Shown: piece by piece, positions 1 through 64,000 of the stretch
Numbering within the stretch: position 1 is the stretch's first letter
Layout: the number at the start of each line of letters is the position of its first letter
Assembly (NCBI GenBank): GCA_030019395.1
Contig: JASEES010000001.1
Location: 144,434-208,433 of the forward strand
DNA length: 64,000 nucleotides
Direction of reading: 5' to 3'
DNA from: Methanolinea sp.
Lineage (GTDB): Archaea > Halobacteriota > Methanomicrobia > Methanomicrobiales > Methanospirillaceae
Made by a program: the position numbers and the translations under genes
The notes under the pieces: model-generated
Database searches by the model: none
The model's input: only the letters and a program-made list of their open reading frames with translations
What the model was told of the DNA's origin: nothing

Positions 1-1
1 C

Positions 2-82
2 TACAATTACGTTCCCCCGTCAGCAGAAGAGAAGTATCGTGAAGCAATCTACAGGAAGTATGAGGAGAAGGTGAAACCATGA
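2..82 (+). CDS. C-terminal end of a protein cut by the window edge (probably a permease)
   Basis: The reading frame open from base 2 ends in TGA at 80-82 and gives a charged tail of 26 residues ending EEKVKP. The stop overlaps the next ATG (ATGA), so the two genes are translationally coupled. In archaea and bacteria this kind of small CxxC thioredoxin-like protein often follows a UPF0718-type permease, so this may be the permease tail. That identity is inference from context only, as no membrane segment is visible here. Confidence 0.5.
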   Translation, partial: YNYVPPSAEEKYREAIYRKYEEKVKP

Positions 83-318
83 AAATCGAGATCCTTGGGA
101 CCGGATGCATGAAATGCAGAAGGCTGACAAAGAATGTTGAACAGGCTGTCGCGGAGCTGGGCGTCAGCGCGGATATCCAGAAAGTGGAAGACATCACCGC
201 GATCATGGACAGGGGGGTCATGCTCACCCCGGCGCTGATAGTCGACGGTGAACTGAAAGTCTCCGGCCGCGTCGCAGACGTCGCCGAGATCAAACGGATC
301 CTTACCGGAGGTGCCTGA
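79..318 (+). CDS. Small thioredoxin-fold redox-active disulfide protein
   Basis: This 79-residue protein starts with a short beta strand leading into GTGCMKCRR, the CxxC active site of the redox-active-disulfide protein 2 family (thioredoxin_3 fold). The cis-proline segment MLTPALIVDG and the closing helix are also present, so the fold is complete. It probably exchanges thiols or handles metal/metalloid in the cytoplasm. It overlaps the upstream partial gene by ATGA and lies just before a DGC protein and an arsenite exporter, which suggests a role in arsenic or thiol chemistry. The substrate is not evident. Confidence 0.85.
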   Translation: MKIEILGTGCMKCRRLTKNVEQAVAELGVSADIQKVEDITAIMDRGVMLTPALIVDGELKVSGRVADVAEIKRILTGGA

Positions 319-319
319 A

Positions 320-784
320 ATGGCAGAAATTCCTTCATGTACATGTGGACAGAATGAAAAGAAGCGGATCATCTTTCCCTGTGCGGGACAGGCAAATACC
401 GGCCAGATCACGAACCTCGCAGCGATCCAGCTGACCGAGGAAGGATACGGGAGTATCGCCTGCGCATCATTGCTTGCGATCGGGTCCGAGGGGCTGGTGA
501 CCAGTGCAAGGAATGTCGACGAGGTCGTGGTCCTCGACGGATGCCCGATGGAGTGTGCACGAAAGATCGCAGAAGCCCAGGGAGTTCCCATCAGTCAGCA
601 CCTTGTCATGACAGGACTGGGGATCACCAAGGGACCCTCGAGGTCATATACTGCTGACGACATCGAGAAGGTCGTCTCGGCATGCTGGGCAGGAGAGGGT
701 AAGGGTAAGGATACAAGGACAGGGTCAAAAAAAGGCGCAGGTCCGGGCACCGGCTGTGGGTGCGGATGCGGCGGAACGTGTTGA
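320..784 (+). CDS. DGC-domain putative zinc-binding protein with cysteine-rich tail
   Basis: The 154-residue protein carries the diagnostic LDGCPMECA segment near residue 75, which defines the DGC domain, and an N-terminal CTCG and PCAG pair. It ends in an unusual Gly/Cys tail (GTGCGCGCGGTC) that looks like a metal ligand cluster. I chose ATG 320 because GGAGGT lies at 307-312, about 7 bases upstream; the track start at 311 is a GTG overlapping that site. The frame overlaps nothing after this choice and sits directly behind the redox protein. DGC proteins are uncharacterised; a metal or arsenic role is inferred from the neighbouring acr3. Confidence 0.8.
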   Translation: MAEIPSCTCGQNEKKRIIFPCAGQANTGQITNLAAIQLTEEGYGSIACASLLAIGSEGLVTSARNVDEVVVLDGCPMECARKIAEAQGVPISQHLVMTGLGITKGPSRSYTADDIEKVVSACWAGEGKGKDTRTGSKKGAGPGTGCGCGCGGTC

Positions 785-1002
785 AAAAAGAGGAGCATGG
801 TCATGCGCACCAGGAAAACGGAAAATTGTTCCGGCAACAGGTTTGGGACGAGCAGCCCCCGCGAATGTCCGGATGCCGACCTGTGCTCTGTGCACTCATG
901 CGAATACTCATCCACAGCCCAGTACCCTTTGGGACAAGTCCTTTCCGGTAAAGGAGCCCGATATCCACTGACCCGCAAAAACCCCCTTACCCCGGAGGCA
1001 TC

Positions 1003-2078
<1,076 letters not shown>

Positions 2079-2082
<4 letters not shown>

Positions 2083-2942
2083 AAATGGATTCAATGCTTG
2101 TACCACTTGAGATCCACGGCGCGGGAGAGGTGATGGTCCCTGCCGTGGAGGAGATCGCCCGCCTCGGCGTGAAGCGGGTGGAGCTGCTGTATGTGATGAA
2201 CATCCGCGAGACAGCGGGTGATCCGGGATTATATGCACACGACCGGCAGGTGATGAACGACTGGAAAAACAGGATCGAAGCCTGCGGTGTTCGGGACGTG
2301 AAGGCAGAAGTCGTCACGGGAATTCCCTGGATCGAGATCCTGGAGCGATCAGAAGCTCTCCATCCGTCCCTCATCGTGATGGGCTCGCATGGCAGGTCAC
2401 TGATCCCCCGCATGTTCCTCGGGAGCCAGACCGAGAACGTGCTCCACCATGCACGGGTCCCCCTTCTTGTTCTCCGGGTCTCGATCATGAAGGAAGGGGA
2501 TCGGGATACCTGCACGCTGAACACAGGAATCTTTCGCCGGGTCCTCTACCTCACCGATTTTTCGGCCGAGGCGGAGCGTTGCATCCCGTTTATCGAGTGG
2601 ATGGCCGGAGCAAAACCCGACCGACTGGTCATCATGCACGTCCAGGACACACGGCGGCTCTGGACTGCATCGCAGGATCAAATCTCGGAATTCAACCAAA
2701 AAGACGCGAAAAGGCTCGCTGACCTGAAGGCCAGGTTTGAGAACATGGCTGTTCCGCAGGTCGTGACCGAGCTAGTGACCGGGAATGCCATCGATGAAAT
2801 CCTGGCAGTCGAGGAAACGTTCCATCCCACCATGATCGTGATGGGAGCGAAAGGTCGGACCGGCACGGTAAGTTCTCTCCTCGGAGGTGTGGCGGAAGCA
2901 ATCGTGCACAGGGCAAAGGCGCACGTGCTGGTGGTGAGATAG
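2079..2942 (+). CDS. Universal stress protein with two UspA domains
   Basis: The 287-residue protein contains two tandem UspA folds (about residues 1-140 and 150-287). Each ends with the nucleotide-binding pattern: [17 protein letters not shown] in the first and [17 protein letters not shown] in the second, which fits G-x2-G-x9-G-S/T. ATP binding is therefore likely in both halves. It is translationally coupled to acr3 by a 4-base overlap. UspA proteins are soluble stress factors; pairing with an arsenite exporter suggests a role in metalloid or general stress, but the effector is unknown. Confidence 0.88.
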
Positions 2943-3030
2943 CACGGAGGATGGTGTTTTTCCCCCCGGATTACCCAACCATAGCGCATCTTCTCGGGAA
3001 AGCGATGTTGCCGGACCTGGCGACGAGAAG

Positions 3031-3891
3031 ATGTCGGCGACGATGGCAACCATCGAGAGGTGGCTTGGGAACCCGGTCACCCGGTTCCTCCTCCAGTGGC
3101 TGTCTTCAGATTGCTCACGGTGCGGGAACCGGCTCGAAGTGGCCCTGTTCCGGTTCACCCATGGTGGATCTGCACCCTGCATCTTCTGCCGGCTGGCATC
3201 CTGGCTTGTCGGTATTACCCTCCGGAGGAGCGGGAAGGCCTTCGGAGTGCGTGAGGATCTGATGAAGGAAGGCCTCCTTGACCCATACCTTAGGCGGGGC
3301 CTCACCACAGTCATCCGGAGTATTGCCCGCCATGGGATCACCCGCCCGCAGCGGATAAACGCGCCATTCCTCGTGGTCTGGGACGTGACACACCGGTGCA
3401 ACCTCCGCTGTATCCATTGTTACCAGGACGCCTGTCAGGCACTTCCTGATGAGCTCGACACAGGGGAAGCCAAAGGGGTCATCGACCAGCTCGCACGGGC
3501 AGGAGTGGTCGCAATCGCATTCTCGGGCGGTGAACCTCTCATGCGCCCCGATATCCGGGAGCTGATCCGATACGCGAAAGAAAAGGGCTTTTTCGTCTCG
3601 CTTGCCAGCAACGGCACCCTGATCCGTGATGCTTTGGCACAGGACCTTGCGTCCGATGGTCTTGACTACATCGAGATCTCCCTTGACGGTGCGGATGCTG
3701 CCCACCATGACCTCTTCAGGGGAATTCCCGGCGCTTTCGACCGGACGGTCACGGGTATCAGGGCCTGTGTCAGCGCCGGCCTCGACACAGGGGTTGCAAC
3801 GACCGTAACGCGCGAGACTGTTGACCATCTACCTGCCATCCACCAGCTCGCTGCCATACTGGGAGCAAGCATGCCTTTGGATTGTTCATGA
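3031..3891 (+). pseudogene. Radical SAM protein, truncated at the C-terminus
   Basis: The 286-residue frame holds an N-terminal cysteine-rich region (CSRCG, CIFCR), the radical SAM cluster motif CNLRCIHC near residue 130, the FSGGEPLM glycine block and the LASNGTLI and ISLDGADAAHH strands. The frame breaks off after HQLAAILGAS, in the middle of the (beta/alpha) barrel, and ends in six unrelated residues. Methanogen relatives of this architecture normally continue another 150-200 residues with a twitch/SPASM-type cysteine region. No continuation appears in other frames before 3997. I read this as a 3' deletion; whether the product is made is unknown. Confidence 0.7.
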
Positions 3892-3996
3892 AGCAGCATA
3901 AGGGCGGGGACGAGGGCTCTTGTGCATCGATGTGATTTGTGACCACGAGGAGAGCAATCATAATGACGAGTGGCGGGAGAAGACCCGGGTGATGTG

Positions 3997-5031
3997 ATGA
4001 GAGCCAACGGTGTCCTTTTACGGTACGCAGTGTTTATGCGTGAACACTTTGCCATCGTCATCATCTCAACTCTTCTCCTCGCGATCGCAGTCGGCCTGGT
4101 CTCATCGGCACCGGGCCGGTTTCTCCAGCAGTACAGTGTGATTCTCATCGTGATCATGATTGGAGCGATGGGCTTTTCCATCACATACGAGAGTCTCAGC
4201 GCCTCTCTCAAGGAATGGTGTGCACGCTGTCTCTCGCTCGGCCTGGTACTGAATTTCCTCTTTGCACCGTTCCTGTGCTGGCTCCTTGCACTCCTGCTGC
4301 TCCAGGGATACCCCGATTTTGCCGTGGGCCTTGTTCTTATCGGAGCAGTTCCCTGTGCCGGGATGGCCATGGTCTGGACAGGGCTTCTGAAAGGTGACCT
4401 TCCGCTCGCGACGGTCATTAATGCCGTGACGATGGTGCTTGCACCGTTCCTCATACCGGTTATCATGCTCCTGTTTGCCGGGAGGTTCGTGGTCATTGAT
4501 ACGGCTGCCATGTTCGTTCAAGTATTCCTCACCGTCCTCCTCCCCCTCCTCATCGGCATATCCCTGCGGGAGATCCTTGAATGGCGATCCTGTATACTGA
4601 AAGGCAGGGGTGACGCCCAGAGGCCGCAGGCTGTCCGGGAGAAAGAACTAACCGTTCAGCATATACTCCCCGTCATGTCTGCCATCTCTGCGACGATGGC
4701 AGTCCTGCTCATGTTCATGGCCATTAACACAAGCATCCCGGTCATCGTAAAGAATCTTTCCGCCATCATCCCGCTCATCGCATCAACTATCCTCATATTT
4801 CCCGTCTTGTTCATCGTGGCCTACTTCATAAGCGAGCGGCTCTTTCCCCATGCCCAGAACATCGCCCTCACCTACTCAGCCGGCATGAAGAACCTCCCCA
4901 TAGCCATTGGGATTGCAACGGTCAGCTTCGGGGGACTCGCGATGTTGCCGGTGGCAGTGGGTTTTGCCTTCCAGATGCTGACCGCGGTAGGGTTTTACCA
5001 GGTCTACAGGAAATTAACGTCGGCCGCCTGA
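3997..5031 (+). CDS. Bile-acid-symporter/ACR3-superfamily membrane transporter
   Basis: This protein of about 344 residues has ten predicted membrane helices. The central IGAVPCAGMAMVWTGLLKGD matches the cysteine-containing block of ACR3 (compare [16 protein letters not shown] in the gene at 1003), and AGMKNLPIAIGIATVSF matches the second crossover motif of the BASS fold. It may be a distant arsenite carrier or an organic-anion:sodium symporter. The start is uncertain: the track begins at GTG 3970, but ATG 3997 follows a GGTGAT ribosome site closely. It follows the truncated radical SAM gene, possibly across the deletion junction. Confidence 0.75.
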   Translation: MRANGVLLRYAVFMREHFAIVIISTLLLAIAVGLVSSAPGRFLQQYSVILIVIMIGAMGFSITYESLSASLKEWCARCLSLGLVLNFLFAPFLCWLLALLLLQGYPDFAVGLVLIGAVPCAGMAMVWTGLLKGDLPLATVINAVTMVLAPFLIPVIMLLFAGRFVVIDTAAMFVQVFLTVLLPLLIGISLREILEWRSCILKGRGDAQRPQAVREKELTVQHILPVMSAISATMAVLLMFMAINTSIPVIVKNLSAIIPLIASTILIFPVLFIVAYFISERLFPHAQNIALTYSAGMKNLPIAIGIATVSFGGLAMLPVAVGFAFQMLTAVGFYQVYRKLTSAA

Positions 5032-5067
5032 CAAGTGAACAGAGCATCGTGATGGGATGCACCTCGC

Positions 5068-6402
5068 TCATTTTTTCCTGCAAAGGAGCATCAATGCACC
5101 CATCAGGGCAAGGATGCCAATGCATGAGGAGAATCCCGGTGCGGCTGCACGCATGTCTTCACCGGAATCTGGAATCTCCTGTGCGAGGACGAGATCTCCA
5201 TGGAACGAGGGAAAGTGCGACTCGACCCAGATCATGCGGTCCCCGTCGATAGATACATCACACGCAATGCCGTCCAGGGATATTTTTTCCACAGCGCCGG
5301 TCTGCGGGTCACAGAGGACGATGCTCGATCGGGGCGAATTCTCCGTGTAAACCCATCCAATCCGTTTTCCATCGGTAAACGGCGAGGAAATGTCAGGACT
5401 CCTTTCGGTTCCTGCCGGCGGCTGCGATGAACCTAAAAGGGTTCCACTCACGGGATCGATGCGCTCCGTTTTACCTGTGGAAATCACGTAAAGAAAGAGT
5501 TCTTTGAGAGATCCCTTATCCTGGCCTTCGAAGGTGATACGCCGTGTCGTATAAACCAGGTAATCTCCCTTCATCGCATAATCACTGACACCGGTATTGG
5601 ACACATTTCCCGCGTTGTTGCGGAACACTTCCGTATTTATGTTGTCAGTAAGAGAATACAGGAAAAGACCATTCCTGCCAAGGTATGCAATCCTGTCACC
5701 ATTGAAGAGGACAGCGGCAGGGTTGACGATGGGAAGCGTGCACACCTCTTTTCTCTCCCCGGTGTCAATATCATAGAGGACGATACGAGTGTCCAATCCT
5801 TCACTCACGTCATTTTGCCAGATGATCTTCCCCCTGTCAATCCTTGGCCACCAGGCGTTACCTGTGTCATCGATGATCCCGGCAGATCCGTTGCGAATCG
5901 AACAGAGGAATACCCGGTTCTGTGCGATTCCTGTCGTGCCAGGTCCGAAATCGACCCGGGGGGTTTCAAACCATGTTGCATACTCCCCCGATATCTCCGG
6001 TCCCGTGATCGTCATGTTTACCGATGGCAACCCGACGGTCTTTTTCTCACCGGTGGAAATGCGATAGAGGTAGATTCGGTTTTGGGAATCGTCGGGTCCT
6101 TCCACCCTTCCGGTGAAGAGGACAAAGTCTCCGGAAATTTTTCCACCGAGGGCGTTCGTTGAATTATCAGAAATTGTTTTCGTCACCCATCCGGCATCTG
6201 CTGGTACGGAGACCATACCCAGTATTAGCGCGACGAGCACTGCCATGGTGCAAAACACCGTAAATGACCATCCATGCACAGACTGATGCCTCCCATTTTG
6301 ATTGATAATTTGATTGCCATGAAACCACATCAAAGAGATCCCAGCCCTCCGATGTTGGGCCCGGATACTCTCCATTGAAACCTGCATTGTGTAATTTGCC
6401 AC
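5068..6402 (-). CDS. Secreted TolB-like beta-propeller protein with PGF-CTERM-like anchor
   Basis: The N-terminus has a hydrophobic signal segment (FCTMAVLVALILGMV, about residues 49-65). The body consists of repeated blades of the type GDFVLFTGR, YLYRISTGEKK and GDRMIWVE, typical of TolB/WD40-like propellers. The C-terminus reads APGF, then a hydrophobic stretch and LLCRKK, which is the layout of a PGF-CTERM signal for archaeosortase. The mature protein should sit outside the cell, anchored after processing. The exact start is unclear: the track start 6402 is a GTG without a ribosome site, and ATGs at 6387 and 6375 are alternatives. The ligand is unknown. Confidence 0.8.
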   Translation of the reverse strand: MANYTMQVSMESIRAQHRRAGISLMWFHGNQIINQNGRHQSVHGWSFTVFCTMAVLVALILGMVSVPADAGWVTKTISDNSTNALGGKISGDFVLFTGRVEGPDDSQNRIYLYRISTGEKKTVGLPSVNMTITGPEISGEYATWFETPRVDFGPGTTGIAQNRVFLCSIRNGSAGIIDDTGNAWWPRIDRGKIIWQNDVSEGLDTRIVLYDIDTGERKEVCTLPIVNPAAVLFNGDRIAYLGRNGLFLYSLTDNINTEVFRNNAGNVSNTGVSDYAMKGDYLVYTTRRITFEGQDKGSLKELFLYVISTGKTERIDPVSGTLLGSSQPPAGTERSPDISSPFTDGKRIGWVYTENSPRSSIVLCDPQTGAVEKISLDGIACDVSIDGDRMIWVESHFPSFHGDLVLAQEIPDSGEDMRAAAPGFSSCIGILALMGALMLLCRKK

Positions 6403-6457
6403 GGAGAACCGGCGCTGTGCCCCTCGAAATCGTCTTGGTAAGATTTTTCGTCTTCTA

Positions 6458-6470
6458 ACAACGACGTTGT
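6458..6470. promoter_or_regulatory. Palindrome in divergent promoter region
   Basis: ACAACGACGTTGT has 5-base arms (ACAAC/GTTGT) around GAC. It lies 19 bases before the MFS exporter start and 56 bases before the divergent propeller gene. It could be an operator for the exporter; no regulator gene is adjacent. Confidence 0.3.
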
Positions 6471-6488
6471 GAATACTGACTGATCACC

Positions 6489-7922
6489 ATGTGGCAGCTG
6501 GTCGGGAAACCTCCCCTACGTCGTCACACAGGTCAGGGGGAAAACCGTGCCGACCGGCAGGCAGTCCTCCTGATTGCCATACTCACCTCGTTTCTCACGC
6601 CGTTCATGATCTCCTCGGTCAATATTGCCATTCCTGCGATCGGGTCAGAGTTTGGAGCAGATGCCGTCCTCCTCGGCTGGATACCGACATCCTACATCCT
6701 CGCATCAGCGATCTTTCTCATCCCTGTGGGACGGCTGGCTGATATCCATGGCATGCGGCGGGTCTTCTTTCCGGGAATTGTTATTTTCACCGTGGCGACC
6801 GTCTTCTGTGCGTTTTCCGTCTCAACTCCGATGCTCATCGGCCTTCGGGTGATCCAGGGGATCGGAAATGCCATGGTCTTTTCGACTGCAGTTGCGGCAC
6901 TCACGGCGGTCTATCCCCCGGGAAAGAGGGGAATGGTGCTCGGGCTCAGCGTTGCAGCCTCCTACATCGGGCTTTCCCTCGGGCCGGTGCTTGGGGGTGT
7001 ACTGACCCTGAACCTCGGGTGGCGGAGCATTTTTCTCGCTGCGGTCCCCCTGGCAGTCATCATTATCATGCTGCTCGTCAGGAACGGCCATGAATGGACC
7101 GGGACGTGCCAGGAAAAATTCGATCTCGCGGGTTCGGTCCTCTACGGTCTCATGCTCCTCTGCCTCATGTACGGGCTCTCCCTGCTTCCCGGGACAGAAG
7201 GATGGGCTCTCGTCCTTTTCAGCATGCCCCTTTTCGCAGCTCTTATTTTCTGGGAACTTCGCACGGATAGCCCGGTCATCGAGATCGACATCTTCCTGAA
7301 AAACCGTGTTTTTTCTTTCTCGAGCATCGCGACCATGATCAATTACTGTGCCACGTTTGCGATCAGTTTCCTCCTCGCCCTCTATCTCCAGTTCAACAGG
7401 GGGTTCGATCCCCAGACTGCGGGTTTTATCCTCGCAGCCCAGCCGGTCGTGCAGGCGATCTTCTCTCCGGCAGCCGGCCGGCTCTCTGACCGCGTCGAAC
7501 CCGGAGTTATTGCATCGGCCGGGATGGGTGCAACCGCACTCGGGCTTGCGATGCTTGCCTTCCTTACGGAGGAGACGCCCCTCTTCTTCCTCGTTGCAGC
7601 TCTCGTCATCCTCGGCCTCGGTTTTGCCCTCTTCTCCTCGCCAAACACCAATGCCATCATGAGTTCCGTCGGCAGGGAGTTCCTGGGTGTCGCCTCCGCC
7701 ACTGTTGCGACAGCCCGCCAGGTCGGCATGATGCTTTCCCTTGGTATAACCATGGTCATTTTCTCGCTGATCATCGGGCGTGTCCAGATTACCCCGGACG
7801 TGCATACCCCCCTCCTGGCAAGCATACGCATCGCGTTTACCCTGTTTGCCATCCTCTGCACGGTCGGAATCTACTTCTCTCTCTCACGGGGGAAGGTCAG
7901 GGAGAATGCTTTGGTCACGTGA
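6489..7922 (+). CDS. MFS multidrug exporter, DHA2 (EmrB/QacA) type
   Basis: The 477-residue protein shows about 14 hydrophobic segments, the number expected for DHA2 drug:H+ antiporters. Motif A appears as GRLADIHGMRR near residue 80, and the exporter-specific motif C region GLSLGPVLGG lies near residue 160. It should export toxic or amphipathic compounds across the cell membrane. ATG 6489 lacks a clear ribosome site, so a leaderless transcript is possible. The gene is divergent from the propeller gene and does not share an operon. The substrate cannot be told from sequence. Confidence 0.9.
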   Translation: MWQLVGKPPLRRHTGQGENRADRQAVLLIAILTSFLTPFMISSVNIAIPAIGSEFGADAVLLGWIPTSYILASAIFLIPVGRLADIHGMRRVFFPGIVIFTVATVFCAFSVSTPMLIGLRVIQGIGNAMVFSTAVAALTAVYPPGKRGMVLGLSVAASYIGLSLGPVLGGVLTLNLGWRSIFLAAVPLAVIIIMLLVRNGHEWTGTCQEKFDLAGSVLYGLMLLCLMYGLSLLPGTEGWALVLFSMPLFAALIFWELRTDSPVIEIDIFLKNRVFSFSSIATMINYCATFAISFLLALYLQFNRGFDPQTAGFILAAQPVVQAIFSPAAGRLSDRVEPGVIASAGMGATALGLAMLAFLTEETPLFFLVAALVILGLGFALFSSPNTNAIMSSVGREFLGVASATVATARQVGMMLSLGITMVIFSLIIGRVQITPDVHTPLLASIRIAFTLFAILCTVGIYFSLSRGKVRENALVT

Positions 7923-8132
7923 TTCTGGCAGGGATGAACCGTTTGGTCTGAATTTGCGAGGGAGATTGAGGAAGGGCTACTGGTTTTCAGGCTCCCTCCA
8001 CCTTTGATGGTATCTCACTGCCCCGGGATGATACTTCAAAGGCGATTTGGTGATGAGGTTGGAAAAAAGAGGCAATTGGATTCTGATCCTCCCTACACAA
8101 AAGGGGAATAATGGATATGAATCCCACGTATT

Positions 8133-9542
8133 CTACCCGATCCGCACCAGCCTGTCGAGGAAGACCCCTGCCCAGAGGTACCCGATGAAACCGCCGATAA
8201 TATTCCCCACGACGATCCCGGAATAGACACCAAACTCGCCAAGCCCGAGCACCATGCCAAGGATGAATGCAAAGACGATATCGAAGGCAAGGGCCCGGAG
8301 AAGGCTGATGACGAGGGACGTAAAGCCATGCCCTGTTCCCTGGAAGACAGAGGAGGAGAACATTCCCAGGGGTATGAAGGGGTAAAAGAAGCACATGGTC
8401 TGGAAGAAGAGGATGAAGGCCGGGGAGAGGTGAGCGCTCCCGGGTGAATACGTGAAGAGTGCCGTGATCTGGGGGGAGAGCAGGTAGGTGAGGATACCGG
8501 TCACGAGACCGATGACAACCCCGATGCGTATCGAGTACCGGTGCACGATCCGGATCTTCTCATACTCCCTCGCCCCGTATGCTGCTCCTGAAACGGCAAT
8601 GACCGATGTTGCAATCCCTACCAGGGGGACGATTGCAAACATTACGATTCTCCAGCCAGAGGTATAGACAGCAACAGCATCGGTGCCGGCGATCGTGACG
8701 AGGATGAGGTTAATCGAAAGGGACATGACCGAGAGGAGGAGATACTCGAGGCTGGCCGGGATTCCCACACCGAGGATGGACCGGACAATCCGCATGTCAG
8801 GCGGGAAACCCCTGATTTTCAGGCTCACAAAGGTATCCTTTTTGACAAGGAACCAGTATGCAAGCACGACGAGAACCGAGGCTATCGAGATGACGGTTGC
8901 AATCGCTGCACCGGCTACCCCGAGTCCTGCCCCGTAGATGAGGATCGGGTCGAGGATGATGTTGAGAACCGACGAGACGGCCATTGCATACATCGTTCTC
9001 TTTGTGTCCCCTTCAGCCCGGAGAACGGCATAGGCCATCTGGACGACGAGGAAAAATACCGTCCCCAGGAAGACTATCTGCCCGTACTCCACTGCGATAT
9101 CGGTCACCGGCCCTGCACCGAGCAGTACCACGATGGGGCGGAGGAAGAGGACAAATACGATCATCAGGAACGCGGAAACGATGAAAGCGGTGAGGATGGC
9201 GTGGCTTGCTGCAGTATCCGCCCCTTCTTTGTCACGCGCCCCGATGCATCGGGCGACAACGGAGGTTGCCCCGGCACCTAACCCGTTGGAGAGAGCCATC
9301 AGGATCATGAAAAGCGGAGTGACAAAACCGACACCGGCAAGGGCATCGGAACTGATACCGGAGACCCAGATTGCGTCTGCAAGGTTGTATATCGCAATCA
9401 GGAGCATGGCAACGATCATCGGTCCGGCAAGTTTCCTGACGGCAACTTCCGGGTCCCCGCGGAGGATGCTGACTCCCTTCGTGAGCTGTTCGTCGAAGGC
9501 ACGATCAGGTGTTACCCCGCTTTTATCCGATGTATCAGTCAT
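8133..9542 (-). CDS. MATE family efflux transporter
   Basis: This 469-residue protein has 12 membrane segments in two similar halves, each beginning with the MATE pattern (LAGPMIVAMLLIAIYNLAD near residue 38, then GIPASLEYLLLSVMSLSINL in the second half). MATE carriers export cationic or aromatic drugs using Na+ or H+. The start overlaps the end of the upstream marR gene by 8 bases, so the two form one operon and MarR very likely controls it. About 210 bases of non-coding sequence separate its end from the MFS gene. Confidence 0.92.
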   Translation of the reverse strand: MTDTSDKSGVTPDRAFDEQLTKGVSILRGDPEVAVRKLAGPMIVAMLLIAIYNLADAIWVSGISSDALAGVGFVTPLFMILMALSNGLGAGATSVVARCIGARDKEGADTAASHAILTAFIVSAFLMIVFVLFLRPIVVLLGAGPVTDIAVEYGQIVFLGTVFFLVVQMAYAVLRAEGDTKRTMYAMAVSSVLNIILDPILIYGAGLGVAGAAIATVISIASVLVVLAYWFLVKKDTFVSLKIRGFPPDMRIVRSILGVGIPASLEYLLLSVMSLSINLILVTIAGTDAVAVYTSGWRIVMFAIVPLVGIATSVIAVSGAAYGAREYEKIRIVHRYSIRIGVVIGLVTGILTYLLSPQITALFTYSPGSAHLSPAFILFFQTMCFFYPFIPLGMFSSSVFQGTGHGFTSLVISLLRALAFDIVFAFILGMVLGLGEFGVYSGIVVGNIIGGFIGYLWAGVFLDRLVRIG

Positions 9543-9984
9543 CCCCGCAACTCTCTCCTATCAGGTGCATGCTCTGTCGCGCAAGGACCCCCAGAAGGTC
9601 CCGGACCATGTCACGTTCCTCCCTTGCAAGGACAGAAAGGAGTTCCCCCTCCCATTCTGCCTCGATGCCGAGGATCTCGGCGATTGTCTCCCTCCCCTTG
9701 TCCGTCAGGAACAGCCCCCAGGCACGTCTTTTCCCGGGTATTTTTTTCCGGGAGATGAAACCGCTCCGTTCCAGCCGCCGGACGGCACGGGCAACCGTTG
9801 CCTTGTCGAGGTAGAAGAACCGCGCAAGGGTCTCCTGCATCACGCCCTCTTTCCGGGACAGGTACATCAGGATGGGGAACTGCCCGGCGGCAAGGCCCCT
9901 TGGCACAAGGTGCCTGTTCAGGGCGATGGAGTGGTTCCGGTGAATAAGGGAGAAAAAGGCTCCCAGGGGAAGATCAGGATGCAT
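9535..9984 (-). CDS. MarR family transcriptional regulator
   Basis: The 149-residue protein contains the winged-helix core of MarR: LARFFYLDKATVARAVRRLERSGFI is the helix-turn-helix (about residues 62-86) and RAWGLFLTDKGRETI the wing and following helix. It should bind DNA as a dimer and release it on binding a ligand. It is the first gene of the marR-MATE operon. A GTTGC-N4-GCAAC palindrome in its own promoter is the likely autoregulatory operator. The family commonly senses drugs or phenolics; the ligand here is unknown. Confidence 0.92.
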   Translation of the reverse strand: MHPDLPLGAFFSLIHRNHSIALNRHLVPRGLAAGQFPILMYLSRKEGVMQETLARFFYLDKATVARAVRRLERSGFISRKKIPGKRRAWGLFLTDKGRETIAEILGIEAEWEGELLSVLAREERDMVRDLLGVLARQSMHLIGESCGDD

Positions 9985-10028
9985 CGGGAATCAATAGCAG
10001 TAGATGTGAGCAGGGTTCCGGCATAAAA

Positions 10029-10042
10029 GTTGCGTATGCAAC
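10029..10042. promoter_or_regulatory. Probable MarR operator in the marR-MATE promoter
   Basis: GTTGCGTATGCAAC has 5-base arms and matches the TTGC-N4-GCAA form seen at many MarR sites. On the minus strand it is flanked by TTTTTATT upstream and TTTTATG downstream, so a bound dimer would block TATA access. It lies 45 bases before the marR start. Confidence 0.65.
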
Positions 10043-10136
10043 AATAAAAATTTTCAAAATTTCATTTCATCTGAACGAGGGAAAACGGAAGGCTTTATGC
10101 ATGCCGCTCTTGAAAAGGGGATTGGGGCTTTTTGTC

Positions 10137-10739
10137 TCAGGATACCTGCATGAAGATATCAGGAAACTCCTCTGACTTCTCGAGCGATCTCACCCGTGTT
10201 TTCAGGATCAGTGTGTGACCGATGCACCTGGTTGCAAGAAAACCGCAGTCAGCGTTGATCTGAATCGTTTCCATTCGCAAAGACCCACCCGGAAGGTCAC
10301 CGATGCACCTCTCGATGGATGGTGCCCCGTTGATGAATATCCTCTCTCCTGCATCGTTGAAGACTTCCAGGACGACACAGACAGAATGAGCCGTCTCGTC
10401 ACCCGTGTTTGCTATTGTTGCTGTCGTCTCCCGGCAGGTAAGACCGCAAACCGAGGGGGCACCGGAGTCCAGGGTGAATGCAACGGGGCGGGGGCCGGGA
10501 GTCGGAGTGACGGTTACCGGGATTGTCTCTCTGGTTTGAACAAGCGTCATCTCCGCCAACCGATCGCCTGCCGGTGTTGCTGCCGGAGTCCCGTTACCCG
10601 TGATGTCCCGTGTCGCACCCGGATCTGGTGTGACCCTTTCGCCCTCCTGAATCTGGTCACAGAACAAAAGACACATGCCAAGAAGGATGAATATCGCGAT
10701 AGCAAGGATCACTGCCAGTATTACATGGGTTTTTTTCAT
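10137..10739 (-). CDS. Membrane-anchored extracytoplasmic protein of unknown function
   Basis: The 200-residue protein begins with a single membrane helix (VILAVILAIAIFILLGMCLLFC, residues 6-27), then a Thr/Pro-rich linker (about 35-80). A compact C-terminal domain contains four to five cysteines (SVCGLTC, ERCIGD, ADCGF, TRCIGH) and the pattern TATIANTGDETAHSVCVVLEVF, which resembles CARDB/Ig-like domains that precede NTG turns. It should face outside the cell, with the cysteines forming disulfides. It is divergent from the ABC transporter operon. No function can be assigned. Confidence 0.7.
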   Translation of the reverse strand: MKKTHVILAVILAIAIFILLGMCLLFCDQIQEGERVTPDPGATRDITGNGTPAATPAGDRLAEMTLVQTRETIPVTVTPTPGPRPVAFTLDSGAPSVCGLTCRETTATIANTGDETAHSVCVVLEVFNDAGERIFINGAPSIERCIGDLPGGSLRMETIQINADCGFLATRCIGHTLILKTRVRSLEKSEEFPDIFMQVS

Positions 10740-10891
10740 CCGGTCTGGTATATGACAAGAAAGGACAAGAACCCACCCATCGTACCCTGCAGGAGAGTAA
10801 TCCTATATGGGGAAACCAGATACAATAGGGAGTAGAGGAAAGTATCTCCCTGAAATGATTTTCTGGGTTATTTCAAAAGGAGCACGGGATA

Positions 10892-11617
10892 ATGGCTGCA
10901 GTAATCGAGACAAAAGGGCTTTCAAAGGTCTACGGGGACGTCACGGCCCTTGACTCCGTCTCCCTCTCGGTGGAAAAGGGGACGCTTTTTGGCCTCCTCG
11001 GTCCGAACGGGTCCGGCAAGACGACCATGATAAAGGTGCTGACCGGCCAGATCCGGCCGACCGGGGGTTTTGCCACGGTGCTTGGTCTTGATGCGGAGAA
11101 GGAAGGCATCAGGGTGAGGGAAAAAGTCGGTATCATTCCCGAACAGGAATCTCCGCCCAGTTTCCTGACGGCGATGGAATACCTGGAGTTTGTCGGGGCT
11201 GTCAGGAAGATCCCCGACATCGGGGAACGGGCAGAAAAATGGTTCGAGCTCCTCGAGTTCGGTGATAAAAAGGATGTACTGTGCAAGGATCTCTCGAGGG
11301 GTACCCGCCAGAAACTCATGTTTGCCCAGGCATTCATCCATGAACCTGTCCTCGCCCTGATCGACGAGCCGCTCATCAACCTCGATCCCGTCATGCAGGA
11401 CGTGGTCAAGGAATTCCTCTCCGACTACGTCAGGAAGGGTAACACGATCTTTGTCTCGACGCACATCCTCGAAGTCGCTGAAGAGATCTGTTCCGGGTTT
11501 GCAATCCTCCACAAGGGAAAACTCCTCCACGCGGGATCAGTTGCAGATGTGACCGCGGATGGCGGGCATCTCCCCGGGTTCTTCCTCTCGCTCGTCCGGA
11601 AGGGTGGCCATGCCTGA
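10892..11617 (+). CDS. ABC transporter ATP-binding protein
   Basis: The 241-residue ATPase has Walker A GPNGSGKTT (about residue 38), a Q-loop within VGIIPEQESPP, the signature LSRGTRQKL, Walker B VLALIDEP and the switch histidine STHILEVAEE. This arrangement is that of two-gene ABC-2-like exporters. AAGGAGC precedes ATG 10892. Its stop overlaps the ATG of the following permease by 8 bases, so the pair is one transporter. The substrate is unknown. Confidence 0.92.
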   Translation: MAAVIETKGLSKVYGDVTALDSVSLSVEKGTLFGLLGPNGSGKTTMIKVLTGQIRPTGGFATVLGLDAEKEGIRVREKVGIIPEQESPPSFLTAMEYLEFVGAVRKIPDIGERAEKWFELLEFGDKKDVLCKDLSRGTRQKLMFAQAFIHEPVLALIDEPLINLDPVMQDVVKEFLSDYVRKGNTIFVSTHILEVAEEICSGFAILHKGKLLHAGSVADVTADGGHLPGFFLSLVRKGGHA

Positions 11618-13013
11618 CCTCTTTTCCTGCCTCATGAAAGAGGAGTGGAGGATGCACTCCACGATGTTCGGAAGCATTTCCTTTGCGCTCTTCCCGGTAA
11701 TGATCTTTGGAATCGTGTTCATGGGCTCGTTCCTGCTCCCCCTGCTCTCTGTCGCGTTCCCTGCAGGTGACCTTGCGTTTCTTGCCCATGCCTCCTTCCT
11801 TCTCCTCGGGTTCATGGTCGGTGGCTTCGGGCTCCTCGGGAACGAGATGATGAACAGGAGGTTTGGCCAGGCAAGTCTCCTCGTGTATTCAAGCCGGAGC
11901 CTGCCCCTTTCAGAGCGGTTCATCTTTACAAACTTCGTCGTAAAGGACATCGTATACTATTTCTTCCTCTGGGTTCTTCCCTTCGGGGGCGGGTACATCG
12001 CCGCATCGCCTTTTTTTGGGGTTCCCCTCACACGGGCACTCCTCCTCCTGACCCTTTCCCTTTCATTTCTCCTCGGGCTCTGCGTGGTTTTCCTCCTCTC
12101 GTCCCTCTATGTCAGGTCAAAGGCAGCCTGTCTCCTCATCGTGATCTTTCTGGGTATTGCAGGCGGGGTGTACACGATCTGGTCGGGCACAAACCCGACC
12201 CTGCTCTTCCCCCCGTATCTCCTCTACTCGGCCTTCTCGTGGATGATGTTTCTTGGGACGACCATTGCGGTTGTCACGATGTTCCTCGCTTCGGTCGTCC
12301 TCTTTTCGCCGGAAGGCACGGGTTTATCGCGGACGTACAGGCGCAGGCTCGGGCGCCTTGCACGGGTGCTGTCGTTCCTTCCCGAATCCCCCATTGTCGC
12401 GAAGGATTTCCTCGATCTCTCCCGGAGCGGCATCGGCATCGGCCAGGCCCTCTTCTCTTTCGTACTCCCTCTCGTCGTGATCTGGTTCTTCCTCTCGCTT
12501 CTCCGGAGTTCCTTTCCCCCTAACGGGTTGGTCGTCATCTTCAGCCTTACCGCGGGAATCATTGCCTCGACCATCTACACGTGGGTGACGGAATTCGATT
12601 CGTTCGGGCCCTACTCATGCCTCCCCGTTGCTGTAAGCACCCTGATTGCCGGCAAGATGACAACGTTTTTGTTCCTGCAGGTTCTCCCCGCGGTATTCAT
12701 CGGGACGGTGGCAGGCATTTCTGCCGGTCCGGAGATGATTGCCCCGGCCATCGTCCTGTGCCTCTCGATTTCCATCTATGCCGCCGCCGTGATGGCGTTC
12801 CTGTGTGGTCTTTCCCCGAGTGTCCTTGTGTATGACGTGCGTGTCCTCCTCACGTACCTGGTCCTTGACGGGGTGGCACTCGTCCTCTTTGCTGCGGTCT
12901 CCTTTGCCAGCTCCCTGTACGCCTTCCTCTCAGTCTTTCTCCTGTTTCCCGCATACCTCCTTTTCAGGGCAGCAGGGGCCCGGTGGGATGCACGGGACCC
13001 TGCCGGCATATGA
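11610..13013 (+). CDS. ABC transporter permease (polytopic membrane subunit)
   Basis: The protein has about 467 residues and 11-12 hydrophobic helices, and is the partner of the overlapping ATPase. I moved the start from the track value 11559 to ATG 11610 because GGGTGG lies 7 bases upstream and the extra 17 residues are hydrophilic and Ser-rich. No periplasmic binding domain is present, as expected for an exporter. The sequence is diverged; no substrate-specific motif is visible. Confidence 0.82.
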   Translation: MPDLFSCLMKEEWRMHSTMFGSISFALFPVMIFGIVFMGSFLLPLLSVAFPAGDLAFLAHASFLLLGFMVGGFGLLGNEMMNRRFGQASLLVYSSRSLPLSERFIFTNFVVKDIVYYFFLWVLPFGGGYIAASPFFGVPLTRALLLLTLSLSFLLGLCVVFLLSSLYVRSKAACLLIVIFLGIAGGVYTIWSGTNPTLLFPPYLLYSAFSWMMFLGTTIAVVTMFLASVVLFSPEGTGLSRTYRRRLGRLARVLSFLPESPIVAKDFLDLSRSGIGIGQALFSFVLPLVVIWFFLSLLRSSFPPNGLVVIFSLTAGIIASTIYTWVTEFDSFGPYSCLPVAVSTLIAGKMTTFLFLQVLPAVFIGTVAGISAGPEMIAPAIVLCLSISIYAAAVMAFLCGLSPSVLVYDVRVLLTYLVLDGVALVLFAAVSFASSLYAFLSVFLLFPAYLLFRAAGARWDARDPAGI

Positions 13014-13135
13014 ATGGTTTTGTCACCTCTTTTTTGGCGTGGATGAACGAGTGACCCTTTTTTTGGAGGATTCTAAAACTGGATGACATGTTTTCCTGTG
13101 CCAGTTGCATTTCATATTTTTTTGAATAATTTTAT

Positions 13136-13151
13136 TAGGACGATAGTCCTA
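13136..13151. promoter_or_regulatory. Palindromic operator candidate at the aor start site
   Basis: TAGGACGATAGTCCTA has 6-base arms around GATA. An AT-rich TATA-like stretch (CATATTTTTTTG, about 13111-13122) lies roughly 25 bases upstream, which would place the transcription start within the palindrome. A protein bound here should control aldehyde oxidoreductase. AGGTGG, which follows at 13152-13157, may be the ribosome site. Confidence 0.45.
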
Positions 13152-13170
13152 CAGGTGGCTTGGTGGTACC

Positions 13171-14946
13171 ATGGACGCCTATGCAGGAAAGATAGCCGAT
13201 ATCGATCTGACCAGGAAAAAAGTGACAATTACCGCGACGCCCTCTGACTGGAAGAAGCGGTATCTTGGCGGGAGGGGATTTGGCGCCCGTGTCGTGACTG
13301 ACCGGGTCAACCCCCGCGACGACCCGCTGGGGGAGAAAAATGTATTCGTGCTCGCGTCGGGTCCCACGACGGGAACAGGGATCCCGCTGGGATCGCGGTA
13401 CGAGATAAGCGCGAAATCTCCCCTGAACGGCACCCTGATGTCCTCGAACTCCGGGGGAGTCTTCGGGTGGAAGCTCAAGAGGGCAGGGTTTGACGCGGTC
13501 ATCCTGAACGGGAAGGCAGAAAAGCCCTCTTACATCTACTTAAACGAAGGAAAGGCCGAGATCCGGGACGCATCCCCGTACTGGGGCAAGACGACCCACG
13601 AGGCGACCGAAATGATCCTCTCGGATCTCGGGGACACGAAGGCAAAGGTTGCCTGCATCGGTCCCGCGGGAGAGAGAAAGAGCCTCCTTGCCTGCGTGAT
13701 CAACGACATGGACAGGGCTGCCGGCCGGTCCGGTGGCGGGGCCGTCATGGGATCAAAGAACGTCAAGGCCATCGTTGCAGCCGGCGACCTTTCCATCGGG
13801 ATAGCCGACGAGGAGCGCCTCAACACAGTCAAGGAACGCGTCAGGGAGAAACTCGAGAAAAACGGCATCTGCCAGGCACTGACAAAGTACGGGACGGCCG
13901 TCCTCGTCAATATCATCAACGAAGCCGGAATCCTCCCGACGCGCAACTTCCAGTCGGCACACTTCGCGGACGCCGAGAAGGTTTCTGGAGAGGCTCTCGC
14001 CGAGAAGTACTTAAAGAAGAACAAGGGATGCTATGCCTGCATCGTCCGGTGCAGCAGGGTGACAGAGGTCGATGGAGAGATCCACGAGGGACCGGAGTAC
14101 GAACCTCTCTGGGCATTCACTGCCGACCTGGGTATAAATGACCTCGCGTTTGCCACAAAAGCCACGTGGCTCTGCAACAAGCTGGGGCTTGATGCAATCG
14201 GCACTCCGACCGCGATTGCATGTGCAATGGAGATGAAGGAGAAGGGATACATCAGGGACGGCCCGCAATTTGGCTCTGCGGAGGGGATCCTCGATCTTAT
14301 CCGCCAGATGGCATACCGGGAGGGGTTCGGTGCTGAACTCTCCGACGGGTCCTACAGGTTTGCCGAAAAGCACGGTCACCCCGAGCTCTCGATGAGCGTG
14401 AAAAAGCAGGACATCCCGGCATACGACCCGCGCGGGCTCCAGGGTCACGGCCTTGAATACGCGACATCGGTCCGGGGTGCAGACCATGTCTACGGTTACA
14501 TGGTCTCGCCTGAAGTGCTCGGTGCTCCTGTCAAACTCGATCCCTACACGAGCGAGGGCAAGGCGCAGTGGACAAAGACCTTCCAGGACCTCACGGCGGC
14601 AATCGATGCATCGGGTATGTGCCTCTTCTCCTCGTTTGCCCTCGACGCCGATGACTATGCAGACCTGATCTCCGCAGCAACGGGGATGTCCCTGACAGGC
14701 AAGGGACTGCTCCACATCGGGGAGAGGATCTGGAACCTCCAGAGGCTCCATAACCTGAAGGCGGGGTATACCAAGGACGACGACACACTTCCCCCACGCC
14801 TCCTGAACGAACCGCTCCGCGAGGGTGCCCCCAAGGGAAGGGTGTGGCAGCGCCAGCCCCTTCTTGACGAGTACTACGAACTCCGGGGCTGGGACAAAAA
14901 CGGCGTCCCGACCAGACAGAAACTGGAAGAACTGGGTCTTGCGTGA
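13171..14946 (+). CDS. aor: Tungsten-dependent aldehyde:ferredoxin oxidoreductase
   Basis: The 591-residue length and the N-terminal LGGRGFGARVV agree with the AOR family. The [4Fe-4S] ligands are visible as GCYACIVRC (about residues 290-298), with the distal cysteine in ASGMCLFSS (about residue 480). The enzyme oxidises aldehydes to acids at a tungstopterin site and passes electrons to ferredoxin in the cytoplasm. ThiF/MoeB, MoaD and a ferredoxin follow, which is the usual accessory set. It may detoxify aldehydes or feed the ferredoxin pool used by Mbh. Substrate preference cannot be read from sequence. Confidence 0.93.
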   Translation: MDAYAGKIADIDLTRKKVTITATPSDWKKRYLGGRGFGARVVTDRVNPRDDPLGEKNVFVLASGPTTGTGIPLGSRYEISAKSPLNGTLMSSNSGGVFGWKLKRAGFDAVILNGKAEKPSYIYLNEGKAEIRDASPYWGKTTHEATEMILSDLGDTKAKVACIGPAGERKSLLACVINDMDRAAGRSGGGAVMGSKNVKAIVAAGDLSIGIADEERLNTVKERVREKLEKNGICQALTKYGTAVLVNIINEAGILPTRNFQSAHFADAEKVSGEALAEKYLKKNKGCYACIVRCSRVTEVDGEIHEGPEYEPLWAFTADLGINDLAFATKATWLCNKLGLDAIGTPTAIACAMEMKEKGYIRDGPQFGSAEGILDLIRQMAYREGFGAELSDGSYRFAEKHGHPELSMSVKKQDIPAYDPRGLQGHGLEYATSVRGADHVYGYMVSPEVLGAPVKLDPYTSEGKAQWTKTFQDLTAAIDASGMCLFSSFALDADDYADLISAATGMSLTGKGLLHIGERIWNLQRLHNLKAGYTKDDDTLPPRLLNEPLREGAPKGRVWQRQPLLDEYYELRGWDKNGVPTRQKLEELGLA

Positions 14947-15218
14947 GGTACGTGGATGGTCGCAACTCCCGGACAGGTGCATAGTCCCTGGCACGATGGA
15001 CCAAAGGAAGAGATTGTCCGGCATCCGGTAGTCGAAGGGAACAACGGGATAAGTTGCGGCTCCTGTTCCTTCACCGGCGAAAATGGAGTGTACTGGTTTG
15101 ACCGGGAACGGAAAAACCGGGCACCATCTACCCTGAAAACCCTGTTTGTAGCGGCCAGGACTGCGCAAACCTCTGCCCCGACGTAAAAGACCATGGCCCG
15201 GGTGAAAAGGTAAAGAAC

Positions 15219-15956
15219 ATGCTGTCCCTTGTTGAACGGGAGCGCTACCTCCGCCAGATCCCCCTGCTTGGAGAAGGGGGCCAGGAGAGGCTGAGAGATG
15301 CAGCAGTGCTCATTGCCGGTGCCGGGGGTCTTGGATCGGTCTGTGCCCAGATGTGCGCCTGTGCAGGGTTCGGGAAGATCCGGATCGTGGACAATGACGT
15401 CGTGGAGCGCCACAACCTCAACCGTCAGGTCCTGTACGCAGCAAGGGACCATGGGCTCTTCAAGGTGGACGTCGCCGCCCGGCGGCTCCGGGAGAACAAC
15501 CCCTTAATCTCGGTCGAACCGGTCCGGGAGACGATCACACGCGGGAGTATCGGCAATCTTGCGAAGGGAATCGATGTGATCATAGACGGAATGGACAATT
15601 ACGATGCCCGTTACATCCTCGACGATGCCGCGTTCGGGGAGGGCATCCCCCTCGTCCACGGAGCGGTCAACGGTTTCTATGGGCAGGTCTCGTCTGTCAT
15701 CCCGGGGAAGACTCCCTGCCTGCATTGCATCGTCCCCCATCCGCCACCTTCCGGGAATATTCCCATCCTCGGCGTCACAGTCGGGACGGTCGGGAGCATC
15801 CAGGTTGCAGAGGCGATCAAGCTGGTGACGGGGCTTGGAAAACCGATCGCAGGACGGATGCTGCTTTGGGACGGGCTCATGGGCGAAGCGGAAGTCATAC
15901 CCGTCAGCAGGGATCCTTCCTGCACCCGGTGCAACGGGAGAGGTGTTGTCCCATGA
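15219..15956 (+). CDS. ThiF/MoeB-family adenylyltransferase
   Basis: This 245-residue E1-like enzyme has the nucleotide loop LIAGAGGLGSVCAQ (about residue 30), the ATP-contact segment VERHNLNRQ and two zinc CxxC pairs (CLHC near 170 and CTRC near 236). It adenylates the C-terminal glycine of a ubiquitin-like sulfur carrier, here surely the MoaD-like protein whose ATG overlaps its stop (ATGA). Together they supply the dithiolene sulfur of the tungstopterin of AOR. The 272-base gap from aor shows no convincing gene. Confidence 0.9.
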   Translation: MLSLVERERYLRQIPLLGEGGQERLRDAAVLIAGAGGLGSVCAQMCACAGFGKIRIVDNDVVERHNLNRQVLYAARDHGLFKVDVAARRLRENNPLISVEPVRETITRGSIGNLAKGIDVIIDGMDNYDARYILDDAAFGEGIPLVHGAVNGFYGQVSSVIPGKTPCLHCIVPHPPPSGNIPILGVTVGTVGSIQVAEAIKLVTGLGKPIAGRMLLWDGLMGEAEVIPVSRDPSCTRCNGRGVVP

Positions 15957-16231
15957 AGGTCCGGGTGAAGTCTTTTGCCATCCTCCGGCAGTTCCTGCCT
16001 CGGGAAACAGAGGTAGAGATTAAAGAAGGGGCTTTGGTCCGGGACCTCCTCGGGCTCCTCGTGAAACAGGCCCCGCCCCTTGCCGCGGAGCTGTTCAACG
16101 AACAGGGAGAACTGAAAGACTTCGTGAACATCCTCCTGAACGGGAGGAACATCCACTTCATCTCCGGGCTGGATTCACCCCTCCGGGAGGGCGATCTCGT
16201 TGCCCTCTTTCCCCCTGCAGGAGGAGGGTAG
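15953..16231 (+). CDS. MoaD/ThiS-family sulfur carrier protein
   Basis: The 92-residue beta-grasp protein ends in LFPPAGGG, the Gly-Gly terminus that is thiocarboxylated in MoaD and ThiS. It is translationally coupled to the adenylyltransferase and follows aor, so it most likely donates sulfur for tungstopterin. I used ATG 15953 rather than the long upstream extension in the track, which is out-of-frame overlap with ThiF. Archaeal MoaD paralogues are common beside AOR genes. Confidence 0.9.
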   Translation: MKVRVKSFAILRQFLPRETEVEIKEGALVRDLLGLLVKQAPPLAAELFNEQGELKDFVNILLNGRNIHFISGLDSPLREGDLVALFPPAGGG

Positions 16232-16295
16232 AATAAGGAAGGATTCATTGCGATCCATCCCCCGGGTTGGCCATCACCTGTTCAGAGTGATAGTT

Positions 16296-16526
16296 ATGGT
16301 TCATGTCAGTATCAAAAGGGAAGACTGCACGGCGTGCAGTACCTGCTGGGAGACCTGCCCGGAGGTGTTCGAAGAGAATGGTGACGACAGCTTCAGCCAG
16401 ATACGGGAAAAGTACCGCGCAGGCGGGAGTATATCCGAAGGAGAGGTTCCCGACAGCCTGAAAGGCTGCGTCGGGGAGGCAGCCGCTCTCTGTCCCGTCC
16501 GGATCATCTCTGTTACGGAGGAATGA
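16296..16526 (+). CDS. [4Fe-4S] ferredoxin, probable AOR partner
   Basis: The 76-residue protein has the single-cluster pattern CTACSTCWETCP near the N-terminus and a distal GCVGEAAALCP. This is the layout of small monocluster archaeal ferredoxins such as the Pyrococcus type. ATG 16296 is chosen because the track extension upstream is not supported by a ribosome site. Position at the end of the aor cluster makes it a likely electron acceptor of the oxidoreductase. Confidence 0.88.
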   Translation: MVHVSIKREDCTACSTCWETCPEVFEENGDDSFSQIREKYRAGGSISEGEVPDSLKGCVGEAAALCPVRIISVTEE

Positions 16527-16649
16527 GGAAGGGTTTTTTCTCCTCGTTTTCTCTAAAAAGGGGGTTCGTTCTTAACAGGGGGTCCGTGACAGCTTGCCGG
16601 ACGGGTCCAACAGGTGGGAAAATGCTATATCTCATCAGACCAACTATTT

Positions 16650-16661
16650 CAATATAATTTG
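16650..16661 (+). promoter_or_regulatory. TATA-like element upstream of the thioredoxin-CcdA gene
   Basis: CAATATAATTTGTATA is an AT-rich block in otherwise GC-rich sequence, about 50 bases before ATG 16706. Spacing suggests a start near 16680 and a short leader. Confidence 0.4.
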
Positions 16662-16705
16662 TATAAGTCCGGCAGCCCCGGTGGGCCCGGGAGAAAAGTG
16701 ATTGA

Positions 16706-17899
16706 ATGGCAGGCAATGAAAAAAGAAGAGAAACCCGGTTTTTCATTCTCCTTTTTGCAACTCTCCTGATCCTTGCATGTATCTTTCCAGTAACAGCCCG
16801 GGAAGAAACAGACCAGGGGTTTCCGTCTCCCTCCGCCGGAGAAGAGCAGCCTGCACTCCCGGTGAGTCCCGACCACCGGTTCACGGACAAGGGTCCTGTT
16901 ATCGTGATGTTCTACAACACGAACTGCGGCGACTGCATGAGGACTCTCCCCTTCGTCCAGCAGTATGTCAGTGAACACCCGGAACTCGAAACACACCTGC
17001 TGAACATTAAGGAGAATTTCGATTACTGGAAGCTCTTTTCGGTCTATAAAGATGCGTACAATACAGGACCGATCCCTGTTCCCTCCATCTTCGTGGGGGA
17101 CAGGGTACTTACCGGTTACGACGAGATAACCGGGTCACTCGGGGAAGTGGTAAAAGAACAGAGCCACGGTCCTGCCCCAGGGACCACCCCCGGATTCCCT
17201 TCGCTTGAAAATATATCAGCACAGGAAATGACCATCCCGCTGGTCATCGTGGCAGGTCTTGCAGACGGGATAAATCCCTGCGCATTCTCTGTGCTGATCA
17301 TCCTCCTCTTCACCCTTTCTGTTGCAGGGTCGAGGAAAAAGATGGTTACCGTTGGAGCCTGCTTCATCGGGACCGTTTTTGTCTTTTATTTCCTCTCCGG
17401 CCTCGGCATATTCTATCTCATCCAGCTCGCGGAGATATCGCGGGCGATTGGAATTATTGCAGCAGGAATCGCATTCATCCTGGGAGCAATAAGCCTCTTT
17501 GAAGGTGTTTTTGACCGGGAAAAGCCCACCCTTGCCATCCCCGGTTCGAAAAAAGGCATAATCGGGGATTATATCCAGAAGGCATCAGTCCCGGCATCCA
17601 TTATCCTCGGCGTACTGGTGGGCATGTTCGAGCTGCCCTGCACGGGGGGCATCTACCTGGCAATCCTTTCCCTGATATCCGATAAAATGACGATGGCAGA
17701 AGGAATCCCCCTGCTCCTCGTCTACAACGTCTTCTTCGTACTGCCCCTCGTTCTGATCCTCTGTGCCGTCGTGTTTGGCCTCCCCCTGGAGAGAGTTGAC
17801 CGCTGGAGGCAGGAACACCGGAGGGCCGTCCGCATCATCATGGGACTTGTCCTGCTGGGACTCGGTGTCCTGCTTATCAGATCGTTTCTTGCCTGGTAA
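16706..17899 (+). CDS. Thioredoxin-domain and CcdA/DsbD-type membrane fusion protein
   Basis: The 397-residue protein has a signal or anchor helix (residues 12-30), an extracytoplasmic thioredoxin-like domain with NTNCGDCMR as its CxxC site (about residue 70), and a C-terminal six-helix DsbD/CcdA domain. The latter shows the two redox cysteine blocks ADGINPCAFSVL and MFELPCTGGIY. It should carry reducing equivalents from cytoplasmic thiols across the membrane to outside proteins. Fusion of both parts in one chain resembles DsbD-like ScsB/CcdA variants. No cytochrome c maturation genes accompany it. Confidence 0.88.
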   Translation: MAGNEKRRETRFFILLFATLLILACIFPVTAREETDQGFPSPSAGEEQPALPVSPDHRFTDKGPVIVMFYNTNCGDCMRTLPFVQQYVSEHPELETHLLNIKENFDYWKLFSVYKDAYNTGPIPVPSIFVGDRVLTGYDEITGSLGEVVKEQSHGPAPGTTPGFPSLENISAQEMTIPLVIVAGLADGINPCAFSVLIILLFTLSVAGSRKKMVTVGACFIGTVFVFYFLSGLGIFYLIQLAEISRAIGIIAAGIAFILGAISLFEGVFDREKPTLAIPGSKKGIIGDYIQKASVPASIILGVLVGMFELPCTGGIYLAILSLISDKMTMAEGIPLLLVYNVFFVLPLVLILCAVVFGLPLERVDRWRQEHRRAVRIIMGLVLLGLGVLLIRSFLAW

Positions 17900-18016
17900 G
17901 GCCTGAATGGTGAAGATGGGAACTGGTTCCCAAAACACAATTATAATCAGGGAAAAGATGGACATTTAAACAATCCGAAAATAGCCGGGTTTTTCGATCT
18001 CCGAGGTAATTGCAGG

Positions 18017-19771
18017 ATGAAAATCCGTTCAAGTGTCACTCTCACTTTCATCATAGTAATCGTCATTTCCCTGCTGATTGTTGCAGTGGCAACGCAGCTG
18101 GCACTCTATCCTGCAGTAAAAGATATTGAAAAAAGGGAAGCAGAGAATGCGGTTCTGAAAGTTATCCGGATTATCGAATACGATCTTGGAACACTCGGAG
18201 GTACCTGCGAAGACTGGGGAAAATGGGATGATACGTATTATTTTGCAAAAGGGGAGAATGAGGGTTATCCGGCGGAAAACCTGGTCAATGAAACATTTCT
18301 TTCCCTCCGTCTCGACCTGATGCTCTTCTACGACACCAATGGAACACTCGTTTACGGAAAGGGGTTTGACTATTCAAGGCAGGTCGCACTTTCCATCCCT
18401 GATGATTTATCGCATATCCCCGCCATTCCGGAACCTGACTCAAACAACTCCGGAGATGATGTTCCACCCCTCAGCGGGGTCATCAGCACTTCCCGCGGAC
18501 CGCTCCTCGCAAGTATCGGGCCGATCCTCCCCAACGACCGGACCGGACCGGCAGCAGGCTACCTCCTCATCGGGCGCTATCTCGATGGGGACGAGACCAC
18601 GCATTATGCATCCCTGGCCATGGCAAACCTCACTTTCAGGGAAGCCGGGCCCGCTGATGAACCGGGCTTTGCCCTGTCCCCGGTTTTCCACGAGGTAATC
18701 CCGATTACCATACGACCCCCGGCTGACGGTGATTACCTCGTCGCGGAGTCGACCATCAACGATATTTCCGGCTCCCCTGCTTTTATTACCAGCGTCACCA
18801 TCGAAAGGACTGTGTTCCAGATAGGCAGAAACAGCTTCATCCTTTTCTTCGTCATCGTGGTACTCGCAGGAGGGGCCATCGGAATAACAGCAATCCGTTT
18901 CCTGGACAGGAAAGTCCTCTCGCGGGTATCCCTGCTTGAAAAAACTGTGAGAGAGATTACGGAACAGAAGGATTTCAAGGGGAGGACTGCACTTTCAGGC
19001 GACGACGAAATCTCCTCACTCTCCACGAGCATCGACAGGATGCTGGATGCACTTGATGAACACGTTGCGGCAGAGACTGCCGCAAAGGACGATGCCCGCC
19101 TTGCGAATGCAAAACTGACACTCCTTTCCCGCATCACGCGACACGACGTCCTCAACCAGGTCACAATAGTGCGGGGATTTGCCGATCTCCTCTCCGAGAG
19201 TATCCCACAGGACTCTGCTGGCATTGAATACCTTAAAAAGATCAAATCTGCAGCAAAGACAATTGAGCACCAGCTGGCCTTCATGAGGGAGTACGAACTT
19301 GAGGCTTCACCGTCCTCTGTGGGATGGATCGACGTGAGAAAACTATTCCTGGAGGTGGCGATGGGAATGGGACTTTTCGGTGTGAAGGCCGAGGTACTCT
19401 TCGATAATCTTTTCATCTATTCCGATCGCCTTCTGGCAAAGATCTTTTCCACGCTGATCGATAACTCGGTATCGCATGGTGAGAGAGTTGACAGGATTAC
19501 CCTTTCATTTTACGAATCAGGGGACAAGGGGATCCTCGTTTACGAGGATAACGGTATCGGGATTCCCCCTGACCAGAAAGAGCTGATCTTCGAGCAGGGA
19601 GTCGGCAGGAACCTCGGCATCGGCCTGTTTCTCGCCCGTGGCATCCTCTCCGTGTACGGCATGGAAATCCGGGAGACCGGGGAATACGGCAAAGGTGCAC
19701 GCTTCGAGATCCTCGTTCCCCGGAATAAATACAGGAAAACGGAAGGCGGAAATCCTCCGCCCTCTCCATGA
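18017..19771 (+). CDS. Membrane sensor histidine kinase with CHASE4-type domain
   Basis: The 584-residue protein has an N-terminal membrane helix (about 8-32), an extracellular CHASE4-like domain containing DLMLFYDTNGTLVYGKGFDYS, a second membrane helix (about 273-298), a HAMP-like linker, the phospho-acceptor region LSRITRHDVLNQVTIVRGFA (histidine near 375) and a HATPase_c domain with DNGIGIPP and GIGLFLARGILS. The RHDVLNQ H-box is typical of methanogen kinases. It should sense an external signal. No response regulator lies nearby, so its partner is elsewhere. Confidence 0.9.
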   Translation: MKIRSSVTLTFIIVIVISLLIVAVATQLALYPAVKDIEKREAENAVLKVIRIIEYDLGTLGGTCEDWGKWDDTYYFAKGENEGYPAENLVNETFLSLRLDLMLFYDTNGTLVYGKGFDYSRQVALSIPDDLSHIPAIPEPDSNNSGDDVPPLSGVISTSRGPLLASIGPILPNDRTGPAAGYLLIGRYLDGDETTHYASLAMANLTFREAGPADEPGFALSPVFHEVIPITIRPPADGDYLVAESTINDISGSPAFITSVTIERTVFQIGRNSFILFFVIVVLAGGAIGITAIRFLDRKVLSRVSLLEKTVREITEQKDFKGRTALSGDDEISSLSTSIDRMLDALDEHVAAETAAKDDARLANAKLTLLSRITRHDVLNQVTIVRGFADLLSESIPQDSAGIEYLKKIKSAAKTIEHQLAFMREYELEASPSSVGWIDVRKLFLEVAMGMGLFGVKAEVLFDNLFIYSDRLLAKIFSTLIDNSVSHGERVDRITLSFYESGDKGILVYEDNGIGIPPDQKELIFEQGVGRNLGIGLFLARGILSVYGMEIRETGEYGKGARFEILVPRNKYRKTEGGNPPPSP

Positions 19772-19800
19772 GGCCCGGAACTTTGGAATGCCCGCGGGAA

Positions 19801-21123
19801 TCAGGGGGCAGCTGCCGGCCCCGGTACGTACCAGTCGGGAAGCACGAAGTCAGCCTCCTTCATGTGGTCCGGCCAGACGATCCGCGGCCTTAATTCGCCT
19901 GCAGTCTCGTTCCATACCAGCTGCTCCATGAAGAGATCGAATTTTGCCTCCCTGTAATCTCGTGAAAACTTAATTACGCCGTCTTTCATGGCTTCGACCA
20001 TCTGGGGCATCTCGAGGGTGGCAAGCGCCCGTGTCACGGCTGCCTTATCCCGGGTCCCTGCTTTCTCGACGGCATGTGCGGCGATATAGATACCCTCGTA
20101 CGTCGAGGCGCCCATCATTCCGGGATACGAACCCCAGCGCTTGTGGAAGTTTTCCCGGAACGCAACCATGTCATCGGCAACAGGCCCTTTCGGGACTGCA
20201 TAGGGACTGAACCGGGTCTCGATGACGGAGTATTCCCCGTACTTTCCAAGGCCGGCATAATAGTCAGGGTCATCGTTGCATTCGACCGCAAGGAAGATGG
20301 TATCGAGCCCCACATCCCTGCGTGCCTGGGTCACCATCGGGATCTGCTCGTTGAGGAATGCGGCGGGATAGACCACATCGGGTTGCGCTGCCTTGATTGA
20401 CGTGAGCTGGGTCCGGAAGTCAGTCTCTCCCATCTTGTACGTCTCCTCTGCCACGATCACGATGGGGAGGTTCTTCTTTTCGATTGTCTCCTTCACGGCC
20501 TTCTGGACACCCTTCCCGTACGGGCTGTCCTGGATGATGAGTGCCATGCGCAGAGGCCGGGAATCGGGGTATCCGAACTTTTCATTGACGGCTTTCCTGA
20601 TGACTTCGTACGCAAAGAGCGTCGTCTGTTCCCCGTAATCGTCAGTTGTCGGGCAGTAGTGGAACATCGTGCCCGTATCGATATCGGTCCGCTGTGTGAT
20701 CGTCGGTGTCGAGGCACCGGTGATGATGTAGGGGACCTTGTACTCGGAGACGGTTGCCTGGTGGGCCGATACGACGGCGCTCGAGAAGCCACCGACGAGG
20801 ATATCCACGCCATCCTGGGTAATCAGGCGGGATACTGCCTTCTGGCCGCCCTCCCTTGACGATTCATCATCACCCTGGATGAGTGTGATCGGGACCCTGG
20901 CATTGATGTCTTTTATGTAAACACCGCCCCGTGCGTTGATCTCTTCTGCGGCAATGACTGCAGACTGCCAGATGTCCTTTCCCGTCGTGCTCGCGGCCCC
21001 GGTCATCGAGGCCACGACACCGATCTTGAGTGTCTCCTGTGTCTGTGCCTTCTGCTCGGTGCATCCTGCCATAAGTGCGAGGACGAGCAGGAGAACTGCA
21101 CCAATATATACTGGTCTGACCAT
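19801..21123 (-). CDS. ABC transporter substrate-binding lipoprotein, branched-chain amino acid type (1)
   Basis: The 440-residue protein starts with a lipoprotein signal (LLLVLALMAGCTEQ, cysteine near residue 21) and continues with a Peripla_BP_6 fold, seen as LKIGVVASMTGAASTTGKDI and VDILVGGFSSAVVSA. GGGGGAG lies 7 bases before ATG. It should be anchored outside the membrane and deliver a ligand such as an amino acid or amide to the LivHM permease. It is paralogous to the protein at 24556-25881, with near-identical N-terminal blocks. It is divergent from livG and shares its palindromic promoter. Confidence 0.9.
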   Translation of the reverse strand: MVRPVYIGAVLLLVLALMAGCTEQKAQTQETLKIGVVASMTGAASTTGKDIWQSAVIAAEEINARGGVYIKDINARVPITLIQGDDESSREGGQKAVSRLITQDGVDILVGGFSSAVVSAHQATVSEYKVPYIITGASTPTITQRTDIDTGTMFHYCPTTDDYGEQTTLFAYEVIRKAVNEKFGYPDSRPLRMALIIQDSPYGKGVQKAVKETIEKKNLPIVIVAEETYKMGETDFRTQLTSIKAAQPDVVYPAAFLNEQIPMVTQARRDVGLDTIFLAVECNDDPDYYAGLGKYGEYSVIETRFSPYAVPKGPVADDMVAFRENFHKRWGSYPGMMGASTYEGIYIAAHAVEKAGTRDKAAVTRALATLEMPQMVEAMKDGVIKFSRDYREAKFDLFMEQLVWNETAGELRPRIVWPDHMKEADFVLPDWYVPGPAAAP

Positions 21124-21160
21124 TTCTGTCTCCCCCGAAGGATATGTTTAATATGCTGTA

Positions 21161-21190
21161 TGCTAACATATATCATGCTATTTGTTAGCA
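21161..21190. promoter_or_regulatory. Palindrome with central TATA between divergent liv genes
   Basis: TGCTAACA at 21161-21168 and TGTTAGCA at 21183-21190 form 8-base arms around an AT-rich centre containing TATATCATGCTA. Both divergent promoters (binding protein on minus, livG on plus) seem to use TATA sequences within it. A dimeric regulator here could control both. Confidence 0.5.
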
Positions 21191-21201
21191 GGGTGCATGG
21201 A

Positions 21202-21930
21202 ATGCTGACAGTCAGAGGTGTGACCAAGTCGTTCGGGGGTCTCGTTGCAGTCAACCAGGTCAGCCTCACTCTCAACGAGGGTGAGATCCTGGGACTGGTA
21301 GGCCCCAACGGTGCCGGCAAGACAACACTCCTGAACCTGATCTCGGGTATCTACCGGCCGGACGCCGGGGGAATTGTCTTCTGCGGTGAGGATATCACCC
21401 GCCTCTCCCTCGACGCTGTCTGCAAGAAGGGGATATCCAAGACGTTCCAGCATCCCCGATCATTCCCTGCACTCACTGCCCGCCAGGGCGTGATGATCGG
21501 TGCCCTGTACGGGAATGGCCGCCGCCCTACTGTCAGGGAAGCATCCCGGGAGGCAGAGGAGTGCCTGCGTATGGTTGGTTTTCCCGAAGACAAGATTGAC
21601 AGCCCGATCACGAACCTCAACACGTTCGAGCTCCGCCGCACCCAGCTGGCACGGGCCCTTGCGTCCCATCCGAAGGTCCTCCTCCTCGACGAGCTGACAA
21701 CCGGCCTCACCCCGAGCGAAGGGAAAGAAGCTGTTTCCCTGATTAGGAAACTCCGTGACGAGGGAATGACCATCCTGATGATCGAGCACGTCATGCGGAT
21801 CATCATGGGGGTTTCCGACCGGATAGTGGTCCTTGACCATGGAGAGAAGATCGCAGAGGGAGAGCCCGCTGAGATCGTTACAAACGAAAAAGTCATAGAT
21901 TCATATCTCGGGGAGCGCTACCATTTCTAA
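21202..21930 (+). CDS. livG: Branched-chain amino-acid type ABC transporter ATP-binding protein LivG
   Basis: The 242-residue ATPase shows Walker A GPNGAGKTT, the family block KTFQHPRSFPALT, a degenerate signature (NLNTFELRRTQLARAL in place of LSGG), Walker B VLLLDELTTGL and switch EHVMRII. The C-terminal YLGERY is typical of LivG. The track start 21160 lies inside the palindrome, so I chose ATG 21202, 6 bases after AGGGTG. It pairs with LivF directly downstream. The altered signature, without SGGQ, is unusual for the family. Confidence 0.88.
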   Translation: MLTVRGVTKSFGGLVAVNQVSLTLNEGEILGLVGPNGAGKTTLLNLISGIYRPDAGGIVFCGEDITRLSLDAVCKKGISKTFQHPRSFPALTARQGVMIGALYGNGRRPTVREASREAEECLRMVGFPEDKIDSPITNLNTFELRRTQLARALASHPKVLLLDELTTGLTPSEGKEAVSLIRKLRDEGMTILMIEHVMRIIMGVSDRIVVLDHGEKIAEGEPAEIVTNEKVIDSYLGERYHF

Positions 21931-21942
21931 AAGGGAAGGACC

Positions 21943-22644
21943 GTGCCCCCCATGCTTCACATAGAAGACCTCAACGTCTCTTACTCCTACCTCCAGGTGT
22001 TGTGGGACGTGTCCCTGCACGTCGACAGGGGCGAAGTCGTCACCCTGATCGGGTCGAACGGTGCAGGAAAGACGACGCTCGTATCAGCGCTTTTTGGCCT
22101 CGTCCCCGCAATCGGAGGGCGGATAGAATTCGAGGGCGAGAATATAAGCGGCATGGCACCGTTCGAGATCGTGAGGCGCGGTCTCTCCCTCGTCCCCGAA
22201 AAGAGGGAGCTCTTTCCCCGCATGACCGTCCGGGAAAACCTGGAACTCGGGGCATTTGCGACCGGCAGGAAAGGCGATCCTGACCGGGTTTTCGAGCTCT
22301 TCCCCCACCTTGCCGAACGCCAGGACCAGGACGCCGGCACGCTATCGGGGGGAGAACAGCAGATGCTTGCGATTGCGCGGTGCCTGATGGCCAACCCGCG
22401 GATGATCGTTCTTGATGAACCGTCCCTTGGCCTCTCCCCCAAGCTTGTCCACACAGTCCTCGAAGCAGTGGAACGGCTCAACAGTGAAGGCATCACCATC
22501 CTTCTCGTCGAACAGAACGTGAGAAGGGCTCTTGAGATTTCCCACCGGGCCTACGTGATCGAGGCAGGAAGGATAACCCGTTCAGGACGCTCGTCAGAGA
22601 TCCTGCACGACGAGCAGATCCGCGAGGCATACCTCGGGTTATAA
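21943..22644 (+). CDS. livF: Branched-chain amino-acid type ABC transporter ATP-binding protein LivF
   Basis: The 233-residue ATPase has Walker A GSNGAGKTT, signature LSGGEQQMLAIARCL, Walker B MIVLDEPSLGLSP and the LivF ending IREAYLGL. It forms the second nucleotide-binding subunit with LivG, 12 bases upstream. The start codon is GTG at 21943; ATG 21952 is an alternative. It ends 33 bases from the convergent livM end. The transporter as a whole imports a small organic ligand at the cost of ATP. Confidence 0.9.
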   Translation: MPPMLHIEDLNVSYSYLQVLWDVSLHVDRGEVVTLIGSNGAGKTTLVSALFGLVPAIGGRIEFEGENISGMAPFEIVRRGLSLVPEKRELFPRMTVRENLELGAFATGRKGDPDRVFELFPHLAERQDQDAGTLSGGEQQMLAIARCLMANPRMIVLDEPSLGLSPKLVHTVLEAVERLNSEGITILLVEQNVRRALEISHRAYVIEAGRITRSGRSSEILHDEQIREAYLGL

Positions 22645-22677
22645 AAAGGGATCTCCTGCCTCTTTTCCCCTGCTGCC

Positions 22678-23643
22678 TTACTTCCCTTTTCTCCCCCACT
22701 TTTTTCCAATTTCCTCCGGGAGGGATACGAGTCCCCGGGGCAGGAAGATGATGATGAGAACCAGGAGCACGCCGATGATGATGAACCGCCCATACGTGAG
22801 ACCGAGCACGTTGAGCCCGTCCCAGAGAAGGGTGACGACAATCGTCCCGATGACCGGACCCGCCAGTGTCCCAAGGCCCCCTGTAATCGAGTAGATGATC
22901 GGCCAGAACGAGAGGTCGATCCCGAAGATCTCGGGAGTGATGTACCCGAAATGGAAGATCTCGAGCCCGCCTGCGATACCGCTCACGAACGCGGAAAGGC
23001 CGAACGCGAACAGCTTGAACGGGACCGGGTTGATGCCGGCAGCCCGTGCCTCGGTCTCGTTCTCGCGGATTGCCGCAAGAGCTAGGCCGATGCGGGAACG
23101 AAGGAGCAGGTAAAACAGGACCAGGACAAGGACGGCAATGAGGAAAACAACGTAGTACTCGAGGACGAGGTAACCCGGGATCGTGGTGGGGACGATCTTT
23201 TGGACTGCAAAGCCATCCCATCCCCCTGTTACGGGTGCGAGCTGGCTCACGACGAGGGTCTGGATGATCACGGCGAAACCGAACGTCACCATCGCGAGGA
23301 ACCACTCGCGCAGGCGCACGCACGTGATCCCGATCAGGATGCCGATGAAGGCAGAGAACAAGCCCCCCAGCACGAGCGTGAGCAGCGGGGGGAGACCGAG
23401 GCGGACGGTCGCAAGCGAGGCCGCGTACCCGCCGAGCCCGAGGAATGCCGCATGCCCGAGCGATCCCTGTCCGGAGAAGGTGAGGAAGTTCCAGGCGGAC
23501 GAATAGATGATGAAGATGAGCATCAGCACGAGGACGGTCAGGAGGTACAGGTTCTGGCCGACGAGGAACGGCAAGGCGAGTGCAAGGATCAGGATGGCTG
23601 CCGCAAGCAGGTTCTTTGGTGTTCGCACCTGCGCAAGGTTCAT
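22678..23643 (-). CDS. livM: Branched-chain amino-acid type ABC transporter permease LivM
   Basis: This 321-residue permease has about nine membrane helices and the LivM hallmarks WNFLTFSGQGSLGHAAFLGLGGY (about residue 45) and IRENETEARAAGINPVPFKL (EAA-like loop). The start at ATG 23643 overlaps the livH stop (ATGA); the longer track frame to 23724 only reads through livH. It forms the membrane channel with LivH. The permease genes run opposite to livG and livF, which is an unusual arrangement for this system. Confidence 0.92.
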   Translation of the reverse strand: MNLAQVRTPKNLLAAAILILALALPFLVGQNLYLLTVLVLMLIFIIYSSAWNFLTFSGQGSLGHAAFLGLGGYAASLATVRLGLPPLLTLVLGGLFSAFIGILIGITCVRLREWFLAMVTFGFAVIIQTLVVSQLAPVTGGWDGFAVQKIVPTTIPGYLVLEYYVVFLIAVLVLVLFYLLLRSRIGLALAAIRENETEARAAGINPVPFKLFAFGLSAFVSGIAGGLEIFHFGYITPEIFGIDLSFWPIIYSITGGLGTLAGPVIGTIVVTLLWDGLNVLGLTYGRFIIIGVLLVLIIIFLPRGLVSLPEEIGKKWGRKGK

Positions 23644-24521
23644 TCCCCGGCCTCCCCAAAGAGCCCCGTCGGCCTGACGAGGAGGACGACGATCAGGAGG
23701 ATGAACGAGATCGCGTCCTTCCACGACCCCCCGAGGAAAAATGCAGTGAAGTTTTCAACCATCCCGATGGCAAGGCCGCCGATGATCGCCCCCGGGATAC
23801 TCCCGAGGCCGCCGAGGATGATGATTGCAAACCCCTTGATGGCCGGCACCGATCCCATGTAGGGATTGAAGACCTGGCCGCTCACGGCCCAGAGGGTCCC
23901 GGCTGCCCCGGCGAGTCCCGCACCGATCCCGAAGGTGAGCATGTCCATCCGCTCCACGTTTATTCCCATCAGCATCGCGCCTTTCCTGTTCTGGCTGGAC
24001 GCCCGGATCGCCTTTCCCGTCGTGGTCCTGTCGAGAAAGACGGAGAGGCCAACGAGGATGATCGCGGTGATCACCACGATGATGATGTAGTCGAGGGGCA
24101 GCTGGATGGGCCCGATCCCTATGGTCAGGTCTGCAAAGGGACTTTTCATCGAACGCCACTCGTCGGTAAAGACCATTGCGACGCCGTTCTGGAATATGTA
24201 GATCAGCCCGAGGCTGATGAATATCTCGTTCAGTTTTCCCGTCCCGAGGATGGGCCGGAAGCAGAGGCGTTCCACGATGATCCCGGCCCCTATCAGGATG
24301 GGGATTGACAGGAAGAGGAGGAGGTAGGGGTTGAAGCCGCTTATCACGAAGAAGAAGAACGTGATGTACGTCCCGAGCATCAGGAACTCGCCGTGGGCGA
24401 AGTTGACGACCTTCATCACCCCGAAGATCAGGTTGAGTCCTGTGGCGAGCAGGATGTAGATGCACCCCGAGTAGAGCCCCCAGAATGCGACCTGGCCAAG
24501 TACTGCGATGCCGCCATCCAT
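23640..24521 (-). CDS. livH: Branched-chain amino-acid type ABC transporter permease LivH
   Basis: The 293-residue permease has about eight helices and typical blocks GLNLIFGVMKVVNFAHGEFLMLGTY, RASSQNRKGAMLMGINVERM (coupling loop) and GGLGSIPGAIIGGLAIG. GGAGAGGT lies about 9 bases before ATG. It lies between the second binding protein and livM in one minus-strand operon, which shows that the binding protein at 24556 is the one co-transcribed with the channel. Confidence 0.92.
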   Translation of the reverse strand: MDGGIAVLGQVAFWGLYSGCIYILLATGLNLIFGVMKVVNFAHGEFLMLGTYITFFFFVISGFNPYLLLFLSIPILIGAGIIVERLCFRPILGTGKLNEIFISLGLIYIFQNGVAMVFTDEWRSMKSPFADLTIGIGPIQLPLDYIIIVVITAIILVGLSVFLDRTTTGKAIRASSQNRKGAMLMGINVERMDMLTFGIGAGLAGAAGTLWAVSGQVFNPYMGSVPAIKGFAIIILGGLGSIPGAIIGGLAIGMVENFTAFFLGGSWKDAISFILLIVVLLVRPTGLFGEAGE

Positions 24522-24555
24522 CCTGTATTACCTCTCCCTGTCCCAAAATAAAGAT

Positions 24556-25881
24556 TCAGGGAGATCCGGGGGTATACCAGTCCGGAATGGAAAACTCCCC
24601 TGCCTTGAGGCTTTCCGGCCAGACGATCACCGGCCGGGGTTCTCCCGACTTCTGGTCCATGGCAAGCTGCACGACGTACAGCTCAAACTTGCTCTCCCGG
24701 AACTCCGGGGAGAAGGAAATCGTCCCATTCTTCATGATCTCCATCATCTGGGGCACCCGGATGGTGGCAAGGGCGTCCCTGATCTTTGCGCGGTCGAGGC
24801 TGCCTGCCTGTTCTATGGCCGCGGCAGCAACATAGACCGATTCGTACGTTGCCGCACCCATCATGCCCGCAAATCCGCCGTACTTCTTGTCGAAGTCAGA
24901 GAGGAATTTCCGGGTTGCTGCCTCCGTCGATCCTGCGGGGACGGCGTAGGGGGAGAACCTGCTCTCCATGATCATGCCGTCACCGTAGACACCGACCCCG
25001 CTGTAGTAATCGGGGTCATCGTTGTTCTCGATCGCCATGATCACCGTATTGAGACCAACGTCCCTCCGGGCCTGCTGGGTCATGGGAACGAGTTCGTTGA
25101 GGAACGTGACCGCGTAGATGACGTCGGGGTTCTTTGCCCTGACCGAGGTGAGAACCGTCCTGAAGTCGGATTCACCCATCTTGAAAGGTTCTTCTGCCAC
25201 GATCTCGATCGGGAGGTTCTTTGCCGGAATCAGTGCCTTCACGGCATCGAGCTGGCCCTTTCCAAACGGGCTGTCCTGGTAGATGACGGCGACGCGGAGT
25301 TTCCGGTCGTTGGAAAACCCGAATTTTTCGTTGATTGCCGGCCGGAAGACATCTGTCAGGAACTGGATGCTCGCCTCGGCAGAGTCATCCGTGTTTGGCC
25401 TGTGGAAGAACATGTAACTCGTATCGAGGTCCGTCCTCCGGGAGACCGCACTGCTGGACGCACCCGAGATGATGTACGGGACCTTGTTGTCGGCAACGAT
25501 CGACTGGTGTGCAGAAACGACCGCACTCGAGTAACCTCCCACGAGGACGTTGACCTCGTCCTGCGTGATGAGCTTTGTCACTGCCTTCATGCCCCCTTCA
25601 CGGGTTGATTCGTCGTCCCCCTGGATCAGCCGGACAGGCAGGGAACGCCCTAATTCCCTGACGGGAACGCCTCCTTTGGCATTGATCTCGTTGGCAGCAA
25701 GTTCTGCAGACTGCCAGATGTCCTTTCCGGTTGTGCTTGCAGGCCCCGTCATGGAGGCGACAACTCCGATTTTTATCTCGGAGGGCCCTGTTGCGGACGG
25801 CGTCTGCGTACAGCCGGCCCCGAGGAGCAGCGCGATCAGGAGCAAACCAAGTATCGTGTAAATAATGCAATCGGTTCTCAT
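24556..25881 (-). CDS. ABC transporter substrate-binding lipoprotein, branched-chain amino acid type (2)
   Basis: The 441-residue protein has a lipoprotein signal (LLIALLLGAGCTQ, cysteine near 23) and a Peripla_BP_6 fold with IKIGVVASMTGPASTTGKDI. The order of its blocks matches the paralogue at 19801-21123 from end to end (ADIVVLGGYSSAVVSAHQ-like, DTSYMFFHRPNTDDS, FRETFHKR-like segments), and both end in DWYTPG/DWYVPG. GGTGAT precedes the ATG. It is the first gene of the livHM operon. Two receptors for one channel suggest two ligands or two affinities. Confidence 0.9.
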   Translation of the reverse strand: MRTDCIIYTILGLLLIALLLGAGCTQTPSATGPSEIKIGVVASMTGPASTTGKDIWQSAELAANEINAKGGVPVRELGRSLPVRLIQGDDESTREGGMKAVTKLITQDEVNVLVGGYSSAVVSAHQSIVADNKVPYIISGASSSAVSRRTDLDTSYMFFHRPNTDDSAEASIQFLTDVFRPAINEKFGFSNDRKLRVAVIYQDSPFGKGQLDAVKALIPAKNLPIEIVAEEPFKMGESDFRTVLTSVRAKNPDVIYAVTFLNELVPMTQQARRDVGLNTVIMAIENNDDPDYYSGVGVYGDGMIMESRFSPYAVPAGSTEAATRKFLSDFDKKYGGFAGMMGAATYESVYVAAAAIEQAGSLDRAKIRDALATIRVPQMMEIMKNGTISFSPEFRESKFELYVVQLAMDQKSGEPRPVIVWPESLKAGEFSIPDWYTPGSP

Positions 25882-25892
25882 GGAGAATCACC

Positions 25893-25909
25893 ATGCTATG
25901 ATATAGCAT
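25893..25909. promoter_or_regulatory. Palindrome upstream of the second binding-protein gene
   Basis: ATGCTATGATATAGCAT has 7-base arms around GAT and sits 12 bases before ATG 25881, next to the GGTGAT ribosome site. It shares ATGCTA and TATATCAT words with the palindrome at 21161-21190, which suggests the same regulator. Confidence 0.5.
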
Positions 25910-26031
25910 GACATAGAAAGAGCTGGGATGAAAAAGTTTATAGGATTTTTGCTTTTTCCCTGTGAAAAACGTAGGAAGGATGAAATGACCAGACAGGGGA
26001 GAATATGGTCATCACGGGGAAAATCCGTGGT

Positions 26032-26313
26032 TCAAATCGTTTCTTTCTCTGTCCCTTCCATGGTCCCGGAGTGCGACTTTTCGCGGGCATGGAAATCATG
26101 TAACTGTTGCATGGAGGCAGCATACGCGGTATCGAGGGCTTTCTCGTTGAGGTCTCGTTCTTCGGGAGAAAGATTCCTGACTGCAGCGTACCCCATTTTG
26201 CGGTACGAGTCCAGGCTCTTTTGGGTTGCCTCAACTGCCGGGCGTGTCCGGATATGCCTCTCGATGAGTTTCGGAAAAGTCTCTTCGATGATTAACCTGA
26301 CTTTCGGGTTCAT
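26032..26313 (-). CDS. Small hypothetical protein
   Basis: This 93-residue protein is mostly charged helix (KLIERHIRTRPAVEATQKSL, SPEERDLNEKALDTAYAASM), with no cysteines and no membrane segment. It follows the DUF2121 gene on the same strand with a 164-base gap. I recognise no family. The amino-acid composition is plausible for a real soluble protein, but there is no clear ribosome site, so support is moderate. Confidence 0.5.
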   Translation of the reverse strand: MNPKVRLIIEETFPKLIERHIRTRPAVEATQKSLDSYRKMGYAAVRNLSPEERDLNEKALDTAYAASMQQLHDFHAREKSHSGTMEGTEKETI

Positions 26314-26477
26314 TTTTTATGCAACCAGGTTTTTTCCCGTCCAGTTTTTCCCGCGGTCGGAGATAAACCTCACCTTCAGGGTAGGCGGACCCCTCTCCCC
26401 TCCGTGTCACATTGCCCACCCGGAATCGCAAAAGACAAAAAGAGGATGGGAAAAACAAGAAACCTCTGCGTTTTCCC

Positions 26478-27038
26478 CTAGGGAGGCAGTACTGTCTTTG
26501 CTGTTGTCTGGACGAGGGTATAGGTTCCGGAGACCGAGGGGGTCAGGGATGCAGCCTCTTCCATGGCAAGGATGATGATTCGCAGGGCATCGGCAGGAGT
26601 CCCCCCGGTATCACTCCAGTGAGAGCGAATGCAGCGGTGTGCTATTTCCTGCGTCGTTTTGTTGCCGAGGACAATGAAGCGGCTTGCGCATCCCCGTGTG
26701 ACCTCCCTTTTGATGCTTTCCTGCACCTCCGTGATAACGTAGTTCCCGCAGGAGACACACAGCCTCCGCGAACGCGTGGAAAGCCCGTCCCTCTCGCTCA
26801 CCTGTCCGATGAGAATCCCGTCCTCCTCCCAGGCCTTGCACCTGTCGTCATGGATCCAGAGATCGATTCCGAGTTCCCGGGCCCTCTCGTGGAGAGCATC
26901 CCTGCTCCGTATCCGTCCGGAATAGAGTTCGTCTTCCAGTGTCCTCGTGCGCAGGTCATCTCCCCGAAAGACTATCTCCCTCCTGTCGCCGGCCATGAAG
27001 GAGCGATCTCTGCCACAGAATGCAATGACGAGGCTCAT
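26478..27038 (-). CDS. DUF2121 family protein
   Basis: The 186-residue protein begins MSLVIAFCGRDRSFMAGDRREIVF, the characteristic start of the methanogen DUF2121 family, whose opening strand-turn-strand looks like an N-terminal-nucleophile or proteasome-like fold. The function of the family is not known. It contains CVSCG near residue 95 and a second cysteine at TRGCASRF. The gene lies 55 bases downstream of the small membrane exporter on the same strand, so the two may be co-transcribed. Confidence 0.7.
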   Translation of the reverse strand: MSLVIAFCGRDRSFMAGDRREIVFRGDDLRTRTLEDELYSGRIRSRDALHERARELGIDLWIHDDRCKAWEEDGILIGQVSERDGLSTRSRRLCVSCGNYVITEVQESIKREVTRGCASRFIVLGNKTTQEIAHRCIRSHWSDTGGTPADALRIIILAMEEAASLTPSVSGTYTLVQTTAKTVLPP

Positions 27039-27093
27039 GGGATCATCCCTCCAGCATGGACATGGGAAATGAATGATAAAAAAGATCCGTCAC

Positions 27094-27777
27094 TCACCTG
27101 TTCTTCCACCTGTAGAAGGAATAGGAGATAACGAGGGTTGCAATGACTGCGACGAGGGCGAGAATTCCTGCCGCGGGGTTCGAGAGGAGGAGGTCCCTGA
27201 TTGCCTGGGAACCGATGGCAATCAGCGTGCACCCGAGGAATGCCCCGATGGTAATGGCAAGGAGCGTGCGGCCGGGGGACAGCCCGATCATCCAGCCCAC
27301 GAGCGAACCACCGATACCGCCGCTTCCCTGGAGGGGAAACATCACGAAGAGGACGACGCCGGAGAAGTAGAACTTCTCGAGCCAGGGACGTTTGCGCACA
27401 AAGTCATTGCCCTTTTCGAGGAACCGCCGGATCCAGCGGCCGAGGAGGGGGATCTTCACCGCGACGTCGCAGTTTAAGGCCATGAATATCCCTGCGAGCA
27501 CGTCCATTAAGCCGATCGAGAAAGCTATCAGCCACCAGGGAAAGCCAAGGGCAATTCCCAGCGGGACGATGCTTTCCTTTCCTGCCGGGGGAACGAGGTA
27601 CCCAAGCATCAGGCCGCCGAGCAAAAGGGCGCTGTCGGAGGGCAGGAAGAGAAAGCAGAGGAGGATATAGAACCCCCCAATCACGAAGGGAATGGCGATT
27701 CTGATGAGCCTTTCGGAGAGTGGGACCCCCTTTGCCGGACATATCTCGAACAGGGAGGTCTTCAGTGGAACGTCCAT
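27094..27777 (-). CDS. Small multidrug-export-like membrane protein (PF06695/COG2426 type)
   Basis: The protein is about 227 residues long with five to six membrane helices. The block VLFVMFPLQGSGGIGGSLVGWMIGLSPGRT near residue 145 matches the family signature (proline and glycine turns inside the membrane). I chose ATG 27777 (MDVPLKTSLFE) over the track start because the upstream residues are hydrophilic, lack a ribosome site and would extend into the divergent GDPD promoter. The export role of this family is named but weakly supported by experiment. Confidence 0.75.
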   Translation of the reverse strand: MDVPLKTSLFEICPAKGVPLSERLIRIAIPFVIGGFYILLCFLFLPSDSALLLGGLMLGYLVPPAGKESIVPLGIALGFPWWLIAFSIGLMDVLAGIFMALNCDVAVKIPLLGRWIRRFLEKGNDFVRKRPWLEKFYFSGVVLFVMFPLQGSGGIGGSLVGWMIGLSPGRTLLAITIGAFLGCTLIAIGSQAIRDLLLSNPAAGILALVAVIATLVISYSFYRWKNR

Positions 27778-27923
27778 GGAAAACACGTGACCCGGTAATG
27801 CGTTGCATGAGCTCTCTTCCCCGAAAACCAAAAAATGTGCCCATGTATCTCCGGTATGATCGCCGGCCTGCACCCCCCGATCATCGCATTTTATCTCTCC
27901 GTGAAACCAGAACACGCTATTCA

Positions 27924-28604
27924 ATGGAGATTATCGGTCACAGGGGTGCGGCTGCCGCAGCACCCGAAAATACCCTGGCGGCCATCCGCATCGGGATGGA
28001 ATGTGCCGATTACGTGGAGGTGGACGTGCGGCTCTCCCGGGACCATGTCCCTGTCCTCATGCATGACCCGACCGTCGACAGGACGACCAACGGGAACGGG
28101 CGCGTCGCAGAGTTTTCGGCTGCCGATCTCAGGCTCCTCGATGCAGGGAAAGGCGAGCCCGTCCCGACACTCGAAGAGGTATGCCTGCTCATCGGGGGAA
28201 AAACAGGCCTCTGCGTAGAGATAAAGGAGCCCGGGAGTGAACTTGAAGTGTGCGAGGTCCTCGACCGGGTGGCGGGGGAACCCCTCCTCGTGGTCTCGTT
28301 CCACCGCGCATCCCTTGCGATGGTCCATGACGTCATGCCCGATATCCCCCTCGGGCTCATCCACACCCAGCCCGTGCCCCCGACTCCACGGAAGAGTGAA
28401 GATCCTCCGTTCCGGGTATACCTGCCGAAGTTCGATACCCTCACCCGGGAAGCCGTTGAAGAGGTCCACGCACGGGGCATGCGCGTGATACCATGGACAC
28501 TCGGTTCGACTGCCGAATGGGACCGGGCCCGCGGGATGGGGGTCGACGGTTTTGCAACGGACGACCCCTGCAAGGCCCGCAGGTGGAGGGACACGGTGCA
28601 ATGA
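27924..28604 (+). CDS. Glycerophosphodiester phosphodiesterase
   Basis: The 226-residue protein opens with MEIIGHRGAAAAAPENTLAAI, which carries the catalytic HR and the ExxNT metal ligands of the GDPD TIM barrel, followed by EVDVRLSRDHVPVLMHDPTVDRTTNG (second metal ligands and catalytic His) and CVEIKEPG. It hydrolyses glycerophosphodiesters to glycerol phosphate and an alcohol, probably in lipid turnover, in the cytoplasm as no signal peptide is seen. Start ATG 27924 is the natural one; the track extension is upstream noise. Confidence 0.93.
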   Translation: MEIIGHRGAAAAAPENTLAAIRIGMECADYVEVDVRLSRDHVPVLMHDPTVDRTTNGNGRVAEFSAADLRLLDAGKGEPVPTLEEVCLLIGGKTGLCVEIKEPGSELEVCEVLDRVAGEPLLVVSFHRASLAMVHDVMPDIPLGLIHTQPVPPTPRKSEDPPFRVYLPKFDTLTREAVEEVHARGMRVIPWTLGSTAEWDRARGMGVDGFATDDPCKARRWRDTVQ

Positions 28605-28712
28605 TTGCTGGAATCTTGTTCCGGATATCCCGGTTTCAATTCCCGCCCTCTTTTCCGTGACGCTGGGGGAACCTTTTTGGCAGCCTTTGCCCACACCTGC
28701 CTGTGAAGGCAG

Positions 28713-30491
28713 ATGGACACCCAGATCCTCCTCGTGTCGGCCATCGTTGTCGGGACGCTCGTCCTGTTCGCAAGCGACCTGATACGGGTGGACCTCGTTG
28801 CAATCCTCGCGTGCCTTGCGGTTGCGTGGTCCGGCCTTGTCACGCCGCAGGAGGCAATTTCCGGTTTTTCCTCAAATGCCGTCGTTGCCATGGCAGCCGT
28901 CATGGTCCTGGGAACCGGCCTCGAGCGTGCGGGTGTCACATCACGTCTCGCCGCCTTCATCGTCCGTTATGCCGGGGCAGCCGAGCAGCGGGTTGTTGCC
29001 GCGACTTCCCTGACAGTCGGCCTCCTGTCATCAGTCATCCATAACGTCGGTGCAGCAGCAATCTTCCTCCCGGCAGCAGGCAGGATCGCGAGGCGGACGG
29101 GCATTCCCGTTTCCCGTCTGATGATGCCGATTGGGTTTGCAGCGATCCTCGGGGGAACAGTGACGATGATTGGGTCAGGACCCTTAATAGTCCTCAATGA
29201 CCTGCTCCGCCAGGGAGGGGCAGAACCCTTCTCCCTCTTTGCGGTCACTCCCATCGGGATTGTCCTTCTCCTGGCGGGAGTCGCACTCTTCTCCCTTGCA
29301 GGACACCGGGTCATCCCCGGTACAGGGGGAGAAGTCCCCCGGCCATCCGTCCCGGAGATCTGGAATATAAACCAGCCCATCCTGACCTGCCGGATCAGTG
29401 AATCCTCCCCCCTGTCCGGAAAGACCCGTGAGGAGGTCTTTTCGGGGAACCCGCACGGTCTTTTTCTCCTTGCAATCCGGGATGGAGACGACATCCAGGT
29501 AGCGCCCTCCCGCTGGTTCCGGTTCGAGCCCGGCCAGGAACTCGCAATCCTCGGCCCAAAGGAAGGTTTCGAGCAGTTTGCCAGAAAAACGGGATGTATC
29601 CCTGCCGGGGAAACGGGCAGTTTCGCTGAAATTCTCACCGGAGGGGGATACGGGTTTGCGGAACTCGTTGTCAGGCCACGTGCATCCATCATCGGAAAGA
29701 CACCGCGGGAGATCATGTTCCGCAAGACTTTTGCCATCGAACCCATCGTCCACGTGAGGGGGGAGACCGAAACCCGGGCTGACTTCTCTGACATGCCCCT
29801 TGCTGCAGGCGACATCATCGTTGCGTTCGGATCCTGGGAGAACCTCAGGGTTCTTGCACGGCACACCGACCTGCAGCTGATTTCCCAGCCGGAGGGAGAC
29901 CCCGTGCATTACCGGAAGGGCTTCCTCGCCGTGCTGATCTTCGCTTCTTCCCTTGCACTCACGCTGACCGGAGTCCCCCTCTCCCTTGCACTTCTCACGG
30001 GTGCGTTGGCCATGGTCCTTTCCCGGGTACTCGGTCCTGCTGACGTGTACAGGGCGATCGACTGGAAGACCATCGTCCTCATCGGGGGACTGATCCCCCT
30101 GGGAATAGCCGTTGAGAAGACCGGGGCAGCCGCCCTCCTCGCAGGATCGCTTGCGGGAGTGCTTTCCGGCACACACCCGCTCGTGGTCATGCTCGTCGTC
30201 GCAGCGATTGCAACCTGCCTCTCCCTCGTCATCTCGAACGTTGCTGCAACGATCCTCCTCGTCCCTCTCGTGATGGTCACGGGGCAGGACATGGGTGTTG
30301 ATCCAAGGGCCCTTGCCCTCCTCGTGGCAGTCTGTGCCCAGAACAGCTTCATACTCCCCACGCACCAGGTCAATGCACTCCTGATGGGGCCGGGGGGATA
30401 CCGCCCGTGGGACTATATCAGGGCAGGAAGCATCATGTCGGTCATGTTCATTGCCATTGCCGTTACCCTCATGTATCTCCTTGTTCTATAA
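28713..30491 (+). CDS. SLC13/DASS-type anion permease with TrkA-C domains
   Basis: The 592-residue protein has an N-terminal set of helices with SSVIHNVGAAAIFLPAA (about residue 105), a central soluble part with two RCK_C/TrkA-C domains (about 215-385, including GYGFAELVVRPRASIIGKTPRE) and a C-terminal helix set with LVISNVAATILLVPL and NSFILPTHQVNALLMGPGGY. These two NxxA/NT-like hairpins are the sodium:anion symporter signature. Its place ahead of rhodanese and YeeE/YedE genes makes sulfate or another sulfur oxyanion the best guess for the substrate. Confidence 0.87.
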   Translation: MDTQILLVSAIVVGTLVLFASDLIRVDLVAILACLAVAWSGLVTPQEAISGFSSNAVVAMAAVMVLGTGLERAGVTSRLAAFIVRYAGAAEQRVVAATSLTVGLLSSVIHNVGAAAIFLPAAGRIARRTGIPVSRLMMPIGFAAILGGTVTMIGSGPLIVLNDLLRQGGAEPFSLFAVTPIGIVLLLAGVALFSLAGHRVIPGTGGEVPRPSVPEIWNINQPILTCRISESSPLSGKTREEVFSGNPHGLFLLAIRDGDDIQVAPSRWFRFEPGQELAILGPKEGFEQFARKTGCIPAGETGSFAEILTGGGYGFAELVVRPRASIIGKTPREIMFRKTFAIEPIVHVRGETETRADFSDMPLAAGDIIVAFGSWENLRVLARHTDLQLISQPEGDPVHYRKGFLAVLIFASSLALTLTGVPLSLALLTGALAMVLSRVLGPADVYRAIDWKTIVLIGGLIPLGIAVEKTGAAALLAGSLAGVLSGTHPLVVMLVVAAIATCLSLVISNVAATILLVPLVMVTGQDMGVDPRALALLVAVCAQNSFILPTHQVNALLMGPGGYRPWDYIRAGSIMSVMFIAIAVTLMYLLVL

Positions 30492-30497
30492 CCCGGT

Positions 30498-31865
30498 ATG
30501 ATAATCCGGCAGTTCTTCGTCCCCGGAATAGCCCACAGTTCCTACATCGTTGCCGGGAACAGAGCATGTGCGGTCATTGACCCGAGCCGCGATACCGCGA
30601 GGTACATCACTTTTGCACGCAGCATGGGTCTTTCCATCACCCACATCCTCGAGACACACCTCCATGCAGATTTCGTATCGGGCCACCTCGACCTGGCCAA
30701 TGAAACCGGCGCCGGAATATACGCACCCCGGGCAGGACACTGCTCTTTTCCCCATGAAGGAGTCGTCGAAGGCGACGAGATACAGATCGAGGATATGACG
30801 TTCCGGGTCATCGAAACTGCAGGACATACCCCGGAGCATGTCTGCTACGTGGCAACCGACTTGTCCCGGGGAAAAACGCCGGTCGCGCTCTTCTCGGGTG
30901 ACACACTCTTTGTCGGCGACGTCGGCCGCCCCGATCTCTTTCCCGGCCGGGCAGAGGAACTTGCCACAGCACTCTTCGGGAACCTGCAGGCCAAGATACT
31001 CACGCTCCCGGACGAGTGCGAGCTGTATCCCGCGCACGGCATGGGCTCGCTCTGTGGCAGGGCGATGGCTGCAAAGAGGACGAGCACGATTGGATACGAA
31101 AGGAAATACAACTACGCGCTCCGGATCAGGGATCGGGAGGAGTTTGTCCGGGCGCTCACGTCCGGCATGCCTGCTGCCCCCGACCATTTTTCCCGCTGCT
31201 CGGAGATAAACCGGAAAGGACCTGCCCTGATGCGCAATCTCCCTGAACCTCTCCCGCTTGGCCCGGAGCCGTTCAGCCAGCGTGCCCGCGGAGGCGGGGC
31301 CGTGCTCCTGGACGTGCGGAGCTATCCCGCGTTTTCCGGTCTCCACATCCCGGGATCGTGGCACATCGACCTTTCCGGGAACTTCGCCACCCAGGCAGGA
31401 TGGATCCTTCCCCCCGGGCAGGATATCTGTCTCGTCGCCGAGAACAGGGAACAGGCCATGGAAGCCGCACTCCAGTTAAGGCGCGTGGGATTCGACAGTA
31501 TAGCAGGGTACCTCGATGGCGGGATGCTCCCCTGGAGTGCTGCCGGTCTCCCCGTCGACCGGGTCCCGGTCATTGCACCGGCCGATGCGCATGCACTCCT
31601 CGAAAAAGGTGATGCGGTCCTTGTCGACGTCAGGTCGCGGGAGGAGCGGACTGCCGCTTCCGTGAAAGGTTCAGTCCATATCCCGTGGCACGATCTCCGT
31701 TCCCGGTATGTCGAGCTTGACCCCGGGATGCATACCATCGTCATGTGCAGGGGGGGTCAGCGGGCGAGCATCGCGGCGAGTATCCTGAAGATGAAGGGAT
31801 TCAAAACGGTGTCCAACCTCGCCGGGGGATTTTCGGCGTACCAGAAGGCAGGTTTCGTATCCTGA
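30498..31865 (+). CDS. Metallo-beta-lactamase fold protein with two rhodanese domains
   Basis: The 455-residue protein has an ETHE1-like metallo-hydrolase domain (1-240) with ETHLHADFVSGH, TAGHTPEHVCYV and LFSGDTLFVGDVGRPD metal motifs. Two rhodanese modules follow: the first (about 255-355) has no active cysteine in its loop (DGGMLPW region), while the second keeps VMCRGGQRAS with cysteine near residue 416. This is the architecture of persulfide-handling enzymes. It lies 6 bases behind the anion permease and before two sulfur transporters, so it should process imported persulfide or thiosulfate sulfur. Confidence 0.88.
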   Translation: MIIRQFFVPGIAHSSYIVAGNRACAVIDPSRDTARYITFARSMGLSITHILETHLHADFVSGHLDLANETGAGIYAPRAGHCSFPHEGVVEGDEIQIEDMTFRVIETAGHTPEHVCYVATDLSRGKTPVALFSGDTLFVGDVGRPDLFPGRAEELATALFGNLQAKILTLPDECELYPAHGMGSLCGRAMAAKRTSTIGYERKYNYALRIRDREEFVRALTSGMPAAPDHFSRCSEINRKGPALMRNLPEPLPLGPEPFSQRARGGGAVLLDVRSYPAFSGLHIPGSWHIDLSGNFATQAGWILPPGQDICLVAENREQAMEAALQLRRVGFDSIAGYLDGGMLPWSAAGLPVDRVPVIAPADAHALLEKGDAVLVDVRSREERTAASVKGSVHIPWHDLRSRYVELDPGMHTIVMCRGGQRASIAASILKMKGFKTVSNLAGGFSAYQKAGFVS

Positions 31866-31916
31866 TGGGAGGGCTTATCAGGGTGGAATGCTCCTCCTAG
31901 TGATCAGGGAATCCCG

Positions 31917-32441
31917 ATGTCCGACTGGTTATTATCTGCGACCTGGTCGCCCTATGTCGTCGGTGCAGGGATTGGCATCCTGATCTGGATGACATTTCTC
32001 TTCTCCGACCGGCCGCTCGGAGTGTCTACTGCATACGCAAAGACGGCAGGCATGATAGAGAAGGCATTATCCCGGAAGAATGTTGCATCGATGCCGTACT
32101 ACCGCCAGGTGACCCCGGAAGCGGACTGGCAGTGGACCATCATCATCGGGGTGATTGCAGGCGGGTTCATCTCGGCGTATACCGCGGGGACGTTTGCCCT
32201 TTCTGCCGTCCCCCCGCTGTTTGCGGAAACTTTCGGGGCTGACACCCTCTTCCGTTTCGCTGTTGCACTCGCAGGCGGAATCATCATGGGTATCGGTGCC
32301 CGCTGGGCCGGCGGGTGCACGTCGGGCCACGGTATCTCCGGTACGCTCCAGCTCTCGCTTGCGAGCTGGGTCGCGGTGATCTGCTTCTTTGCCGGGGGAA
32401 TCCTTGCGGCAGGACTCCTCTTTGGTTTTCGGTTCCTGTGA
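31917..32441 (+). CDS. YeeE/YedE family sulfur transporter (1)
   Basis: The 174-residue membrane protein has four to five helices and the family block ARWAGGCTSGHGISGTLQLSLASW near residue 125, whose cysteine lies in the thiosulfate path of characterised TsuA (YeeE). It represents half of the usual long protein; the second half is the next gene, 12 bases downstream. Together they should import thiosulfate or another sulfur species through the cytoplasmic membrane. Confidence 0.88.
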   Translation: MSDWLLSATWSPYVVGAGIGILIWMTFLFSDRPLGVSTAYAKTAGMIEKALSRKNVASMPYYRQVTPEADWQWTIIIGVIAGGFISAYTAGTFALSAVPPLFAETFGADTLFRFAVALAGGIIMGIGARWAGGCTSGHGISGTLQLSLASWVAVICFFAGGILAAGLLFGFRFL

Positions 32442-32453
32442 GGTGGAAACGCC

Positions 32454-33011
32454 ATGCCATTCGAAGGGATAAGGCAGAACAAGTCTCTGCAGGCGCTCCT
32501 CGGGCTCGTTTTCGGCACTGTATTCGGTTTTCTCCTCCAGAAGGGAGGAGTGACGCTGTACGACGTGATCATCGGGCAGCTCCTGCTCACCGACTTCACC
32601 GTTGTCAAGGTGATGCTCTCTGCCATCCTCGTCGGGATGGTCGGGGTCCATGCCATGAAGGCTGCGGGGCTGGTCCGTCTCCACGTCCGGGCAGGCTCGG
32701 TTGGCTCGACTGTCATCGGCGGTCTCATCTTCGGTGTCGGTTTTGCGGTCCTCGGGTACTGTCCCGGGACGGCCGCCGGGGCACTCGGATCGGGAGCACT
32801 CGATGCAGCAGTCGGCATGGCAGGGATCGTGATCGGTGCAGGTATCTTTGCCCGGCTCTACCCGGTCCTCGAACGATCTGTCCTGAACCGCGGGAAGTTT
32901 CCGGCAGAGACCATTCCCCAGCTCCTCGGGGTCTCTCCCATGCCGGTTGCCTGTGCAGTCGCCATCATGATCCTCGTCATCCTTGCCTTTTTTGCGACCA
33001 TGGGCTTGTGA
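32454..33011 (+). CDS. YeeE/YedE family sulfur transporter (2)
   Basis: The 185-residue protein has about five helices and the cysteine block GFAVLGYCPGTAAGALGSG near residue 100. It starts MPFEGIRQNKSLQALLGLVFGTVFGFLLQKGGV, as in the C-terminal half of YeeE/YedE systems. It is the pair partner of the gene at 31917. The two halves as separate genes with a rhodanese in the same operon are known in other prokaryotes. Confidence 0.87.
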   Translation: MPFEGIRQNKSLQALLGLVFGTVFGFLLQKGGVTLYDVIIGQLLLTDFTVVKVMLSAILVGMVGVHAMKAAGLVRLHVRAGSVGSTVIGGLIFGVGFAVLGYCPGTAAGALGSGALDAAVGMAGIVIGAGIFARLYPVLERSVLNRGKFPAETIPQLLGVSPMPVACAVAIMILVILAFFATMGL

Positions 33012-33042
33012 GACCAAGGATTTGGTCCGGGGAAGAGACGCA

Positions 33043-33486
33043 ATGGTCAATATCCTCCTTGGTGTCGGAAATCCCCTTCGCCGGGACGACGGGGTGGGAA
33101 ACTACGTCGCGGCGGGCTTCCGCCGGCAGGGCTGGATGTCGCTTGACTGCGGGACCGTTCCGGAAAATTTCACGGGGATCGTCAGGAGAGAGCACCCCGG
33201 CCTCCTCGTCATCGTCGACGCGGCAGAGATGGGGAGGTCGCCCGGGGAGTTCTGCGTGGTTCCAAAAGAGCGTCTGCGGGACGTCTCCTTCGGGACGCAC
33301 CAGCTTCCGCTCGACGTCATCGTGGATTACCTTGCACATTCGGCCGGACGGATAGTCATTATCGGAATCCAGCCCCTCGTTGTGGAGACAGGGGAGGGGC
33401 TCTCCCCTCCCGTCCGGGAAGGGGCTGACAGGCTCATCGGGTACCTGGAACGGGGAGAACCGGACAGGATCCCGGTGTTCCGGTAA
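33043..33486 (+). CDS. Hydrogenase maturation protease (HycI-like)
   Basis: The 147-residue protein begins MVNILLGVGNPLRRDDGVG, the metal-binding opening of M52 [NiFe]-hydrogenase proteases, with VIVDAAEMG (second metal Asp) and FGTHQLPLDVI (metal His) following. Such proteases clip the C-terminus of the large subunit after nickel insertion. It ends the sulfur operon and converges on the mbh operon, whose MbhL ends in DPCLSCTDR plus about 27 further residues. MbhL is therefore its likely substrate. Confidence 0.9.
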   Translation: MVNILLGVGNPLRRDDGVGNYVAAGFRRQGWMSLDCGTVPENFTGIVRREHPGLLVIVDAAEMGRSPGEFCVVPKERLRDVSFGTHQLPLDVIVDYLAHSAGRIVIIGIQPLVVETGEGLSPPVREGADRLIGYLERGEPDRIPVFR

Positions 33487-33565
33487 CGGGGGTACAGGGA
33501 TCGCTTTAGAGGGACCGGAATTTTCCCGGTGCAACCCCCGGTGTGCCAATGACTTCTTCTGCCTC

Positions 33566-33574
33566 TTTTTTTTT
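33566..33574 (+). terminator. T-rich terminator after the sulfur/protease operon
   Basis: A run of nine T follows GCCTC, 80 bases past the protease stop. Archaeal RNA polymerase terminates at such runs without a hairpin. Confidence 0.5.
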
Positions 33575-33706
33575 GAAAAAACAGACGGATTTCATCCGGG
33601 CTGAAAGATTCAGAATGAAAAAACCGCAGAAATTTTTTACAGAAACCTCCCATGGCTGCCGTTTGGTCAGGCATACGGCTTGAAAAAGGCGAAGTGATTC
33701 TCAGTC

Positions 33707-33713
33707 AAAAAAA
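33707..33713 (-). terminator. T-rich terminator after mbhN
   Basis: On the minus strand a run of seven T lies 12 bases beyond the mbhN stop codon. It faces the plus-strand terminator at 33566, and the 238-base gap holds no gene. Confidence 0.45.
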
Positions 33714-33724
33714 GTGGCTTTTTC

Positions 33725-34129
33725 CTACTCCACGATCAGGTCTTCGGCATACCTGTCCTCGCCGGCGAGGAGGAATGCATCCGTCATGGAGAGGCAGCTC
33801 TTCGGGCAGATGCTCGTGCACTGGGAACAGAAGATGCACTGGTCGACCCAGACCCTGATCTTCTTTATATCCGGGATGAATTCGATCGCATGGGCCGGAC
33901 AGACCTTCACGCAGAGCGTGCACCCGATGCAGGAGTCCCTGTCATACGCAATCTTTCCCCGGAACCGTGGCGGTGTGGGGACCGGAGGGTTTACGGCTGC
34001 CCGGCCGGCCTGCACGTCCCGGAGGAAGGCCCGGATGGATGGCGGGAGGTACTTGGCAGGGAACCGGTTGGTGGCAGGTCTCCGGAAGAGCTGGCGCACG
34101 AGTTCGGGGACGAGCGGCAGCGCCCTCAT
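33725..34129 (-). CDS. mbhN: Mbh hydrogenase ferredoxin-like subunit MbhN
   Basis: The 134-residue subunit has two [4Fe-4S] motifs, CIGCTLCVKVCP and CIFCSQCTSICP (about residues 67-110), as in NuoI. It should take electrons from soluble ferredoxin and pass them to MbhJ. ATG 34129 overlaps the mbhM stop (ATGA). It is the last gene of the operon. The N-terminal 60 residues are Pro/Arg-rich and less conserved. Confidence 0.92.
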   Translation of the reverse strand: MRALPLVPELVRQLFRRPATNRFPAKYLPPSIRAFLRDVQAGRAAVNPPVPTPPRFRGKIAYDRDSCIGCTLCVKVCPAHAIEFIPDIKKIRVWVDQCIFCSQCTSICPKSCLSMTDAFLLAGEDRYAEDLIVE

Positions 34130-35145
34130 ATCCCCACCCCCGCGAGGGGTCCTGCAATAACGTCGGCCATCAGGAGGAGGAGTCCGGCAAGCCCGATGAC
34201 AGAGAGGTAGACCCAGTAGAACGAGACGAGCTCGTTGATCCGGAACCGCGCCATCGCGACCCGGACGAGGGTGACGGCAAAGAAGAGGACGAGGACTGCC
34301 TTGAGGAGGAAGAAGAGGAGGTCGGCAGCCAGGGCAACGACAGGAGGCATCGCGAGGAACGAGGAGAGTGTCCAGGGGAAGAAGACAGCCACGATGATCG
34401 CGGCAAGGACGAGTGTCTTTGCAGCCTGGGCCAGGGAGAACATCGCGAGGTTCCTGCCGGAATACTCGACCAGCAGGCCGCCTGCAAGCTCGGTCTCGGC
34501 CTCCTGCGTGTCGAACGGGATGCGGGAGAGCTCGGCGGGAGTAATGGCAGCAAGCACGACGAGGAGGATGAAAACCCCGGCGAGCCCGAGCGGTCCTGTG
34601 ACAGACCATACCGGGTTTGCAGCAATGGACTGGAGTGCAAACGGGTGGGAGATACCTGCTGCGCCGAGCCTCCAAGCAACGCCGATGACAACGATTGCCA
34701 GCGGGAACTCGTACGCGATCATGGTCACCATCTCGCGCTGTGCCCCGACGGTCGCATACGGTGATCCGGATGCAAACCCACCCGCAACGAGTGCGAGGGC
34801 AGGAACCGTCAGGAGGTACATCACGAGGACGAGGTCACCGTAAGCCCCGAGCACGGGCATCGTGCTTCCGACCGGTATGTAGAAGAGGACGAGTACACTC
34901 GAGACGAGTGCAACGACGGGTGCAGCGTTAAAGAGCCAGGGGATGGCATTGGCCGGGACCACGGTATCCTTCTGGAGGAGCTTGACCGTGTCGATGAAAG
35001 GCTGCCTGATGGGAGGCCCGATCCGGGCCTGCATGTGTGCCGCAAGCTTCCTGTCGATTCCCGAGAGGAGGAGACCCCCTGCGAGTGCAAAGAGGGAGAG
35101 GGCGGCACACCATGCGGCTAGGAGGGCGATCTCTGCCGGGGTCAT
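34126..35145 (-). CDS. mbhM: Mbh hydrogenase membrane subunit MbhM (NuoH-like)
   Basis: The 339-residue protein has eight helices and the NuoH/HycD signatures ARIGPPIRQPFIDTVKLLQKD (about residue 40) and FDTQEAETELAGGLLVEYSG (acidic loop, about residue 212). It anchors the peripheral arm and conducts the coupling ions at the junction. It overlaps both neighbours by ATGA, so synthesis is coupled. Confidence 0.93.
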   Translation of the reverse strand: MTPAEIALLAAWCAALSLFALAGGLLLSGIDRKLAAHMQARIGPPIRQPFIDTVKLLQKDTVVPANAIPWLFNAAPVVALVSSVLVLFYIPVGSTMPVLGAYGDLVLVMYLLTVPALALVAGGFASGSPYATVGAQREMVTMIAYEFPLAIVVIGVAWRLGAAGISHPFALQSIAANPVWSVTGPLGLAGVFILLVVLAAITPAELSRIPFDTQEAETELAGGLLVEYSGRNLAMFSLAQAAKTLVLAAIIVAVFFPWTLSSFLAMPPVVALAADLLFFLLKAVLVLFFAVTLVRVAMARFRINELVSFYWVYLSVIGLAGLLLLMADVIAGPLAGVGI

Positions 35146-36371
35146 CCCTGCAACCTCCTCGTCTTCTCCACGGAGAGACGGTGGAGGTCATCCTTGGAAA
35201 GGATGGACCTCCGGCTGTCCCGGACGATGGCAACCCTGTCGGTGCAGGAGAGGCACGGGTCAATGGAGGCCACGATAATGGGAATATCGGCAATCTGCGA
35301 TCCGCGGAGCATGGGTATCCAGGACATCAGGTTCGAGTAGGACGATGCCTTGACCTTCCACGAGGCGGGCGAGTCCTTCCCCTCCATCCTGACGTAGTGG
35401 AGGCACTCGCCCCGGGGCGCCTCGACCCTCCCGATACCCTCTCCCGTCGCCTTTTTACACGTCGCAAGGAGCTTGACCAGCTTCTCCTCGGCCGTGATCG
35501 GCCCTGCCGGCATCTCCGAGAGGCACTGCCGGATGATCTGGCAGGACTGGCCGACCTCGAGCAGCCGCACGACGATCCTGTCGTACACATCGCCGTGGGT
35601 CTCGCCCAGGTACCGGTCGGGCAGCACGGCTTTGACGTCGAGGTCTCCGTATGCAGCGTACGGGTAGTCCTGGCGGAGGTCAACGTTGACCCCGGATGCC
35701 CGTGCCGTCGGGCCGACAGTGCACAGCTCGAGTGCATCTTTGCGGGAGAGGACACCGACGTCGCGGCACCGCATCCGGATGGTCCTGTCGTCCAGGAAAA
35801 AGGAGAGGAGGGTGTCGAGCAGCCCCTCGTAGGTGGCAAGGCACTTCTCGATGATTGCGTGCTGTTCCGGCACGATATCCCTCCTGACTCCCCCGACCTG
35901 CACGATACCGTAGTTGACGCGGTTTCCTGTCAGGTTCTCGATGACGTCCATCGCCTCCTCCCGAACCCTCCATGTAAGGTGGAGGAGAGAGTCAAACCCG
36001 AGTTCGTGGGCTGCAACACCCGCCCAGAGGAGGTGCGACTGGATGCGCTCGAACTCGTGCACGATCGTCCGGATGTAGTCCGCTCTCTCCGGGACCTCGA
36101 TGCCGGCGATCTGTTCGACGGCCAGGGAGAAGGAGAGCGAGTGGACGACCCCGCATATCCCGCATATCCTGTCCGTGAGGTGGACGATCTGGACCGGGTT
36201 CCGGCGCATCCCCATCCACTCGATCCCCCGGTGTGCCTGTCCGGGGGCGAAATCGACGTCCCTGACGACCTCTCCCTCCAGCTCGAAGGTGAACATCACG
36301 GGTTCCTTGAGAGCAGGGTGGTTCGGGCCTATGGGTACCCGGTACGGTGCTTTCTTCGACTCGCCACTCAT
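35142..36371 (-). CDS. mbhL: Mbh [NiFe]-hydrogenase large (catalytic) subunit MbhL
   Basis: The 409-residue protein has both nickel-binding pairs: RICGICG (about residue 70) and DPCLSCTDR (about residue 375). This separates a true group 4 hydrogenase from the cysteine-less complex I and Mbx homologues. GQAHRGIEWMG near residue 45 is the conserved first block. The C-terminal 27 residues after the second pair may be removed by the nearby HycI-like protease. It reduces protons to H2 with electrons from ferredoxin, or runs in reverse in a methanogen needing reduced ferredoxin. Confidence 0.95.
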   Translation of the reverse strand: MSGESKKAPYRVPIGPNHPALKEPVMFTFELEGEVVRDVDFAPGQAHRGIEWMGMRRNPVQIVHLTDRICGICGVVHSLSFSLAVEQIAGIEVPERADYIRTIVHEFERIQSHLLWAGVAAHELGFDSLLHLTWRVREEAMDVIENLTGNRVNYGIVQVGGVRRDIVPEQHAIIEKCLATYEGLLDTLLSFFLDDRTIRMRCRDVGVLSRKDALELCTVGPTARASGVNVDLRQDYPYAAYGDLDVKAVLPDRYLGETHGDVYDRIVVRLLEVGQSCQIIRQCLSEMPAGPITAEEKLVKLLATCKKATGEGIGRVEAPRGECLHYVRMEGKDSPASWKVKASSYSNLMSWIPMLRGSQIADIPIIVASIDPCLSCTDRVAIVRDSRRSILSKDDLHRLSVEKTRRLQG

Positions 36372-37015
36372 CTCTCTCCCTCCTTTGCCGATCCCCCGGC
36401 CGGTGCAGACGCGGGAGGGGTCTCACCGCCCACCGTACCGGGTCCCTTCTCTTTTACCGGCGGGGCAGGCCGGTCTTTGGGCCGCTTCGATTCCCAGAGT
36501 TCCCTGACCATTCCCTCCGGCACGCCCGTTTCGTCCTTGCGCCATGGGAAGACACCTTCGGGGAAATCTTCGGGCAGGAAGAGGCGCCTGCTGTCAGGGA
36601 TACCCGTCACCCGTATGCCGAAGAACTCCTGCTTCTCCCTCTCCGAAAAGACGGCACCCGGTATGAGGTCCGAGATGGTCGGGACCGTCAGGTCGGATTT
36701 CGGCAGCGCGATCGCGAACGTGACCATGTACTCGCTCTTCGGGCTTCCGTACTGGACGGAGAAGATGTAGAGGAGGCGGATTGCATCGCCGAGGTCAGCC
36801 CCCGCGATCACGGAGAGGTGGGGGAACTGGATCTCCATCAGTGCCCTGATTGCAGGTTTGAGGAAGTCGCGTTCGAGATCGACCCAGAGGGTATAGTGCG
36901 GCACCTTCTTTCTGCCCTGCTCCCACTTCCTGATGGACGTGTCCCTGATGCCTCCTGAAAGGCGCGAGGTCAGGTGAGCCATGACCTCTTCCGGGGTAAG
37001 GGTTCCTTCCTTCAT
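36368..37015 (-). CDS. mbhK: Mbh hydrogenase subunit MbhK (NuoC-like)
   Basis: The 215-residue protein has the NuoC 30-kDa fold with PTISDLIPGAVFSEREKQEFFGIRVTGIPD near residue 130, matching the signature of that family. A Pro/Glu/Lys-rich tail of about 40 residues (PVKEKGPGTVGGETPP) extends beyond the domain and is unusual. ATG 37015 overlaps the mbhJ stop. It is a structural subunit of the peripheral arm. Confidence 0.9.
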   Translation of the reverse strand: MKEGTLTPEEVMAHLTSRLSGGIRDTSIRKWEQGRKKVPHYTLWVDLERDFLKPAIRALMEIQFPHLSVIAGADLGDAIRLLYIFSVQYGSPKSEYMVTFAIALPKSDLTVPTISDLIPGAVFSEREKQEFFGIRVTGIPDSRRLFLPEDFPEGVFPWRKDETGVPEGMVRELWESKRPKDRPAPPVKEKGPGTVGGETPPASAPAGGSAKEGER

Positions 37016-37446
37016 GCCTCCACCCCCTGGAGCCGTTCCAGTTTTTCAAGTGCTTTCACGACGCCGTGGATGATTGCTTCGGGCCGCGGCGGGCAGCCCG
37101 GGACGTAGACATCGACAGGGATCACCTCGTCCACGGGACCGTCCAGGTTGTACGATTCGTAGAAGACACCGCCGGAGATCCCGCACGCCCCGATGCACAT
37201 CACGATTTTCGGGTCGGGAATCTGCTGGTAGACCCGGAGGAGCCTGTCTTTCATCCTGTGGACGACAGGCCCGGTCACGAGCATGACGTCTGCATGCCGC
37301 GGGCTGCCGACGAGCCTGATCCCGAACCGCTCGGGATCGTACCGGGGTGTCAGGGTGGCCACGATCTCGATCTCGCACCCGTTGCAGGACCCGGAGTTGA
37401 AGTGGTAGACCCACAGCGACCGGTTGAACAGTGCATTCAGTTTCAT
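37012..37446 (-). CDS. mbhJ: Mbh hydrogenase small subunit MbhJ (NuoB-like)
   Basis: The 144-residue subunit has the proximal [4Fe-4S] ligands in SGSCNGCEIE (about 19-27), MCIGACGISGG (about 83) and VPGCPPRPE (about 115). It carries electrons from MbhN to the NiFe site in MbhL. GTG/ATG overlaps link it to mbhI and mbhK. Length and motif spacing agree with Pyrococcus MbhJ. Confidence 0.94.
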   Translation of the reverse strand: MKLNALFNRSLWVYHFNSGSCNGCEIEIVATLTPRYDPERFGIRLVGSPRHADVMLVTGPVVHRMKDRLLRVYQQIPDPKIVMCIGACGISGGVFYESYNLDGPVDEVIPVDVYVPGCPPRPEAIIHGVVKALEKLERLQGVEA

Positions 37447-37790
37447 CGGAAGACCACCACCACGACGAGGAACAGGGCCGTCATTCCCATGTACCAGAGG
37501 ACGTAGTCATGGAGATCCCCGGTGTGCAGGGGGACGAGCCGCCGGTAATACCCGTTCATCGCATCGAGGAACCCCCAGTAGAGGTTTCCGGAGCGGACGT
37601 GGACGAGTCCCTTCTCCGGTTCCGGGTTCCCCGATATGAAGGGGTCTTCCTGTGCGGTCCCTTTCCTGTAGCCCTTTTCACCGAGGGAATAGAGGATGAG
37701 GGCGATGACGCCGGCGACAGCGGCCCCGAGGATCCAGAGGACAGGGTTCCAGAAGCCGGCACCGGTATCGAGGGTAAAGAGCATGTCCAT
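37443..37790 (-). CDS. mbhI: Mbh hydrogenase membrane subunit MbhI
   Basis: The 115-residue protein has an N-terminal membrane helix (FWNPVLWILGAAVAGVIALILY) and a C-terminal one (DYVLWYMGMTALFLVVVVVF), with a charged loop between. This fits MbhI, which bridges the antiporter and hydrogenase modules. I used ATG 37790; the long track frame reads out of frame through mbhH. A GGAG ribosome site lies at the end of mbhH. Confidence 0.85.
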   Translation of the reverse strand: MDMLFTLDTGAGFWNPVLWILGAAVAGVIALILYSLGEKGYRKGTAQEDPFISGNPEPEKGLVHVRSGNLYWGFLDAMNGYYRRLVPLHTGDLHDYVLWYMGMTALFLVVVVVFR

Positions 37791-37794
37791 CGTC

Positions 37795-39372
37795 TCACAC
37801 TCCCCCGCCGATAACGGCAGCGATATACATCCCCTGGTCCGCAAGCGCGTGTGCTGCAGGCGCAACGAGGGTCTCCACCACGAGGGAGGGGAAGATGCCG
37901 AACAGGATGACCACGAGGGCGAGGATACCCATCCCGGCGAGCATCGGGCGGGGCACTTCCCTGACATCCTTATACTCGGGCAGGACGGGACCCATGAAGA
38001 TCGAGTGGAACACCTTGACGAACGAGGCAAGGGTCAGGATACTCACCACCATGGCAATCACGGAAAGGACGGGATTGAAAGCAAACACTGACTCGTATAT
38101 CATGAGTTTCGAGGCAAACCCGTTAAAGGGGGGTATCCCGGCAATCGCGAGCGCACCAATGATGAAAAAGATCATGGTCCACTTCATGGAATGCCCAAGC
38201 CCTCCCATTTTGTTCAGGTCATAGGTCCCGATCCGGAAGAAAATCGCTCCGGCCGTCAGGAAGAGCAGCCCCTTGTACATGGCATGGTTGATGATGTGGA
38301 AGATTCCCCCCTCCATGGCCATGTACCCGAAGGCATCCAGGAGTGGCTGGTTGCCGAGCACAGCAAGCCCGACTCCCACGCCGAGGAGCATGTACCCCGT
38401 CTGCGAGATGGCGTGGTAGGCCATCAGGCGTTTCACGTTCTTCTGGGGGATCGCCATCGTCACTCCCACAACCATCGAGAGGACACCGAGGATGATGATC
38501 AGCCAGCCGACGCAGGCGGCGTTCAGGGCGATGTTATAGAGGGAAAACACCGTCCGGAACAGCCCGTAAAGGCTTGCCTGGCTTGCAACGACAAGGAGGG
38601 CCGTGATCGACGATGGCGCCATCGAATAGGCATCGGGAGTCCAGAAGTGCATGGGGACAGCCCCGCACTTCATGGCGAGGGCAGCGATGATCAGGACGAG
38701 GGCGAGCTGGTCGAGGAGTGTAAACTGCATCCTCTGGGCGATGAGGGCCATGTTCAGGGCGTTGTACTCCCCGTAGTAGATGCCGATTGCAAAGAGGATG
38801 GCGAGTGCACCGATGGTGCTCAGGACGAAGTACTTGATGGCCGCTTCCACGGCGACACCCCCGTCGATGCGGAATGCAATCAGGCCCGCGGACGCAATGG
38901 AAAGGATCTCGAGGAAGACGAAGAAGTTGAAGATGTCGCCTGTCGAGACCATCCCGAGGATCCCGGTAACCATCAGGAGGAAGAGCGTGTAGTAACTGCC
39001 GAGGCCCGAGTGGTGCCTCTCGCTCGTCAGCGAGTAGAGGACGACTGCAAACGCCGAAATGGCGGTGATCACGAGCATGAGGGCGCTCATCGGGTCCACG
39101 GTGAACATGATCCGGACGGGGATGCCGCCCGAGTCCGGGGGCACTGCCAGCGTTGCCGCCTGTGCCCCGAACACGTAGAGCCGCGTGCCGTGTGCGTACA
39201 CGTCGGACGCGAGGAGGAGCGTGATCGCGGACGTGATGGCCATTGCTCCCCCGACGACCAGTGCCCGGAGGGCGGGTGCAACCCTGCCCGAAAACGGCGC
39301 GATGAACGCTGCGACGAACGGCACGATGACCATCAGGGCAGGCGAGTTTTCGATGACAAACGGGGGGATCAT
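37795..39372 (-). CDS. mbhH: Mbh hydrogenase antiporter-like subunit MbhH (NuoL/M/N, MrpD-like)
   Basis: The 525-residue protein has about 14 helices. Family marks include a glutamate in the TM5 region (SAGLIAFRIDGGVAVEAAIKYFVLS), the broken-helix lysine region (LVVASQASLYGLF), and MAYHAISQTGYMLLGVGVGL and INHAMYKGLLFLTAGAIFF. It should move protons or sodium driven by the redox reaction. Only one such subunit is present, as in Mbh (Mbx has two). The start overlaps mbhG by ATGA. Confidence 0.93.
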   Translation of the reverse strand: MIPPFVIENSPALMVIVPFVAAFIAPFSGRVAPALRALVVGGAMAITSAITLLLASDVYAHGTRLYVFGAQAATLAVPPDSGGIPVRIMFTVDPMSALMLVITAISAFAVVLYSLTSERHHSGLGSYYTLFLLMVTGILGMVSTGDIFNFFVFLEILSIASAGLIAFRIDGGVAVEAAIKYFVLSTIGALAILFAIGIYYGEYNALNMALIAQRMQFTLLDQLALVLIIAALAMKCGAVPMHFWTPDAYSMAPSSITALLVVASQASLYGLFRTVFSLYNIALNAACVGWLIIILGVLSMVVGVTMAIPQKNVKRLMAYHAISQTGYMLLGVGVGLAVLGNQPLLDAFGYMAMEGGIFHIINHAMYKGLLFLTAGAIFFRIGTYDLNKMGGLGHSMKWTMIFFIIGALAIAGIPPFNGFASKLMIYESVFAFNPVLSVIAMVVSILTLASFVKVFHSIFMGPVLPEYKDVREVPRPMLAGMGILALVVILFGIFPSLVVETLVAPAAHALADQGMYIAAVIGGGV

Positions 39373-39722
39373 TCTTTCAGCCTCCGGAGGAACCCGATCT
39401 CGATGCTCCCGTATTTTTTCCAGATGACGATGGCAAACGAGAGGAGGAGGGCAGTTGTGGCAACCCCGATAACGATCGATGTCAGCGTCAGGGCCTGGGG
39501 CGTCGGGAGCACCATCAGCCTGTCCGGTGCGTTGGTGTAGATAGGCGCAATGCCGCCCTCCCGGTACCCGAGCGAGACGAGGAAGAGGTTGACTGCAGAT
39601 TCGAGGATCGTGATGCCGAGGAATATCTTGATGAGGTTTCGTTTGAGGACGATCGTGGCAAGACCGATGATGGTGAGCACGACAACGGCCACGAACGGGA
39701 GATTGTAAAGCACCGGGGTCAC
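39369..39722 (-). CDS. mbhG: Mbh hydrogenase subunit MbhG (MrpC/NuoK-like)
   Basis: The 117-residue protein has three helices and the MrpC/NuoK core IFLGITILESAVNLFLVSLGY, with the membrane glutamate near residue 42. The C-terminal cytoplasmic segment WKKYGSIEIGF follows the third helix. The start codon is GTG overlapping the mbhF stop. It belongs to the ion-translocating module. Confidence 0.9.
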   Translation of the reverse strand: MTPVLYNLPFVAVVVLTIIGLATIVLKRNLIKIFLGITILESAVNLFLVSLGYREGGIAPIYTNAPDRLMVLPTPQALTLTSIVIGVATTALLLSFAIVIWKKYGSIEIGFLRRLKE

Positions 39723-40186
39723 GCCCCCTCACCCCCGGTCGCGGAGAACAGGTACATGAGGATAATCGCAAGACCACCCCAGACCTCCACCCCGACTGCG
39801 ATGTTCATGATCGGGATGACACCCGCGGTGTTCAGGTCGCCGGGGTTTGATCCCGGGGGGACCGCCAGCCCGAAGAGGAGACCGCTGTTGGCAAGGATGT
39901 TGGCAAAGAACGGTGCTCCTGCAAGGAGGCCCAGTATCCCGGCACCGATGAACAGGAGGAGGCCGAGCGATTCCTGCGCCGAGAAGACAATTTTCCTGAC
40001 CATACCGGCGATATCCGCGTGCGAGAACGCGACGAGGACGAGGGCTGCGGCAGTCGCGATGACTGCCCCGCCCTGGAAACCCCCGCCCGGTGTCAGGTGG
40101 CCGTGAACGACCACGTAGAGCCCGAAGACGATGATGAGCGGGTAGAGGATACATGCGCCGGTCCGCACGATCTTACTCATCCTCAT
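39719..40186 (-). CDS. mbhF: Mbh hydrogenase subunit MbhF (MrpB-like)
   Basis: The protein is about 155 residues long with four helices and the MnhB signature VVHGHLTPGGGFQGGAVIATAAAL near residue 28. I chose ATG 40186 (MRMSK) because GGAGG lies about 9 bases upstream; the track start 40195 is a GTG within that site. It overlaps the end of mbhE. It belongs to the Mrp-like sodium/proton antiporter module. Confidence 0.9.
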   Translation of the reverse strand: MRMSKIVRTGACILYPLIIVFGLYVVVHGHLTPGGGFQGGAVIATAAALVLVAFSHADIAGMVRKIVFSAQESLGLLLFIGAGILGLLAGAPFFANILANSGLLFGLAVPPGSNPGDLNTAGVIPIMNIAVGVEVWGGLAIILMYLFSATGGEGA

Positions 40187-40457
40187 GGTCCTCACCCTCC
40201 TTCCTTGCCCGGAACATGAGTGCGACGCCTGTCACGGCTGTAAAGAGCACCACGGACTCCCCGAGGGTATCGAACCCCCTGAAGTCGAACACGACGGATG
40301 TGACGATGTTGTTTGCGGCGGCAGCTGCCTGCCCGGTCCTGATGAAATAGGTGTCCATGTCTGTTGCAGCAGGGTTCCCGAACGAGAGGAAGAGGGGTAT
40401 GGCACACAGACCTGCTGCCCAGACGAGGAATATGGCGGCAACGAGGACCTTTTTCAT
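40173..40457 (-). CDS. mbhE: Mbh hydrogenase subunit MbhE
   Basis: The 94-residue protein has two helices separated by NIVTSVVFDFRGFDTLGESVVLFTA, the MrpA C-terminal/MbhE signature. The charged end GEDHEDE overlaps the start of mbhF. ATG 40457 overlaps the mbhD stop (ATGA). It is a small membrane subunit of the antiporter module. Confidence 0.9.
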   Translation of the reverse strand: MKKVLVAAIFLVWAAGLCAIPLFLSFGNPAATDMDTYFIRTGQAAAAANNIVTSVVFDFRGFDTLGESVVLFTAVTGVALMFRARKEGEDHEDE

Positions 40458-40708
40458 GGCGTCTCCTCCTCGAACCGGGTCGTGGACCGGATCGCGATGA
40501 TGAAGATTGCCGTCGTCAGTCCGGCACCGATCGCTGCCTGCGAGATCGCGACGTCGGGAGCCTGCAGGATATAGAACTCGAGGGAGACGAGGAACGAGAA
40601 GAATCCCCCGGCAAGTGCAGCGGCAAGCAGGTCCCGGAAGGAATAGACCAGGATGGCAGAAGCGATCAGCCCGCCGATGACCGCAACCTGGATGAGGAAC
40701 TCGATCAT
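40454..40708 (-). CDS. mbhD: Mbh hydrogenase subunit MbhD
   Basis: The 84-residue protein has three helices and the MrpA-like block LVSLEFYILQAPDVAISQAAIGAGLTTAIF (about residue 42), which covers the whole DUF4040 family core. It starts at ATG 40708, overlapping mbhC. It belongs to the ion-translocating module. Confidence 0.9.
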   Translation of the reverse strand: MIEFLIQVAVIGGLIASAILVYSFRDLLAAALAGGFFSFLVSLEFYILQAPDVAISQAAIGAGLTTAIFIIAIRSTTRFEEETP

Positions 40709-41061
40709 GGGGGCACCTCCCCGAGGCGGTCGACCACAGCCTGTGCCGGCTTGATCCCTGACCGGTGCGCACCGCGCGCGATGGCATGGGACCCGATTGC
40801 GTTCGTGACCGCAAGCGCGAGTGCTGCAAGGAGGGTGTGCACGGCCAAAGTGACATACTGCCCGTCGCCCGTTCCGATGAACTGGGCGGCACCATAAATG
40901 ATGACGGAAAGAGCCGTGAAGACGGACCCGAACGTCGTCATCTTTGTCGTTGCATGCATCCTCGTGTAAACATCGGGGAACCGCAGGAGACCGATGATCC
41001 CGAGGCAGTTGAAGGCAGTGCCGATGACGAGGCATGCAACGACCAGGACGTCGGCGATCAC
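40705..41061 (-). CDS. mbhC: Mbh hydrogenase subunit MbhC (MrpG-like)
   Basis: The 118-residue protein has three helices and the MnhG signature LIGTAFNCLGIIGLLRFPDVYTRMHATTK, followed by TTFGS. The start is GTG, overlapping the end of mbhB. The C-terminal soluble tail of about 30 residues is typical. It belongs to the Mrp-like antiporter module. Confidence 0.92.
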   Translation of the reverse strand: MIADVLVVACLVIGTAFNCLGIIGLLRFPDVYTRMHATTKMTTFGSVFTALSVIIYGAAQFIGTGDGQYVTLAVHTLLAALALAVTNAIGSHAIARGAHRSGIKPAQAVVDRLGEVPP

Positions 41062-41315
41062 AGTTCACCCCCGATGTACTTTGCAACGTAGAGCGTGCTC
41101 ACGAAGGAGAGGAGTGCATACACGATTGCGACATCGATGAAGATGATCTGCTGGTAGACCACGCCGAGAACGATGAGGGCAGCGACAACGAGGGTATTGA
41201 CGGTATCGACGGCAACGGCACGGTCGGCGATGGTCGGCCCGAGGACGAGCCGGACGAGGGCGAGGCAGACGAGCACGAGGAGGATGAAGACAGCAATATC
41301 GAACGGAGCAGTCAT
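41058..41315 (-). CDS. mbhB: Mbh hydrogenase subunit MbhB (MrpF-like)
   Basis: The 85-residue protein has three helices and the MrpF core LVRLVLGPTIADRAVAVDTVNTLVVA, including the conserved membrane aspartate. I used ATG 41315, which overlaps the mbhA stop (ATGA), instead of the track start 41336. Confidence 0.92.
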   Translation of the reverse strand: MTAPFDIAVFILLVLVCLALVRLVLGPTIADRAVAVDTVNTLVVAALIVLGVVYQQIIFIDVAIVYALLSFVSTLYVAKYIGGEL

Positions 41316-41839
41316 TCTGCAATCCTCCGGATCCATGCCGGGATGTTTGCAAGCCCGAACAACTCCCGCGCTTCCACCGTGTCGCGTGTCTCCCAGCCCG
41401 CGGGCACGTTGATGTTATGGACGAAGAGGTCGTTTGTCTCCTCGCTGATGTCAACCGTTATCGTCCCGGGGGTGAGGGTGATGGAATTGGCCAGGAGAAA
41501 GGCACCGAAGTCCGTCTTCATGCCGGACGGCACCCTGATAATGCCCGGCCGGATCTTTCCCGTGATGACCCTGTATGCCACGTCGAGGTTGGCCCGTGTC
41601 ACCTCGATAAAAAAAGGCCCGAGAATGTAGACAGGCAGGATGAGCAGGCGGACAGGGTTTGCCATCCGGTAGTCCTTTCCCCGGCAGAGAACCTTTCCTG
41701 CGACTGCTGCCGTGAGAAGGGAGAGGAGGAATCCTGCCAGAAGTTCAGAGGGCGACCACAGCCAGAGCGTCCCGCTCCCGGCTGAAAAGACGAGGTAGAG
41801 GAGGAAGGCCATGATGAAGGTGACAAGGTAGGCTATCAT
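41312..41839 (-). CDS. mbhA: Mbh hydrogenase subunit MbhA (MrpE-like)
   Basis: The 175-residue protein has two to three N-terminal helices and the MrpE block ANSITLTPGTITVDISEETNDLFVHNINVP (about residue 120). ATG 41839 follows CGGAGGG; the track extension upstream is not supported. It is the first gene of the 14-gene operon. Order mbhA to mbhN and nearly continuous start-stop overlaps match the Pyrococcus operon. Confidence 0.92.
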   Translation of the reverse strand: MIAYLVTFIMAFLLYLVFSAGSGTLWLWSPSELLAGFLLSLLTAAVAGKVLCRGKDYRMANPVRLLILPVYILGPFFIEVTRANLDVAYRVITGKIRPGIIRVPSGMKTDFGAFLLANSITLTPGTITVDISEETNDLFVHNINVPAGWETRDTVEARELFGLANIPAWIRRIAE

Positions 41840-42176
41840 CCGGGCCCTCCGCACCGATGCTGTTTTGGTCCTGTGTGTGCCTTGATCGTCATGGGAATCA
41901 CGGAGGAGTCTTGGATGCCGGGAGCCTGTTTGTCCCCGTGTTCCACCGGGGGCCACCCGACATTCTTTCGCGGGAACAATACATCATGATTGATAATGAA
42001 GATACCGGAAAGAATCCGCTCTTCCGGCAAATGGTGTCATTATTCTGCTTTTGCCGGCAGAAGGGGACGTCCATTCCGGCATGTCACTGTACCGGGTCTT
42101 TTCCCGGAAATGTCCCGGAAGGGGACGCACGTACCCGTGGATATTTATGGAAAGATCGGCACACGTCTAAGGAGCG
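41840..42176. other. Divergent intergenic region, mbhA and PUA/PAPS-reductase-like gene
   Basis: This 337-base stretch has no convincing gene; short frames in it lack family features and ribosome sites. It must hold the mbh promoter (minus strand) and the promoter for the gene at 42177. I could not single out one mbh TATA box; AT-rich sequence at about 41975-42010 is the best candidate and would imply a leader of more than 100 bases. Confidence 0.5.
42141..42149 (+). promoter_or_regulatory. TATA box of the gene at 42177
   Basis: ATATTTATG stands out in GC-rich sequence 36 bases before ATG 42177. A start about 25 bases downstream leaves a leader of roughly 10 bases that contains AAGGAGCG. Confidence 0.5.
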
Positions 42177-43589
42177 ATGCCGTCGCCCCTCTCGTTCCGG
42201 GGAATGCTCTGGTGGTGCGACACGTGCCACACACCCGTCCTCTCCCGCGGGTGTTCGCGGTGCGGTGGAGTGACACGGAGGGTCATGCTCACGCCACCCG
42301 GTGATCCGCGACCTGCATTCCCTGCCGACGTTGACCTTGTGAACAAGGTCTATTCCGATCACTTTGGGTCTCCCCTCATCCCGGACGGGCACCTCGCCCT
42401 CCTCAACAAGGTCCCCGACACGGACCGCATGGAAGAGGTGATCGTGGGGGGCGGGGTGGTCGGCGCGATACGCTACATCCCGGAGGAAGGGCGATGGGAA
42501 GCGATCCCGCGGAAGGAAGCTTTCGGACTGTCCGCCCCGCCCAGGAAGTGGGTGGTCGCTGACGCCGGGGCAGCAGCGGCGATCAGGGACCGTTCGGCAA
42601 GCCTGCTTGCCCCGGGCCTCGTTGCCATCGAGCCCTCGGTCAGGAAGGGCGACGAAGTCTTTGTACTCGACGAAGAGGGAGAGTGCATTGCCGTCGGACG
42701 GGCACGGGTGGACGCGGATGCTGCAGGATCGATGGAACGGGGACTCGTCGTCAGGACCCGGCGGACATTTGCATCCGCCTGCGTGCCCGGGAAGGCAACA
42801 TGGGATGATGCCGTGGCAGCGAACGCCGGGCCTCTCTCCGAACACGAGGAGGAGGCAATCGGTTTCATACGGAACGTGGGGCAGGGCCACGAGGGTTTCT
42901 CCCAAAACGTCTCCTATTCGGGTGGAAAGGACAGCCTCGTGACACTGATCCTCGTTACGAAAGCCCTCGGAAAAGTCCCCCTCCTCTTTGCAGACACGGG
43001 GCTTGAATTTCCCGAGACATACGACAACGTCCGGGAAGTGGCAGCACGCTATGGCCTCCCCGTGACCGTGGCCCAGGGCAGCGAGGCGTTCTGGGAAGCC
43101 TTTTCGACCAGGGGGCCGCCTGCACGCGACTTCCGGTGGTGTTGCCGGGCGGCAAAACTGACACCTGTGGACAGGGTCATCAGGAACACGTGGGGCGAAT
43201 GCCTCTCCTTTATCGGGCAGCGGAAGTTTGAATCGTCCCGGAGGATGGCAAGCCACCGCGTGTGGAGGAACCCGCACATCCCGGCCCAGGTCTCGGCGGC
43301 ACCCATCCACAACTGGACGGCCCTGCATGTCTGGCTGTACCTCTTCCGGGAGAAAGCGCCCTATAACAGGCTTTACGAGCAGGGTGTCGACAGGATTGGG
43401 TGTTTCATGTGTCCTTCGAGCGACCTTGCCGTCATCCGCCACGTCATCTCCCGCTACCCGGCCCTCTGGGAGACGTGGGATGCGAGGCTGAAGGAGTGGC
43501 AGAAAGCCAACAGTCTCCCCGACTCCTGGGTGGAGGACGCAGGGTGGCGGGTCCGGGGTGGTTCCGGTGAAGAAGATTACAATTGTTGA
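42177..43589 (+). CDS. PAPS-reductase-family protein with zinc ribbon and PUA domain
   Basis: The 470-residue protein has an N-terminal zinc ribbon (CDTCHTPVLSRGCSRCG), a PUA-like domain (about 120-205, KWVVADAGAAAAIRDRSASLLAPGL) and a PP-loop/adenine alpha-hydrolase domain with SYSGGKDSLVTL (about residue 248). Cysteines WCC and CFMCP in the C-terminal part echo the cluster ligands of assimilatory APS reductases. PUA suggests RNA binding, so tRNA thiolation is as likely as sulfate reduction; the reaction is unproved. It overlaps hisH by about 23 bases. Confidence 0.8.
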   Translation: MPSPLSFRGMLWWCDTCHTPVLSRGCSRCGGVTRRVMLTPPGDPRPAFPADVDLVNKVYSDHFGSPLIPDGHLALLNKVPDTDRMEEVIVGGGVVGAIRYIPEEGRWEAIPRKEAFGLSAPPRKWVVADAGAAAAIRDRSASLLAPGLVAIEPSVRKGDEVFVLDEEGECIAVGRARVDADAAGSMERGLVVRTRRTFASACVPGKATWDDAVAANAGPLSEHEEEAIGFIRNVGQGHEGFSQNVSYSGGKDSLVTLILVTKALGKVPLLFADTGLEFPETYDNVREVAARYGLPVTVAQGSEAFWEAFSTRGPPARDFRWCCRAAKLTPVDRVIRNTWGECLSFIGQRKFESSRRMASHRVWRNPHIPAQVSAAPIHNWTALHVWLYLFREKAPYNRLYEQGVDRIGCFMCPSSDLAVIRHVISRYPALWETWDARLKEWQKANSLPDSWVEDAGWRVRGGSGEEDYNC

Positions 43590-44175
43590 TTACGGCCTTG
43601 GAAACTTGCGGTCGGTCTCAAGGGGCCTCGAAAAAGCCGGGGGAAGACCGGTCATCACCACGGACCCGGCAGACGTTGCTTCTGCCGACGGGATCGTCCT
43701 GCCGGGAGTCGGGGCGTTCCGCGACGGCATGGAGCAGCTTGGAGAACTCCGGACCGTCATCCTCGAAGCATCACGGTCGGTCCCGCTGCTCGGGATATGC
43801 CTGGGGATGCAGATGATGCTCGAATGGAGCGAGGAGCAGGGACTGCACAGGGGGCTCTCGCTCGTTCCCGGGACCGTGCGCCGGTTCCCGCGGGTCAGCG
43901 GATTCAAGGTACCCCACATGGGGTGGAACTCGCTCTCCTCGGTGCGGCAGGATAATCCTCTTTTCGAGGGGATACGGCCCGGCGATTACATGTATTTTGT
44001 CCATTCCTACTATGCCGATACGAAAGATCGGTATACCCTTGCCCAGACAGAATACATCCTCCCGTTTGCGTCTTCGATATGGGACGAACGGTATGTCTTC
44101 GGAGTCCAGTTTCACCCCGAGAAGAGTGGTTCACGCGGCCTCTGCCTCCTGAAAAATTTCCTCGGGCTCCTGTGA
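43567..44175 (+). CDS. hisH: Imidazole glycerol phosphate synthase glutaminase subunit
   Basis: The 202-residue protein shows the class I amidotransferase triad: nucleophile in LGICLGMQMM (about residue 80) and FGVQFHPEKSG (His/Glu near 180), with the HisH opening ITIVDYGLGNLRSV. With HisF it makes ImGP and AICAR in histidine biosynthesis. I prefer GTG 43567 over the track start 43558; both overlap the previous gene. No other his gene is in the window, so the pathway is dispersed. Confidence 0.93.
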   Translation: MKKITIVDYGLGNLRSVSRGLEKAGGRPVITTDPADVASADGIVLPGVGAFRDGMEQLGELRTVILEASRSVPLLGICLGMQMMLEWSEEQGLHRGLSLVPGTVRRFPRVSGFKVPHMGWNSLSSVRQDNPLFEGIRPGDYMYFVHSYYADTKDRYTLAQTEYILPFASSIWDERYVFGVQFHPEKSGSRGLCLLKNFLGLL

Positions 44176-44347
44176 CAAAAACGGGCAATAAGAACCTGCA
44201 CGGTTATTTTCTGTCGGAATCCCTCACCGGTTTTCTGTTTTCCTGCCCTTCCTTGACATGCACCGTGCGATCCCCGGGTGTTTTTTCCGCCGGGGATTTC
44301 CCGTTGCATGGGCAAACCATATCAGAGATACCGGCCAACCTGTCACC

Positions 44348-44902
44348 ATGTTTCCCTGGCTCCGGTCCCACGTGCGTGTGCTGGTGGAGCTCTCGCGGGC
44401 GATTCTCTTCCTTTTCACCTTCGTACTGGTGGTCCCTCTCCTCATCGGTGCCGTCCTCGGGATACCGGAGAGCAGGATCCTCCCCCTCATCGCATCCGCA
44501 TTCATCCTGCAGGGCGCAGCCCCACCCCTCGGCCATCCCCTCGGGCTGGCTGACCCGGTCATCATCGTCCTGATGGCATCCTTTGCAGTCGGTGTGGTGA
44601 CGTGCATCCTCGAGGTCTGCGACGCACTCTCCCTGACATCGGAACGTGTTGCACGGTGGATCAGGAAAGTCGGGGAGAGCATGGAGAAACACCCGTCGAT
44701 CCGCTCGTACGGCGCCATCTCCTGCATCTTCATCGCGTGGATACCCGGGATCGGGCTCTACGGCACTCCCGTGATCGCCTGGATCCTGGGATGGCAAAAG
44801 ATCCCCACTGTCATCTTCACGACGGCAGGTTTCGTGATCGCTTCCGGGCTCGTCCTCACGGTGACACTCGTTGCCGAGAATATCCACCACGTCTTCTTCT
44901 GA
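44348..44902 (+). CDS. Membrane protein resembling small multidrug exporters (COG2426-like)
   Basis: The 184-residue protein has five to six helices. CIFIAWIPGIGLYGTPVIAWILGW near residue 130 resembles the proline/glycine hairpin of PF06695 and of the paralogue at 27094. I chose ATG 44348 because the preceding part of the track frame is basic and cysteine-containing rather than membrane-like. The function is unknown. Confidence 0.65.
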   Translation: MFPWLRSHVRVLVELSRAILFLFTFVLVVPLLIGAVLGIPESRILPLIASAFILQGAAPPLGHPLGLADPVIIVLMASFAVGVVTCILEVCDALSLTSERVARWIRKVGESMEKHPSIRSYGAISCIFIAWIPGIGLYGTPVIAWILGWQKIPTVIFTTAGFVIASGLVLTVTLVAENIHHVFF

Positions 44903-45241
44903 ACCATCTCCGGCACATGGTTCCCGGGGGAAAGGAGCCATCCGGAGAAATGCAGGAACCGTTATTTTCACCGGAACTCCAGGGAAAAAAGGTCTCTTTA
45001 CCAATGTGAGCGTGTTGCGAGAGACAATCGGGAGGGGGGTGCACACCCCCCCGCATCGCCGGAAAAAAGATTACTCCGCCCTCATCCATGAAAATAAACG
45101 CTACTCAGGCTGTTTTTTTCAATCAATTCATTGAAAAGGCACATTCCTTCTTTTTTATCGGCCAATCCGGAACTGGTGGTGGCCGGACAAATGCACGCTG
45201 ATGTCCCGCCTGGAATAGCGAAGGGGGTAAAAAGAGGTTAT
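44903..45241. other. Non-coding gap between convergent genes
   Basis: I see no gene in these 339 bases. T-rich runs (for example TTTTTTTC near 45112-45120 on plus and a run of A near 45062) may terminate the two converging transcripts. A weak inverted repeat TTCAAT/ATTGAA lies at 45118-45135. Confidence 0.5.
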
Positions 45242-45553
45242 TCACTCACCCGGCTTGTCCGTTGTGAGGTGGAGGGTAATGATCCCGTTGCATGCCTTGC
45301 ATGCATAGTACTTTTCCGTCCAGCAGGACGCGCAGGCCCACCTCCCGCAGAGGGCACATTGCCTTAGGTCTTTTTTGGGGAAGGTGTCGTTGCACAGGTC
45401 GCAGGAGTAGCGGGAGAAACTGGCAGGGTCGCGCGTGGGGGAATCCCCCTGTCTCCTCACCCTCTGGATATCCTTCCTGATCCGGGAGATGAAGTCCTCT
45501 TCCTTCTTTTTTTCCGGACGGCTACCTGGGGACCTGCTTTTCCAGAGCCTCAA
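45242..45553 (-). CDS. Eight-cysteine FYVE/RING-like zinc-finger protein
   Basis: The 103-residue protein has a basic, Arg/Lys-rich N-terminal half and a finger with spacing CX2C-X11-CX2C-X4-CX2C-X7-CX2C (CDLC, CALCGRWACASC, CKAC). Eight ligands imply two zincs; the CxxCG-x3-CxxC centre recalls FYVE-type cross-brace fingers. The start is TTG 45553 behind GGAGGAGAGG, inside the end of the upstream coiled-coil gene (32-base overlap). It is the last gene of a six-gene operon of unknown function. Confidence 0.7.
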   Translation of the reverse strand: MRLWKSRSPGSRPEKKKEEDFISRIRKDIQRVRRQGDSPTRDPASFSRYSCDLCNDTFPKKDLRQCALCGRWACASCWTEKYYACKACNGIITLHLTTDKPGE

Positions 45554-45860
45554 TCCTCTCCTCCAGCCTTGTCAATTCTTCGCCGAAATCCTTTTCGAAA
45601 GCCTTGAGCGCTGCCATCCTCTCCTCGTCTTTTGCAAGGAGCGGCATCTTTTCATCCCTGAACTGCTCGGCCTGGGAACGGCGGATGAGCGACCATTCCT
45701 CGATGAGCATGTCGAACTTCCGGTCGAGGTACTCGTCGATCCGGCTCTCCAGCGGGCGGGAGATATCCAGCCTGCCGGTAGACCCCCTGAAGTAATAATA
45801 GAGGGTAAATGCTATGACAGCGATGAGAATGAGGACGAGGAGCCCTTCGATGATCGTCAT
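45522..45860 (-). CDS. Membrane-anchored coiled-coil protein with EEW motif
   Basis: The 112-residue protein has an N-terminal membrane helix (GLLVLILIAVIAFTLYYYF, residues 6-24), then the segment IDEYLDRKFDMLIEEWSLIRR (about 40-60) and a heptad-like coiled coil to the end (FGEELTRLEERIEALEKQV). The DEYLDRKF...EEW block recurs in the next two upstream genes. ATG 45860 overlaps the stop of the preceding gene (ATGA). No known family is recognised. Confidence 0.75.
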   Translation of the reverse strand: MTIIEGLLVLILIAVIAFTLYYYFRGSTGRLDISRPLESRIDEYLDRKFDMLIEEWSLIRRSQAEQFRDEKMPLLAKDEERMAALKAFEKDFGEELTRLEERIEALEKQVPR

Positions 45861-46078
45861 TTCCGCCTCCCCCTGATATACTCGAGCCTCTTTTCAAGTT
45901 CGGTAAGCTTTGCCGACGCAGTCGCCTCGAACCCTGCACACAGCCGGGACTCCTCCTCGAGGGAGGAGAGGCGGGATACGAGGTCCCCGAGATCCCGCCG
46001 GGTTGCGAGATCCCATTCCTCGATCAGGTACTTCATGCGACGGTCCACGTAGGAACCAAGGTAGTCCGGGCGCCTCAT
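45857..46078 (-). CDS. Small coiled-coil protein with EEW motif
   Basis: The 73-residue soluble protein carries YLGSYVDRRMKYLIEEWDLA near its N-terminus and then two predicted coiled-coil helices (LVSRLSSLEEESR, KLTELEKRLEYIRGRR). The motif aligns with those in the genes at 45522 and 46075. It is coupled to both neighbours by 4-base overlaps. Function unknown; likely a partner of the membrane-anchored operon members. Confidence 0.7.
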   Translation of the reverse strand: MRRPDYLGSYVDRRMKYLIEEWDLATRRDLGDLVSRLSSLEEESRLCAGFEATASAKLTELEKRLEYIRGRRK

Positions 46079-46392
46079 CGTCCCTCGAGCCCCCTCAGCT
46101 CTTTATCGAGGGCGGCAGCCCTCTTTTCGAGTGCTTTTTGGTTCTTCTCGAGGACATCGATCTGCCTGTGCACACGGTCAAGCCTCCGTTCCAGGTTTTT
46201 CAGGTGAATGGAGGTCACGAGCCCCCACTCGCTGATGATCGCCGGGAAATGCCGGTTGAAATATTCGTCGAGCCCCTTGTCCATCGTCGGGAGATGCTCA
46301 TCGATGACTGCCGGTATTTCCTTTATCGATTCCAGCAGGGGATACTTCTCTGTCGTCCTGCCCGGAGTCTCGTATTCGGTCACCTGTCTCAC
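46075..46392 (-). CDS. Coiled-coil protein with SEW motif
   Basis: The 105-residue soluble protein has KGLDEYFNRHFPAIISEWGL (about residues 39-58), the third copy of the operon motif, followed by a long coiled coil (LERRLDRVHRQIDVLEKNQ, LDKELRGLE). The start is GTG overlapping the upstream stop (GTGA). No family is recognised. Confidence 0.7.
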   Translation of the reverse strand: MRQVTEYETPGRTTEKYPLLESIKEIPAVIDEHLPTMDKGLDEYFNRHFPAIISEWGLVTSIHLKNLERRLDRVHRQIDVLEKNQKALEKRAAALDKELRGLEGR

Positions 46393-46772
46393 CCCAGCCT
46401 TTCCTCTTCGCGTTTTATCTTTTCTATCATCCGGTCGAGCTTTGTGAGAGCGACCCTGCTCTCGAGCCGCTTCAACCTCTTTTCAACGGCAGTGTGCCGT
46501 GCAAATATATCGGTCTCCAGTTCCACGTTCTCCTCGTCGAGCCTTTTTAACTCCTCGAGATCCTGGGGAGATACCCGGTAGAACGGTCGTCCCCGCTGTT
46601 CCAGGTCTGCCTTGAGGAGGTTGATCTTCTCCCGTTCGAGTTCGAGCTGCGCGAGCCGTGTCCTCGAGTACATCAGGCGGAACTCCCTGATAATGAAATA
46701 CACGATGATCAGGCCGATGAAAACGAGGAGATAGGGGAGGATCCCTTCGAAAATCACCCACATGTCTGTCAT
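46389..46772 (-). CDS. Membrane-anchored coiled-coil protein
   Basis: The 127-residue protein has one membrane helix (ILPYLLVFIGLIIVYFII, about residues 10-27) followed by continuous charged coiled coil (LELEREKINLLKADLEQR, LKRLDEENVELETDI, VEKRLKRLESRVAL). It lacks the EEW motif of its neighbours. It lies 18 bases after the Cdc48-N-like gene. The long helix should reach into the cytoplasm and could scaffold the smaller coiled-coil proteins. Confidence 0.72.
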   Translation of the reverse strand: MTDMWVIFEGILPYLLVFIGLIIVYFIIREFRLMYSRTRLAQLELEREKINLLKADLEQRGRPFYRVSPQDLEELKRLDEENVELETDIFARHTAVEKRLKRLESRVALTKLDRMIEKIKREEERLG

Positions 46773-46790
46773 TGATCTGGTCTCCCGGGA

Positions 46791-47219
46791 TTAGAGGTCT
46801 TTTTCATGGAGGCTTTTTTTCGCAGATTCGACACCTTTTTCCATCGATTCTTTTGCTTCCGACGATTTTTTCGAGATGACTTCCTTTGCCTTCTTTACAT
46901 CCTTTGCGACGCTCTCTTTTGCCTTGTCTGCTGTCTTTTTGACACGTTCGGAAACGGGGGGAACCCGTGTCACCGTCACCACAGCGCCAGACATGGCACC
47001 TGCCTGTGCGATATCTTCCGGGCTTAACCTGATGTACCCCTCTTCGACCAGCTTGTCTGCAAAGACAGTGACGACAACGGGTTTCTTATCCGATCCTGCA
47101 GAGACCTCGACACTGTCGCCTTCGCTGATCCCGAGGGTCTTTAAATGCACCTCGTTGATCCTGGCCCTCCCCCTGCTTGGAAAGGCCCTTTCCTGAACTT
47201 TCAGAGTGATGGACTCCAT
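46791..47219 (-). CDS. Cdc48-N-like double-psi barrel protein with amphipathic tail
   Basis: The 142-residue protein starts with a domain (about 1-88) that follows the VAT/Cdc48 N-terminal pattern: RGRARINEVHLKTLGISEGDSVEV and GYIRLSPEDIAQAGAMSGAVVTV. No AAA ATPase follows. Instead, residues 95-142 form a Lys/Ala/Glu/Ser-rich helix (KKTADKAKESVAKDVKKAKE) similar to LEA or YtxH-type repeats that can bind membranes. A TATA box 22-35 bases upstream of ATG suggests a leaderless mRNA. It heads the six-gene operon. Confidence 0.75.
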   Translation of the reverse strand: MESITLKVQERAFPSRGRARINEVHLKTLGISEGDSVEVSAGSDKKPVVVTVFADKLVEEGYIRLSPEDIAQAGAMSGAVVTVTRVPPVSERVKKTADKAKESVAKDVKKAKEVISKKSSEAKESMEKGVESAKKSLHEKDL

Positions 47220-47240
47220 ACGTGAAGAAGATGCGCTCGC

Positions 47241-47253
47241 ATATTATATAGTA
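47241..47253 (-). promoter_or_regulatory. TATA box of the six-gene coiled-coil operon
   Basis: On the minus strand ACTATATAATATG lies 22-35 bases before ATG 47219. This spacing predicts transcription beginning at or next to the start codon. Confidence 0.55.
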
Positions 47254-47374
47254 TCTGCCGGGATCCCCTGACGGAAAGAGCATGCCGGCCGCTGTTCCTT
47301 GCCGGAATTCCTCCGGCCCGGTGCATGCCATCCGGGGCAGAAACTAATTATCGTCAGCCCGCCCAGACGATCCC

Positions 47375-48181
47375 ATGAAAAGTGCGGTTTTTTCCCTGCT
47401 CTGCATCCTCTGCCTTGTCCAGGGTGTGCTGGCGTACGAACTCACGATCCAGGCACCAAAGGAAGTCCGGGCCGGTGTCCCGATCGAGGTCACGGGGAAC
47501 ACGACCTTCCCGGTCGGTTACGAGTTTGACCTGGTATTGTACCGGATCCAGACGACGATGCCGGAACCTGTCTTTGAAAAGACAGTCGTTGTGAGCGATT
47601 CAAAGTCATTCGAAATCACCTTCCCGACGATGGGGCTTTCTCCCGGCGAATACAAGGTCGAGGTCAGGTTCCGCTCCGACCCGGGCTCGAAACTGAGTTC
47701 AGGCTCGGTCACGACGCGGATGCTTACAATAACGGACAGGTCGGGGGAGATCGTGATCACTTCGGCAAAAGACCAGGTGATCGGCGAAGCGCTCCGGATC
47801 GAGGGATACGTCCCGCGGGGCGGGGTTGTCACCCTGACGATGAAGGTTACCGGGCCGCAGGGCGCAGTCATCCCGCCGGAGGACATCAGGACAACGACAG
47901 TTCTTGGAAAGGACGATGGTTTCTTCAGCAGGACGATTCCCGTCAGCGAGAAGGGGAACTATTACGTGGACTTCTCCGACGTGAAGGGCTACATCACAAC
48001 CGTGAGGTTCACGGTCAGTGAACCGGGCGCGACAGCAGTTCCATCCACGGAGATAACCCATGGGACGACCACGGAATCTCCGTCTCCGACAGCCACTGCA
48101 GTCTCTCCCTTCCCTGTTGCGGGAGCAATTGCCGGTCTGATCATCATTGCGCTTGTTTTTTGCGTGCACAGGAAGAAGTGA
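47375..48181 (+). CDS. Secreted, C-terminally anchored Ig-like surface protein
   Basis: The 268-residue protein has a signal peptide (MKSAVFSLLCILCLVQGVLA), two beta-sandwich-like repeats (about 22-120 and 125-220; ELTIQAPKEVRAGVPIEVTG, EIVITSAKDQVIGEALRIEG), a Thr/Ser/Pro stalk (about 220-245) and a C-terminal helix ending in HRKK. The end SPFPVAGAIAGL resembles archaeal sorting tails but lacks PGF. It should be displayed on the cell surface. No ligand can be named. Confidence 0.78.
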   Translation: MKSAVFSLLCILCLVQGVLAYELTIQAPKEVRAGVPIEVTGNTTFPVGYEFDLVLYRIQTTMPEPVFEKTVVVSDSKSFEITFPTMGLSPGEYKVEVRFRSDPGSKLSSGSVTTRMLTITDRSGEIVITSAKDQVIGEALRIEGYVPRGGVVTLTMKVTGPQGAVIPPEDIRTTTVLGKDDGFFSRTIPVSEKGNYYVDFSDVKGYITTVRFTVSEPGATAVPSTEITHGTTTESPSPTATAVSPFPVAGAIAGLIIIALVFCVHRKK

Positions 48182-48199
48182 CAGGCAGGGGAAACCCGG

Positions 48200-48859
48200 T
48201 CACTTCATCCTGCGCCAGACGGAGACCTCGTAGAGCAGGAGGATGATGAGGACGAGCACACCCCCGAAAAAGAACGCGAGTGCAATATCGGCAGGGAGTG
48301 CCTGTGAGAAGGGATAGGGTTCAGGTGTCGGTGCCGGGGTCGGGGCTGCGAGAATGCCGACTGTTTTCTCTGCCTGGAAGTTTGCCCTGTCCCCCTCGCC
48401 GAATCCTGCTGTCGTGAGGCGCGACGCGGCGATAACCGCGTACGCTGCAAGCGAGGAGAGGGCAACGACACTGAAAAGGGCCGCATACCGCAGGAGGATG
48501 GATCGGATGTTCCGGACCCTCGGGGCCATGATCAGGAGCTGGTTGCGCAGCCCGTACACCTTGACCTGCCGGCCTTTCACGCTGTACTTTGTGTCCCTGA
48601 CTTCGATTAACCCTGCTTCGAGGAGGTTTTCGATGTGGTATTTCACGGTCCCCATCGGCATGGCAAGGGCAGAGGCAAGGTCCCCTGCCGTTCTGGGTCC
48701 CCTCTCGAGGGCATGGAGAATATCGCCTGCTGCCTGGCTCGAGATAGCCTTTGCAATCTTCTGGGAACGCTCGTCACCGGGGACGAGTATGACCACCTCG
48801 CCATCGGGTGCGTTGGGATCCGGCTGACCGGAACCCGTATCCTCGCTGCTGCTCTCCAT
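48200..48859 (-). CDS. Membrane-bound ArsR-like winged-helix regulator
   Basis: The 219-residue protein has an acidic N-terminus, a winged helix (about 35-110: SQAAGDILHALERGPRTAGDLASALAMPMGTVKYHIENLLEAGLIEV) and two C-terminal membrane helices (about 120-145 and 190-212) separated by a Thr/Pro loop. Such one-component membrane regulators are common in methanogens. I chose ATG 48859; it begins 17 bases after the alaS stop, so the two are probably co-transcribed. Target genes and signal are unknown. Confidence 0.82.
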   Translation of the reverse strand: MESSSEDTGSGQPDPNAPDGEVVILVPGDERSQKIAKAISSQAAGDILHALERGPRTAGDLASALAMPMGTVKYHIENLLEAGLIEVRDTKYSVKGRQVKVYGLRNQLLIMAPRVRNIRSILLRYAALFSVVALSSLAAYAVIAASRLTTAGFGEGDRANFQAEKTVGILAAPTPAPTPEPYPFSQALPADIALAFFFGGVLVLIILLLYEVSVWRRMK

Positions 48860-48876
48860 ATTTTCCTCCTCCCCGC

Positions 48877-51618
48877 TTACGTTCCGAGTGATGCGATAAT
48901 CTTCTGCTTTCCGATGGCGAGTGCTTCCTCGATCTTCTCGACAGCGGGGCCGCCACCCCTCGCCATTGCGGGGGATCCTCCGCCTTTCCCTCCGAGGACC
49001 GCACACACATCCTTTATGAGCTCACCGGCATTGACCCTGTCTGACCCTGACATGAGCAGGACGGTAGCCTGGTCTGAACCGCTGGCAAGGAGTGCAACGC
49101 CGCCGCGGGCCGCAATTTCTTGACCGATCGTGGCAAGTTCCTTGCCTGAAAGGTCGATCCGCCTGACAAGGACAGGGGTATTGCCCACGACCTCGGCAGC
49201 AAGGGATTTCTTCTCGAGTTCAGCGATACGCTGGCGAAGCCGCTCTATCTCCTTCTTCTGGGCCTTCCACTCGGAGAAGAACCTGTTCACGGTTGCAGGC
49301 AGGTACTCGTTCTGGACGGAGAGGATTTCTGCTGACCCGGAGAGGATCTTCTCGATACGGTGCACGTACTCGACTGCTGCAAGGCCGGCGGCGAACTCGA
49401 GACGCTCGATCCCGTCCTGGATGTGTTCCACCCTGATGACCTTGATGAACCCGACATCCCCCGTGCTGCGGCAGTGTGTTCCTGCACAGGCCTCGACATC
49501 TCCTGCCACCCGCACGACGCGGATCTCCTTTCCGGGGGGGACGCCGCCCTGGTAGAGGGAGAACCCGTACATCTGCTCTGCCTTCGTCCTGTCGAGGTAC
49601 TTGACATCGATGGGGAGGTCTGCCATGACCATCCGGTTTGCAGCGATCTCTATCTTGCGCAGTTCATCCGGCGTGATGTGCTTGTAGTGCCTGATATCGA
49701 GGCGCGAGCTCTCCGGCCCCTTCTGTGCACCGGCCTGGTGGATGTGGGCCCCGAGAACCTCCTTTGAGGCATGCAGGAGGATGTGGGTTGCCGTGTGGTG
49801 GCGCATCAGGGACCACCGGCGTTCCTCGTCGATGATACCCTTCACGTGGTCTCCCCGGCGAAGGACCCCGCCGGTCACGTGGTGGAGGATGACGTCTCCT
49901 ACCTTCCGGACATCGTCGACCTTGACCATGTTCTCTGCAGAGATCAGCATCCCCGTATCGGAGGGCTGCCCACCCCCCTCGGGGTAGAAGAGGGTCTGGT
50001 CCATGACCGCGTAACCGTCGAAGAAGTCGATGACCATGGCATCGAACTCCATGTCGGAAGGCTGCTCGTAGTAGAGCCTCCTCGTTGCAGGAAGCATCGA
50101 AATCCTCTCGCTGTACCGGGCAAAGGGATCCTCCTCCTCTTCCGGCTCGGACTCCGAGTGCATCTCGGCGATGAGCGAGTAGAAGTTGTCCGGGAGTTCG
50201 ACAACGGCTCCTTCCGCGGTTGCAACCTCCCTGATGATCTCGGGCGGGATACCATGGGAGTCGTAGAGCGTGATCACCTCCCGGAGGGGGACACGTTCAC
50301 GCCTCGATTTATACGTCCGGGCAATCCTCTGGACGATCTTTGTTCCCCTCTCGAGCGTGGCATTGCTCTTTTCCACCTCGCGCTCGACGATCTCGCGGAC
50401 GATGCAGATGTCCTGCTCGAATGCACCCGTTCCGACAATTTTCATCTGCTCCTCGATCAGGTCAGCAAGGGACTCCTTTATCCCGAGTTCCTTCATCATC
50501 CGGAGCGTGCGGCGCAGGACGAGCCGGACGAGGTAGCCCTCCCGCACATTCGAGGGGACGATGCAGTCCCCGAGCATGTACGCGAGGCACCGGGTATGGT
50601 CCACGATGGCGTATACCTTCTCCACCGGGGCAATCATCCGGTCGAGCCGCTCGATGGGCACGTCGATTGCGGTTGCAACCTTCTTGCGCAGCTGCCAGAG
50701 GTTTGTCCCGGATATATCCATCACCCCGGCAAACCGCGCATTCAGGGAGAGGATCTTGGTGTACTCCTTGTCCTCGAGGGCGTGTGCAAGGCCGGCTGCT
50801 TCCATCACCCTGCTGACCATCTCCGGGAAGACTGCATCGTATATGGTCGGGGAACCCCTCGATGCCCAGACGAACCTCTCCAGTCCGTAACCCGTGTCCA
50901 CGATGTAATTGGACATGGGGTAGTACGTCTCCCCGCCGAGATCGATACCGGGCTTGCCGGTCTTTGTCCGCCCGAGGTTCATGAACACGAGCGTGGCGAC
51001 CTCAAGTCCCCCTATCAGGACTTCGAGGCTCGGCCCTGCGTTCCCGCCGCCTATCCAGGGGTGCTCCTTGTAGGTCACGCGCGAGAGATCCGCGCCGATC
51101 GACGAGAGGAACTTTTCGCAAAGCTCGACTGTCCTTTCCTTCCAGTATATCTCCTCGCCCTCGCGGTTGAACGCATGGTGCGCCATCATCTCGAAGAGGG
51201 TGAGGTGGCGCCCCGACCTGCCGACCGAGTCGAGGTCGTTGAGCCTGATGCAGGGCTGGGAGATGGTCAGCGGGTTGGCGGGTGGTGGCACGATACCGCT
51301 CGTTACCCACGGCTGGAAATCGGCGATGGAGGCTATGGTGAGATAAATATCGTCCCTCCACCGTGCTGCAACAGGGTACCTCGCAATCCGGGTGTGACCG
51401 TTCTGCTCGAAGAAGGAGAGGAACGCCTCCCGCATCTCGTCGACGGTGTGGCACCTGAAAACCGGTGCCCCGATGAACCTGTATGTCTCGCACGGGGCAT
51501 CGCCACACGTCAGGGTATCAGGGTCCCGTGTCCAGAACGCTGCACCACACCTGGAGCATATTTTGCGGGTGAGCCCCTGGGTCTTGAAATATTCGAGCTG
51601 GTACTCCTCTTCGAGCAT
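48877..51618 (-). CDS. alaS: Alanyl-tRNA synthetase, archaeal type
   Basis: The 913-residue enzyme has the archaeal N-terminal extension with zinc-like cysteines (ICSRCGAAF, CGDAPC), the class II catalytic core with PCIRLNDLDSVGRSGRHLTLFEMM, and the editing domain with HHTATHILLHAS and GTHCRSTGDVG (zinc ligands). The C-terminal coiled coil and C-Ala/DHHA1 part end with GGSPAMARGGGP. It charges tRNA-Ala and edits mischarged Ser and Gly. ATG 51618 follows a TATA box at about 51654-51662. Confidence 0.97.
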   Translation of the reverse strand: MLEEEYQLEYFKTQGLTRKICSRCGAAFWTRDPDTLTCGDAPCETYRFIGAPVFRCHTVDEMREAFLSFFEQNGHTRIARYPVAARWRDDIYLTIASIADFQPWVTSGIVPPPANPLTISQPCIRLNDLDSVGRSGRHLTLFEMMAHHAFNREGEEIYWKERTVELCEKFLSSIGADLSRVTYKEHPWIGGGNAGPSLEVLIGGLEVATLVFMNLGRTKTGKPGIDLGGETYYPMSNYIVDTGYGLERFVWASRGSPTIYDAVFPEMVSRVMEAAGLAHALEDKEYTKILSLNARFAGVMDISGTNLWQLRKKVATAIDVPIERLDRMIAPVEKVYAIVDHTRCLAYMLGDCIVPSNVREGYLVRLVLRRTLRMMKELGIKESLADLIEEQMKIVGTGAFEQDICIVREIVEREVEKSNATLERGTKIVQRIARTYKSRRERVPLREVITLYDSHGIPPEIIREVATAEGAVVELPDNFYSLIAEMHSESEPEEEEDPFARYSERISMLPATRRLYYEQPSDMEFDAMVIDFFDGYAVMDQTLFYPEGGGQPSDTGMLISAENMVKVDDVRKVGDVILHHVTGGVLRRGDHVKGIIDEERRWSLMRHHTATHILLHASKEVLGAHIHQAGAQKGPESSRLDIRHYKHITPDELRKIEIAANRMVMADLPIDVKYLDRTKAEQMYGFSLYQGGVPPGKEIRVVRVAGDVEACAGTHCRSTGDVGFIKVIRVEHIQDGIERLEFAAGLAAVEYVHRIEKILSGSAEILSVQNEYLPATVNRFFSEWKAQKKEIERLRQRIAELEKKSLAAEVVGNTPVLVRRIDLSGKELATIGQEIAARGGVALLASGSDQATVLLMSGSDRVNAGELIKDVCAVLGGKGGGSPAMARGGGPAVEKIEEALAIGKQKIIASLGT

Positions 51619-51653
51619 AAAACCACGTGTTCTGATTTAATTCGGCTTGAAAC

Positions 51654-51662
51654 GATAAAAAT
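51654..51662 (-). promoter_or_regulatory. TATA box of alaS
   Basis: On the minus strand TTTTTATCG lies about 36-44 bases before the alaS ATG. The expected start is near 51630, which leaves a leader of about 12 bases. Confidence 0.45.
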
Positions 51663-51670
51663 TGTTGGCT

Positions 51671-52003
51671 TTACCCACGCTTTTGTATCCACCTCTCCTG
51701 GTACCATTCCGCAACCTGCCGGAACCCGCCGGCAGTTGCTGCCAGGCGGACCGCGAGGAGGTGCCAGCAGAGTCCCCGGCGGTAGAGGTGATCGTGGCAC
51801 GTGCAGAAATCGTCCTCCACGATGTACTGGTCCGACTTCCCGGCAACAACGACGAAGTCCCTGTACTGCATCACCCGGCCGGAATCGATGGCTTCGAGTG
51901 CCTTTTTTCCCCGCTCACCGTATATCCGGAGGAGTTCCTCCCGGAGCCGGGGGGTCAGGCAGCGCTCCTCTTTTAGTCGTTCCCAGAACTCGTCGGGTTC
52001 CAT
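51671..52003 (-). CDS. SWIM zinc-finger protein
   Basis: The 110-residue protein has the SWIM signature CTCHDHLYRRGLCWHLLAVRLA (about residues 66-87, CxC-x(n)-CxH). The N-terminal helices (DEFWERLKEERCLTPRLREELLRIYGERG) precede it. SWIM fingers bind DNA or proteins. ATG 52003 lies within the end of the nif3-like gene (31-base overlap), so the two are coupled. Small stand-alone archaeal SWIM proteins are sometimes linked to recombination mediators; here no such partner is adjacent. Confidence 0.82.
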   Translation of the reverse strand: MEPDEFWERLKEERCLTPRLREELLRIYGERGKKALEAIDSGRVMQYRDFVVVAGKSDQYIVEDDFCTCHDHLYRRGLCWHLLAVRLAATAGGFRQVAEWYQERWIQKRG

Positions 52004-52701
52004 GTCCTGACAACCGGCGGATCGTCGATGTATGTCCACCCCATCCGCTCCGCAAGCGCCCTCATGCCCGGGGACTCGAGGGCATAGTGGGTTGCTTCGA
52101 GCAGCGGGAGGGGAGATTCCCGAGCAACGGAATGTTTCAGATCGGCAGACAGGAATGCACGTGCACCTTTGCGGGCAGCCTCCGAGATGAGATCCGGGGA
52201 GAATGCGGATCCCCCTGCAAGGGCAAGTCTCCCCGGAAGGTCCGGGTTGCCCCACGTGACAACAGGGCAGTCCAGAATCCCTGCAATGTCCCCAGGGGAG
52301 AGGGGGCAGTCGCCGACGACACCAAGGGAAAGGGGTTGGACGTTCTCCATCCGGAGAAGTTTTGCGAGTGCATCGTTGATCCCGCCGGGTGCGTGGTCTA
52401 AATTGGAATGGATGACGTAGATGTGCATCCCTGACGAAAGGACAGGCCGGAGGAGTGATGCGAGGGCCCCTGCCACGGATGTCACGGGTGTCCAGAGGGG
52501 CGTATGATGCACGACAAGCATATCCGAGCCGGAACCAACCGCTTCCCGGAGGACAGCGGGGGTCGCATCGAGTGCACAGGAGATCCTTTCTATGTCCCTG
52601 TCACCCTCGACAACGAGTCCTATCCGTCCCAGATCCCACTCCTCGGCAAGGCCGGGAGGTGCAATGTCCTCCATGAGGGCGAGGAACTGCGAAATATCCA
52701 T
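51973..52701 (-). CDS. Nif3-like dinuclear metal-centre protein
   Basis: The 242-residue protein has the DUF34/NIF3 marks: GLAEEWDLGRIGLVV, DMLVVHHTPLW (metal histidines, about residue 75), IYVIHSNLDHAPGG (about 110) and ARAFLSADLKHSV / LLEATHYALESPGM (C-terminal metal ligands). The family binds two metals in a hexameric ring; its reaction is unresolved (a GTP cyclohydrolase I-like role has been suggested). ATG 52701 is chosen over the track start because the upstream residues reach into the promoter. Confidence 0.88.
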   Translation of the reverse strand: MDISQFLALMEDIAPPGLAEEWDLGRIGLVVEGDRDIERISCALDATPAVLREAVGSGSDMLVVHHTPLWTPVTSVAGALASLLRPVLSSGMHIYVIHSNLDHAPGGINDALAKLLRMENVQPLSLGVVGDCPLSPGDIAGILDCPVVTWGNPDLPGRLALAGGSAFSPDLISEAARKGARAFLSADLKHSVARESPLPLLEATHYALESPGMRALAERMGWTYIDDPPVVRTWNPTSSGND

Positions 52702-52737
52702 CACTATGGTGTGTGCACGGGGGATAATCAAAGGTTT

Positions 52738-52752
52738 ATTACTATGAGTAAT
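52738..52752. promoter_or_regulatory. Palindrome between nif3-like and homocysteine-synthesis genes
   Basis: ATTACTATGAGTAAT has 6-base arms around ATG. It lies just before the TATA box of the gene at 52792 and 37 bases before the divergent nif3-like start. A regulator here could govern homocysteine synthesis. Confidence 0.4.
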
Positions 52753-52760
52753 ACGAAACA

Positions 52761-52771
52761 TCTATAAATAT
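52761..52771 (+). promoter_or_regulatory. TATA box of the DUF39 gene
   Basis: TCTATAAATAT is centred about 26 bases before ATG 52792, the spacing expected for a leaderless transcript. Confidence 0.6.
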
Positions 52772-52791
52772 TCATTTTAAAACATCATGCC

Positions 52792-54300
52792 ATGCGCAAG
52801 ACCATCCAGGAGATAAACGAACGGATTAAGGAGGGTAATGCACGGGTGGTCACTGCCGAGGAGATGCCGCAGATCGTCGCGGAACTCGGCGAAGAGGGAG
52901 CCCTTGCAGAGGTAGACGTGGTCACGACAGGGACTTTCGGGGCAATGTGTTCCTCGGGATGTTTTTTCAACTTCGGCCATGCCGACCCCCCGATCCGGAT
53001 GGAGAAGGTCTGGCTCAACGACGTGGAGGCATATGCAGGTATCGCAGCCGTCGATGCGTACCTGGGAGCGACCGAGAAGTCCACGACGAGGGAGGAGAAC
53101 TACGGGGGAGCCCATGTCCTCGAGGATCTCGCTGCCGGAAGGTCGGTGGAACTGCGGGCCATATCGAGGGGAACCGACTGTTACCCCCGGCGCACCATCA
53201 CGACCGAGATCCTGCTCGAGAACTGTAACCAGGCCATCATGGTCAACCCGAGGAACGGGTACCAGAGATACAATGCTGCCGGCAACTCGGGTGACCGTGT
53301 CCTGCACACGTACATGGGCATGCTCCTCCCGTCCCTTGGAAATATCACCTACTCGGGGGCGGGTGTACTCAACCCGCTCGCAAACGACCCGCACTTGCGC
53401 GTCATCGGGCAGGGAGTTCCCTGTTTTCTCGGCGGTGCAGAGGGGATGGTCGTTGGCGAGGGGACGCAGGCCTCCCCGGCGACCGGGTTTGGAACCCTCA
53501 TGGTAACCGGGGACCTCAAAAAGATGAAAACCGAGTACCTCCGGGCAGCCACGATGACAGGGTACGGGGTCACGCTCTACGTGGGGCTCGGAATTCCTAT
53601 CCCCGTCCTGGATATTGAGACCGTGCGGAGCACAGCCGTGCGCGACGAGGACATATGGGTCGATATTATCGATTACAGCGTCCCCTCGCGTTCCCGACCG
53701 TCCCTCGGGCGTGTCTCCTATGCCATGCTCCGGAGCGGGCGGGTGGAGATCGGCGGAGAAGAGATCCGCACGTCGTCCCTGTCGAGTTTCCGCCGGGCGA
53801 GGATGGTCGCAGCGGAGCTGAAGGGATGGGTAGAGTCCGGCAGGATGACACTCGCACTCCCCACGAGACCGCTCGATCCCGGGCGGAAGGCAGAACCGAT
53901 GAAGGAGACGGTCCAGGGCCCGCGCGTTCTCCAGATCATGGAGAGGCGTGTCGCGACGATCGGGGAAGACGAACCCATCAGGGACGCGGCAGCAAAGCTC
54001 CTGAAGGGAGAGACCAACCATCTCCCGGTCGTCAACGGAAACGGGGTCCTCGTCGGTATCGTGACGACGTATGACATCTCGAAAGCCGTGGTCAACCCGG
54101 GGAAAGGGAACTTTGTCAGGGACATCATGAAACGGAAAGTGATAACCACGACTCCGGAGGAGTCTGTCGATATCGCGATCCGCAAGCTCGAAAAGTACAA
54201 TATCAGTGCCCTCCCCGTCGTTGACAGGGAGATGCACGTCGTCGGGATACTCACGGCAATGGACCTTGGCAAGCTCTTCGGGGGGAGGTGGCTCAAGTGA
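52792..54300 (+). CDS. DUF39/CBS homocysteine biosynthesis protein (aspartate semialdehyde sulfurtransferase type)
   Basis: The 502-residue protein has an N-terminal DUF39 domain (about 1-360) containing FGAMCSSGCFFNFGHADPP and LENCNQA cysteine sites, and a pair of CBS domains (about 385-500; MERRVATIGEDEPIRDAAAK, MKRKVITTTPEESVDIAI). The MA1821/MJ0100 family with its ferredoxin partner makes homocysteine from aspartate semialdehyde and sulfide in methanogens. The CBS pair may sense adenosyl ligands. The stop overlaps the start of that partner gene. Confidence 0.9.
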   Translation: MRKTIQEINERIKEGNARVVTAEEMPQIVAELGEEGALAEVDVVTTGTFGAMCSSGCFFNFGHADPPIRMEKVWLNDVEAYAGIAAVDAYLGATEKSTTREENYGGAHVLEDLAAGRSVELRAISRGTDCYPRRTITTEILLENCNQAIMVNPRNGYQRYNAAGNSGDRVLHTYMGMLLPSLGNITYSGAGVLNPLANDPHLRVIGQGVPCFLGGAEGMVVGEGTQASPATGFGTLMVTGDLKKMKTEYLRAATMTGYGVTLYVGLGIPIPVLDIETVRSTAVRDEDIWVDIIDYSVPSRSRPSLGRVSYAMLRSGRVEIGGEEIRTSSLSSFRRARMVAAELKGWVESGRMTLALPTRPLDPGRKAEPMKETVQGPRVLQIMERRVATIGEDEPIRDAAAKLLKGETNHLPVVNGNGVLVGIVTTYDISKAVVNPGKGNFVRDIMKRKVITTTPEESVDIAIRKLEKYNISALPVVDREMHVVGILTAMDLGKLFGGRWLK

Positions 54301-54689
54301 AGCTCCTTGTCACTTTCTCCCGGAAGGAGGGCAGAAAACCCATCATCGCGCAGGTCGTCAGGGACACCGGTGTCCTTGTCAACGTCGAGCGCGCCCTGAT
54401 CGATTCGAGCGAGGGCGAGGCCCTCATCGACATTCCCGACGAGTCGTGTCGCATCGTGAAGGACAGGCTCACCGATCTCGGTGCATCAGTCCGCATCCTC
54501 GAGGAGGAGATCATCCTCGACGAGACCGAGTGCGTGGACTGCGGTGCGTGCATCAGCATCTGTCCCCAGGAGGTCTTCTCCTTCGACAGCGATTTCAGGC
54601 TGCAGATGGACGCCAGAAAATGTGTCCTCTGCGGAAGGTGCATCGAGATCTGCCCTCACCGTGCCCTGTCGCGGAAAGGACCGGCCTGA
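54297..54689 (+). CDS. NIL-domain [4Fe-4S] ferredoxin partner of homocysteine synthesis
   Basis: The 130-residue protein has an N-terminal NIL domain (about 1-75, LLVTFSRKEGRKPIIAQVVRD) and two [4Fe-4S] motifs, CVDCGACISICP and CVLCGRCIEICP. It is the MA1822-type partner that supplies electrons or sulfur handling to the DUF39 enzyme. I chose GTG 54297 (GTGA overlap with the stop) because GGAGGTG lies 6 bases before; the track start 54288 overlaps that site. Confidence 0.92.
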   Translation: MKLLVTFSRKEGRKPIIAQVVRDTGVLVNVERALIDSSEGEALIDIPDESCRIVKDRLTDLGASVRILEEEIILDETECVDCGACISICPQEVFSFDSDFRLQMDARKCVLCGRCIEICPHRALSRKGPA

Positions 54690-54720
54690 GAGCCGCCCGG
54701 AATGACGGAGAGGAGATAAT

Positions 54721-55389
54721 TTACCTTCTCCCGCGTTTTTCTGCTTCGAACAGTCCGTTCCGGCCAATCCACTTTTTCTGGAAGAGGTCGTACGCCTTCC
54801 ACAGGGCACCCCTGCGGATGAGAGCCATGCGCGTGATCCGGGGAGGCGTCTCCCGGAAGAGCAATTCTTTCTCCCTGCCCGGTTTCCCGCCGGGGTCTGC
54901 AAGTTTCGAGAAGACGAGTTCTCCCTTTTGCCGGGGGAGGTTGACCGCGACCGAGATGTGAAGGATCCGCTTCGACGGGGGTATATCGATGGGATTGCTT
55001 TTTTTGGAAAACGGGGCAAGGGCATCGCTCACAGCGCGGGCAAACGCGGTGAGTGTCGCATCCTCCTGCAGGAGGAGCGAGACTGCAAGTCCCCGTTTTC
55101 CCCTGAAGAGATGGAGATCCACCGGGTGGACGACCCGGGTCATGGAAAGGGACGCAACAGCCCGGTCGAGAACTGCCACGATATCCGTGCCGGGGTGGAG
55201 CAGAAGTGGGCCGCAGAGGGTGACATGAGGGAAGAAACGCTGGTCACGGGCCAGTCCCACCTCCTGTGCGACCAGATCCTGCAACCTCTCCAGTCCGGGC
55301 CACTCGACGCAGAGGACGACGATATAGGCCGGGAGCCGGCGGACCCCGGTGCGGGACCGGCGATGGCCCGCATGCATCCATGACACCAT
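54721..55389 (-). CDS. 2H phosphoesterase, 2'-5' RNA ligase-like
   Basis: The 222-residue protein has the two HxT/S motifs of the family: FFPHVTLCGPL (about residue 53) and RILHISVAV (about residue 143). Such proteins are cyclic phosphodiesterases or RNA ligases acting on RNA ends. The C-terminal third is basic (RRGALWKAYDLFQKKW), compatible with RNA binding. It is divergent from the UPF0280 gene. The exact start is uncertain (55389 or ATG 55377). Confidence 0.8.
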   Translation of the reverse strand: MVSWMHAGHRRSRTGVRRLPAYIVVLCVEWPGLERLQDLVAQEVGLARDQRFFPHVTLCGPLLLHPGTDIVAVLDRAVASLSMTRVVHPVDLHLFRGKRGLAVSLLLQEDATLTAFARAVSDALAPFSKKSNPIDIPPSKRILHISVAVNLPRQKGELVFSKLADPGGKPGREKELLFRETPPRITRMALIRRGALWKAYDLFQKKWIGRNGLFEAEKRGRR

Positions 55390-55490
55390 CTCTCTCCCAG
55401 AGGTCTTGATTGCGGGTGTGAATAACCTGTTCGGAATACACCGGGGTACACTCGAGGTTTTTTCCCCTGCAGGGACAATACCAGACTGTT

Positions 55491-56201
55491 GTGATTCGTC
55501 ACCGGTTTGCCTTCAGGGAGACAATCGCCACGATCCTTGCAGAACGGGACGAGGACGTGGAGGCCGCGCGGCGGGGGCTGATGAGTGCCCGGCAGGACCT
55601 GGAACGGTATATCGCAGGTGACCCTTTTTTCGTGGCAACCCTGGAACCATACCCTCTCCATACCGGGATTGCCATCGTGGACAGGATGGCGGATGCCGGT
55701 GTATCGGCAGGTGTCGGTCCCATGGCAGCAGTGGCCGGTGCGATAGCCCGTGCAGGTGTCGAGGAGATGATCCGGGGAGGAGCACGCCTCGCAGTCATCG
55801 ACAACGGCGGGGATATCGCGCTCGTCTCGGACCGGACCCTCACAGTCGGTATCCATGCCGGGACATCCCCCTACAGCGACACCATTGCCTTCCGGGTTCC
55901 CCCGCAGGACCGTATCCTCGGGATATGCACGTCTTCTGCAACGGTGGGACCGTCGATATCCTTCGGGTCTGCGGACGCCGTCTGCGTCATCTCCCCTGAC
56001 CCGTGCCTTGCCGATGCATGGGCAACGGCGCTCTGCAATTCTGTCTCGCGAGAAGACCAGCACATGCTCGGGCGTGTCCCCTGGGATCGCATAGAGGGAG
56101 TCCTCGTGATCGAGGGGAACTGGATACACAAGGAAGGGACGCTTCCCCCCATCGTCAGGGCACGCGTCGACCGGGACCTCGTCACAGGTGGTCCCTGGTA
56201 G
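55491..56201 (+). CDS. UPF0280 family protein (ApbE-like fold)
   Basis: The 236-residue protein matches the archaeal UPF0280 family (MJ1526 type): AGVGPMAAVAGAIARAG (about residue 75), LAVIDNGGDIAL and ICTSSATVGPSISFGSADAV. The family is structurally related to ApbE flavin transferases, but its activity is unknown. The start is GTG 55491. A truncated response-regulator frame follows after 10 bases. Confidence 0.88.
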   Translation: MIRHRFAFRETIATILAERDEDVEAARRGLMSARQDLERYIAGDPFFVATLEPYPLHTGIAIVDRMADAGVSAGVGPMAAVAGAIARAGVEEMIRGGARLAVIDNGGDIALVSDRTLTVGIHAGTSPYSDTIAFRVPPQDRILGICTSSATVGPSISFGSADAVCVISPDPCLADAWATALCNSVSREDQHMLGRVPWDRIEGVLVIEGNWIHKEGTLPPIVRARVDRDLVTGGPW

Positions 56202-56211
56202 GAAAAGAACG

Positions 56212-56424
56212 ATGGCACAAAAGATTCTTGTCGTGGACGATAACCCGGGAATAACCGGTATCCTCAAAATGTTCTCCGGGATGGAAGGAGCCATCGTTCA
56301 TACTGCCGCAGGCGGAGAGGAATGCCTTGCCATGGTCTCCCGCGAAAAACACGCCATTGTCCTCCCTGACATTGTCATGTGCATTCATGCGGATTCGTCG
56401 ATGAACCGGAGAGCTTTATCGTAG
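56212..56424 (+). pseudogene. Truncated response-regulator receiver domain
   Basis: ATG 56212 begins KILVVDDNPGITGILKMFSGMEG, the acidic pair and first helix of a CheY-like receiver, followed by the second strand and helix (GGEECLAMVSREKHAIVLPDIVM). A normal receiver would continue with phospho-Asp, DIMMPGMDG and three more strand-helix units. Instead the frame runs into the end of the convergent gene and stops after 70 residues. It looks like a remnant joined to unrelated DNA near 56375. Confidence 0.65.
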
Positions 56425-56798
56425 GCGTCCTTCTCCCGGAAGTTGGCAAGGATTCTCTCCCCGTCACCGACACTGATGATCGGCCGGCCTTCTTCCACCC
56501 GGAACATGACCACGAAAAGGTCCAGCTCGGTGAGAAGAACACCATGGGCAAGCGCAGATGCGGGCTGGAGGAGAAGCCTCTCCAGTTCGAGTTCACCCGG
56601 GGCCTTCCTGTAAAAGTAGTAATACACCTGGAATGCATTCAGGAAATCGGAGACAAGGAGCTGGCGGCGGACGGCCGGGTCAAGCATGTCGAGTTCCCCT
56701 GCAAGGGCATCGACATCTTCCCCGACCCTCTCGAGGATATCATCCGCGATGTCTGCAAGTTCACCCTGGGACAGCTTCCCCTCGTCCTCCTGCTGCAT
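56385..56798 (-). CDS. Hypothetical protein
   Basis: The 137-residue protein is soluble and mainly helical (SQGELADIADDILERVGEDVDALAG, FLNAFQVYYYFYRKAPGELELERLL), ending with a two-strand region (DLFVVMFRVEEGRPIISVG). No cysteine or known motif is seen. I used ATG 56798; the upstream track extension is Pro-rich and unlikely to be real. Convergent with the response-regulator fragment. Function unknown. Confidence 0.6.
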   Translation of the reverse strand: MQQEDEGKLSQGELADIADDILERVGEDVDALAGELDMLDPAVRRQLLVSDFLNAFQVYYYFYRKAPGELELERLLLQPASALAHGVLLTELDLFVVMFRVEEGRPIISVGDGERILANFREKDAYDKALRFIDESA

Positions 56799-56965
56799 GA
56801 CTGGGAGGTGGACTCTCCGGATGCATATAGGTAGTGCGACCGCTGGAGACATGCAAGACCGTGGGATCGGGTTTTTCCCTGTGCATACAGGCAGTGCAGA
56901 GGGAAAAGGGGAACCGTGAACGTGCAGGGGACGCGGTAGGGGTACCACGAGAATTATCATTTCGG

Positions 56966-57283
56966 ATGCGGTACCTTATGCACCAGCAGGCCATGAGGGA
57001 AGAAGATCTGGACTGGGAGGTTTACCACCTCATCGTGGCAGACCCTGCGCGCGATGCCGGGTTCCTTGCTGCTCACCTCGGGCGTTCACCGTCCGAGATC
57101 CAGGCATCGCTCCAACGGCTCGAGAGGGCATTCCTCATCGAACAGGGGGATGGAGGTAGTTTTCGGGTTCTCTCCGTCCAGGAGATGCTCATCCGCTGCC
57201 AGGCACGTTACTGCAGGGATATCCCGTTTGTCATCGAGGGAGGCGTCATCAAGCTGAAAAATGACCGGGAGCCGGACGAATGA
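56966..57283 (+). CDS. Winged-helix DNA-binding protein
   Basis: The 105-residue protein is a single winged helix: [46 protein letters not shown] (about residues 12-58). The C-terminal part has two cysteines ([14 protein letters not shown]) and a short basic end. It overlaps the tRNA methyltransferase start by ATGA, so it is the first gene of that operon. It may regulate it or bind RNA/DNA in another way. Confidence 0.75.
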
Positions 57284-57804
57284 AGGATGTCCGCGTGCTC
57301 CGCCTCGGGCACCGCCCCGAAAGGGACCAGAGAGTGACAACGCACGTCGGCCTGACAGCCCGCGCCCTCGGCGCCCGGGGGATGTACCTCGCGGGACGGG
57401 ATGCAGGAATTGTTGCAGGGATTCGGGACGTTGTCTCCCGCTGGGGCGGCGATTTCTTCGTCGAGGACGGCGTCCCGTGGAAGAAGTGCATCCGGGAATG
57501 GAAGGCGTCCGGCGGGGTCGTTGTCCACCTGACGATGTACGGCGAGCCTGTCCAGGAACGGGTGGCGGATATCCGGGAGAATGACCGGATACTCGTCGTC
57601 GTCGGTGCCGAGAAGGTACCCGGGGAGATCTACCTTCTTGCCGATTACAACATCGCGGTGACGAACCAGCCGCACTCGGAAGTTGCAGGGCTCGCTGTCT
57701 TTCTCGATCGCCTGTTCGAGGGAAGGGAACTCGCGTGGGAGTTTCCCGGGGCACGGATCAGGGTTGTTCCCTCGCCGAGGGGGAAACGGTGCGAGGAGAT
57801 ATGA
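57280..57804 (+). CDS. tRNA (cytidine(56)-2'-O)-methyltransferase, archaeal aTrm56
   Basis: The 174-residue protein has the aTrm56 pattern: [27 protein letters not shown] at the N-terminus and the SPOUT knot region [43 protein letters not shown]. It 2'-O-methylates C56 in the T-loop of archaeal tRNAs using AdoMet. It is coupled to the upstream winged-helix gene and to the downstream ATP-grasp gene by 4-base overlaps. Confidence 0.92.
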
Positions 57805-58877
57805 ACCCTTCCATCCTCGTGATGGGTTTTTCCACGCGCCACGTGGCTCAGTCCGCGCACGAGGCCGGGTACACCGTGTATGCAGTCGACCATTTCTGTG
57901 ACCAGGACCTTTCCTGGTATACCCGGGACAGGATACGCTTCGATGAGCTGGCTGATCTGCCCTCGGCCGTCCAGGAAATGTGCAGCAAGTACCGGATCGA
58001 CTGGGCAGTTCCCACATCGGGCGCAGAAACCCTTGCACACGGGTTGCCCGTTCTTGGAACATCCCCGGAGGTGGCGGCAAGGTTCCTCGACAAGGTGTCC
58101 ACGCAGGAGTTCTTCGAATCACTCGGGGTTCCTGTCCCCCGCTTGCTCCCCGATGGCCAGTATCCTGCCATGATCAAGCCGCGGTCCGGTTCGGGAGGGT
58201 GGAGGAACAGGGTCGTGTGTTCCCGTGAGGAAGAATCCCTGTGGCACGAAGAGTTCGAAGGGATGGAATCGATATCGCAGGAAATCGTCAGCGGCATACC
58301 GGCGTCCGTTTCGTGCCTTGCGGACGGGAAGGGAAACGCCCGTGCACTCGCTGCAAACAGGCAGATCCTCCGGGATGAAGGAGTGTCGGCATTTGGGTTC
58401 TGCGGGTCGCAAACACCCCTCGAACATCCCCTCGCGCCACGGATGATCGCGTATGCGGAAAAGGTCGCAGCATCATCCGGGTGTTGCGGGTCCCTCGGTG
58501 TCGACTTTGTCATCGGGGAGGATATCCACGCGATCGAGGTAAACCCCCGGTTCCAGGCAACTCTCGATACCGTGGAGAGATCTCTTGGCCTTAACCTCTT
58601 TTCAGCCCATGTCCGGGCCTGCCGGGGAGAGCTTCCGGACAAGGTACCAAACCCGTCCTGTTTTTGCATCCGTCGCATCCTCTTTGCCGAAAGGGACTGC
58701 ACAATAAGCGGGGATCTCTCCGGACTCTCCCCTGCCGTCTCCGATATACCGTGGCCGGGCACGTTTTTCGAGGAGGGCCAGGCGGTGGTCAGCGTGTACG
58801 GGTGGGGACCCACACCGGAGAGTGCCATGCACCACCTGGATAGACATATCAGGAGAGTAAGACAATACATTCGGTGA
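57801..58877 (+). CDS. ATP-grasp superfamily ligase (COG2232-like)
   Basis: The 358-residue protein has the ATP-grasp layout: a preATP domain (1-95), central ATP-binding strands ([38 protein letters not shown]) and the catalytic metal site [28 protein letters not shown]-terminal domain of 90 residues follows. Archaeal COG2232 proteins are predicted carboxylate-amine ligases, with substrates unknown in most cases. The start overlaps trm56 (ATGA), so it may be linked to cofactor or tRNA metabolism. Confidence 0.8.
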
Positions 58878-58884
58878 AGGTCCT

Positions 58885-59397
58885 ATGGAAGATATACTCG
58901 CTATTCCGGCGATCCACACGTACCTGGACCGGCTGGTCGGGGAGGAGGGGATCTCCCTCATCGAGAGCTTTCCGGGAGACGGGGAGTACTCCGATGAGGA
59001 ACTTGCAGAAAAGACCGGGATTAACCTCAATTCCGTCAGGCATACACTTTACACGCTTTACGAGAAACGGCTCGCGGAGTACCGCCGGATCAAGAACAAC
59101 GAGACCGGGTGGCTCACGTACCTCTGGCAGCTGCGGATGGACAGGATTTACGAGGTGATCGCAGAAGACATGGCACAGGTCCTCGAAAAACTCGAGGCCC
59201 GTGCACGGTTCGAGGAAGAGAACGATTTCTATATCTGCAAGTCCTGTGGCGATATATTTACGTTTGACATGGCAATGGACTCGGAATTCAAGTGTCCCTC
59301 CTGCGACAATCCCCTCGAACACTTCGACAACGAAATCCTCCTCCGGGCCCTGAAAAAGAGGATCCAGGCCATCAAAGAATCACTGTGCAATGCCTGA
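58885..59397 (+). CDS. tfe: Transcription factor E (TFE alpha)
   Basis: The 170-residue protein has an N-terminal extended winged helix (about 1-90: YSDEELAEKTGINLNSVRHTLYTLYEKRLAEYRRIKN) and a C-terminal zinc ribbon (YICKSCGDIFTF and FKCPSCDNPLEHFDNE). TFE assists promoter opening by archaeal RNA polymerase. GGTGAAGG lies upstream of ATG. Its stop overlaps the HD gene start (ATGCCTGA). Confidence 0.95.
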   Translation: MEDILAIPAIHTYLDRLVGEEGISLIESFPGDGEYSDEELAEKTGINLNSVRHTLYTLYEKRLAEYRRIKNNETGWLTYLWQLRMDRIYEVIAEDMAQVLEKLEARARFEEENDFYICKSCGDIFTFDMAMDSEFKCPSCDNPLEHFDNEILLRALKKRIQAIKESLCNA

Positions 59398-59890
59398 CCG
59401 GCGTGACGAGTGGCGGGAACTCCTGGAGAGGGCCGGGTGCAGCCGGAGAGTTATCCGGCATTGCGATACAGTCTGTGACCTTGCCCTCGGTTTCTTTGTA
59501 CCCGGTATCATGGACCGGGAGATTCTTCTTGCAGGTGCAATGCTCCATGATATCGGCAGGGGTTTCACGCACGACCTCACCCACGCTCAGAAGGGTGCAG
59601 CGTACTGCCGGGAACAGGGCCTCCCGGACGGGATTGTGCGGATCGTCGAGTGTCATACCGGGGCAGGGCTGACAGCAGACGAATGCACGCTCCTCCGCCT
59701 CCTGCCCGTCGACTGCATCCCCCGGACACCCGAGGAGAAGGTGGTTGCCAATGCGGACAACCTCGTTGCCGATGCGCATGTCATCGGGATCGGAGAAAGG
59801 ATGATGAGGGCCTGCAACCTCCCCCGGAAGGTGAAAAGGCGGATCTTCCGCCTGTGGCTGGAGATGGAGCTTTTCCGGGACTGTGCATGA
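59390..59890 (+). CDS. HD domain protein (TIGR00295 type)
   Basis: The 166-residue protein has HD metal motifs: RHCDTVCDLAL (first H), GAMLHDIGRGFTHDLTHAQKG and VECHTGAGL, which form a His/Asp metal site. The family acts as a phosphohydrolase in archaea with unknown substrate. It overlaps tfe by 8 bases, an association common in methanogens. Soluble. Confidence 0.88.
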   Translation: MPDRRDEWRELLERAGCSRRVIRHCDTVCDLALGFFVPGIMDREILLAGAMLHDIGRGFTHDLTHAQKGAAYCREQGLPDGIVRIVECHTGAGLTADECTLLRLLPVDCIPRTPEEKVVANADNLVADAHVIGIGERMMRACNLPRKVKRRIFRLWLEMELFRDCA

Positions 59891-59976
59891 CGGGGAGTCA
59901 TGTCCCTGGGGACCCACTCCTGAAACGTCGCTTACCCGCTCGGATTAACCGGGTGTGATTCCACTGTTCCCAATAA

Positions 59977-60477
59977 TCACAGGACGATCTTCCTGACCTG
60001 GGGAAGGTGCCGGACACCCTCGATGACCCGGGGCGGGAAATCACCCTCGATGATGATCACGAGTTTCGGGTCCTCGGAGAGGAGAGGGTCCGTGACGTAT
60101 ATCTGCCTGATGGAGAGCCCGGCTTCCGATATGACACGCACGGCTTCGCTGACGATCCCCTTTTCCGTTGCATCCCGCGGATAGATCGTCATCACCGAGA
60201 GACCGAGGTGGTCAGCCACACGGGAGAGGTCGGGAGTCACCCGCATGTGGGAAAAAACTGTCCGGTGGAGGGGGAGGGAGAGGATACGCTGCGCTGTCGC
60301 ATCAACGACCCGCCTGTCCGTGTGGATTGCCTTTGCCACCTGCGTGGACGGTATCTCGAGTCCGTTGCAGTTTATCCGGCCCCGTTCGTTCACCGAGAAC
60401 CCGTTTTCAAGGAGAAAAGTAACGACTTTTGCCTGGGAGGGGGAATCAGAAAATTCCCGGATGATCTCCGACCACAT
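59977..60477 (-). CDS. HTH/ACT-domain regulator of amino acid metabolism (COG2150-like)
   Basis: The 166-residue protein has an N-terminal winged-helix-like part (SQAKVVTFLLENGFSVNERGRINCNGLEIPSTQVAKAIHTDRRVVDATAQRIL) and a C-terminal ACT-like domain (DATEKGIVSEAVRVISEAGLSIRQIYVTDPLL). ATG 60477 is chosen as the first residue of the conserved MWSEII block. Such proteins are predicted to sense amino acids. It converges on the HD gene and is divergent from tRNA-Leu. Confidence 0.82.
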   Translation of the reverse strand: MWSEIIREFSDSPSQAKVVTFLLENGFSVNERGRINCNGLEIPSTQVAKAIHTDRRVVDATAQRILSLPLHRTVFSHMRVTPDLSRVADHLGLSVMTIYPRDATEKGIVSEAVRVISEAGLSIRQIYVTDPLLSEDPKLVIIIEGDFPPRVIEGVRHLPQVRKIVL

Positions 60478-60629
60478 AATGATTGAGTATTCGCGCGTGA
60501 GAATAAATATACACCACTGAGTGTTTCCATTCATCGATGTCCTTCCGGGCATGCTGGTGGGCGTTTTTCTCCGGTCCCATGCGGGGAGCCGGGTGCAGGT
60601 GCCATCCCGCCAAGCAGGTGATGGATAAC

Positions 60630-60638
60630 CTTATTTTG
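60630..60638 (+). promoter_or_regulatory. TATA-like promoter of tRNA-Leu
   Basis: CTTATTTTG lies about 28-36 bases before the mature tRNA 5' end, the usual spacing for archaeal tRNA genes. Confidence 0.5.
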
Positions 60639-60665
60639 AAAACGCATCCATGTATTATGGCACGC

Positions 60666-60750
60666 GCGAGGGTTGCCGAGCCAGGTCAAAGGCGCCAGCT
60701 TGAGGGGCTGGTCTCGAAGGAGTTCTTGGGTTCAAATCCCATCCCTCGCA
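60666..60750 (+). tRNA. tRNA-Leu (anticodon GAG)
   Basis: The 85-base sequence folds as a class II tRNA: acceptor GCGAGGG/CCCTCGC with discriminator A, anticodon stem CCAGC/GCTGG around loop TTGAGGG (anticodon GAG, reads CUC/CUU), a long variable arm, and T arm TTGGGTTCAAATCCCAT. No CCA is encoded and no intron is evident. Its 3' end is followed by AT-richer DNA with integrase remains, so it probably served as an integration site. Confidence 0.95.
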
Positions 60751-61111
60751 TTTATGCAAATTGACGTTTTTTCTGCTAATTTATCAGCTCCTTTTTCCCT
60801 TTTCTCATAGAACCAACCACATCCATCAACCAAGTCTTTCATTCTATCAAGCATGAATACCCATTTCGAGTCATCGATTCCGCCCTTTTTTAAATGAAAC
60901 CGTTATTATACGTGATGCCCAGCTCATCCGTTAGATCATTGTGAAAGATGTTCCTGTGTCGGAATCAGTGTGGGACGGGCAAAAAAACCAGTCTTCAACC
61001 TTCCTAGGTGGTGTCGTTTTGTTGGAGAATTTTCCCGAAAAATACAATCGCCGATCTTTATGCGGGAGTGCCGGTCCTGAAAAGCGATTTGAAGCTCCGG
61101 TGGCGGCCGTT
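60751..61111. other. AT-rich non-coding region between tRNA-Leu and integrase remains
   Basis: No supported gene is seen in these 361 bases. The sequence is visibly AT-richer than the rest of the window, and stop codons interrupt every frame. It likely contains the decayed N-terminal end of the integrase or other remnants of an inserted element. Confidence 0.5.
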
Positions 61112-62029
61112 AAAAGAACATAATCAGTGATTATGTGGCCATCCTGAAGCAGTTCTGGCTCTGGCTCATTGAGAACGAATATTCGTTCATCCAAGAGAAA
61201 AAATTGAGAAAAAAGCAGACTCCCCGGAAAAATCTATAACGAAAACGGCATCTGCTCTCCTGACTCCTGATGAGGTCCGGTCTATTATCAAGGCCTGCAT
61301 CCGGAGCATCGACAAGGCCCTCATCACCATGCTCTATGAAGGAGGATTTCGGGTCGGTATAATCGGGACCATGCGATGGGGAGATGTCAAGTTTGACCGG
61401 TATGGAGTAATTGTCAACGTCAACTTCAAAACCGGTATTCCCCGGTATGTTCGTATCATCATGGGAAAGGAATACCTGGCACAGTGAAGACATGATTATC
61501 CCAATGTTGCAGAAGTAGATGCCCGGGTTTTCCTGAACCGGAATGGAAAGCCCCTTAACCACGCCATGATCTGTGAATAGCTGGAACGATTGGAGGATGG
61601 GCCAGGGTCACCAAATGCATCACAACCCCTCTCTTCAGGCACAGCAGAATCACTCACCTGATCCAGGAAGGGGTGTCTGAGAGCGTGATTAAGCAGATGA
61701 TGTGGGGGTCGATGAACTCGAAGATGTTCCAGATGTATGCTCGTTTATCCGGCTCGGGCATCGACACCGAGCTCCTTCAGGTATATGGGATAGCTCCTGA
61801 CACTACCAGAGGAAAAGATTCTCGCTTGGAACCCCGCCAGTGTGCTCATTGCCAGACTATCAATTCGCCAGTGGCCAACTATTGCATCGTCTGCGGGCAT
61901 TCATTCACTGAAGATGCAGCGGATGAAGAAGAGAAGATCCAGAACTACATTCTGAACAATCCTAAGGCTTTGAAAGAGTACGTCGACCGGTTGGTAAAAC
62001 AGTCAGTCAATGCACCCCTCCAATCCTAA
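61112..62029 (+). pseudogene. Decayed tyrosine recombinase (integrase) with C-terminal zinc ribbon
   Basis: Translating three plus-strand segments gives a broken phage-type integrase. SDYVAILKQFWLWLIEN (core-binding part) is in one frame. LTPDEVRSIIKACIRS and LYEGGFRVGIIGTMRWGDVKF (first catalytic Arg) are in a second frame, ending in TGA where a Trp codon is expected. LFRHSRITHLIQEGVSESVIKQMMWG and MYARLSG (catalytic Tyr) form a third part, the ORF from 61673. A zinc ribbon follows (CAHCQTINSPVANYCIVCG). At least one frameshift and two in-frame stops make it inactive. Confidence 0.85.
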
Positions 62030-62105
62030 TATTCCATTTTCACAGCATGCACGAAAGGTCAAATATGTTCGTTAGAGAAATAGTCCTAGGAATCGTGAAT
62101 ACATT

Positions 62106-62525
62106 ATGAGTCTCAATTTGAATTTGAAAGAACGAATTGTTCTCAAATTTCTTCAGAGGGAGGAATTCCCTCCCCTCTCTACAACGGTCGCAGACAGGAC
62201 CGGTCTTGAGAATTCCGAGGTGATGGATGCCTTTGCATCGCTCGCTGAGAAAGAGCTCTTCATTGCCGTTGATAGAACCGCGGGAGAACTCTCTCCGTTA
62301 GGGTGGAGATACAATTTGTTCGATGATGAGAGCATCGACGAATTATATGAGAAAGTGCATGCAGATACAAAGACTGTCCTGCAATATTTCCTTGATGATC
62401 CGGACGCGGCTCCTTCCTTCCGTGAGATCGAAGCCACCTACGGTTTAACTCCGGAGCAGATCGAAAAGGCGATTGAAGAACTGGAAAGCTGGGGCTATCC
62501 GGCAGAGTCGCGGATCAAACTGTAA
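62106..62525 (+). CDS. Hypothetical protein, possible winged-helix
   Basis: The 139-residue acidic protein starts MSLNLNLKERIVLKFLQREEFPPLSTTVADRTGLENSEVMDAF, which reads as a short helix-turn-helix-like N-terminus. It ends with a second helical segment (FREIEATYGLTPEQIEKAIEELESWGYP) that also resembles a winged helix. Base composition is AT-richer than the chromosome genes, in line with an accessory element. No family is recognised. Confidence 0.6.
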   Translation: MSLNLNLKERIVLKFLQREEFPPLSTTVADRTGLENSEVMDAFASLAEKELFIAVDRTAGELSPLGWRYNLFDDESIDELYEKVHADTKTVLQYFLDDPDAAPSFREIEATYGLTPEQIEKAIEELESWGYPAESRIKL

Positions 62526-62635
62526 CTTTCCGATCTTTTTTATATTTTCACTTTCACAGAGTCCAACCGATTACCTATTATGATAAGTCGTACCAGTGTA
62601 TGCGTGCTCAGTGATCACATCATCCGGGGGCTACC

Positions 62636-63889
62636 ATGACACTGAAGAACCGATTTTATGGGCACAGTCTTTCCGTAATAGAGAAGGAGCTGATCTTCTC
62701 TCGTGAGGACACCGGTTTTGTCCGGCCGATACATTCCTCTGGGGCCATTTTCTATCTTGATCCTTCTCCGTTCTTGCAAACACCCAAACGGGAGGTGTAC
62801 ATCGCCCATTGTCCGCCGCCTGAAAACGGTGCCCTGGTCCATGCATCTGTCTCGGCGGTCAAACAGGATGTCATGAAAGACCGTGCCGGGTATTACACCC
62901 TCGTGATAAAATATGTCGACTCATGGTCTCCGGTCGATCCCAATATGCTCTATACAAGAAAGGGAATCATCAGCCCGGAGGAGATTCATCATTACTTTAC
63001 AAAACCCTACCTTGGAGAAGAGGAAGTTGTGGATGGGATCGCTCTCTGCTCCGCCCTCTATGCGGTCTCATCGCCCCCGCTCATCGAAGAGAAGGGGGGT
63101 GTATTTGCCGCTATCCTCGGGAAAAGGAAGCCATGGCTTGGTTTTAAAAAGAGCCTGAGTGTCATCCCGCAGGAATTCAGGAAGGGCACCTCACCGTTTT
63201 ACTACACCATATCAGAGACGGAAAAAAGGGTAGAAAATACCAGGGCCGATGAGATCAATCTCGCGTATCTAAACCCTGAAAAGATTCCCATGCATATCCC
63301 CGTGGTGTTGGATGAAGTTGAAGTCCGGCCTTCGAAAAGCTATGCTCTGGACATGCAGAGCCTCAACCCCATGGTGACGGCATTTATCCTCGATTCACTC
63401 ATCTTGAAACCCGAGATGCCACAGTCCCTGGAGTCGTATGTGACCGATACGTTCCATACCGTTATCGAGGAGTTCAAGGGGTCAGGCTGGGTCCCCTACA
63501 AGCAGGACTTCGGTTCCCTTGTGCCCCGGCTGAGCCGGTCGTTTGCCAGGTATCATGCGCACCTGAAATTGTCGAAGAAGGATGTGACTGGGGCGGTCGA
63601 TCTCTGGTCGGATATGTATTATCGGGCAAAGAAGGTGGTGAGCACGCAGTACGAGGTCTCACGGCTTTACCGCCTCGATGATAGGTCACGGAAGCTCTAC
63701 CTCGATCTCGTTGACTCCTTCGGACTGGAGATCCCAATCCCCCTGCAGGAAGTCCGCTCGCAGATCACGTCGTTCAAGAACGAAGGGGACTTTGAAGAGG
63801 CTCTCGATATCCTCAACCGGTATGGATTATTGATAAAGCCCGGGCACGACAGCATCAAAATTCTTGACAACCGCCCGGTAAAGGTCTGA
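62636..63889 (+). CDS. Accessory-element protein with MCM-like C-terminal part (no ATPase)
   Basis: The 417-residue protein has no recognisable Walker motif. Residues 275-330 (VPRLSRSFARYHAHLKLSKKDVTGAVDLW) resemble the AAA+ lid and arginine-rich helix region found after the MCM helicase core, and residues 350-410 (YLDLVDSFGLEIPIPLQEVRSQI and FEEALDILNRYGLLI) resemble the MCM C-terminal winged helix. The N-terminal 200 residues show no known domain. The resemblance is visual and uncertain. It lies in the presumed integrated element. The last 111 bases of the window after it hold no gene. Confidence 0.55.
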   Translation: MTLKNRFYGHSLSVIEKELIFSREDTGFVRPIHSSGAIFYLDPSPFLQTPKREVYIAHCPPPENGALVHASVSAVKQDVMKDRAGYYTLVIKYVDSWSPVDPNMLYTRKGIISPEEIHHYFTKPYLGEEEVVDGIALCSALYAVSSPPLIEEKGGVFAAILGKRKPWLGFKKSLSVIPQEFRKGTSPFYYTISETEKRVENTRADEINLAYLNPEKIPMHIPVVLDEVEVRPSKSYALDMQSLNPMVTAFILDSLILKPEMPQSLESYVTDTFHTVIEEFKGSGWVPYKQDFGSLVPRLSRSFARYHAHLKLSKKDVTGAVDLWSDMYYRAKKVVSTQYEVSRLYRLDDRSRKLYLDLVDSFGLEIPIPLQEVRSQITSFKNEGDFEEALDILNRYGLLIKPGHDSIKILDNRPVKV

Positions 63890-64000
63890 ATTCTCCATCC
63901 TCCCGTTCCACTTTCACCCTCCCCATGCCACTCCCGCATATCTCTTTAGCCCCCTTACCAACTCACCATTCAGAGAGCCTCTGTAAATCGATCTTTTTAT

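Follow-up and report, generated by a model that had tools for sequence, protein, structure and literature searches.

An unnamed coiled-coil domain shared by three paralogous genes in a conserved six-gene cassette of Methanomicrobiales

Three consecutive small genes of a Methanolinea sp. genome, here named A, B and C, share the EEW domain, which is real, old, conserved and unnamed and is best read as the assembly domain of a membrane-anchored hetero-oligomer. The genes lie in the middle of a cassette of six tightly packed genes in the order V-M-A-B-C-R. We estimate a probability of roughly 0.6 that the old paralogues A, B and C form such a hetero-oligomer through this domain, V and R serving for recognition or regulation. 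A, B and C would pack together via the motif helix and the coiled coil, C and M would each use an N-terminal transmembrane helix to hold the complex on the cytoplasmic side of the membrane, and V (a barrel with a helical tail, extended by a TrkA-C domain in some species) and R would be the likely recognition or regulatory parts. The data show the paralogy, the conservation of the motif, the gene order, the co-occurrence and the domains of V and R, while the hetero-oligomer, its topology and the division of labour are inferred. The cassette probably builds a membrane-anchored protein scaffold. A bolder version, tentative and with the odds against it, sees the cassette as a so far undescribed machine that organises membranes in the Methanomicrobiales; the three co-evolved EEW paralogues would be the core of a lattice or ring at the cytoplasmic face, regulated by V and R and unlike characterised archaeal complexes. 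Small coiled-coil paralogues in operons are common; what is unusual is how strictly the six genes are linked and which domains the partners carry. Three hypothetical genes now belong to a defined six-gene unit, open to testing, within one methanogen order. Should the complex exist, these important methane producers would have a membrane-associated assembly specific to their lineage.

Composition and linkage of the cassette

The window, i.e. the whole stretch of 64,000 nucleotides that was analysed, encodes the cassette on its minus strand:

V, 46791..47219, minus strand: 142 aa; double-psi beta-barrel (residues 3-86) and lysine-rich helical tail (residues 89-138)
M, 46389..46772, minus strand: 127 aa; transmembrane helix at the N-terminus, followed by coiled coil; without the EEW motif
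A, 46075..46392, minus strand: 105 aa, GTG start; soluble EEW paralogue with motif YFNRHFPAIISEWGL; 4-nt overlap with M
B, 45857..46078, minus strand: 73 aa; minimal soluble EEW paralogue with motif YVDRRMKYLIEEWDL; 4-nt overlap with A
C, 45522..45860, minus strand: 112 aa; transmembrane segment, EEW domain and long helix, with motif YLDRKFDMLIEEWSL; 4-nt overlap with B
R, 45242..45553, minus strand: 103 aa, TTG start; Prok-RING_2 binuclear treble-clef zinc finger; overlaps the 3' end of C

The start of R was set so as to match the (L/F)WK start of its relatives. The original prediction placed three segments that align without gaps at 45522, 45857 and 46075, numbers that mark the lower (3') boundary of each gene; all three segments and their gap-free alignment were recovered from the translated minus strand, in C, B and A, respectively.

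V-M-A-B-C occur in this order in all 21 order-level loci, followed by R in 20 of them (L050 is without R). At L032 and L040, non-overlapping ORF picking missed one EEW gene, which those genomes do contain (L004 and L027). The flanks of the 21 loci are quite different, and no further gene family is common to all. In the larger set of 68 named loci, the six genes were found in order in 56 (54 plain and two with a split or doubled ORF), while five of the remaining loci are cut by the contig on the 5' side and L112 is cut on the 3' side. R was not recognisable in six copies (L071, L075, L095, L096, L103 and L106), although the contig runs approximately 4 kb further, and no Cys-rich ORF was found downstream in four of these six, suggesting that R is dispensable for some copies. 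An exact 4-nt overlap is the commonest spacing at both the A-B (39/61) and the B-C junction (44/65), and such start/stop overlaps are typical of translational coupling. Conserved order and coupling equally fit genes of one pathway without physical contact.

The six-gene set is so far known from the order Methanomicrobiales only. A class-level search matched 90 of 232 genomes, all of them from the order of the window, with Methanolinea, Methanoregula, Methanospirillum and Methanogenium among the named holders; no strong homologues were found beyond Methanomicrobiales. Among 295 genomes, V matches at E <1e-30 were confined to those with the cassette, and strong B and strong R matches fell in an identical set of 31 out of 394 genomes in the phylum sample. 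Weak matches in another family of the phylum were rejected as a cassette, being PF05597 phasins and a stand-alone zinc finger. A defence or phage origin was likewise discarded: PADLOC gave no match and PHROGs none that was convincing. Our literature search, which did not cover the 2011 paper that is said to be the source of the Prok-RING families, returned no paper on this cassette. Some genomes carry more than one copy (two or three), such as the draft genome of Methanoregulaceae OWC_0046 with three (L066, L073 and L095), and genomes with 5 to 9 EEW matches likewise point to multiple copies.

The EEW domain and the paralogy of A, B and C

The pattern Y-x-[DN]-x6-[LI]-I-x-E-W-x-L is common to the three consecutive minus-strand genes A, B and C. 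Its strict form, Y[LVF][DN]Rx4[LI]IxEWxL, matches only these three among the 407 window ORFs of at least 60 aa. A chance origin was rejected, as 200 rounds of ORF shuffling gave a mean of 0.0 strict matches against the three observed (mean of 0.02 for the loose form). The motif is kept without gaps in relatives as Y(-12), D(-10), [ED](-1), [WY](0) and L(+2), numbered relative to the Trp. Across 168 sequences of A, B and C, position -12 is Tyr apart from two Phe, position -10 is Asp in 161, positions -11, -7, -4 and -3 are hydrophobic, position -1 is Glu or Asp with one Gln, and position +2 is Leu, Ile or Val. Position 0 holds Trp in 158 and Tyr in 10, and nothing else (168/168). The homologues keep the pattern, and the original prediction thereby withstood its own refutation check; the Trp is invariant in A (54/54), and the Trp/Tyr counts are 51/4 in B and 53/6 in C.

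The motif was originally described as a match of 15 residues. It is real, yet it is no isolated element: profile-profile alignment defines a homologous unit of A, B and C of approximately 70 residues, which begins shortly ahead of the Tyr and extends through the coiled coil to its end. The most likely layout of this EEW domain has Y-x-D...[ED]-W-x-L on a short amphipathic helix, from which a tight turn leads into a coiled-coil helix. After the motif, A and B share the consensus L-[AV]-T-x-x-D-L-x-x-[LF]-x-x-R-L, which reads as a capped helix start followed by heptads. The coiled coil predicted to follow each copy is supported: the family-averaged heptad signal after the motif reaches significance in A (p 0.005) and B (p 0.017), whereas in C it is marginal (p 0.05). 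The AlphaFold2 model of C (59 sequences) has a transmembrane helix at 3-28 and the motif on a helix at 38-56, which a break separates from a single helix at 61-109, at a pLDDT of 76 and a pTM of 0.32, i.e. with fair confidence along the helices, not for their packing.

On the amphipathic helix, the motif Trp lies 7 degrees off the centre of the hydrophobic face when this centre is calculated with the Trp left out. This mid-face position, together with Trp or Tyr in 168/168 sequences, suggests inter-subunit packing instead of an exposed docking surface, and we read the Trp as the probable plug of a helical hairpin or bundle. The original prediction had proposed a binding surface for a common partner. 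In that case, the EEW helix would be an exposed docking segment, and A, B and C would all use the same surface to bind a single external partner (V, R or M, for example). The invariant or nearly invariant charges next to the Trp, D(-10) and E/D(-1), and the identical spacing in the three paralogues agree with docking, but the Trp joins the I/L/F positions in an unbroken hydrophobic stripe that ends at the turn into the coiled coil, and it is replaced by Tyr in 10 sequences. Both the stripe and the Tyr data would also be compatible with an interface buried against V, M or R. Given a Trp on a buried-type helix face next to the coiled coil, and three genes kept in fixed order, we regard docking to a common partner as unlikely, and less likely than packing of the paralogues against each other.

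Profile comparison with hhalign identifies the three proteins as paralogues (A-B 5.6e-16, B-C 2.8e-14 and A-C 2.9e-11). The observed profile scores range from 64 to 83, compared to at most 27.6 after column shuffling in which the heptad position was also kept. These heptad-preserving shuffles, and the poor scores against M, a coiled coil from the same operon, reject generic coiled-coil likeness as the cause. M was also rejected as a fourth EEW paralogue, since its alignment covers the transmembrane segments only. In hmmsearch, a profile built solely from C sequences recovers A in its own genome at 6.1e-7 and also the B beside C; the B profile in turn retrieves C at 3.2e-10 and A at 6.2e-8. A phylogeny of 160 domains supports A (100/99) and C (96/100) as clades and does not reject a single B clade (AU p 0.50); as this tree has few columns and unsettled bootstraps, the coarse clade result alone was used. 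This result fits one old triplication that predates the split of the sampled genera, and leaves a recent tandem duplication or gene conversion among A, B and C unsupported. Judged by their profiles, A, B and C are true paralogues from one ancestral gene, in line with the diverged duplicates that had been proposed.

C and M each have one N-terminal transmembrane segment with K/R on its C-terminal side. In the family alignment of M, the best 19-mer has a mean hydropathy of 2.9, with 4.0 K/R after it and 0 before it; M matched no Pfam or NCBIfam family at 0.001. By the positive-inside rule, this arrangement would place the coiled coils of C and M in the cytoplasm.

Relationship to phasins

No named domain was put forward for the motif originally, and this stands: no family in Pfam or NCBIfam covers the EEW domain or matches it above cut-off, and PDB sequence and PDB fold searches gave no named domain either. 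The solved-structure relatives of C or B are generic coiled coils only, and Foldseek with the AlphaFold2 model of C returned nothing useful. A weak link to the C-terminal zipper of phasins had gone unseen. This PF05597 zipper is the nearest relative found for the EEW domain, and the profile similarity of A and B to it is weak. The PhaF/PhaI phasins (PF05597) comprise a helix, a turn with T-x-x-D/E-L and a short oligomerising coiled coil (PMC3574117), a layout that A and B may share; in PhaF, an amphipathic helix precedes the oligomerising zipper (PMC3574117).

A, B and C could be distant PhaF-type kin that, together with the apolipoprotein-like tail of V, coat a storage body or a membrane domain. 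Pointing in this direction are weak PF05597 matches among the A proteins (24 of 54, best 2.1e-5) and the B proteins (4 of 55), the apolipoprotein matches in 12 of 42 V tails, and the hhalign comparison of B with PF05597 proteins from a different family of the phylum (93%, 2.6e-7), in which no shuffled profile scored as high. However, only the zipper end aligns, over 44 columns in B (2.6e-7), 41 columns in A (8.4e-5) and 22 columns in C (0.0016, at 16% only), and short coiled coils readily produce matches of this kind. The E-W pair falls outside the overlap and is lacking in phasins, and C and M have membrane anchors. At the PF05597 cut-off of 28.8 bits, none of the proteins scanned singly (A, B and C of the window and relatives of A) qualified, the highest score being 17.3 bits. 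PhaC_N matched 0 of 51 genomes of the family, with a match in the Caulobacter control, and a role at PHA granules is disfavoured as these 51 genomes contain no PHA synthase. A phasin-like coat is therefore very unlikely in our view, and a membrane-anchored hetero-oligomer remains the preferred reading.

Another family of the phylum, probably Methanosarcinaceae, encodes a phasin-family protein (PF05597) that is conserved and 107-111 aa long (L137, 3804-4127, plus strand; L139, 3832-4167, plus strand; L140, 3875-4210, minus strand).

The partner genes V and R

V has the same double-psi beta-barrel fold as the VCP/CDC48 N domain (PF02359, PDB 7dg9), resembling the first half of that domain. The V of the window matches Pfam CDC48_N with an E-value of 7.6e-8, just under the curated cut-off, and CDC48_N matches 40 of 42 V family members at 0.01; Foldseek aligned V with the double-psi barrel of Aeropyrum VCP (7dg9) at an E-value of 2.7e-8. 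In contrast to VCP/CDC48, V consists of the barrel alone (approximately 85 residues) with a helical tail, modelled at low confidence, and sometimes a TrkA_C domain. It has no AAA match and, at 142 aa, is too short for an ATPase, so that it shares the double-psi barrel of CDC48/VCP and not its ATPase domain.

In V of Methanospirillum stamsii and of two uncultured Methanomicrobiales lineages, a C-terminal TrkA_C domain was found above the Pfam cut-off (L100, 2238-3047, plus strand; L089, 2384-3088, plus strand; L078, 1960-2697, plus strand). The TrkA-C domain is known for small-ligand binding in other proteins, and its presence on some V proteins suggests ligand sensing.

R is a clear member of Prok-RING_2 (PF14445), with an E-value of 1.1e-25 and 90 bits against a family cut-off of 22.4 bits. 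It follows the pattern CxxC-x11-CxxC-GRWA-CxxC-x7-CxxC, and the spacing CxxC-x11-CxxC-x4-CxxC-x7-CxxC is kept in 59 of 62 relatives. With eight Cys and no His, R departs from the C3HC4-type ligands of RING E3 ligases, and its CxxC-x4-CxxC spacing is nearer to FYVE than to classical RING. E2 (PF00179) gave 0 matches in the genome, with control genomes likewise without a match. Compared to other Prok-RING_2 proteins, the strong matches in the phylum sample accompany this cassette only, which gives Prok-RING_2 a fixed genomic context in Methanomicrobiales.

The domains of V and R also raise membrane protein quality control as an explanation, in which the V barrel and the R finger would recruit or mimic CDC48/proteasome adaptors on a membrane scaffold of A, B, C and M. 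The match of the V fold to VCP N barrels and the placement of R in Prok-RING_2 accord with it, and the genome encodes two full-length CDC48 candidates (open frames of 802 and 815 aa) and a proteasome gene. Double-psi barrels, however, are present in many unrelated proteins, and the all-Cys ligands and finger spacing of R tell against it as well, making this explanation quite improbable. V and R are more readily seen as recognition or regulatory components of the hetero-oligomer.

A weaker, stand-alone Prok-RING_2 zinc finger of 64-70 aa, above the PF14445 cut-off and outside any cassette, was found in another family of the phylum, probably Methanosarcinaceae (L143, 3618-3812, minus strand; L144, 3630-3842, minus strand).
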